From Candidatus Ozemibacteraceae bacterium (GTDB lineage: Bacteria > Muiribacteriota > Ozemobacteria > Ozemobacterales > Ozemobacteraceae), in contig CALLCO010000250.1 in the NCBI GenBank assembly GCA_937998695.1, forward strand, positions 1 to 34,106: DNA of 34,106 bases, in the 5' to 3' direction. The notes under the pieces were generated by a model that searched no databases, was not told where the DNA came from, and saw only the letters and a list, made by a program, of their open reading frames with translations. Positions 1 to 34,106 of the stretch are shown here, one piece after another (the stretch's first letter is position 1; every line of letters begins with the position of its first letter). Made by a program: the position numbers and the translations under genes.

Positions 1-3
1 ATC

Positions 4-48
4 CGCCTCCCGACGAGAGCGGGGGTTCCGAAGTCTCGTTCTGAGGCG
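4..48. other. Additional hairpin abutting the inverted-repeat element
   Basis: CGCCTC (4-9) pairs with GAGGCG (43-48); GACGAGA (12-18) pairs with TCTCGTT (34-40, one G-T). Confidence 0.45.
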
Positions 49-321
49 CTAGCATGACTACCGTATTAGAAACATCCGCCCTGGGGCCGGATTCGCCGGA
101 AGACGCAAATGGAGCAGGCCGGATCGGTCCGAGGGAGAGGCCGCTTCGACGTCCCGCGAGGCCTGGATGGCCTCGCGCCTCGCAGATCGCCATGGATGGC
201 GATTCTGCAAGGTTCGGACGACGAATCGAGCCGAACCCGAGGCCACCGATCCGAGCCGGCGGAATGGTGTCTGGAGGCGAACCCGGCCCCAGGGGTTGAG
301 AAACGGCGGAAGTCATACTAG
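49..321. repeat. Nested long inverted-repeat / multi-hairpin element (candidate foldback MITE or structured ncRNA)
   Basis: Arms read by hand: 49-64 vs 306-321 (CTAGCATGACTACCGT / GGCGGAAGTCATACTAG region, mismatches C53/A317 and A60/A310); 79-97 vs 276-294 (CCCTGGGGCCGGATTCGCC / GGCGAACCCGGCCCCAGGG, 18 of 19 paired); 101-106 vs 267-272; 117-128 vs 245-257 (one bulged A). Apical hairpins 155-177, 182-208 and 211-237. CTAG at both ends. Confidence 0.8.
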
Positions 322-1166
322 GGCCCGACGATGTCGACCCGGACGAGGTAATGAGCGGACTGGCTGCCGGAGGTCCGGTTAACCGACACCCCACCCTGCG
401 ACCCTCGCACTTGGGCTTCGTTCCCGCCGCCGGCCCGGTCCCCGGCGATCTCGCCGAGATACGTCCATTCCCCGAGCCGGACGCCGACCTGCGAGACCAG
501 CCGGGTGGCGTTGGTTTCGGGGCCTTCGGCGTAGCGCACCTCGACCACGGCGGCCCCTTCCCCGGCCCGGCGGCCGAGAATGCGAAGCCCTCTCTCGCTC
601 TTCAGCACCGCGGTCTGCGGGCCCCACGGGGTGGAGTGATCGACGACCCTGGTGGTTTCGTCGGTCAGGGCCACGGGAAAGCCCTCGAGGCCCACCACGG
701 TGCGGACTTCCGCGCTCCGATCGTGACGGGACCCCTGTTGGGCCTGAAGCCGGGTGCCGCGGTCACCCTGGGTCACCCCTCCCTGCCAGGTGCGGGCCTC
801 TTCCGCCGAGATCCGGCGCAGGGCAAACCGAAAGGTGACGGGAGGGTGGTCGAGTTCGGCGATCAGGGCGGCGGCCTGGTCGAGGAGGTCATCGCGGTCG
901 GAGTTCAGGACGAGAGCGCTGATCATGGGCGCATCGGCGACCCGGACCTGCCGTCCGAACGTCTGGCGCAGGATGTCGGCGATGGCGGCCGGCGATCCGG
1001 AGCGCAGCTTCACCACACGGGTGGCGGCGCGGGCCGGCGCGGCCCATCCCAGACCCAGAAGGATGGCCAGCAGCCCCAGAGCCAGCACCAGAACCCAGGG
1101 CCTTCGCCCCGTGGTCCGCCTTTGGGGAATGCCTTTGAGATGGGCTGGCGGGGGGCCGACGATCAT
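318..1166 (-). CDS. Secretin N-domain-like secreted protein lacking an obvious pore-forming secretin domain
   Basis: 282 aa with hydrophobic N-terminal signal (VLVLALGLLAILLGLGWAAPARA); N1-like pattern VVKLRSGSPAAIADILRQTFG...VLNSDRDDLLDQAAALIAELD. Start overlaps the upstream stop (ATGA). Confidence 0.65.
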   Translation of the reverse strand: MIVGPPPAHLKGIPQRRTTGRRPWVLVLALGLLAILLGLGWAAPARAATRVVKLRSGSPAAIADILRQTFGRQVRVADAPMISALVLNSDRDDLLDQAAALIAELDHPPVTFRFALRRISAEEARTWQGGVTQGDRGTRLQAQQGSRHDRSAEVRTVVGLEGFPVALTDETTRVVDHSTPWGPQTAVLKSERGLRILGRRAGEGAAVVEVRYAEGPETNATRLVSQVGVRLGEWTYLGEIAGDRAGGGNEAQVRGSQGGVSVNRTSGSQSAHYLVRVDIVGP

Positions 1167-3622
1167 GGGGTGGCCTCCTGAAGATCAGGCTCGGGAGAAG
1201 TGGTAGTGCGGGTGCCAGAAAGGCGGCGCGAGGGGCGGGGTGGCTGGAGGGCCCGGGCCTGGCGCGACCGGCTGTCAATCTCGTGGATGCGGAACAGCAG
1301 GCGGCCGGGGGTTTCGAGGGTGCCGGTGTCGCCGTAGCGCATGATCAGCCAGGTGGGGGGAATCCGCCCGCGGACGTGGTTGGTGGTGCAGACCGTCTCC
1401 CATCGCCCGTCGAGCCAGACCTCGTTCCAGATGTGCGTGGTGTCTTGCAGTCCGGGGCGCAGGATGAGTCCCCCCACCAGCCGGCAGGGAATCCCCCGCG
1501 CCCGGGCCATTCCCAAAAACAGCCTGGCTTTGCCGCTGCAATCGCCGTGGCCGAGACGCAGGAGGTCTTCGCCGGACATGCGACCGGGCAGGCGCTGGTA
1601 GGGGATCGCATGGCCGATGGTGACGGCGAGCCAGTCAACCAAAGCTCGCCCCTCCAGATCGGGAGGCACGCGGGCCAGGAATTCGCGTTCCCGGGGGCCG
1701 AGCGGTTCCGGGCCGCTCCAGCGGGCGGGGTCGTCCCAGGGGGGCGGGGCCCCGGCCGGGGCGGCCGGGTCGATTCGGACGTTCTGCCGCAACATGATCG
1801 CCGAGGCGGTCGAGGGCATGACGAGGCGGCGGCGCGGGGTCGGGCCGGGCGGTTCCTCGGGGAGGGGTTCCCCGATGTGTCGCCAACCGGTCGTAGTCTG
1901 CCGGTGGGAAGGGACGACGTCGGCGATGGCGACTTCATCGAGCCCCTTGCGGTGCCAGGTGAACACTTCGAGTTGCCAGGTCCGGGGGGTTTCGGGGTCG
2001 CGGCGCAAGGCAGCGGCGGCCCCGCTCCGACGATAATCGCCGACGGCCAGCAGGTGCGAGTCGAGGCTGGCCACGGCGGCCACGAGGCCGAACAAGTCCC
2101 CGCCGGGGGGGTGCACGGTGAGAGAGGCAACGGCTGGAGAGGGAGCCAGCGGGCGCCCGGGGTTGGGAGGCGCCCACTCGACCACGGGGCCACCGGGTTC
2201 CTTGGGGGCGAGGCGGGGGCCGTGGACCAGCTCGGGCAGGCTGAACCCACCCTGGATGAACCAGGCCAGGATGACGGCCAGGTTGGTGATGATCCGGTTG
2301 GCGCCGGCGCCGCCGATGGCCACAACGGGCCGGCCTTCCCGCAGGAGAAGAAGAGGCGCCTTGGCGGAGATTGGTCCGGCCTGGGGCGGATAGTCGGTGG
2401 GGTAGCGGGCCACGATCGGGGTGAAATTCCGCATTTCGTCGTTGTAGAAGAACCCGAGCGGAGAGAACGCCAGGGTGCCGAAGTGCCGGCCGAGGGTCAG
2501 GGTCATGCTGACGATGCGGCCCTGCCGGTCCCAGGTCACGAGGTGGGTGGTTTCGTCGAGCCCCGAGGCTGCCTCGGAGGGCAGACCTGGCTCGGGCTGG
2601 ATGCGGGCATGCTCCAGAAGGGCCAGGAAGCGGCGGGGTGAGGTCAGGCAGGCCGCGAGATGGTGGTATTTGATCTGAAGGGCCCTGACCAGGAGATCCA
2701 GGGTGCGGCGGGTCCGGGCGGGAGTGGTGAAATCGGGCAACCCTTCCCGTACCAGGGCCTTGACCAGCCCCATCACCACGATGGCGGAGGACGGGGGGGG
2801 CGGGCCGACGAGTTCCCAGGCGCCGACCGCCAGGCGAACCGGTTCGGCGGGGCGGGGGAGAAAGGCGGCGAGATCCTCCAGGCCATGATCGGAGCCGCGG
2901 GCCCGCAGGTCCTCGGCCAGAAGGGCGGCGTGGGCACCTCGATAGAACGAGGCGCCGCCGTCGATCGCCATGACCGACAGGACTTCGGCGAGTTCGGGAT
3001 GGACCAGGCGTTCGCCGGCGCGGGCCGGCCGACCCTCGGGGCCGAACCGGCGGCGAGCGAGCGGATCGGGAAACCGGCCGAGGTTTTTCTCGAGCAACCG
3101 TTCGAGCGAGGGAGACACGGGGAACCCGCGCCGGGCGAGGCGGATGGCGGGCGCCATCACCTCCGGCAGGCCGCGAACCCCGGCCCTTCGGTGCAGGTGG
3201 AGCAGCAGGGCCGGTTCGGTGGGGAGGCCGATCTCGCTGGTGCCGCCGTGCCGGCGGCGGGGCGGCGGGGCCGACGCATCCCAGGTCTCGATGGCGCCGT
3301 CGGGCTGGCGCACCAGGGCGAATCCGTCTCCTCCCAGGCCGGAGGTGGAAGGATCGACCACCGCCAGGACGAACGCCGCGGCGACGGCGGCATCGACCGC
3401 GTTGCCTCCCCGCTCCAGCAGACGGAGGGCGGCCTGGGTGGCCTCGGGGTGTCCTGTGGAGACCGCCCCGTAGGGGCCACTGGCGATCAACGTTCGCGCG
3501 GGGACCGGCCCGGCGAGGATGCCCAGAAGGGTCGCCAGAAGGATGAGTCCGCGAAAAGGGGCGGGGAGGCACTGGGAGCCGGTCAGGGGGCGGTCGCACC
3601 AGGACGGGGTGGGGATGGTCAT
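1163..3622 (-). CDS. Gamma-glutamyltransferase fused to a C-terminal transglutaminase-like domain
   Basis: 819 aa. GGT motifs: RGGNAVDAAVAAAFVLAVVDPSTSGLGGDGFALV, autoprocessing TTHLVTWDRQGRIVSMTLTLG (Thr358), GGAGANRIIT. C-terminal transglutaminase-like GHGDCSGKARLFLGMARARGIPCRLVGG...THIWNEVWLDGRWETV. Confidence 0.88.
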   Translation of the reverse strand: MTIPTPSWCDRPLTGSQCLPAPFRGLILLATLLGILAGPVPARTLIASGPYGAVSTGHPEATQAALRLLERGGNAVDAAVAAAFVLAVVDPSTSGLGGDGFALVRQPDGAIETWDASAPPPRRRHGGTSEIGLPTEPALLLHLHRRAGVRGLPEVMAPAIRLARRGFPVSPSLERLLEKNLGRFPDPLARRRFGPEGRPARAGERLVHPELAEVLSVMAIDGGASFYRGAHAALLAEDLRARGSDHGLEDLAAFLPRPAEPVRLAVGAWELVGPPPPSSAIVVMGLVKALVREGLPDFTTPARTRRTLDLLVRALQIKYHHLAACLTSPRRFLALLEHARIQPEPGLPSEAASGLDETTHLVTWDRQGRIVSMTLTLGRHFGTLAFSPLGFFYNDEMRNFTPIVARYPTDYPPQAGPISAKAPLLLLREGRPVVAIGGAGANRIITNLAVILAWFIQGGFSLPELVHGPRLAPKEPGGPVVEWAPPNPGRPLAPSPAVASLTVHPPGGDLFGLVAAVASLDSHLLAVGDYRRSGAAAALRRDPETPRTWQLEVFTWHRKGLDEVAIADVVPSHRQTTTGWRHIGEPLPEEPPGPTPRRRLVMPSTASAIMLRQNVRIDPAAPAGAPPPWDDPARWSGPEPLGPREREFLARVPPDLEGRALVDWLAVTIGHAIPYQRLPGRMSGEDLLRLGHGDCSGKARLFLGMARARGIPCRLVGGLILRPGLQDTTHIWNEVWLDGRWETVCTTNHVRGRIPPTWLIMRYGDTGTLETPGRLLFRIHEIDSRSRQARALQPPRPSRRLSGTRTTTSPEPDLQEATP

Positions 3623-3658
3623 GCAGGGTCTCCGGTGGATGGGGTGGTCACGCGGTGG

Positions 3659-6600
3659 TCATGCATTGCGGGGAGCCGGATGAGAGGATGGGAACAGGTG
3701 GTGATCGATGGCCCGTCGGGTTTCTTCGATGAGTTCGCCGAAATCGGACACGAGACGGCACGCGGTTTCCTGGTCTTGTTTCAGACAGGCGGCTTCGAGC
3801 CGGGCGGCCCAGTCGGCGAGCGCCTGGGCGCAGAACTGGGCGGCGGCTCCCTTGAGGGCGTGCGCCGCTTCCCGGACGCGGATGAGATCCTGGGCGGCCA
3901 GGGCGGAAGGGATGGAGGCGGCATAGCCGGCCAGGCCTTCCCGGAAATTCCCGGCCAGCTTGCGTGCCAAAGGGAGGTTCTGGTTGAGGCTGGCCAGCAG
4001 GGCGCAGTGATCGAAAACCTTGGTCGGGGGAGGGGGGCGGGCCGGGGCCGGCTGGGCGGGGGGCCGACGGACCGTGAGCCGGGCGGCCCAGGAACTGAGC
4101 ATGGCCGCCAGGCGTTGCGGAGTGAGGGGCTTGGCGAGATGGTCGTCCATGCCGGCGGCCAGACAACGTTCCCGGTCCCCTTCCAGCGCGTGGGCGGTCA
4201 GGGCGATGATGGGGATGCGCGAATCGGGGTTCACCGACTGCGCCCCACGGATCCGACGCGTGGCTTCGTATCCGTCGAGGCGGGGCATTTCGCAATCCAT
4301 CAGGATCAGGTCATACTGCTGGGTCTGCCAGGCCTCGATGACCTCCTCCCCGTCGAACACCGCGTCAGCGGAATAGCCGAGCATTTCCAGCAGCTTGAGG
4401 GTGATGGTCTGATTGATGTGATTGTCTTCGGCAAGCAGGATCCGGAGTGGCTTCCAGCCCACCACCCGGCTGCCCTCTCGGGGGGGGGAATCGCCCGACC
4501 GGGCCGGCGTGGCGTCGGGGGCCGGGGTGACAAGGGAAGGGGAGAGCTCCCGGACGAAGGCACCCGGGGTGGTGGGAGCAGCCGGCGGTGGGGAGGCGGG
4601 GGCCCCCTCGTCGAGGGCCAGGTCGGCCAGGCTCTGGACCAGATCCACCGGCCGGACGGGTTCAGGCAGGAAGCTGGCCACCCCGGCCCGGGTCAGGGCA
4701 TCCCGCTCGGACCGGAGATACCGGGGCGTGATGAACAGGAGTTTGGTGTGGGCGATCCGCCCGGCGGCGGGCGCAAGCGTGGCGAGGGTTTCGGTGACCG
4801 GGGCCACCAGGTCGGGTTCGTCGAGGAAAACGAGGTGAAACGGTTGGCGCTCGGCCACGGCCAGGGCCAGGGCGGTCCGGGCTTCTGACAGATCGGCGGC
4901 CTTCTGGACGTAGGCCCCGCCTTCCAAAAGATGGGCGGACAGACGTGTGCACCGGTCGGTATTCAGCACCAGAAGCAGGGTTCGGTGCCCGGCCGCCCAA
5001 TCCTTCCGGGGTTCCAGGGTGGGCTGGGGGGTGAAGGCCGCGGTGAACCAGAAGGTGGAGCCTTTGCCGACGAGGCTCGACACGCCGATCTCGCCACCCA
5101 TCAACTCCACCAGGCGCCGCGCGATCGACAGACCGAGGCCGCTTCCCCCGTGCCGCCGCCGGGAGGCGGAGTCGCCCTGGCTGAACGGCTGGAAGAGACG
5201 TGGCAACATCTCGTGCGGGATGCCGATGCCGGTATCGCGGATCCGGAACCGGATCAGGCCGGCCGGCTTCTGGGGGTCAGCCAGTTCCACGGTCAGGGCT
5301 ACCTCCCCGGTCGAGGTGAACTTGATGGCGTTGCTGAGCAAGTTGTTCAGGACCTGGCGCAGCCGGCTGGGATCACCCCGCAACGACAGAGGGACCTCGG
5401 GCAGAATGCGCCCGGTCAGTTCGATGTCCTTTTCCCGGGCCAGGAAAGCTGTCAGGCGCAAGGTGTCTTCGACCAGGGTCCGCAAGTCGAAATCGAGGGA
5501 TTCCAGCTCGAATCGTCCGGCCTCGATCTTCGACAGGTCGAGAATGTCGTTGAGGATGCCCAGGAGGTTCTCGCTGCTGGTCAACAGGGTCTTGGCGTGG
5601 TGCCGCTGCTCGGCCGACAGGGGCGAGGCCAGCAGGATGTGGGCCAGACCGATGATCCCATTGATGGGGGTACGGATCTCATGGCTCATACTGGCCAGGA
5701 ACCCGCTCTTGGCACGGTTGGCGCTCTCGGCCTGGGCAGCGTGGGTGCGGGACTGGCGGGCGGTCTCGTCGAGGCGCTGGTTGGCATTGATCAGGTCGCG
5801 ATTGACCATGGCCAACTGATCCATGGTGGTGGCCAGGTCGGCTTCCTGACGTTTGCGGGAGGTGATGTCCTGGATGGTGGTCAGAATCGCCGGTTGCCCA
5901 CCGAACTCGATGGGACCGCAATCCACCTCGGCGGGGAAGCATTCTCCCGTCCCTGGCCGGCAACACCGCCATTCGAATCGGGTGGACTGTCCTGCCAGCA
6001 CCTCGTCCCGGCGGGCCCTCAGATCGAGGCGGGGCGGGGCCGGGTGGCTCAAGGTTTCCATGGTCTGCTGGAGGGCTTCCTCACGGGTCATCCGAAACAG
6101 TTCGAGGAAGCGGGCATTGACGGCCAGAATTCGTCCTTGCGCATCTTGGACGAGGGTGGCCATGGGTAGATGGTCAAAGACCTGCCGGATATATCCCTCG
6201 GAGCGGGTCAGGGCATCCCGGGCCGCAGCGCTGGTCTGCTGGAAGGCGAAGAACCCGAGAAGCGCGACCAGGAACAGAAGCATCCAGAGCAGGGGAAACA
6301 AACGGGCGCGATAGACCAGGCGCCCGTGCTCCACGGCATCCTGCTCGATTCCGATCAAGCGAGCGGGAGTTCCCAGGGGAGCCACCGCGAGCAGGGAGGT
6401 TCCCCACCTGGTCGGCAGCGGTCCGAGGACGACGGGATCGCCCCGGATGAGGGTGGGCTCGTTCTCCGGCCAGAGTCGGAGGAGCTGGTCCTCGGCCAAG
6501 GGGGGAAGGGGAGCGACCTGAGCGCTTGGCAAGAGGGAGGGCGGCGGTGTCTCGAACAGCACGTGCAGCGTTCCCGCCTGGCGATCAATCAGGAAAAGGC

Positions 6601-7570
6601 GGCGTCCGGCGGTCTGCACGTGGCCAAGGCGGGCGATTCGGGACCCGTCGAGGGATGGAGGAGAGGATGATCCGAGCGCCTCCCCGGCCTGGTCTTCCCA
6701 TGAAAGGGCTGCCAGGAGGGCCACCGTTTGCCCCAGGGCCAGACGCCGACCCTGATCCACCGCTTCGCCCACCTGGACCGTCCGGCCGATGCCGATGATC
6801 AGGATAAGGGCGATGAAACCCAGGCCGAAACGGCTGTTCCAGCGACTCCAGGCCATCGTGTCGGGGTCGAAATACCGTTGCCGCCCGATCCGGGAGAAAT
6901 GGCGCCACGTGGTGAGGCAGAGAAAAATGGTTAGGACGGTTCCGAGGACCGGCAGGGGAATGCCGCCCAGGGTGGCCACCTCTGCCGGCGAGGTGATGTC
7001 AAAGGGGCAGTACCCCTGGACAACCCCCAGGACCCAGAATACCCCGGTCACCCACAAGACCAGCGACAGCATCGGCAAGCGCCGGCTTTCGGGGTGGGAG
7101 GCCTGCCGGAATCGCCAGACCCCCAAGCCGGCCACCAGGGCGGCGGGCCCTCCCAGCAGGAGGACCAGGGCCCACTGCCGGGTTAGGGGGTGATCGGAGG
7201 CTGCGGCGACCGCCGCCGTGACGGATGGCCCGACGACGGCCAGCCAGGAGGTGGTGGTGCCCGCCGGGGCGGAGGAGAGGGGGCGGGTCATGACCCAGGC
7301 CTGGCGGCCAAATTCGACGAAGGCCAGAAGGGCAACCATGCGGAGGATGCGGAGGGACGGGGCGAGGGGAAGGTGGCTCAGGAGGGACAACCCCAACAAT
7401 TGCAGGATGGCATCCGCCGCCAGGAGCAGGGCGGCCCCCGCCAGCCATTTCCAGGGGAAGGGCCGGGGTTCCAGGGGTGGGAGAGCGAAGGCGATGCACG
7501 CCAACAGGGCCAGGCTGAACCCCTGCAGGAAGGAAAGGATATCGAGTTGTCGGAAGAAAATCTCGGTCAT
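3659..7570 (-). CDS. Membrane hybrid sensor histidine kinase (TM region, PAS, HisKA, HATPase, degenerate REC, REC, HPt)
   Basis: H-box MSHEIRTPINGIIGLAHILL; N/G boxes LNNLLSNAIKFTSTGEV, DTGIGIPHEML, GGSGLGLSIARRLVELMGGEIGV; REC ILLAEDNHINQ...YDLILMDCEMPRLDGYEA; HPt AHALKGAAAQF. ATG at 7570 preferred over the TTG at 7609. Confidence 0.93.
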   Translation of the reverse strand: MTEIFFRQLDILSFLQGFSLALLACIAFALPPLEPRPFPWKWLAGAALLLAADAILQLLGLSLLSHLPLAPSLRILRMVALLAFVEFGRQAWVMTRPLSSAPAGTTTSWLAVVGPSVTAAVAAASDHPLTRQWALVLLLGGPAALVAGLGVWRFRQASHPESRRLPMLSLVLWVTGVFWVLGVVQGYCPFDITSPAEVATLGGIPLPVLGTVLTIFLCLTTWRHFSRIGRQRYFDPDTMAWSRWNSRFGLGFIALILIIGIGRTVQVGEAVDQGRRLALGQTVALLAALSWEDQAGEALGSSSPPSLDGSRIARLGHVQTAGRRLFLIDRQAGTLHVLFETPPPSLLPSAQVAPLPPLAEDQLLRLWPENEPTLIRGDPVVLGPLPTRWGTSLLAVAPLGTPARLIGIEQDAVEHGRLVYRARLFPLLWMLLFLVALLGFFAFQQTSAAARDALTRSEGYIRQVFDHLPMATLVQDAQGRILAVNARFLELFRMTREEALQQTMETLSHPAPPRLDLRARRDEVLAGQSTRFEWRCCRPGTGECFPAEVDCGPIEFGGQPAILTTIQDITSRKRQEADLATTMDQLAMVNRDLINANQRLDETARQSRTHAAQAESANRAKSGFLASMSHEIRTPINGIIGLAHILLASPLSAEQRHHAKTLLTSSENLLGILNDILDLSKIEAGRFELESLDFDLRTLVEDTLRLTAFLAREKDIELTGRILPEVPLSLRGDPSRLRQVLNNLLSNAIKFTSTGEVALTVELADPQKPAGLIRFRIRDTGIGIPHEMLPRLFQPFSQGDSASRRRHGGSGLGLSIARRLVELMGGEIGVSSLVGKGSTFWFTAAFTPQPTLEPRKDWAAGHRTLLLVLNTDRCTRLSAHLLEGGAYVQKAADLSEARTALALAVAERQPFHLVFLDEPDLVAPVTETLATLAPAAGRIAHTKLLFITPRYLRSERDALTRAGVASFLPEPVRPVDLVQSLADLALDEGAPASPPPAAPTTPGAFVRELSPSLVTPAPDATPARSGDSPPREGSRVVGWKPLRILLAEDNHINQTITLKLLEMLGYSADAVFDGEEVIEAWQTQQYDLILMDCEMPRLDGYEATRRIRGAQSVNPDSRIPIIALTAHALEGDRERCLAAGMDDHLAKPLTPQRLAAMLSSWAARLTVRRPPAQPAPARPPPPTKVFDHCALLASLNQNLPLARKLAGNFREGLAGYAASIPSALAAQDLIRVREAAHALKGAAAQFCAQALADWAARLEAACLKQDQETACRLVSDFGELIEETRRAIDHHLFPSSHPAPRNA

Positions 7571-7706
7571 CCTGTATCCCAATAGGATTCTCCGAGGGCC
7601 ACCGGACAAAGTCTGGCCCTTTCACAGATTCGCCTTCCGGCGGGAAACGCACCTCGCGCAGAAGAAGAGGTAACCCCATGAGGCATGCGTCTGTTCCCCG
7701 ATGTGG

Positions 7707-7735
7707 AGGATACCACCCTAAGACTGGTGAGTAAA
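7707..7735 (-). promoter_or_regulatory. Putative promoter for the histidine kinase operon
   Basis: Minus strand TTTACT - 17 nt - TATCCT with extended -10 TGG (TGGTATCCT). Confidence 0.5.
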
Positions 7736-7925
7736 GGGTGAGACGAGGGGAAATCCCCGCCGTCCATGCTGTTGTTTCCGTTTCCGTGATTGGGTTTCCC
7801 TTTGGCTTTCCGATCGGACTCTGCCGCTCGCGGGATGCCGAAGGCGGAGGAACCTGTCTTGAGTCACCCAAAGGACCGCCCCGGGGGCAAGGCACGCATG
7901 TGTCCGGGTGGGAGGCACCCAACCC

Positions 7926-7955
7926 TGGTCAGGGCAGGCGTCGATATGCTATGCT
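7926..7955 (+). promoter_or_regulatory. Putative promoter for the REC-RAM-RAM / redox operon
   Basis: TGGTCA - 18 nt - TATGCT with extended -10 TGC (TGCTATGCT). Confidence 0.4.
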
Positions 7956-8003
7956 GGCCACGCCAGATCGGCGAATACCAAAGAAACGAGTGAGGTTGGC
8001 GGT

Positions 8004-9011
8004 ATGCAAGAAAAAGCAACTCACGACATGAGAGAGATCATCTGGGTACCGGAGCGGCGGGGGTATGTATCGGAAGTCCGGTCCCTGCTGGCAGGGGGAG
8101 GCTACCATCTGACCGAAGTCCCCACCGCGGTCGATGGCCTCCGCCTGCTCGACGAGCGCCGGAAGAAAGGCGAAGGCGTGACCTGTCTGCTGACCGGGAT
8201 TGACCTTCCCGACATCCCCGGGACCCGAATGCTGGAAGTGGTGAAGAGCCGTTTCCCTCGTCTGCCCGTGGTGCTGCTCACCGATGCCGGCACTCCGGTC
8301 TTCCCCGGCGATCGCGCGACCCGCTTGGCCGATGGGTTCTTCAAATGGCCCTGCCCTGTCCGGGACGTGACCACCCACCTCCACCGGATCCCGGCGGTCG
8401 ACCCCTTCCAGGTCGAGCGCCATTCCGGGCGCCGACGCAAACGCCCTCACCGGGCGTGGGGCTTGATCCAGCTGGCCGAGGAGGTTGACGCCGAGGCGGT
8501 GTTCCATGCTCTCCGGAACCACCCGCTGGTGACGACCTGTGAAGCGGTCCAGGGGGAGTATGACCTTGCCGTCGCTCTGGCTTCTGGGGTGGCGCAAAAG
8601 ATCGGGCAGGCCTGGCAGGAGCTGGGCCGCTGGCCCGACATCGGCCGGGCCGACCTGCTCCCGGTCGTCGAGCCGCCGCTCGACGAAGCGGTGCAGGAGT
8701 TCCTGGCCGCGTTCCGCCGGCACCAGACCGATCAGATCCGGCGTGGCCAGCAGGCTCGGCCGTCCGTGCTCGTCGAGGAGATCCTGCTGGTCGAGATCGA
8801 TGCCGCCGCCTGCGATCGGGTTTTCCCCCGGCTGGCCTGCGCCGAAGGGGTGGTGGCCTGTGAGGCCGTTCGCGGCCCCTGGCAGGCCGTCGTGCAGGTG
8901 CGGGCCCCCGGCCGGGAGGCGATCCAGCGCCTGATCGGGGAAGGCCTGCGCCCGTTGGAAGGGGTTCTCCGCCTTCGTGATCTCAAGGTTGTCCGTTTGT
9001 CCGAAAACTGA
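8004..9011 (+). CDS. Degenerate receiver domain fused to two tandem Lrp/AsnC ligand-binding (RAM)-like domains
   Basis: REC-like N-terminus (IIWVPERRGYVSEVRSLLAGGGYHLTEVPTAVDGLRLL...LLTGIDLPDIPGTRMLEVVKSRFPRLPVVLLTD...FFKWPCPVRDV), then LIQLAEEVDAEAVFHALRNHPLVTTCEAVQGEYDLAVAL and VEEILLVEIDAAACDRVFPRLACAEGVVACEAVRGPWQAVVQV. ATG at 8004 preceded by GAGG. Confidence 0.75.
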   Translation: MQEKATHDMREIIWVPERRGYVSEVRSLLAGGGYHLTEVPTAVDGLRLLDERRKKGEGVTCLLTGIDLPDIPGTRMLEVVKSRFPRLPVVLLTDAGTPVFPGDRATRLADGFFKWPCPVRDVTTHLHRIPAVDPFQVERHSGRRRKRPHRAWGLIQLAEEVDAEAVFHALRNHPLVTTCEAVQGEYDLAVALASGVAQKIGQAWQELGRWPDIGRADLLPVVEPPLDEAVQEFLAAFRRHQTDQIRRGQQARPSVLVEEILLVEIDAAACDRVFPRLACAEGVVACEAVRGPWQAVVQVRAPGREAIQRLIGEGLRPLEGVLRLRDLKVVRLSEN

Positions 9012-9012
9012 T

Positions 9013-9028
9013 CCTGCCGTCCGGCAGG
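9013..9028 (+). other. Short perfect hairpin between the REC-RAM-RAM gene and nuoE-like gene
   Basis: CCTGCC GTCC GGCAGG directly after the stop codon; no T-tract. Confidence 0.5.
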
Positions 9029-9078
9029 CCGCCCCCCCAAAGCACGAGTCGAACCCGGGAAAGGAGCATCAGAAGCCA

Positions 9079-9609
9079 ATGCAACCCACCAACAAGGACC
9101 AGGCCGGCGCCCGTCACCACCCGTCGGCGCTCGAACTAAACCTCTGGCAGTCGGGCCAGGAGCCGGGTCAGTTGATTCCCCTGCTGCAGAAGACCCAGGA
9201 GCAGTATGGGTACATTCCCGAGCACGCCATCAAGACGATCAGCAGTATCGCCCGCGTGCCCGAGAGTGAAATCTACGGGGTCATCACCTTCTACAAGCAG
9301 TTCCGGCTCAAGCCGCTGGGGCGGTTTCTCATCCGCCTATGCGACGGAACCGCCTGCCATGTCAACGATGCCAAAACCCTGATGACCCTGATCAAGGAAG
9401 AATTGAAGCTCGACGCGGAAGACACCACCGCTGACGGGCTGTTCACGCTGACTCCCGTGGCCTGTCTCGGGTGTTGCAGCCTGGCCCAGGTCATCATGAT
9501 CAATGATGAGACCTTCGGCCGGCTCACGCCGCCGAAAGTCCGGCAGATCCTCAAGGAGTTCCGGCAACGGGCGGTATCCCCGGCGGCCCAGGGAGGACCC
9601 AAGGTATGA
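9079..9609 (+). CDS. NuoE-like 24 kDa NAD(P)-dependent oxidoreductase subunit ([2Fe-2S])
   Basis: LIPLLQKTQEQYGYIPEHAIKTISSIARVPESEIYGVITFYKQF; Cys motif CDGTAC...CLGCC. Confidence 0.92.
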   Translation: MQPTNKDQAGARHHPSALELNLWQSGQEPGQLIPLLQKTQEQYGYIPEHAIKTISSIARVPESEIYGVITFYKQFRLKPLGRFLIRLCDGTACHVNDAKTLMTLIKEELKLDAEDTTADGLFTLTPVACLGCCSLAQVIMINDETFGRLTPPKVRQILKEFRQRAVSPAAQGGPKV

Positions 9610-11387
9610 GTCGCGCTTCCACCGTCATCACCATCGGCACCGGCACCTGCGGCGTGGCCGCCGGGGCCGACAAGGTTCTCGACGAGGTCCGTCGCCAGCT
9701 GGCGGCCCGGAGTCTGAACGATATCGCCGTGCGCGAGACCGGATGCGTCGGCATGTGCTACAGCGAAGTCCTGGTCGAAGTGGCGGACGGCCGCCACAAG
9801 ACCCTCTACGGCCACGTCACCCCGGAACGAGTCGGGCGGATCATCGACCACCACGTCAAGGGGGGCGAACCGGTGCAGGAATGGGTTGTGCTGATCGACG
9901 AGCACGAAGGCCCGGAGGCTTCCTTCCTCCAACGGCAGAAACGCATCGTCCTGCGTAATTGCGGGCATATCGATCCCCTTTCCCTGAATGACTACTTGGC
10001 CCGTGACGGCTACCGGGCCATCCAGAAAGCGGTCAAGGACATGACCCCCGAGCAGCTCATCGACCTGGTGTCGGCGTCGGGCCTGCGCGGGCGGGGCGGG
10101 GCGGGCTTTCCCACTGGCACCAAGTGGAAGTTCGCCCGCCAGTCTCCAGGCCCCGAGAAATACGTCGTCTGCAACGCGGACGAGGGCGACCCAGGAGCCT
10201 TCATGGACCGCAGCGTCTGCGAGGGCGACCCCCATTCCGTCATCGAAGGGATGATGCTCTGCGGCTATGCCATCGGGGCGTCGCACGGCTACATCTACTG
10301 CCGGGCGGAGTATCCCAAGGCGATCGTCAACCTGCGGCGGGCTATCGACGACCTCAAATCGCGCAAGATGCTGGGCACGAACCTGTTCGGCAGTTCGTTC
10401 GCCTTCGACCTGAAGATCAAGGAGGGGGCCGGCGCCTTCGTCTGCGGCGAGGAGACGGCGCTGATCGCCTCGATCGAGGGCAAACGCGGCATGCCTCGCC
10501 TGCGACCACCCTATCCGGCGGTCAAAGGTCTGTGGGGCAAACCCACCAACATCAACAACGTCGAGACCCTGGCCACCATCCCCTGGATCGTGCTGAACGG
10601 GGCGCCTGCCCTGGCGAGCTTGGGCACCGAGAAGAGCAAGGGCACCAAGGTCTTCGCCATGGCCGGCAAGGTCAAGCGGTCGGGCCTGGTCGAAGTGCCG
10701 ATGGGCATCACCATCAATCAGATCATCTTCGACGTCTGCGGCGGCATCATCGGCGACCGGGCCTTCAAGGCGGTCCAGATGGGCGGTCCCTCGGGCGGGT
10801 GCATCCCCGCCGCGCTGGGCGATACCCTGATCGACTACGAGCAGATCAACAAAACCGGCGCCATCATGGGGTCTGGCGGCATGGTCGTCATGGACGACAC
10901 CACCTGCATGGTCGAGATGGCCCGGTTCTTCCTCGAATTCACCCAGAACGAATCCTGTGGGAAGTGTACAAGCTGTCGGGTTGGTACTCTACGCATGCTC
11001 GAGATCCTCGAGCGGATCGTGGACGGACAGGGGAAGCCGGAAGACATTCCCACCCTGCTCGACCTGGGCGAGCACATCAAGGCCACCGCCCTGTGCGGCC
11101 TGGGGCAGACCGCCCCCAACCCGGTGCTCACTACCTTGAAATATTTCCGTGAGGAATACGAAGCCCACATCCTGCACAAACGCTGCCCGGCTCACAGTTG
11201 TGCCAAGCTGGTCGAGTATGTCATTCATCCCGACAAGTGCGTCGGCTGCACGGTGTGTGCCCGGGAATGCCCGACCAAGGCCATTTCCGGAAACGTCAAG
11301 GTCAAGCACGTCATCGATTCTGAGAAGTGCGTCAAATGCGGCAAGTGCCTCACCGTCTGCCGCTTCGACGCCGTGGCCAAGGAATGA
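9606..11387 (+). CDS. NuoF/HydB-like flavoprotein subunit with N-terminal [2Fe-2S] and C-terminal 2x[4Fe-4S] ferredoxin domains
   Basis: GLRGRGGAGFPTGTKWKFAR, VCNADEGDPGAFMDRS, GAGAYVCGEE-type GAGAFVCGEETALIASIEG, ESCGKCTSCRVG, C-terminal CVGCTVCARECP and CVKCGKCLTVC. Overlaps nuoE stop by ATGA. Confidence 0.94.
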   Translation: MSRASTVITIGTGTCGVAAGADKVLDEVRRQLAARSLNDIAVRETGCVGMCYSEVLVEVADGRHKTLYGHVTPERVGRIIDHHVKGGEPVQEWVVLIDEHEGPEASFLQRQKRIVLRNCGHIDPLSLNDYLARDGYRAIQKAVKDMTPEQLIDLVSASGLRGRGGAGFPTGTKWKFARQSPGPEKYVVCNADEGDPGAFMDRSVCEGDPHSVIEGMMLCGYAIGASHGYIYCRAEYPKAIVNLRRAIDDLKSRKMLGTNLFGSSFAFDLKIKEGAGAFVCGEETALIASIEGKRGMPRLRPPYPAVKGLWGKPTNINNVETLATIPWIVLNGAPALASLGTEKSKGTKVFAMAGKVKRSGLVEVPMGITINQIIFDVCGGIIGDRAFKAVQMGGPSGGCIPAALGDTLIDYEQINKTGAIMGSGGMVVMDDTTCMVEMARFFLEFTQNESCGKCTSCRVGTLRMLEILERIVDGQGKPEDIPTLLDLGEHIKATALCGLGQTAPNPVLTTLKYFREEYEAHILHKRCPAHSCAKLVEYVIHPDKCVGCTVCARECPTKAISGNVKVKHVIDSEKCVKCGKCLTVCRFDAVAKE

Positions 11388-11401
11388 CCAAGGAGCCTCC
11401 G

Positions 11402-14400
11402 ATGAGCAACCCCACCCCGATCCGCCTCACCATCGATGGCCAGCCCTTTACCGCCGCTGCCGGCCAGACCATCCTCCAGGTGGCCCGCGAGCACGGCATC
11501 GACATTCCCACCCTCTGTTACGATCCCCGGTTGAACCCCTACGGGTCCTGCTTGTTGTGTGTGGTCGAGGTCGAGGGCATGCCGCGGCTGGCCCTGGCCT
11601 GCGCGACCGAGATCCGCGACGGCATGAAGGTCGCCACCAGCAACGAGCGTATCTACAAGGCCCGCAAGAACGCCCTCGACATGCTGCTGTCGAACCACTT
11701 CGCCGATTGCCGGGGCAACTGCTACGAGAAATGTCCCGCCGACATCGACGTGCAGGGGTACCTGGCCCTGGCCAACGCCGGAAAGTATCTCGACGCGCTC
11801 GAACTGATCCGTCGGTCCAACCCGTTGCCGATGGTCTGCGGTCGGGTCTGCGTGCGCTACTGCGAGGCCAACTGCCGGCGGCACGACGTCGATGCGTCGG
11901 TCGGGGTCAATTTCATCAAACGGTATGTGGCCGACTTGGCCAGTGACCATCTGCCCAAGCCCATTCCCGCGGAAAAGACGGGTAAACGGGTGGCGGTGGT
12001 GGGGGGCGGACCAGCCGGTCTGACCGCCGCCTACTACCTCGCCAAGGGCGGGCATGCCGTCACCATCTTCGATGCCCAGAGTCATCTGGGCGGAATGCTG
12101 CGCTGGGGCATTCCCGATTACCGGTTGCCCCGCGAAATTCTCGACAAGGAGATCGCCACCATTCTGGCCCTGGGGGTCGAGGTCAAGACCCGACAGGCGC
12201 TCGGCCGCGATTTCACCCTCGACGACCTGAAGGCCCAGGGGTTCGATGCCATCTTCCTCGCTCTGGGCTCCTGGGTGGCCAAGAAGATGCGGGTGAAGAA
12301 CGAGGAGACGCCCGGTGTCTGGGGAGGTATCGACTTCCTGAAGAAGGTGAAGGAAGAGGGCCCGCCCACTCTCACTGGCCATGTGCTGGTGGTCGGCGGG
12401 GGCAATACCGCCATCGACGCCGCCCGTACCGCCCTGCGCTGCCATGCCGGCAAGGTCAGCATATTGTACCGGCGCACCCGCGAGGAGATGCCGGCCGATG
12501 ACCTCGAGATCGAGGATGCCCTGGCGGAGGGCGTCGAGATCAAATTCCTGGTCGCGCCGGTGGAGGTGGTGGCCGAGCACGGCAAGGTCAAGGCCTTGCG
12601 CTGTCAGGAGATGACCCTTGGCGAGCCCGACGAGAGCGGCCGTCGCCGGCCCGTGGTCAAAGAAGGCTCCGATTTCGAGATCCCTTGTACCACGATCATC
12701 GCGGCCATCGGCCAGGACTCCGACCTGTCGGGCCTGAAAAACGAGAAGGTCGGCAAAATCCCCACTACCAAGTGGGGCACCATCATCGTCGATGACGCCA
12801 CCTACGCGACCGATATCCCCGGCGTGTTCGCCGGCGGCGACGTGGTCAGCGGCCCGATGGCGGCCATCGATGCCATCGGGGCCGGGCGCAAGGCCGCCCA
12901 GGTCATCGACCGCTACCTGGAAACGGGGCAGATCAAATCTTTCCCCAAGGAGTTCCTGAGCAAGAAGACCAACCTCGGCGAGATTCCTGCCTCGTATTTC
13001 GCGGCGGTCGAGAAAGTCGAGCGGGCCCACATGCGGCAGACCCCGGCGACCGAGCGGGTGCAGACCTTTGCCGAGGTCGACCATGGCATTCCCCCGACCC
13101 ACGTGTCGGTCGAAACCTCCCGCTGCCTCTCGTGCGGCTGCTCCGACGTGTTCACCTGCGAGGTCAAGAAGTTGGCCGGGGAGTATGGCGTAGACCAGAA
13201 GCGGTTTGCCGGTAAGGTCAAGAAATACGAGGTCGATCACCGCCACCCCTTCATCGCTCTCGATCCCAACAAATGCATCCTGTGCGGCAAATGCGTGCGC
13301 CTGTGCGGTGAGTTGATCGGGGCCGCCGCCCTCGGCTTCGTCCATCGCGGCTTCGAAACCATCGTCCGCCCCTCGCTCGAACGCCCCCTGCAGAAGACGA
13401 CGTGCATCAGTTGCGGCAACTGCATCGATGTCTGCCCCACCGCCGCGATCGCGCCGCGGTTCCCCTTCCAGAAGCCGGGGCCATGGGCGACCAAGGCTCT
13501 GGAAAGCGTGTGCAACCATTGTGGGGTCGGGTGCGGTCTCGTCTTTCACAAGGTCAACGATGCCATCTGGTACATCAGCGCCAAGCCGCAATCGGCTCAC
13601 GTGCCCGGGCAGATCTGCTTCAAGGGGCGGTTTGCCCACGAGTTTCTGCGTTCCCCCGACCGGTTGCGTGAGCCGACCGTGGGCGTCGGCGAAGCCCGGA
13701 AGGCGGTCGCCCTCGATGCCGCCCTCGACGCGGCGGTGGAGGGTCTGCAGAAGGTTGCCGCCACCCACGGACCCGACAGCCTGGCGTTCTTCATCTCCCC
13801 CCGGGCCACGAACGAGGAGATCTACCTCACGCAGAAGCTGGCCCGCGAGGCCTTCGGCTGCAACAATGTCAGCACCCTGGCTGCCGTGGTCGGCCTCAAC
13901 GTGGGACAACCCTTGCAGGCCGCCACGGGAGCCATTGCTTCCAGCGCCACCATTTCCCAACTGACCAAGACCGACCTGATCGTCATCCTCCATGCCGATC
14001 CCGACCAGGACAACCCGGTGCTCGGCTTTGCCATTCGGCAGGCGCATCGGCGGGGGGCGAAGGTTGTGGCGATCGGCGCCACGCCGACCGCATTGGCCGA
14101 AACCTGCGATCTGTGGCTCGACCCCCGCAAGGGCAGTTCGCCGGTTCTCCTGCGGGCCCTCCTGGCCGAACTGGTGCGGGAAAAGGCCTACCTCGAGAAA
14201 TCGGTGGTGGGGCTGGCCAATTGGCCAGCCCTACGGGCCGAGGCCACCCTCTCCCTCGAGGCGGCCGAGGCGACCACCGGGGTGAGTGCCAAGAAAATGG
14301 CCTTTCTGGCCGATCTGCTCGCCGTCTCCCACCGGTCCGTCGTGTTCGTCGCCCCGGGCGATTCGGGGGAGGCTCACGCCAACGCCGATTTGCAGGCCAT

Positions 14401-15184
14401 CAGCAATCTTCTTTTGCTTCGTGACCTCTACGGCAAGAAAGGGAGCGGCCTGCTCCTCACCCGTTCCTCCCCCAACGGGCAGGGGCTGCTCGATCTTTTC
14501 GCCAGTCCCGAAAGCGCCCAGAACCGCCTGGTCGGCATGCAGAACCCCCGCCTGACGGGGGCGATGTCGATCGGCGATCGGCGGGCCCACCTGCAGGCCG
14601 GCCGGATCAAAGGCTTGTTCATCCTGAACGAGGACATCAGCTGCGTGCCGTTGGGCGAGACCCTGCTCCGGAACGCCGAATACGCGGTGGCCATGGATCT
14701 TTTCCCGACCGGTACCACCCGGCTGGCCCACGTGGTGTTGCCGGGGAGCGCCTTCGCCGAAACCGATGGCAGTGTCACCTCGCTGGATCGCCGCGTGCAG
14801 GCTTTTTCCCATGTCCTGCCCCCGCCGGCCGGACAGGCTGGCTGGGAGATCATTCTCAGACTCTGGCAGCGGGTTCTTCGCCGCCATGTCCTGACCCTGC
14901 AGGAGGTCCGATCGGAAATCGGACGGATGAATCCCCATTACCATCCGATCGTCCGGGTCGGGCGGAACGGCAGCTTCCACTGGAACGAGACCGAAGATGG
15001 TGGTGATGTGCTGTTCGCCAGGGGTTTCCTGACGGACGACCGTCAGCCGCGTTTCCTCAGCCCGGCTCTCGAGATCGTCCCCGACCCCGAGCGTCAGACT
15101 CTGGGAGCCGATCTGTCCCGCTCCTCCTGCCTGGGCCCCGCGGTCGCGGCCCAGCGCCGACGTCTTCAGGAAGAGGCCGGCTGA
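11402..15184 (+). CDS. Chimeric redox subunit: [2Fe-2S] ferredoxin + GltD/NfnB-like FAD/NAD(P) oxidoreductase + ferredoxin + NuoG/FdhA-like molybdopterin-fold domain
   Basis: LCYDPRLNPYGSCLLCVVEV; KRVAVVGGGPAGLTAAYYLAKGGHAVTIFD...GGMLRWGIPDYRLP; VVGGGNTAIDAARTALR; CILCGKCVRLC; CISCGNCIDVCPTAAI; VCNHCGVGCGL; QICFKGRFAHEFLRSPDRL. SD AAGGAG upstream of ATG. Confidence 0.93.
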   Translation: MSNPTPIRLTIDGQPFTAAAGQTILQVAREHGIDIPTLCYDPRLNPYGSCLLCVVEVEGMPRLALACATEIRDGMKVATSNERIYKARKNALDMLLSNHFADCRGNCYEKCPADIDVQGYLALANAGKYLDALELIRRSNPLPMVCGRVCVRYCEANCRRHDVDASVGVNFIKRYVADLASDHLPKPIPAEKTGKRVAVVGGGPAGLTAAYYLAKGGHAVTIFDAQSHLGGMLRWGIPDYRLPREILDKEIATILALGVEVKTRQALGRDFTLDDLKAQGFDAIFLALGSWVAKKMRVKNEETPGVWGGIDFLKKVKEEGPPTLTGHVLVVGGGNTAIDAARTALRCHAGKVSILYRRTREEMPADDLEIEDALAEGVEIKFLVAPVEVVAEHGKVKALRCQEMTLGEPDESGRRRPVVKEGSDFEIPCTTIIAAIGQDSDLSGLKNEKVGKIPTTKWGTIIVDDATYATDIPGVFAGGDVVSGPMAAIDAIGAGRKAAQVIDRYLETGQIKSFPKEFLSKKTNLGEIPASYFAAVEKVERAHMRQTPATERVQTFAEVDHGIPPTHVSVETSRCLSCGCSDVFTCEVKKLAGEYGVDQKRFAGKVKKYEVDHRHPFIALDPNKCILCGKCVRLCGELIGAAALGFVHRGFETIVRPSLERPLQKTTCISCGNCIDVCPTAAIAPRFPFQKPGPWATKALESVCNHCGVGCGLVFHKVNDAIWYISAKPQSAHVPGQICFKGRFAHEFLRSPDRLREPTVGVGEARKAVALDAALDAAVEGLQKVAATHGPDSLAFFISPRATNEEIYLTQKLAREAFGCNNVSTLAAVVGLNVGQPLQAATGAIASSATISQLTKTDLIVILHADPDQDNPVLGFAIRQAHRRGAKVVAIGATPTALAETCDLWLDPRKGSSPVLLRALLAELVREKAYLEKSVVGLANWPALRAEATLSLEAAEATTGVSAKKMAFLADLLAVSHRSVVFVAPGDSGEAHANADLQAISNLLLLRDLYGKKGSGLLLTRSSPNGQGLLDLFASPESAQNRLVGMQNPRLTGAMSIGDRRAHLQAGRIKGLFILNEDISCVPLGETLLRNAEYAVAMDLFPTGTTRLAHVVLPGSAFAETDGSVTSLDRRVQAFSHVLPPPAGQAGWEIILRLWQRVLRRHVLTLQEVRSEIGRMNPHYHPIVRVGRNGSFHWNETEDGGDVLFARGFLTDDRQPRFLSPALEIVPDPERQTLGADLSRSSCLGPAVAAQRRRLQEEAG

Positions 15185-15228
15185 CCGTTCTGCCGTTCTT
15201 CCGGTCTGGCCGTCGCAATGACCTCAGA

Positions 15229-15259
15229 CCCCTGTCCGGACACCAGGACGGGGGTTTTT
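15229..15259 (+). terminator. Rho-independent terminator after the redox operon
   Basis: CCCCTGTCC (15229-15237) pairs with GGACGGGGG (15246-15254) with one G-T pair, 8-nt loop, followed by TTTTT. Confidence 0.8.
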
Positions 15260-15349
15260 CCTCTTCCGCAGCGAGGCAAAGGCTTCGGGGTGCAGGAATT
15301 CCCGCGCATCCTGGGAGTTGGAGGAGGAGAGCGGAAAAGGGGCTCGCGG

Positions 15350-15883
15350 TCAGTCGTGACAGAAGTTGTTCGGGGTCTGGCCGGCGAACACGCCCTTGTA
15401 CTCGCTGGCGCCCTCGCAGCGGGTGAAGATGAACTGGCAGATGGCCGTGCCGGGGATGATGCGCAACGGGATGGGGCCGAAGTTCGAGATCTCGAGCACC
15501 TGATGGTTGGCGATGCCGGGTTGCATGAAGGAGGCGGAGATATGCACGAGCAGACCGACCCGGGCAAACCGGCTGCGGCCTTCCAGCCAGCCGGCGATGC
15601 CGGCGCGCGTGGTGATCTTTTCCTGGGTGATGCCGAGGACGGTCTGCCCGGGCTGGAGGATCAGGTCCTGGCCGGGAGGGATGACGAACCCCTTGGTGGC
15701 GGCTTTGAAGTCGATGTCATCGGTCAGGTGGAGTTCGGTGGGCAGGTGGACGAAGACCCGGAAGGCGTTCGACAGGTGGAGATCGACGCTGGCCGGACCC
15801 AACATGCTTTCCTGGAAGGGTTCAATGACGATGTTGCCGAGCCGAATTTCTTCGAGGATGGCCTGGCGGCCGAGAATGGACAT
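15350..15883 (-). CDS. dcd: dCTP deaminase / dUTPase-fold protein, divergent
   Basis: MSILGRQAILEEIRLGNIVIEPFQESMLGPASVDLHLSNAF...LEGRSRFARVGLLVHISASF...QVLEISNFGPIPLRIIPGTAICQFIF; catalytic-type Glu retained in VLEISN. Confidence 0.85.
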   Translation of the reverse strand: MSILGRQAILEEIRLGNIVIEPFQESMLGPASVDLHLSNAFRVFVHLPTELHLTDDIDFKAATKGFVIPPGQDLILQPGQTVLGITQEKITTRAGIAGWLEGRSRFARVGLLVHISASFMQPGIANHQVLEISNFGPIPLRIIPGTAICQFIFTRCEGASEYKGVFAGQTPNNFCHD

Positions 15884-15941
15884 GCTTCCCTCCTGTGTGT
15901 GGCTGGCCCGATGCTACCAGAAACCGGAGCGAGTGGCCAGA

Positions 15942-15955
15942 GGCGGCCGGCCGCC
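15942..15955. other. 14-bp perfect palindrome upstream of dcd promoter
   Basis: GGCGGCCGGCCGCC. Confidence 0.5.
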
Positions 15956-16114
15956 GCAAGGAACTGGGGCTCCTCCCCGCGGGCACATTCCTCTGGAGAA
16001 GAGCACAACCGGGCTGGCAATCGGGGGCATTTGGATGAGGGGTGAGCCTGGCGCCCCCCCTCAAAACCTGCGTCTGACCGCCGAAAGGGAATGCCAGGAC
16101 TGGTGGTAAGGGGT

Positions 16115-16144
16115 TTGTGGACGGATAGGGACCTCTGCTATACT
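16115..16144 (+). promoter_or_regulatory. Putative dnaE promoter
   Basis: TTGTGG - 18 nt - TATACT with extended -10 TGC (TGCTATACT); ATG begins 11 nt after the -10. Confidence 0.6.
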
Positions 16145-16155
16145 GCCCGCCTGAC

Positions 16156-19100
16156 ATGTACCACACCAATTTTGTCCACCTGCACGTCCACAGCCATTAT
16201 AGCCTGCTCGACGGGGCCGCCCCGGTCAAGGCGATCGTCGATGCCGCCCGGAAGTACCGCATGCCGGCTGTGGCCATCACCGATCACGGCAACATGTTCG
16301 GCACGATCGATTTCTACCAGACCGCGATCAAACGCGGGGTTAAGCCGATCATCGGGTTCGAGGCCTACGTGGCGTTCGGCAAACGCACCGAAAAGAACCC
16401 CCCCGGCGGGAAAGACTTCCACCTCGTGCTGTTGGCTCGCAACGACGAGGGGTACAAAAACCTCGTCAAACTCTCGACCCTGGGGTTCACCGAGGGGTTT
16501 TCCTATCGGCCGCGCATCGACCGGGAACTGCTCGAGAGGTACCATGGAGGTCTGCTGGCCCTGGGTGGATGCATCCAGGGAGAGATCCCGGCCCGCCTGC
16601 TGAAGGGCGATCTGGCGGGGGCCCGCCAAGCGGCCACCTGGTATCGGGACGTGCTGGGCGCCGACAACTTCTACCTCGAAGTCCAGAATCACGGGCTGCC
16701 GCAGCAGATCGAACTGTTGCCCAAGCTCGTCGAGTTCGCCCGCGACCAGGAGATCCCGCTGGTGGCGACCAACGACAGCCACTACGTCAACCCCGAGGAT
16801 TGGGAAGCCCACGAAGCCCTGCTGTGCATTCAGACCCGCACGACCTTGAACGATCCCGAGCGGTTCAAATTCGGATCGCGGGAATTCTACTTCAAGCCGC
16901 CGGCGATGATGGCCGATCTCTTCCCCGATCTGCCCGACGCCATCACCAACACCCTGCGGGTGGCCGAGAAGTGCAACGTCCGGTTCACCCTCGGCAAGTC
17001 GATTCTGCCGCATTTTCCCATCCCGGAAGGCAAGACGTCGGAGAGCTACCTCGAGGAGTTGTGCCGGAAGGCTCTGCCGGTGCGGTATCCCCAAGCCGAC
17101 GCGACGGTGATGAAACGACTCGAGTACGAGCTTTCGGTCATTCGGCGCATGGGTTTTTGCGACTACTTCCTCATCGTCTGGGATTTCATCCGGGCCGCGC
17201 GCGAGATGGGCGTGCCGGTCGGTCCGGGCCGCGGGTCGGCGGCCGGCAGCCTGGTGGCCTACCTGCTGCGGATCACCGATCTCGAGCCATTGCGGTACGG
17301 TCTGCTGTTCGAGCGGTTCCTGAATCCCGACCGCATCAGCATGCCCGACATCGACATCGATTTTTCCGACGACGGGCGGGGCCGGGTCATCGACTACGTG
17401 GTCAACAAATACGGTCGGGAGCGGGTGTCGCAGATCGCCACCTTCTCGGCCATCCTGGCCAAGACGGCCATCCGCGACATCGGCCGGGTGATGGGGATGC
17501 CGCTGCCCGACGTCGACCGCATCGCCAAGCTGGTCCCCGAGAAGCCGGGCATCCATCTCAAACAGTGCCTGAGCGGCAAGGACGGCGAGGTGGTGCCCGA
17601 GCTCAAGGAGATCTGGGAAAAGGGCACGCCCGAGCAGAAACGCTTGCTGAAGAACGCCCAGACGGTCGACGGGCTGTACCGGCATAGCGGCATCCATGCC
17701 GCCGGGGTTGTCATTTCGCGCGATCCGCTGATGGACATCGTTCCGATGTTCAAGGACAAATCGGGCGAAATCATCACCCAGTTCGAGAAGAACGCCATCG
17801 AGAAGATCGGCCTGCTGAAGATGGACTTTCTGGGTTTGAAAACACTGACCGTCATCCAGCGGGCTCTCGAGTACATCAAGGAGGTTCACCACCAGGAGAT
17901 CGACTTCGATCATTTGGGCTTCGATGACCAGGCGACCTACGACCTGCTGTGCAGGGGCTTGACGCAGGGAGTGTTTCAACTCGAATCGTCGGGGATGCGC
18001 TCGCTCATCATGCGTCTCAAACCGTCGGTCTTCGAGGACCTCATCGCCCTGTTGGCCATGTACCGGCCGGGGCCGCTGGGGTCGGGCATGGTCGACGACT
18101 TCGTCGAGCGCAAGCACGGCCGGCAGGCGCTGGCCTACCCGCATCCTGACCTGGAGCCGATCCTCAAGGATACTTACGGCGTCTTCCTCTACCAGGAGCA
18201 GTGCATGCAGACCGCGAACGTGCTGGCCGGGTTCACCATGGCCCAGGCCGACGGTCTGCGCAAGGCCATGGCGAAGAAGATCGCCGAGGACATGGAAAAG
18301 AACGGCAAGATGTTCGTGGAGGGCGCGGTCAAGCGGGGCGTCAGCCAGGAACTGGCCGAATCGATCTTCGCCATGATGGCCAAGTTCGGCGAGTACGGCT
18401 TCAACAAGTCGCATTCCGCCGCCTACGCCGTGCTGACCTACCGCACCGCCTACCTGAAGGCGCATTTTCCGACCGAGTTCATGGCGGCGGTGCTCAGTTC
18501 CGAAATCAACGACACCGACAAGATCGCGGTCTTCATCGACGATTGCCGCTCCCTCAATATCGCGGTGCGACCGCCCGACCTCAACCGCAGCCGCCAGTGG
18601 TTCACGGTCGAGGAAGGAGCCATCCGCTATGGCTTAGCGGGGATCAAAGGCGTAGGGGAAAAAGCGATCGAGTCGATTCTGAAGGCCCGCCACGAAGGTG
18701 GCCCGTTCAAGAGCCTGACGGACTTCACTCGCCGGGTCGATACCCGGGTGGTCAATAACCAGGTGCTGGAAGCCTTGATCAACTCCGGGGCGATGGACTG
18801 CTTCGGCCTGCGCCGCAGCCAGCTGGTAGCGATGGCGAACGACGCCCTGCGCTCCGGGCAGGCCCTCGCCAAGGAACGGCAAGCCGGTCAGGCCACCTTC
18901 TTCGACTTGCTGGGGAGCGACGCGCCTGAAACCCTCGAGGCCGACGTCGACCCGCCCGACATCCCCGAGTTCTCTGAGCGAGAATTGTTGAATGCCGAGA
19001 AGAAGGCGTTTGGGTTTTACCTGACCGGGGACCCCTTCGGCGAAGTGGCTCCCCTCGGCCGGCTGTTTTCCACTCATACCCTAGCCGACCTGGCGAGCGG

Positions 19101-19719
19101 GGAAGGCACGATCTGCCGGATTGCCGGCCTGCTGACCTCGTTCAAGAAACATCCAACCAAGAAAGGCGACGTGATGGCCTTTCTCACCATCGAGGCCGAC
19201 AACCTCAGCCTCGATGTGACGGTTTTTCCCAGTTTGTACCAGGAGGCCGCCCCGAAGCTGGTGGTCGATGAGCCTCTGTTCCTGGTTGTACGCCCCGAGA
19301 TGCAGGGGGACGAACTGAAGGTGGTGGCCGAGAAGATCCTGGCGTTGACAGATGTGCAGGGCGACGAAACGGTGCAGGTGCGGTTCGTGGTGCCGCCGGA
19401 GCACGCCGTCAAAGAGACCTACCAGGAACTGTTGCATGTGGTGCGGCGCTTCCCGGGGCCGCTTCCCTTTACCATTCAGATTCTGCTGCCCAGCGGGGAG
19501 CGGGCGGTGTTGAAGCCGCCGCCGCTGTTGAAGGTCTCGCTGGCCCCCGGCCTCATCAAGGAATGGGAGAAGATCTGCGGCCGGAGCACTGTCAAGGCCC
19601 AGTTCCCGCAGCTCGATGCCATTCGCGACCGACCTTCCCGGGGACCGCGCAACGGCAACGGGTTTGGCGGCGGCGGATACGGGAACGGGTATGGGAATGG
19701 CCGCAAGAACACCCACTGA
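16156..19719 (+). CDS. dnaE: DNA polymerase III subunit alpha
   Basis: PHP start FVHLHVHSHYSLLDGAAPVKAIVDAARKYRMPAVAITDHGNMFG; GPGRGSAAGSLVAYLLRITDLEPLRYGLLFERFLNPDRISMPDIDIDFSDDGRGRVIDYV; MYRPGPLGSGMVDDFVERKHG; FNKSHSAAYAVLTYRTAYLKAHFPTEFMAAVLSSE; clamp-binding-like QATFFD. Confidence 0.98.
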   Translation: MYHTNFVHLHVHSHYSLLDGAAPVKAIVDAARKYRMPAVAITDHGNMFGTIDFYQTAIKRGVKPIIGFEAYVAFGKRTEKNPPGGKDFHLVLLARNDEGYKNLVKLSTLGFTEGFSYRPRIDRELLERYHGGLLALGGCIQGEIPARLLKGDLAGARQAATWYRDVLGADNFYLEVQNHGLPQQIELLPKLVEFARDQEIPLVATNDSHYVNPEDWEAHEALLCIQTRTTLNDPERFKFGSREFYFKPPAMMADLFPDLPDAITNTLRVAEKCNVRFTLGKSILPHFPIPEGKTSESYLEELCRKALPVRYPQADATVMKRLEYELSVIRRMGFCDYFLIVWDFIRAAREMGVPVGPGRGSAAGSLVAYLLRITDLEPLRYGLLFERFLNPDRISMPDIDIDFSDDGRGRVIDYVVNKYGRERVSQIATFSAILAKTAIRDIGRVMGMPLPDVDRIAKLVPEKPGIHLKQCLSGKDGEVVPELKEIWEKGTPEQKRLLKNAQTVDGLYRHSGIHAAGVVISRDPLMDIVPMFKDKSGEIITQFEKNAIEKIGLLKMDFLGLKTLTVIQRALEYIKEVHHQEIDFDHLGFDDQATYDLLCRGLTQGVFQLESSGMRSLIMRLKPSVFEDLIALLAMYRPGPLGSGMVDDFVERKHGRQALAYPHPDLEPILKDTYGVFLYQEQCMQTANVLAGFTMAQADGLRKAMAKKIAEDMEKNGKMFVEGAVKRGVSQELAESIFAMMAKFGEYGFNKSHSAAYAVLTYRTAYLKAHFPTEFMAAVLSSEINDTDKIAVFIDDCRSLNIAVRPPDLNRSRQWFTVEEGAIRYGLAGIKGVGEKAIESILKARHEGGPFKSLTDFTRRVDTRVVNNQVLEALINSGAMDCFGLRRSQLVAMANDALRSGQALAKERQAGQATFFDLLGSDAPETLEADVDPPDIPEFSERELLNAEKKAFGFYLTGDPFGEVAPLGRLFSTHTLADLASGEGTICRIAGLLTSFKKHPTKKGDVMAFLTIEADNLSLDVTVFPSLYQEAAPKLVVDEPLFLVVRPEMQGDELKVVAEKILALTDVQGDETVQVRFVVPPEHAVKETYQELLHVVRRFPGPLPFTIQILLPSGERAVLKPPPLLKVSLAPGLIKEWEKICGRSTVKAQFPQLDAIRDRPSRGPRNGNGFGGGGYGNGYGNGRKNTH

Positions 19720-19762
19720 GACCCGCTGGAGGCCCCCCCCGGGCCGTGCCGGGGAAACCCTG

Positions 19763-22700
19763 ATGAAGAGTGGGCCTGGAGGGGAGGCTGTCGCCAGCGG
19801 TGACGCCCCCGCCCCCATGTCCCGACGATCGACCCACGGCCCTCCGGCCGTCGTGGTGCTGGCCGCCCGGTTGTTGCTCGGGTGCCTGCTCGGGTGCCTG
19901 GCCGGGCCCACCTGCGTCCGGGCCATCGAACTGGATGAAGCCTACCGGTTCCTGGGGCCCTACGAGGTCACCGCCTCGGCCGGCATCCGGCTGTATTACC
20001 CGGCCGGGTGTCGGGGCGTCATCCCGCGGGTGTTGTCCTCGTTCGTGGCGGTGCGGGAGCGTCTGCTCGGGCATTTCCCCGACCAGCGGGATTTCGAGGT
20101 CACCGTCCTGCTGACCGATCACGACGACCGCGAGAGCGGCGGCATCGATGCGACCTTCGATCTGGTCACCCTGGGGCTGTACGAGGAGATGGGCTCCCTG
20201 TCGACCCGGGGCTATTCGCTGGCCGACCGGTTCGCGGTGCGTCTCGCCTACACTCTGATCATGCGGACCCTGGGGGCGGCCCATTCGGCCCTGCGCCGGC
20301 GGATCGGCCTGCTGTCGATTCCCCCGTGGTATGTGGAAGGGTTGGCCCTGTACTACGCCTTCCCGCTGGATGTGTGGCATACCACCCGCCTGCTCGACCT
20401 CGCCCGGCACCGGCACCTGTTCACGCTCGACGAACTCGATACCATTCAGAGCCGGCGGGCCCGGGTGCGGGAAGAGATGAGCTTCCAGGTGCATGGCATG
20501 CTCGAGTTCTGGCATCGCGGGGCTTCCGCCGACGCCGGGTTGCAGGTGTTGCAGCAGATCCGGGGCCGGCCGGGGCAGTTCGCCGAACTGTTCCGGCGCG
20601 CGTTCGGGGTCTCGCTCAAAGAAGGCGTCCGGCGCTACCATGAGTATATCCAGGCGGAATGTCACCGGCGGCCGGATTGTGCTGGCACGTCCGACCCGGA
20701 GGTTCTCCCCGGATGGGCCGAGGGGGAGTTCGCCCAGGGGGCCCGGCTTCGCCCGGATGGGGCCCGGGTCTGGGTGTCGAGCCGCCGCTATACCCAAGAG
20801 GTCTACGACCTGTTCATCGAAGCCCCGGGGGCCCGGCGGCGGCTGGCCGTGCGCAATGTCCATCCCCGGTTGTGGGTCGATCCGGAGTCGGGGAGCGTGC
20901 TGGTCGGGCGGTTCGAGCTGACCGCGCGCAAGCAGCGCCGGCTGTTCCTCTGGGAAGTACCCCGGGCCGGCCGGGCCCGGCGGATTCTCGACCTGGCAGG
21001 GAGCTTCACCCCCCTGGGCCAGTTGGACGGTCGCTTGTATTTCCTGAACTGGACGGCGGGGACGTTGCGGGTGATGTCGGTACCCTGGCAGCCCTTGGCC
21101 CAGCGGCGGGCAGACGTGGGGACCCCGGCCCTGGCCACCGCGACCGTTGTGCTGGACACCGTAAGATCGGGAACCTCCGACCCCGCGGGTGAGGGGAGTC
21201 CGGGTGTGGTTCCGGCGTCTGGCGCGGGTGCCGGCCCCACCCCAGGGGTTTCCGACAGGGCGGAGACGGGCGGAGCGCGCGAGGAATACCGCTTCCCCGC
21301 CCATTTGCAACCTCTCGAAGTGGCTCTCGACACGGTCGGTCGACGTCTGGTCTTCGTCCTGCGGGACGGCGGGTCGAGCTACCTGTGCCGCGATCGCCTG
21401 CAGAGGTCTCCCACGGCCTGTCCGGATGTGTTGCACGTGGCGAGTGGCACCATCCGGGCCCCTGTGGTCGTGGGTGAAGGCGTCTTGTTTGCAGCGGAAG
21501 GCCCCTTCCAGACCGTTCAGGTGTACCGCTGGTCGCCCGGCCAGCCCCAGGAACCGGGCGAGGAGGGGGCCGTGAAGGAGCGCCCTCCGCGGCGTTCGCC
21601 ACCCCCTTCCTCCCTCCCGAGGCCCAACCTGGGCGATGCGGCTGGCACCCCGGGCCAAGAATCCCGGGAGGCCGCCGGAGAGCGGATGGAAGGGGGGCGT
21701 GTCGCCCGTCTGACCTCGGTGCCGGGCGGGGTCTGGGATTTCGCCGTCGACGCGGACGGGTGGATTCTGGGCAGCACCCTGCAGGATGGGCGGTTCCGCA
21801 CGCTGCGGTTGCCCTCGCCGGTGCTGGCAGAAGAAGACGCCCGGGCGGTTCCCTTCCCCTGCGATCAGGAAAAGGGCGCGGGCCTGGCCAGCCGGCGCTA
21901 CCAGCCGGAGTTCCGCAGTTCGTACTGGTTGCCCAAGGTGTCGCGGGACGACCAGGGCGGGGTGTTCGGCGTCTACAGTTTTCGAGCCGACCGGCTCGAC
22001 CGCAGCCGGCTGGTCGTCTCGCCGACCTACGGGTTCAAGAGCCGCAACTGGGGGTACCTGGCCGAATTCATGCGGCGGTTCGACCTGTGGCGGTTCGTGG
22101 TGGGGGCCGAGGACCGGGTCGTGCGGAAGAGCTACCTGAGCAACGCTTACTACGAACGGATCCGGTCGTTCGACCTGAGCCTGACCTATCCCTTCGACCT
22201 GGCGACCACGCTGACCATCGGGGGGAACCTCTCCCACCGCCGCATCGCAAAATTCCCCGACAACGGGGCGCCCGCCCCCACCGTGGGGCTCGACCATTCG
22301 GTCTATGGCAAGGTCGACTACCGGGCCATCCGAACCGAGCCCTTCTGGGAGCTGTTCCCCCGGCAGGGACGCCGCGCCACTGCCTCCTGGCGGAAAGGTC
22401 TCGACCTGTTCGACGGCGAACTGAAATACGACTCGATGGCGTTGCGCTACGAGGAATACCTGCCGCTGGGCGGCCCCTGGGTATTGATGGCGCGGGGCTG
22501 GTTCGCCGAGGACGACAAGGAAGGGGACATCCGGCGCCCGGAGGATCTGAGCCTGGGCGGCACCGATTTTTTGCGGGGATATCCCGGAGCCGTGCGGTTC
22601 GGGGACTCGCTGCGGGCGTTTTCGCTCCATCTGGCGCGCCCCTTCCATATCGAGATCCCCGTGCTCCGCCCGTGGGTGCAGGAGGAAATCATCGTCGCCG

Positions 22701-22909
22701 AGGCGTTCTGGGAACGGGGAGACGTGCGAGCCACCGGGCGACGGTTCGATTTTCTCGAAGATCGCGGCCTCGAGGTGCGGGCCCGCGGTCTGCTGTTGCG
22801 GCGTATTCCCGCCGCCATCCGGGTCGGAGTGGCCTGGCCCACTGGGGGTGGCCCGCGGCACGACTACTGGATGGTCGATTTCAGCTCGGTGACGGGAATC
22901 ATGCCATGA
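19763..22909 (+). CDS. Outer-membrane protein: peptidase-MA-like region + beta-propeller-like repeats + Omp85/BamA-type C-terminal barrel
   Basis: Signal peptide-like VVVLAARLLLGCLLGCLAGPTCVRA; IPPWYVEGLALYYAFPLD resembles the post-HExxH motif of MA-type peptidases; WVSSRR/LYFLNWTAGTLRVMSVP repeats; C-terminal LSLGGTDFLRGYPGAVRFGDSLRAFSLHLARPF. Start may instead be 19817. Confidence 0.75.
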   Translation: MKSGPGGEAVASGDAPAPMSRRSTHGPPAVVVLAARLLLGCLLGCLAGPTCVRAIELDEAYRFLGPYEVTASAGIRLYYPAGCRGVIPRVLSSFVAVRERLLGHFPDQRDFEVTVLLTDHDDRESGGIDATFDLVTLGLYEEMGSLSTRGYSLADRFAVRLAYTLIMRTLGAAHSALRRRIGLLSIPPWYVEGLALYYAFPLDVWHTTRLLDLARHRHLFTLDELDTIQSRRARVREEMSFQVHGMLEFWHRGASADAGLQVLQQIRGRPGQFAELFRRAFGVSLKEGVRRYHEYIQAECHRRPDCAGTSDPEVLPGWAEGEFAQGARLRPDGARVWVSSRRYTQEVYDLFIEAPGARRRLAVRNVHPRLWVDPESGSVLVGRFELTARKQRRLFLWEVPRAGRARRILDLAGSFTPLGQLDGRLYFLNWTAGTLRVMSVPWQPLAQRRADVGTPALATATVVLDTVRSGTSDPAGEGSPGVVPASGAGAGPTPGVSDRAETGGAREEYRFPAHLQPLEVALDTVGRRLVFVLRDGGSSYLCRDRLQRSPTACPDVLHVASGTIRAPVVVGEGVLFAAEGPFQTVQVYRWSPGQPQEPGEEGAVKERPPRRSPPPSSLPRPNLGDAAGTPGQESREAAGERMEGGRVARLTSVPGGVWDFAVDADGWILGSTLQDGRFRTLRLPSPVLAEEDARAVPFPCDQEKGAGLASRRYQPEFRSSYWLPKVSRDDQGGVFGVYSFRADRLDRSRLVVSPTYGFKSRNWGYLAEFMRRFDLWRFVVGAEDRVVRKSYLSNAYYERIRSFDLSLTYPFDLATTLTIGGNLSHRRIAKFPDNGAPAPTVGLDHSVYGKVDYRAIRTEPFWELFPRQGRRATASWRKGLDLFDGELKYDSMALRYEEYLPLGGPWVLMARGWFAEDDKEGDIRRPEDLSLGGTDFLRGYPGAVRFGDSLRAFSLHLARPFHIEIPVLRPWVQEEIIVAEAFWERGDVRATGRRFDFLEDRGLEVRARGLLLRRIPAAIRVGVAWPTGGGPRHDYWMVDFSSVTGIMP

Positions 22910-23847
22910 ACCAGGCTGGGCGGGGTCACCTCGCGGGGGTTGCGGGGGCAGGCCGGGGGTGGGTCGGGTTGACCCTGCTGCTGGTGCTGACCATGGCGCG
23001 GTGCGGGTGGGGCCAGGATTCCCTGAAGGGGACGGTCCGGTCGTGGTTTGGCGCCCTGGCGGCCGCCGCGCCCGCGGTCGACCCGGGCCCGCTGCCGGAG
23101 GGTCTGGCCCTCATGCGGGCTCCGGGGTGTCAGGGCCTGCGGCTCGAGGCGGGCCGGTTCCGGGTGGCTCCCTTGGTGTGGTCGGAGCCGCACGGGTTGC
23201 GCGAGGAAGTGAGCCGGCGGACCGCCTCCGATGCTTCCCTGCTGGCGGCCATCAACGGGACGTTCTATTCGACCCAGGGCATCCTGGGGCAGGTGGTGCT
23301 CGACGGCCGGATACCCGACCGGCCCCGCCAACTGCCGGCTTCCCTGTCGCGCTGCTGCCTGGCGGTGGTTGAGGAGGCTGGCCGGTTGCGGTGGGTGCTG
23401 GGCGAGACGGCTGCCCGTGGCTCGGCCCTGACCGGGGAAGCCGGCCTGGCCGGCTGGCGGGTGAATCGCCAGGTGGCCCCCGGGTCACGTCTGGTCCATC
23501 TCCTGGGGGGAGGGGGCTGGATCGTGCGCGAGGGGCGCGATGTCCACATGGAGGCCTACCAGCGGCAGCGGTTCCGGTTCCGGCGCGTCGATCAGGACAG
23601 TCGCCATACGGTGCTGGCCATGGACGGCCAGGATCGCCTGTATCTGCTGGTGTTCGAAACCGGGGCCAACCTGAGTCGGGTGTCGGCGGTGTTGCGCGAT
23701 CCGGAGCACTTCCCTGGCATCACCGATGCCATCTTCCTCGATGGCGGGTCCTCATCCACCCTGGTCTGGCGGGGCGAATACCTGGTGGCACCGCTGTACC
23801 TGATCGACAAGGCCCGCTTCTCTGCCCTGGGGGTCTGGACCCCGTGA
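22906..23847 (+). CDS. Secreted phosphodiester glycosidase (NAGPA-like) family protein
   Basis: Signal peptide-like VGLTLLLVLTMARCGWG; AINGTFYSTQGILGQVVLDGRI; AIFLDGGSSSTLVWRGEYL. ATGA overlap with preceding gene. Confidence 0.8.
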   Translation: MNQAGRGHLAGVAGAGRGWVGLTLLLVLTMARCGWGQDSLKGTVRSWFGALAAAAPAVDPGPLPEGLALMRAPGCQGLRLEAGRFRVAPLVWSEPHGLREEVSRRTASDASLLAAINGTFYSTQGILGQVVLDGRIPDRPRQLPASLSRCCLAVVEEAGRLRWVLGETAARGSALTGEAGLAGWRVNRQVAPGSRLVHLLGGGGWIVREGRDVHMEAYQRQRFRFRRVDQDSRHTVLAMDGQDRLYLLVFETGANLSRVSAVLRDPEHFPGITDAIFLDGGSSSTLVWRGEYLVAPLYLIDKARFSALGVWTP

Positions 23848-24082
23848 CGGCTGTCCTCGTTGTTCCCGCGTACGCTGCCAGAGAGCATCTGATCGAGGTC
23901 CCACGGCTCGGATTTCTTCCGTGGCCACGGCCCCGGGTGCGGAGCCGCCTCCCCTCCGAGCTCCGGCCGATCCAGAGGTGCAAGCTGCCGGGCCCGGTCG
24001 ATGCGGGGGCGAACGCCGATGCGGTTTTCCTGCCGGCCAGGGGGGCGAACGCGGGGCGGACGGGCGGGGGACCCGCTCCGAC

Positions 24083-25972
24083 ATGATGTCCGGACGCTTT
24101 CCCGCCCTGGCCGCAGCGGGCCGGATCGACTGGCAGCAGGGGGCGCCCGGGGAATTCGACGCCATCATCGTCACCGGTGATGCGTATGTCGATCATCACG
24201 CCTTTCCGGCGGCGGTGGTGGGGCGATGCCTGGAAAATCTCGGCCTGCGGGTGGCGGTCATCGCCCAGCCGCGCTGGGACAGTCCGGCCGATGTCGCGGT
24301 GTTCGGGGCCCCGCGTCTGTTCTTCGGGGTGTCGGCGGGGGCCATGGACAGCATGGTGGCCAACTTCACCTCGCTCAAGCTGCCGCGCCGGACCGACCGG
24401 TTGTCGCCGGGTGGGCGGGCGGGGTGGCGGCCCAAGCGGGCGGTGCAGGTCTACGTGCAACGCCTGCGCGAGGCCTTCCCCGACTCGCCCATCGTGGTGG
24501 GGGGCATCGAGGCGTCCTTGCGCCGGTTCGCCCACTACGATTTCTGGGAAGACCGGATCCGGGATGCGCTCTTGATCGATGCCCCCGCCGACCTGCTGGT
24601 CTACGGCATGGCGGAAGGCGTGCTGCCCCGCGTGGTCGAGTGGCTGAAGGCCGCCGCCGGCTCCCGCCGGGCCTTGCGGCCCGCCGCGCTGCCGCAATGC
24701 TGTCTGAGGGTCAAGCCAGGAACCTGGCGCGATCTCGTGGGGGAGGGGGTCCGCGTCCTGCCGACCGCCGAGGAGATCCGGCGCGAACCGCGCCGGCTGC
24801 TCGACCTGGCGGTGCTCCTCGATACGGCGGTGCGGCCCGGCGCCCCGGTCCTGGTGCAGCCGCATCCCAAGGGTGACATCGTGTGCTTCCCACCCGCCGC
24901 CGAAACGGCGGTGGCCGAGATCACCGCCTTCGACCGGCTGGAATTCACCCGTCGGGCTCACCCCTTGTATGACGAGCCCATCCCAGGGCTCGAACCGGTG
25001 CAGTTTTCGGTCGTCTCGCACCGGGGGTGCCTGGGCGGCTGCACCTTCTGCGCCCTGGCCCTGCACCAGGGGCGCCGGATTCGCTCGCGCTCCGCCGCGG
25101 CCATCCTGGCCGAGATCGCGCGCTTTCCCGAGCATCCCGATTTTCGGGGAACCGTGCCCGACCTGGGCGGCCCGTCCGTCAACATGTACGGCTGGGATCC
25201 ACCGGGCGAGGGGGAAGGCTCCATCCACATCGGAGCGCCTACCGCGGCAAGCCCCGGGGATGGCTGCCCGCTCGAATCGCTGCCGAACAGCGCTTGGACC
25301 GCCGAGGCGGTTTGGGACAAGCAGCGCGGCCAGGAGGGAACCGTGGGGTGGCCGACGCCGGCGGACCAAGGATGCCCAGGTTCCGGGCCTGGATCGGGTG
25401 CCCCCGCCCCCGGCCCGCCCTTCGGCCCCGCGGCGGGATTGCGCCCGCTGGCGGCGGTGTTGGCCCAGGCCCGGGCGCTGCCGGGCATCCGGCATGTCTT
25501 CCTGGGATCGGGCCTGCGCTACGATCTGATCCGGCCCGCGGATCGGCCCGCCCTGCTCGACCTCCTGCGGTACCATGTGTCGGGGCAGTTGAAAGTGGCC
25601 CCGGAGCACCTCGACCCCACGGTGTTGCAGTTGATGCGAAAGGGGCCGGACGCGGATTTCGGCGCGTTTGTCGAATGGTTCCGGCAGGCTTGCCGCGAAG
25701 TGGGACGGGACCTCTACCTGGTGCCGTATTTCATGACCGCCTTCCCCGGCTCGGGGGATCGCGACCGGGTGATCGCCGCGTTCGTCCGGCGCTTCCGGGT
25801 CGCCCACGAACAGATCCAGGAGTTCACCCCGACCCCGGGCACGATCGCCAGCGCCATGTACTGGACCGGCCTGGACCTGCGCGGCCGGCCCATCGACGTG
25901 GCCCGCACCGGCTCCGACCGTCGGGCGGGGCGGCGTCGCATCCAGCCAGCGGGAAGAGGTGGGCGGCGGTGA
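24083..25972 (+). CDS. YgiQ-like radical SAM protein with replaced central Cys-rich loop
   Basis: FDAIIVTGDAYVDHHAFP; VVGGIEASLRRFAHYDFWEDRIRDALLIDAPADLLVYGMAE; radical SAM HRGCLGGCTFCALALHQGRRIRSRS; DLGGPSVNMYG; HVSGQLKVAPEHLD; QEFTPTPGTIASAMYWTGLD. An upstream GTG at 23921 is also in frame. Confidence 0.9.
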   Translation: MMSGRFPALAAAGRIDWQQGAPGEFDAIIVTGDAYVDHHAFPAAVVGRCLENLGLRVAVIAQPRWDSPADVAVFGAPRLFFGVSAGAMDSMVANFTSLKLPRRTDRLSPGGRAGWRPKRAVQVYVQRLREAFPDSPIVVGGIEASLRRFAHYDFWEDRIRDALLIDAPADLLVYGMAEGVLPRVVEWLKAAAGSRRALRPAALPQCCLRVKPGTWRDLVGEGVRVLPTAEEIRREPRRLLDLAVLLDTAVRPGAPVLVQPHPKGDIVCFPPAAETAVAEITAFDRLEFTRRAHPLYDEPIPGLEPVQFSVVSHRGCLGGCTFCALALHQGRRIRSRSAAAILAEIARFPEHPDFRGTVPDLGGPSVNMYGWDPPGEGEGSIHIGAPTAASPGDGCPLESLPNSAWTAEAVWDKQRGQEGTVGWPTPADQGCPGSGPGSGAPAPGPPFGPAAGLRPLAAVLAQARALPGIRHVFLGSGLRYDLIRPADRPALLDLLRYHVSGQLKVAPEHLDPTVLQLMRKGPDADFGAFVEWFRQACREVGRDLYLVPYFMTAFPGSGDRDRVIAAFVRRFRVAHEQIQEFTPTPGTIASAMYWTGLDLRGRPIDVARTGSDRRAGRRRIQPAGRGGRR

Positions 25973-26721
25973 AGGTGGTGCGAGAGGCGGGCGACCCCCG
26001 CTGGATGCCTTTCCTGCGGGCCCACGAGCTGGCCTTCAATGCCGAATTGCATCTGCATGCGACCGGACAACGCCGAGTGGAGTGCCTGCCCCCAGATGGC
26101 CCTGCGCACGGGGCGGGGTGGTTCCTGACCTGGGCCGACGCCGAGGCGGGGGAGTGGAACCTCGCCCACCCGTTCGGGCCGCCCGAGGCCTACCATGCCT
26201 TCCTGCCGCTCTTCCCCGCGAACTCCGAGTTCCACCTGTTGATTCCGCGGGCCGACCTGGCGACCTTCAGAGAGCTGCATCCCGTCCAGACGGCCGAAGA
26301 ACTGATCTGGCACGTCGACCCCGTCGCTCCAGACGACCTGCCCGATCCTCCGGGGTTGCCGCCCATTCCTGAGGGGTACGAGTTCCGGTCGGTCACCGAG
26401 GACCCTACCCTGTCCGTTCTTTCGGGAGAACCGGGAATCGTACCACGATCATACCTGATGAAGGACGAGACGATCGTGGCCCTGATCCGCGTGACTCATG
26501 TCACCCGGGGCACGGTCGAGATTTACATCGAGACGGTGGCGGGGCAACGTGACCGTGGACTGGCCACCGTGCTGTTGGGGCGGACGATGCAGGGATTCCG
26601 CCTGTCGGGGCGGCGTCTGGTCTATGTCACCAGCGCCGGCAATCTGGCCTCGCGCCGGGTGGCCCAGAAAGTGGGGCTGGTGACCTACCAGATCCTGGGG
26701 CGGTGCCCATTCCGAAGGTAG
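25969..26721 (+). CDS. GNAT-family N-acetyltransferase
   Basis: GTG start overlapping the ygiQ stop (GTGA); VEIYIETVAGQRDRGLATVLLGRTMQGFRLSGRRLVYVTSAGNLASRRVAQKVGL. Confidence 0.7.
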   Translation: MKVVREAGDPRWMPFLRAHELAFNAELHLHATGQRRVECLPPDGPAHGAGWFLTWADAEAGEWNLAHPFGPPEAYHAFLPLFPANSEFHLLIPRADLATFRELHPVQTAEELIWHVDPVAPDDLPDPPGLPPIPEGYEFRSVTEDPTLSVLSGEPGIVPRSYLMKDETIVALIRVTHVTRGTVEIYIETVAGQRDRGLATVLLGRTMQGFRLSGRRLVYVTSAGNLASRRVAQKVGLVTYQILGRCPFRR

Positions 26722-26880
26722 ATCAAGACCCGATCGGACGGAGTCCCCGCCCGGCGGCGGGAGGATGTCCGCCGCCGTGGACGGAAAGTGACCGGGGCAT
26801 TGGTCGAAGGCGGTCACTGTGGGCGAAGTCTTCCGGGGCATTTCTCAAAATGGGGGTATTTGTCCCGGATCCCGGGCCGA

Positions 26881-26910
26881 TTGACTTCCCCCCCCCGCGG
26901 GTCCTAGAAT
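26881..26910 (+). promoter_or_regulatory. Sigma70-like promoter with a C9 tract in its spacer
   Basis: TTGACT (26881-26886) - 18 nt containing C9 (26888-26896) - TAGAAT (26905-26910), 45 nt upstream of ATG 26956. Confidence 0.6.
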
Positions 26911-26955
26911 GGCCGGGAGAAGATCCCACCCGGGCACGGAAAGGATGGACATGGC

Positions 26956-29469
26956 ATGAAGGCTGTCATCATGGCCGGCGGGTTTGGCACCCGCCTCCGA
27001 CCGATCACCTGCAACATTCCCAAACCGATGGTTCCCGTCGCGAACATTCCGATGATGGAGCACATCGTCAACCTGCTGAAGAAGTTCGGCATGACGGAGA
27101 TCCTGTCTATCCTCTATTTCCAACCTGAGGCCATCACCAAGTATTTTGGGAACGGTTCCGATTTCGGCGTCGAGATGGATTACGTCATGGCAACCGCCGA
27201 TTTCGGCACGGCGGGCAGCGTGAAAAACTCGGAAGCCAAGCTGAAGGATAGCCCCTTCATCATCATCTCGGGCGATGTGCTTACCGATTTCGATCTCGAA
27301 GCGGCGATTCGCTTCCATCAGGAACGGAAGGCGATGGCCACCATGGTGCTGACCCGGGTGGCCAACCCGCTCGAATACGGGGTCGTCATCACCGCCGAGG
27401 ACGGCCGGATCATCCGCTTCCTCGAGAAGCCCAGCTGGGGAGAAGTGTTTTCCGACACGATCAACACGGGCATCTACATCCTCCAGCCCGAGGTGCTGGC
27501 CCAGATTCCGCCGCAGACCGAGTTCGACTTCAGCAAGAACCTGTTCCCGCACATGCTGAAGGAGAAGATGCCGCTCTTCGGCTACATCGCTGAGGGCTAC
27601 TGGAAGGACATCGGCGATATCAACGAATACCGCCTGGCTCACCGCAACCTGCTCGACGGCACGGTGCAGATCCAGATCCCAGGGAACCGCCTGAACGTCA
27701 TCGGGCGCGACGTCTGGGTGGGGAACGACTCCAAGGTCGGGCCCAAGGTCAAGTTCAAGGGAGGGGTCATCATCGGCGCCAACTGCGAGATCGAAAACGG
27801 CGTCGAGCTCGAGAATTGCGTGCTGGGCGACGGGTGCGTGGTCCGCGCCGGAGCCCAGATCACCGATTCGATCCTGTGGGAACGTGTCCATGTCGGGGCC
27901 AAGGCCCAGCTCGAAGGTACCATCATCAGTTGGGACACCCAGATCAAGGACGGCGCGGTGCTCGAGAAGGGCACCGTGATCAGCGAGGAATGCCGGATCG
28001 GCGAGCGCGCCACGGTGCGCAGCAACGTCATGATCTGGCCCCGCAAGGTGGTCGAGGACGGCTCGACCGTCTTCACCAGCATGGTCTGGAGCGAAAAGTG
28101 GACGAAGAACCTGTTTACCGACCTCGGCATTTCGGGCCTCGGCAATCTCGAGATCACGCCGGAGTTCGCCTCGAAACTGGGCGCGGCCTTCGGCTCGATC
28201 ATGCCCAAGGGCAGCAGCATCAACACATCGCGCGACGGCAACAAGTTCTCGCGGGTCATCAACCGGGCGCTGATCTGCGGCCTGACCTCGGCCGGGGTCA
28301 ACGTGGCCGACTTGCGGGTGACGCCGGGGCCCCTGGCCCGATTCAAGCCCAACGCCTTCCACCGGGCGGGCGGAGTGCATGTCAAGTTGAGTGCCACCGA
28401 TCCCAACCAGGTCGAGATCAAGATCTTCGACGCCGAAGGCCGTGACCTGGCCCCCTCGCAAAAGAAATCGATCGAGCGCACGTTCAACCGGGAGGACTTC
28501 CGCCGGGCCTCGATGCAGGAGATCGGGGAGATCACCTTCCCGCCCCGCGTCCCCGAATACTATAGCGAGGAACTGCTGCGGCACGTCGATGTCGAGGTGA
28601 TCAAGGCCCGCGGGTTGAAGGTCGTCGTCGATTTCGCCTTCACCGGCGCCAGCAGCATCTTCTTCTCGTTCCTGGGCAAGCTGAACTGCGAGGTCATCTC
28701 GCTCAACGCCTACCAGGACGAGGTCAGGCTGCATCGGGTCCACGCCAACCTGAAGAGTTCACTCGACAAACTGGCCGCCACCGTGCGGTCGTTGAAGGCC
28801 GATGTCGGCCTGATGTTCGACGACGGCGCCGAACGGCTCTACGTGGTCGACGACCACGGGCGGGTGATCCTGGGTGAGGAAGCGCTCGTCACCTGGATCA
28901 AGCTGGTCCTGACCCTGCACCAGAACTGCCGGGTGGCGGTGCCCATCTCCACCACCCACCTGGTCGATCGGCTGGCCGAGAAGGCTGGCGCCACGGTGGT
29001 GCGCACCAAGACCGGCCACCGGGCCCTGATGAACGCCGCGGTCAACGACAAGGTCATCTTCGCCGCCGATGAGTGCGGCGGCCTGATCTTCCCCGAGTTC
29101 CAGCCGACGTTCGACGGCATCATGGGCGCCGTCAAACTGCTCGAGTATCTGGCCCGCTGCTCCAAACCCTTGTCGAAGCTGGCCGGGGAACTACCGCCCT
29201 TCTACTGTGCCTCCAAGCGCATTCCCTGCCCGTGGGAGAAAAAAGGCAAGGTCATGCGGCACGCCATGGAATTCGCCCGCGACAAGAAGACCATCCTGGT
29301 CGACGGGGTGAAGGTCCTCCTCTCCGAGGAGGAGTGGGTGCTGATTCTGCCCGATCCCGACCAGCCGTTCGTCAACGTCACGGTCGAGGCCGGCTCGGAA
29401 AAGCGTCTCGACACGTTGTTGCGCGAAACCGTGCAGAACGTCGAGACCTGGAAGGATCTCGCCGACTGA
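26956..29469 (+). CDS. Mannose-1-phosphate guanylyltransferase-like nucleotidyltransferase + left-handed beta-helix + phosphomannomutase-like domain
   Basis: MKAVIMAGGFGTRLRPITCNIPKPMVPVANIPMMEHIV; FIIISGDVLTDFDLE; hexapeptide region VIIGANCEIENGVELENCVLGDGCVVRAGAQI; PMM-like region FGSIMPKGSSINTSRDGNKFSRVINRALICGL...GGVHVKLSATDP. Confidence 0.92.
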   Translation: MKAVIMAGGFGTRLRPITCNIPKPMVPVANIPMMEHIVNLLKKFGMTEILSILYFQPEAITKYFGNGSDFGVEMDYVMATADFGTAGSVKNSEAKLKDSPFIIISGDVLTDFDLEAAIRFHQERKAMATMVLTRVANPLEYGVVITAEDGRIIRFLEKPSWGEVFSDTINTGIYILQPEVLAQIPPQTEFDFSKNLFPHMLKEKMPLFGYIAEGYWKDIGDINEYRLAHRNLLDGTVQIQIPGNRLNVIGRDVWVGNDSKVGPKVKFKGGVIIGANCEIENGVELENCVLGDGCVVRAGAQITDSILWERVHVGAKAQLEGTIISWDTQIKDGAVLEKGTVISEECRIGERATVRSNVMIWPRKVVEDGSTVFTSMVWSEKWTKNLFTDLGISGLGNLEITPEFASKLGAAFGSIMPKGSSINTSRDGNKFSRVINRALICGLTSAGVNVADLRVTPGPLARFKPNAFHRAGGVHVKLSATDPNQVEIKIFDAEGRDLAPSQKKSIERTFNREDFRRASMQEIGEITFPPRVPEYYSEELLRHVDVEVIKARGLKVVVDFAFTGASSIFFSFLGKLNCEVISLNAYQDEVRLHRVHANLKSSLDKLAATVRSLKADVGLMFDDGAERLYVVDDHGRVILGEEALVTWIKLVLTLHQNCRVAVPISTTHLVDRLAEKAGATVVRTKTGHRALMNAAVNDKVIFAADECGGLIFPEFQPTFDGIMGAVKLLEYLARCSKPLSKLAGELPPFYCASKRIPCPWEKKGKVMRHAMEFARDKKTILVDGVKVLLSEEEWVLILPDPDQPFVNVTVEAGSEKRLDTLLRETVQNVETWKDLAD

Positions 29470-29485
29470 TCCTCCCCAGAGAACT

Positions 29486-29544
29486 TGGCCGCCGTCCGCA
29501 CCACCCTTGGCCGGCGGTCACGCTGGCCGGGGTTGACCCCGGCC
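29486..29544. terminator. Two adjacent hairpins between convergent genes (candidate bidirectional transcription end)
   Basis: TGGCCGCCG (29486-29494) with CGGCGGTCA (29512-29520); GGCCGGGG TTGA CCCCGGCC (29525-29544). No clear T-tract. Confidence 0.45.
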
Positions 29545-29551
29545 GCCCTGG

Positions 29552-30118
29552 TCAGTTGCCAGGCTTCAGGGGGCCTTCGAGCTGCTGACGGAGCGTGTCG
29601 TACTGCAGCTTGGGGAAGGCCATGAACTCGAGCAGGTCGTCCGATTCGAACCGGATGAAGTTCAGTTGCCAGGGGCTGTCGGGTTTCGGCCGGTAGAACG
29701 AGAACTCCCACAGGACCGGCATCAGGTCGTGGAAGCTGAACCAGTAGACGATGACGTAGCGCTGGCTGGCTCCGAACCGGCGAAAACCGACGAATTCGCT
29801 CCCGGACAGGTTGCCTAGCTTGCCTTTCATGGCGGTGATCTTGTTGGCGAAACTGTCTTTCGCTTCCTGGCTGATGGGGAAGATGGCGAACAGGTCGCGG
29901 GCGGCCGATACGACGTCCTGCGTGGCCAGGTTGGCGAAGAAGGTTTCGAGGATGGGCTTGACCTGGTCGACGGGGGCGAAGGCTCCGGTTTCGAGGGGAC
30001 ACCCGGTGACCTCAGCCACGGCGGGTCGGGGGAGGGGCATGAGCAGAAAACTCAAGGCGAGCAAGGCCAAGGGTCCAACGAAGGCCGGGCGGGTGGAGCG
30101 AAAGGCAGGGCGGGTCAT
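29552..30118 (-). CDS. Uncharacterized secreted protein
   Basis: MTRPAFRSTRPAFVGPLALLALSFLLMPLPRPAVA signal; ATGA overlap with the upstream amidohydrolase gene. The longer ORF to 30613 runs antisense to that gene and was trimmed. Confidence 0.7.
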   Translation of the reverse strand: MTRPAFRSTRPAFVGPLALLALSFLLMPLPRPAVAEVTGCPLETGAFAPVDQVKPILETFFANLATQDVVSAARDLFAIFPISQEAKDSFANKITAMKGKLGNLSGSEFVGFRRFGASQRYVIVYWFSFHDLMPVLWEFSFYRPKPDSPWQLNFIRFESDDLLEFMAFPKLQYDTLRQQLEGPLKPGN

Positions 30119-31647
30119 GCGGGTTCCTCCTGGGAATGGTCTGTGGAGACCTCCTGCCCGCCGACGAAAACCCGGTCGACGCGAAGATCGCGCAGGCGGC
30201 TGGCGGGGACCTGGCAGGGGTCGCGGGACAGACAGACGAAATCGGCGATGTAGCCCGGCCGCAGATGACCGCGCAGGCGGTCCTCGCCGGCGAAGGCGTG
30301 GGGGGCGACGATGAAGGCGGCCAGTGCTTCGGACAGGTCGAGCCGTTCTTCGGGGGTGGGGTGGTTGACGAACCCATGAATGCCGAGGAACGGATCGAGC
30401 GGGGTGACCGGGCTGTCGGACCCGCCGGCGAGCGGCAGGCCGTGAGCCCGCAGAGTGCGGAAGGGGTTGGTGCGACGGGCCCGGTCGGGACCGAGTCGGC
30501 GGGCATACATGGCCGTGGGCCCCCCCCATAGCACCTCGAACGCGGGTTGGACGGCCAGCAGGGCTCCGGCCTCGGCCGCGCCAGCGATGGCGGCGGAGGT
30601 CGGCAGTTCGCAATGCTCGATGCGATTGCCGAGGGGGCGGGGGCCGTGCCGACGGCGGCCGGCCCGGTAGGCCGCGACCAGCCGGTCGATGGCCACGTCG
30701 CCGATGGCGTGCATGGCCAGCTGCAAACCCTGGTCGGCGCAGAGGGAGACGAGCCGTTCGAGATTGGCGTCGTCGCGGTAGACGACCCCGGCCGTGGCGG
30801 GATCATCGGCGTAGGGGGCCGCCAGGGCGGCGGTGCGCGACCCGAACGAGCCGTCGACCATCAGACAGCCGCCCAGGCGGGGCCAGCCGCGGCGTCTGGC
30901 CAGGCCGGGGTCGTCCGACTGGTGGTAGACCACCCCATGGAATCCGGGGCGGGCCAGGAAGTCGGCGACCAGCTCGACATCGTCGTTGGTGGCCGCCCAC
31001 CCGCCTTCGAGCGCGTGCACCGTGGTGATGCCGCGGGCCAGGCATCGCCGGCGGGCCAGTTCGAGGGCCCGTTCCTTCATGGGGCGGGGCAGGTCGCGCA
31101 TCAGGCGGCTGAACAACACGACGTAGTCATCGCGGTAGTAGTAGTCGTGGTGCAGGGCGGCGGGGGGATGGACCCGGCGGGCCCAGGCTACCGCCCTCGA
31201 ATTGGGGATGGCCGAATGCAGGTCGACGCGGGAGATCCAGACGGGGCGGTCGGCCACCGCCCGGTCGATCTCGGCGACGGTGGGCAGGCGCTTTTCCCGC
31301 AACATGGTCTCGTCGAGGTTCCAGGCCAGAAGCCATTCGTCAGGGCTGCGAACGGCATGGGCGCGCAAGCGGTCGAGCACCTCGTCGAGCGAGGTGGCGG
31401 CCTCGAGACGGCACCCGAGAAACGTCAGGCCGGTCTGCAGGAAATGGACGTGCGAATCGGCGAAGGCGGGCAGGACGACGGCGCCCCCCAGGTCGATGCG
31501 GGGCAGATCCTTCCAGGCGGTGTGCCCTTCGAGACCGAACCCGACCTGGGTGACCAGGTTGCCCGACACGACGAAGGAGTTGAACGCCGGTCGAGCGGGG
31601 TCGGGCAGATCGCGCCCCGAACAATGGTGGAACAGGCGGGTGCCCAT
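30115..31647 (-). CDS. Amidohydrolase family protein (YtcJ-like)
   Basis: GGAVVLPAFADSHVHFLQTGL; DEWLLAWNLDETMLREKRLPTVAEIDRAVADRPVWISRVDLHSAIPNSRA; LAMHAIGDVAIDRLVAAY; GGSDSPVTPLDPFLGIHGFVN. Confidence 0.9.
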   Translation of the reverse strand: MGTRLFHHCSGRDLPDPARPAFNSFVVSGNLVTQVGFGLEGHTAWKDLPRIDLGGAVVLPAFADSHVHFLQTGLTFLGCRLEAATSLDEVLDRLRAHAVRSPDEWLLAWNLDETMLREKRLPTVAEIDRAVADRPVWISRVDLHSAIPNSRAVAWARRVHPPAALHHDYYYRDDYVVLFSRLMRDLPRPMKERALELARRRCLARGITTVHALEGGWAATNDDVELVADFLARPGFHGVVYHQSDDPGLARRRGWPRLGGCLMVDGSFGSRTAALAAPYADDPATAGVVYRDDANLERLVSLCADQGLQLAMHAIGDVAIDRLVAAYRAGRRRHGPRPLGNRIEHCELPTSAAIAGAAEAGALLAVQPAFEVLWGGPTAMYARRLGPDRARRTNPFRTLRAHGLPLAGGSDSPVTPLDPFLGIHGFVNHPTPEERLDLSEALAAFIVAPHAFAGEDRLRGHLRPGYIADFVCLSRDPCQVPASRLRDLRVDRVFVGGQEVSTDHSQEEPA

Positions 31648-31660
31648 GGCCGGCTCGGCG

Positions 31661-31996
31661 TCAGAAGAAGAGCGAGTCGTACCAACGCTTGGTGGTCACG
31701 GCCGACTCCACACCCCACCGGAGAGGTGGCAGGAGGATGGCGCCCAGGAGGCCGAGGAGGCGGGACAGCCGGGTGAGGCGCAGAACCCAGAACAACAGAC
31801 AGAAGGCGGCCGCACTGCCGGCGCCCAGGCTGGCGTACAACACCCACAGGCCATGTTTCTCGCAGGGGCGGCAGGCCGGATCGAGCGGGCAGGGTTCGAC
31901 CCGGTTCCCCAGCAACCGGCAGAGAATCTGGGCGGGAAACCGCCGCGCCGCTGGCCGGACAGCGCACGTGCGATTCAGTTCGCGCAAGGGCACCAT
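31661..31996 (-). CDS. Small uncharacterized membrane protein with Cys cluster
   Basis: MVPLRELNRTC...EPCPLDPACRPCEKHGLWVLYASLGAGSAAAFCLLFWVLRL...LLGLLGAILLPPL; promoter-like TGGTATAGT just upstream of this ATG. Confidence 0.6.
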   Translation of the reverse strand: MVPLRELNRTCAVRPAARRFPAQILCRLLGNRVEPCPLDPACRPCEKHGLWVLYASLGAGSAAAFCLLFWVLRLTRLSRLLGLLGAILLPPLRWGVESAVTTKRWYDSLFF

Positions 31997-32002
31997 GCTG
32001 TC

Positions 32003-32011
32003 ACTATACCA
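32003..32011 (-). promoter_or_regulatory. Extended -10 element for the small membrane protein gene
   Basis: Minus strand TGGTATAGT followed 6 nt later by ATG; weak -35. Confidence 0.5.
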
Positions 32012-32136
32012 GACTTCCCGACCCAGGAAAAGAGACGGCATTTCTGGCCCCTGCCACCCGCTGACTGCCCGCCAAGCCTCCTTAAACCCGCAGCCGAGAG
32101 TGCCGGAGATCTCACCTTTCCCCTGGGGCTGCGGTG

Positions 32137-32145
32137 TGGTAGAAT
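32137..32145 (+). promoter_or_regulatory. Extended -10 element for the nitrilase-like gene
   Basis: TGGTAGAAT about 51 nt upstream of ATG 32197; SD-like CGGAGGGA before ATG. Confidence 0.45.
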
Positions 32146-32196
32146 ATCCCAATCCAATCTCCTGTCCTGGTCCTGATTCCGAAACGGAGGGACGAG

Positions 32197-33090
32197 ATGA
32201 AACGCATCGTCACCGCCGCCCTGCAGTTCTCCGTCGAGCCGATGGCCGTCGAACGCAACCTGCAGCGGGCGTATGAATTGCTCTGCCAATGCCGCGAAAC
32301 GAGCAAGGCCGAACTGGTCGTCCTGCCCGAATCGTTCACCACCGGTTTCACCCCCGTCGGCGATGTCCGGGCCCTGTGGCATGCGGTCGACACCATTCCG
32401 GGGCGGCTGACCGACCGGGCCGTGGCCTGGGCCAAGGAACTGAACACCTACATCGTTTTCCCCACCTACGAGCGCGGCAAGCGGGAAGACGTGGTCTACA
32501 ACAGCGCGGCGCTCGTGGGCCCACAGGGCGTGCTAGGCGTCTACCGCAAGACCCACCCCTTCCCCACCGAACGCAAGGAAGGCGGCGGCTGGACGACCCC
32601 CGGGCACAAGCCTTTCTGCGTCGAGACCCCGATCGGCAACATCGGCATCGTCATCTGCTACGACGGTGACTTCCCTGAACTGGCGCGGGTCACCACGCTG
32701 CAGGGGGCCGAGATCATCTGCCGCCCGTCGGCCTTCATGCGCACCTTCGACCACTGGGAGCTCACCAACCGGGCCCGGGCCTACGACAATCATGTCTACT
32801 GGGTGGCGGCCAACAGTGTCGGCCCTGATGCCGGCGGCTCGTGGTTCTTCGGGTCGTCGATGATCGTGCATCCCACCGGGGTCAAGATGGCCCAGGCCCG
32901 CGCCTGCGACGAGTTCATTTGGGCCGAGCTCGATCCTGACCCAATCCGCACCGTCGTGCCCAACACCTCCGCCCCCCAGCATTTTGACCACCTGGAGGAC
33001 CGCAACGTCAGTTCGTACGCCGGCATCCTGCGTCAGGGGCGGTCGGCCTTCGAACCGGCTCGGCGCATCCCCTATCAGCGGTGGCGGTGA
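32197..33090 (+). CDS. Carbon-nitrogen (nitrilase superfamily) hydrolase
   Basis: Glu-Lys-Cys triad contexts VVLPESF, VYRKTHPFP, GIVICYDGDFPELAR. Confidence 0.92.
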   Translation: MKRIVTAALQFSVEPMAVERNLQRAYELLCQCRETSKAELVVLPESFTTGFTPVGDVRALWHAVDTIPGRLTDRAVAWAKELNTYIVFPTYERGKREDVVYNSAALVGPQGVLGVYRKTHPFPTERKEGGGWTTPGHKPFCVETPIGNIGIVICYDGDFPELARVTTLQGAEIICRPSAFMRTFDHWELTNRARAYDNHVYWVAANSVGPDAGGSWFFGSSMIVHPTGVKMAQARACDEFIWAELDPDPIRTVVPNTSAPQHFDHLEDRNVSSYAGILRQGRSAFEPARRIPYQRWR

Positions 33091-33094
33091 CCCC

Positions 33095-34106
33095 ATGCCC
33101 GGCTCCCTGCACGGGATCGTCGTCGTCGATTTGACCCGGGTCCTGGCCGGACCTTTCTGCACCATGCTCCTGGCCGACCTCGGCGCCGAGGTGATCAAAA
33201 TCGAGCGCCCCGAAGGCGGCGATGACTCCCGCGCCTTCGGTCCCTTCCTGCACGGCGAAAGCGCGTATTTCATGAGCATCAACCGCGGCAAGAAGAGCGC
33301 CACCCTCAACCTCAAGCACCCGCAAGGGAAGGAGCTGCTGCAGGCGCTGGTGGCCAAGGCCGACATCTTGGTCGAGAATTTCACACCCGGCGTCATGGAC
33401 CGCCTGGGCCTGGGCTACACCGCCCTGTCCGCCCGCAACCCGCGGCTCATCTACGCCGCCTCGTCGGGCTTCGGCCAGACCGGTCCCTACAGCGACCGGC
33501 CGGCCTACGACCTGATCATCCAGGGCATGGGTGGGCTGATGAGCATCACCGGCCCTGACGAGAAGCACCCCACCAAGGTGGGCAGCTCGATCGCCGACAT
33601 CTTCGCCGGCATCTTCACCGCAATCGGCATCCTGGCCGCCCTCTATTCGCGCGAGAAGTCGGGGCGGGGGCAGCTCGTCGATGTCGGCATGCTCGATTGC
33701 CTGGTGGCCATCCTCGAGAACGCCGTGGCCCGCTACGTGGCCACCGGCACCGACCCCCATCCCATCGGCAACCGGCACCCGTCGATCGCGCCTTTCGCGA
33801 CCTTCACCACCGCCGATGGAGCGATCAACATCGCCCTCGGCAACGACGAGTTGTGGAAGAAATTCTGCGCCCTGGCCGGAGTTCCCGCCCTGGCCGACGA
33901 CCCGCGGTTTGCCACCAATCCCCTGCGGGTCCAGCATTGGGCCGATCTCGAGGTCGAGATGAACAAGATCCTCTCCGGCCGGCCCACGGCCGCCTGGCTC
34001 GAACTCCTGCAAGGGAAGGGCATCCCCTGCGGCCCCATTAATACGATCAGCGAGGTGCTGCGCGACGCCCACGTGCTGGCGCGGAAGATGCTGGTCGAGG
34101 TGACCC
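33095..34106 (+). CDS. CaiB/BaiF-type (family III) CoA-transferase, 3'-truncated by window edge
   Basis: Translated from ATG 33095: LHGIVVVDLTRVLAGPFCTMLLADLGAEVIKIERPEGGDDSRAFGPF...SINRGKKSATLNLKHPQG...GQLVDVGMLDCLVAILEN; open to the end of the window. Confidence 0.92.
   Translation, partial: MPGSLHGIVVVDLTRVLAGPFCTMLLADLGAEVIKIERPEGGDDSRAFGPFLHGESAYFMSINRGKKSATLNLKHPQGKELLQALVAKADILVENFTPGVMDRLGLGYTALSARNPRLIYAASSGFGQTGPYSDRPAYDLIIQGMGGLMSITGPDEKHPTKVGSSIADIFAGIFTAIGILAALYSREKSGRGQLVDVGMLDCLVAILENAVARYVATGTDPHPIGNRHPSIAPFATFTTADGAINIALGNDELWKKFCALAGVPALADDPRFATNPLRVQHWADLEVEMNKILSGRPTAAWLELLQGKGIPCGPINTISEVLRDAHVLARKMLVEVT

Follow-up and report, generated by a model that had tools for sequence, protein, structure and literature searches.

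The gene at positions 8004..9011 on the forward strand of a contig from a Candidatus Ozemibacteraceae bacterium encodes a signalling protein with a predicted small-molecule-binding part and no DNA-binding part. It belongs to a family that occurs in six bacterial phyla and has apparently not been described. We regard these proteins as response regulators whose output is a tandem of RAM domains and which are tied to an electron-bifurcating enzyme; the copy in our window (the whole stretch analysed, 34,106 bases, which is one entire contig among the 324 of genome G000) is a derived, phosphorylation-dead member. The function that we put forward, at somewhat less than even confidence, is that of a ligand-sensing direct regulator of the transhydrogenase StnABC, controlled by phosphorylation in most lineages and independent of it here.

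Domain organization and predicted structure

The open reading frame 8004..9011 is a real gene, the first of its operon, with a product of 335 aa, as supported by its translation, Pfam matches and homologs. Throughout this work the genus refers to that of Candidatus Ozemobacter sibiricus, of which three genomes were compared, the window's included. Gene and gene order are retained in all three, the other two having orthologs that are 73% and 60% identical, and distant homologs are likewise placed, so that neither the gene nor its position is a matter of chance.

In Pfam, two stretches of the protein match the RAM domain (AsnC_trans_reg, PF01037) at 9.5e-13, and the receiver domain (Response_reg, PF00072) gives a weak match of 1.3e-4, under the gathering score; no helix-turn-helix (HTH) is matched even at E<=10, and none is found in seven homologs at E<=0.1. 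The AlphaFold2 model used here was computed from a 10-sequence alignment (pLDDT 83.6, pTM 0.78), in place of a run on the three genus sequences only which gave a pLDDT of 56. It consists of a (beta-alpha)5 receiver at residues 10-128 (8031..8387) and two RAM domains of beta-alpha-beta-beta-alpha-beta topology at residues 149-221 (8448..8666) and 257-330 (8772..8993), the latter two being linked by a helix at residues 228-246 (8685..8741), all encoded on the forward strand. In this model the receiver occupies the place of the N-terminal HTH of Lrp/AsnC regulators; the protein has the RAM domain of that group without its HTH. A Foldseek search of the model against PDB returned NirDL (4czc, E=1e-6) as the best match and then many receivers. 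The first-pass annotation, made from the letters of the sequence, had proposed a receiver-like part followed by two AsnC/RAM-like segments with no HTH, and both the Pfam results and the structural check that it suggested bear this out.

The G-x-x-D loop is present in the first RAM domain (VQGEYD) and, in the alignment, conserved throughout the tandem-RAM family; in the second domain it is degenerate (VRGPWQ, without the Asp), and in most members of the family it is gone. The cysteines preceding the two loops, C179 and C286, are highly conserved in the family. Since a Cys ahead of the loop is common in RAM domains generally, we make no redox-sensing claim for them. The basic linker RRRKRPHR of the window is restricted to the genus, and we do not read it as a DNA-binding element.

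Loss of the phosphorylation site

When aligned with homologs whose receivers are intact, the receiver of the window has Pro16-Glu17 (8049-8054) at the acidic pair, Gly65 (8196-8198) at the phospho-Asp position and Trp115 (8346-8348) at the conserved Lys position, the last being Trp, Trp and Gly across the genus; the Thr of beta4 is Thr93, and is Ala in one genus ortholog. The five phosphotransfer positions hence read P, E, G, T and W, so that Glu17 is the only acid retained, together with the Thr in 2/3 orthologs. The Pro at D+4 and the Gly at D+8 are retained as well. The loss of the acidic pair and the Gly in place of the phosphoacceptor Asp had already been noticed in the first-pass annotation, and the alignment confirms them. 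Its further suggestion, that a Lys-Pro-like FFKWP is kept, has to be dropped: the 'K' of FFKWP stands one residue before the conserved Lys position and is Gln in one ortholog, and therefore the Lys-Pro motif is not retained.

The domain thus has the (beta-alpha)5 fold of response regulators without their phosphotransfer residue set, which no member of the genus has in full, and it corresponds to the definition of a pseudo-receiver, namely a receiver fold without the key phosphotransfer residues (PMC12632262). With these substitutions the receiver of the window is predicted to be incapable of canonical phospho-chemistry. The dN/dS of the receiver within the genus is about 0.13-0.22, approximate values given that many dS estimates are close to 1 or higher, and they point to continued purifying selection on the domain there. 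The pseudo-receiver is thus a retained one and not a decaying one.

The downstream operon

The start of nuoE lies 67 bp downstream of the gene, and ATGA overlaps follow at nuoE/nuoF and nuoF/stnC, which agrees with the earlier proposal that the gene leads a redox operon. The nuoE-type gene (9079..9609, forward, as are the next two; start taken from an AAAGGAG SD sequence and ATG) encodes a thioredoxin-like [2Fe-2S] subunit (PF01257), StnA, whose top PDB matches are 9n5u_C, 9bov_C and 8oh5_A, with 9bov_C and 8oh5_A being the Stn subunits among them. The nuoF/HydB-type gene (9606..11387) encodes StnB, with S. ovata StnB as its best PDB match (8oh5_B, E=1.7e-252), and the third gene (11384..15184) encodes StnC, a NuoG-GltD-molybdopterin-like fusion of 1,266 aa with the Pfam domains Fer2_4, Fer4_20, Pyr_redox_2, Nqo3 and Molybdopterin; in the PDB it is matched best, and over nearly its full length, by 9bov_A (E=1.6e-245) and 8oh5_C (3.8e-229).

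The structure 8OH5 is the StnABC complex of S. ovata, in which StnC carries NuoG-like and GltD-like NADPH domains and bifurcation is the task of the StnAB module (PMC10482914); the name Nfn-Bfu is used for an enzyme of this kind (PMC9304861). The three genes of the window correspond to this complex subunit by subunit and nearly over the full length (PDB 8OH5; PMC10482914, PMC7483475, PMC9304861): a NuoE-like StnA, a HydB/NuoF-like StnB with extra Fe-S domains, and a NuoG plus GltD fusion as StnC. By this correspondence the operon is assigned to the StnABC type (Sporomusa-type Nfn, Nfn-Bfu), that is, a predicted electron-bifurcating NADPH/NAD/ferredoxin transhydrogenase. The earlier description as a NuoE/NuoF/NuoG-GltD complex was right in the types of the subunits; what they form, however, is not an unassigned Nuo-like complex but this known enzyme (PMC10482914, PMC9304861).

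Distribution of the family and its linkage to stn operons

A search with the single sequence found genus orthologs and plain receivers only. With a profile of three sequences, run on 382 genomes sampled mostly as one per family across Bacteria, seven more full-length REC-RAM-RAM proteins were found, and their genes are all immediately 5' of nuoE-nuoF, with stnC next where the contig permits. With 10-sequence profiles the family is present in 3/3, 1/1, 3/10 and 36/42 genomes of four other phyla. Consequently the notion of a genus-specific oddity, considered as well, was rejected once the profile search had brought up the wider family. Moreover, a RAM-RAM form without a receiver occurs in three genomes (G335, G382 and G384), which belong to one family of a sixth phylum, and it holds the same place before nuoE.

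Altogether nuoE/stnA is immediately downstream on the same strand in 43/43 tandem-RAM loci from six phyla, a count that leaves out a few truncated matches of the 10-sequence-profile search. The first-pass annotation had made its reading depend on an association with the redox genes beyond the single locus, and this comes out strongly in its favour, as the tandem-RAM gene lies directly upstream of nuoE/nuoF/stnC in every locus examined. To try to refute the link, a profile of the RAM tandem only was run on the 382 genomes: there were 11 two-domain matches at E<=3.4e-59, all 11 of them stn-linked, followed by a gap down to 1.1e-11, where the matches are short and have a single RAM domain.

The link is a one-way one, from REC-RAM-RAM to stn and not from stn to REC-RAM-RAM. 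A StnC-like match at E<=1e-130 is found in 50 of the 382 genomes, and many such operons have no REC-RAM-RAM gene; in the sister genus of Ozemobacter, for example, the stn operons have a glutamate dehydrogenase in its place. Stn as such can therefore do without the protein. In a StnC tree all carriers fall inside one group of 26 rows (SH-aLRT 93 by a quick method), and the gene was gained or lost about five times; G310 and G028 were scored as lacking it though their contigs are too short to tell. The pairwise distances of the REC-RAM-RAM protein and of StnC are correlated (Mantel r=0.80, reached in 0/5000 permutations).

Among the 40 members with a receiver, 36 have the full phosphorylation site, and the four receivers without the Asp are those of the Ozemobacter genus (3/3) and of G341, where the Asp became Ala. 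The phosphorylation-independence claimed earlier for this protein thus holds for the receiver of the window and not for the family as a whole, and it is a derived state of the Ozemobacter genus. As the RAM-only members hold the same place, the RAM-RAM part is the constant one and the receiver is a variable input, which may be live, dead or absent.

Neighbouring genes

In the window a hybrid histidine kinase (PAS-HisKA-HATPase-REC-Hpt by Pfam; 3659..7609, reverse strand) is divergent to the REC-RAM-RAM gene, with synteny in 3/3 genomes of the genus. By eye, this kinase seems to have a second degenerate receiver-like stretch before the recognised REC (LLLVLNTDRCTRL...VFLDEPDL). Elsewhere stnC is directly followed by a histidine kinase and a sigma54 NtrC-type regulator, as identified by Pfam in L093 and L095, and apparently also in L207, L208 and L244 (from sequence starts), which makes several phyla in all.

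In the phylum of G279 the gene lies between NfnAB-like genes and stnABC in 6/6 loci inspected closely, and in several loci a glutamate dehydrogenase is divergent and upstream of it. The loci L239-L244 of one phylum (e.g. L239:4138-13718) are arranged as nfnA-nfnB-[REC-RAM-RAM]-nuoE-nuoF-stnC, and a single apparent operon thereby holds two distinct electron-bifurcating NADPH transhydrogenases. Glutamate dehydrogenase genes also adjoin stn operons with or without REC-RAM-RAM in several unrelated lineages (L060:430-1716, L061:4684-5970, L096, L097, L141, L146, L150 and L242-L244), which suggests that Stn is tied to glutamate metabolism. Near the stn operons without REC-RAM-RAM at L125-L127 (G187, G325, G258) we saw by eye HATPase-type-like, PHP-domain-like and short regulatory-looking genes, perhaps an alternative regulatory set.

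Apart from this gene, Pfam detects RAM domains in the three genus genomes only in AhbA/AhbB-like siroheme decarboxylase subunits beside hemL; such a pair adjoins a hemL-like aminotransferase gene at L066:391-834 (with an overlapping downstream frame) and at L068:1276-2223. A DNA-binding Lrp as partner in the genus was accordingly rejected, and the control of another regulator, as the first-pass annotation had it, is unlikely in the form of Lrp hetero-oligomers.

Proposed function

Based on the above, the protein may be understood as a dedicated, non-DNA-binding and post-translational regulator of the StnABC encoded by the next three genes. The RAM tandem would be its working part and would probably bind an amino acid or a close metabolite, for which glutamate, glutamine or 2-oxoglutarate are our best guesses. 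Once docked on StnABC or on a Stn-bound partner, it would adjust the exchange NADPH <-> NADH + reduced ferredoxin to what biosynthesis demands. The N-terminal receiver of most lineages would in addition let a kinase act on the protein by phosphorylation; in several cases the kinase gene comes right after stnC. Receivers of the Ozemobacter genus have lost the site while purifying selection persists; for this reason we take the receiver there as probably a fixed docking or packing domain, with control by the RAM ligand alone. What we infer here is that the protein contacts Stn physically, which ligand it binds and in which direction it exerts control. Because the protein has no DNA-binding domain, no Lrp partner is detected and the enzyme is the constant neighbour, our best reading is that a RAM ligand governs StnABC directly through this protein. 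The glutamate dehydrogenase that adjoins stn operons in several lineages also speaks for it, and elsewhere the effectors of RAM domains are amino acids, and 2-oxoglutarate too for one stand-alone RAM protein (PMC2995911). On the other side, the second RAM domain has no G-x-x-D loop in most members, and many stn operons do without the protein.

The histidine kinase and sigma54-type regulator found after stnC in several relatives mean that the protein could act on this signalling pair instead: its receiver or pseudo-receiver and RAM tandem would bind the kinase or the NtrC-type regulator and so set the expression of the operon. We hold this control of transcription by protein contact to be possible though rather unlikely. 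The divergent hybrid kinase conserved in Ozemobacter is in its favour, and pseudo-receivers acting by binding other two-component parts have been discussed (PMC12632262). However, the kinase pair is not universal, as the upstream neighbour in G279 and G142 is glutamate dehydrogenase and RAM-RAM stands by itself in G335; a scan of the regions upstream of 13 loci for strict sigma54 -24/-12 sites found none, though it demands near-consensus, so that weaker sites are possible; and the constant neighbour is an enzyme and not a kinase.

The place of the gene directly upstream of the subunits would also fit a chaperone that helps the multi-cluster StnC, a member of the molybdopterin oxidoreductase superfamily, to assemble or mature, in the way NapD serves NapA. 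RAM and NapD have the ferredoxin-like fold in common, and two homologs give weak NapD matches in Pfam (0.0012 and 0.017). These matches are far under the gathering score, the gene is missing from many Stn operons, and a receiver that can be phosphorylated suits signalling better than folding help, which makes a chaperone improbable. The strict operon linkage, the co-divergence with StnC and the RAM-only family without a receiver could likewise be read as signs of an extra structural subunit that has no regulatory ligand and keeps its receiver as a relic. Yet a full phosphorylation site in 36/40 receivers is unexpected of a structural relic, and the S. ovata Stn structure contains nothing beyond StnABC (PMC10482914), with no REC-RAM-RAM protein described in the papers found; this reading is thus very doubtful. 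Finally, that the protein is an enzyme with a RAM fold, for instance a siroheme decarboxylase, is hardly credible, since the Foldseek match to NirDL that speaks for it has a TM of 0.39 and an rmsd of about 10 A, the HTH half kept in NirDL/AhbAB is lacking by Pfam, and the genus already has its AhbA/AhbB-like genes beside hemL, with no haem genes seen adjoining the REC-RAM-RAM gene.

Relation to known systems

The closest precedent found is that of the thaumarchaeal response regulators with a NitrOD1 output domain, which has been suggested to be a variant of the Lrp/AsnC ligand-binding domain (PMC5847659). These are archaeal, with one possible RAM variant and no link to a transhydrogenase described there, whereas the present family combines two clear RAM domains with a fixed partner in the operon. 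The stand-alone RAM proteins DM1 and STS042 likewise have RAM without HTH and have amino-acid effectors (PMC2995911), but with a single RAM, no receiver, and not the tandem, the receiver and the lack of a detected Lrp partner seen here. The pseudo-receivers FrzS, CmrT and WhiI share the receiver fold without the phospho-Asp and act, or are thought to act, through protein-protein contact (PMC12632262); they have other outputs, while here a RAM tandem stands by an enzyme operon and most of the family keeps the site. The siroheme decarboxylases NirDL/AhbAB (PDB 4CZC; PMC4145669) are derived from Lrp/AsnC and do not regulate DNA, and NirDL has two RAM units; they are, however, enzymes which keep their HTH halves and have no receiver.

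In the open-licence PMC literature, of which the coverage was partial, we found no description of a REC plus RAM architecture or of Stn regulators, NitrOD1 being the sole possible precedent, nor of a dedicated regulator of a Stn-type enzyme; as this was the only literature searched, a missing report is not proof of novelty.

Anaerobes set their NADPH/NADH/ferredoxin balance by means of electron-bifurcating enzymes. We suggest, still more tentatively than the function proposed above, that a new response-regulator family, present in at least five phyla and with a receiver-less form in a sixth, has a tandem-RAM output that would directly control an electron-bifurcating transhydrogenase, so that the enzyme itself would be the point where two-component phosphorylation and amino-acid sensing are coupled to the NADPH/NADH/ferredoxin ratio, with natural variants in which the receiver is live, dead or absent. 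A conserved partner which joins an input by phosphorylation to a sensor of the amino-acid type, and which comes in these three receiver forms, would make the regulation of bifurcation directly testable. Moreover, how pseudo-receivers retain function without phosphorylation has been termed a mystery for bacteria (PMC12632262), and the members with live and dead receivers would offer a natural comparison for pseudo-receiver function after the loss of phosphorylation.
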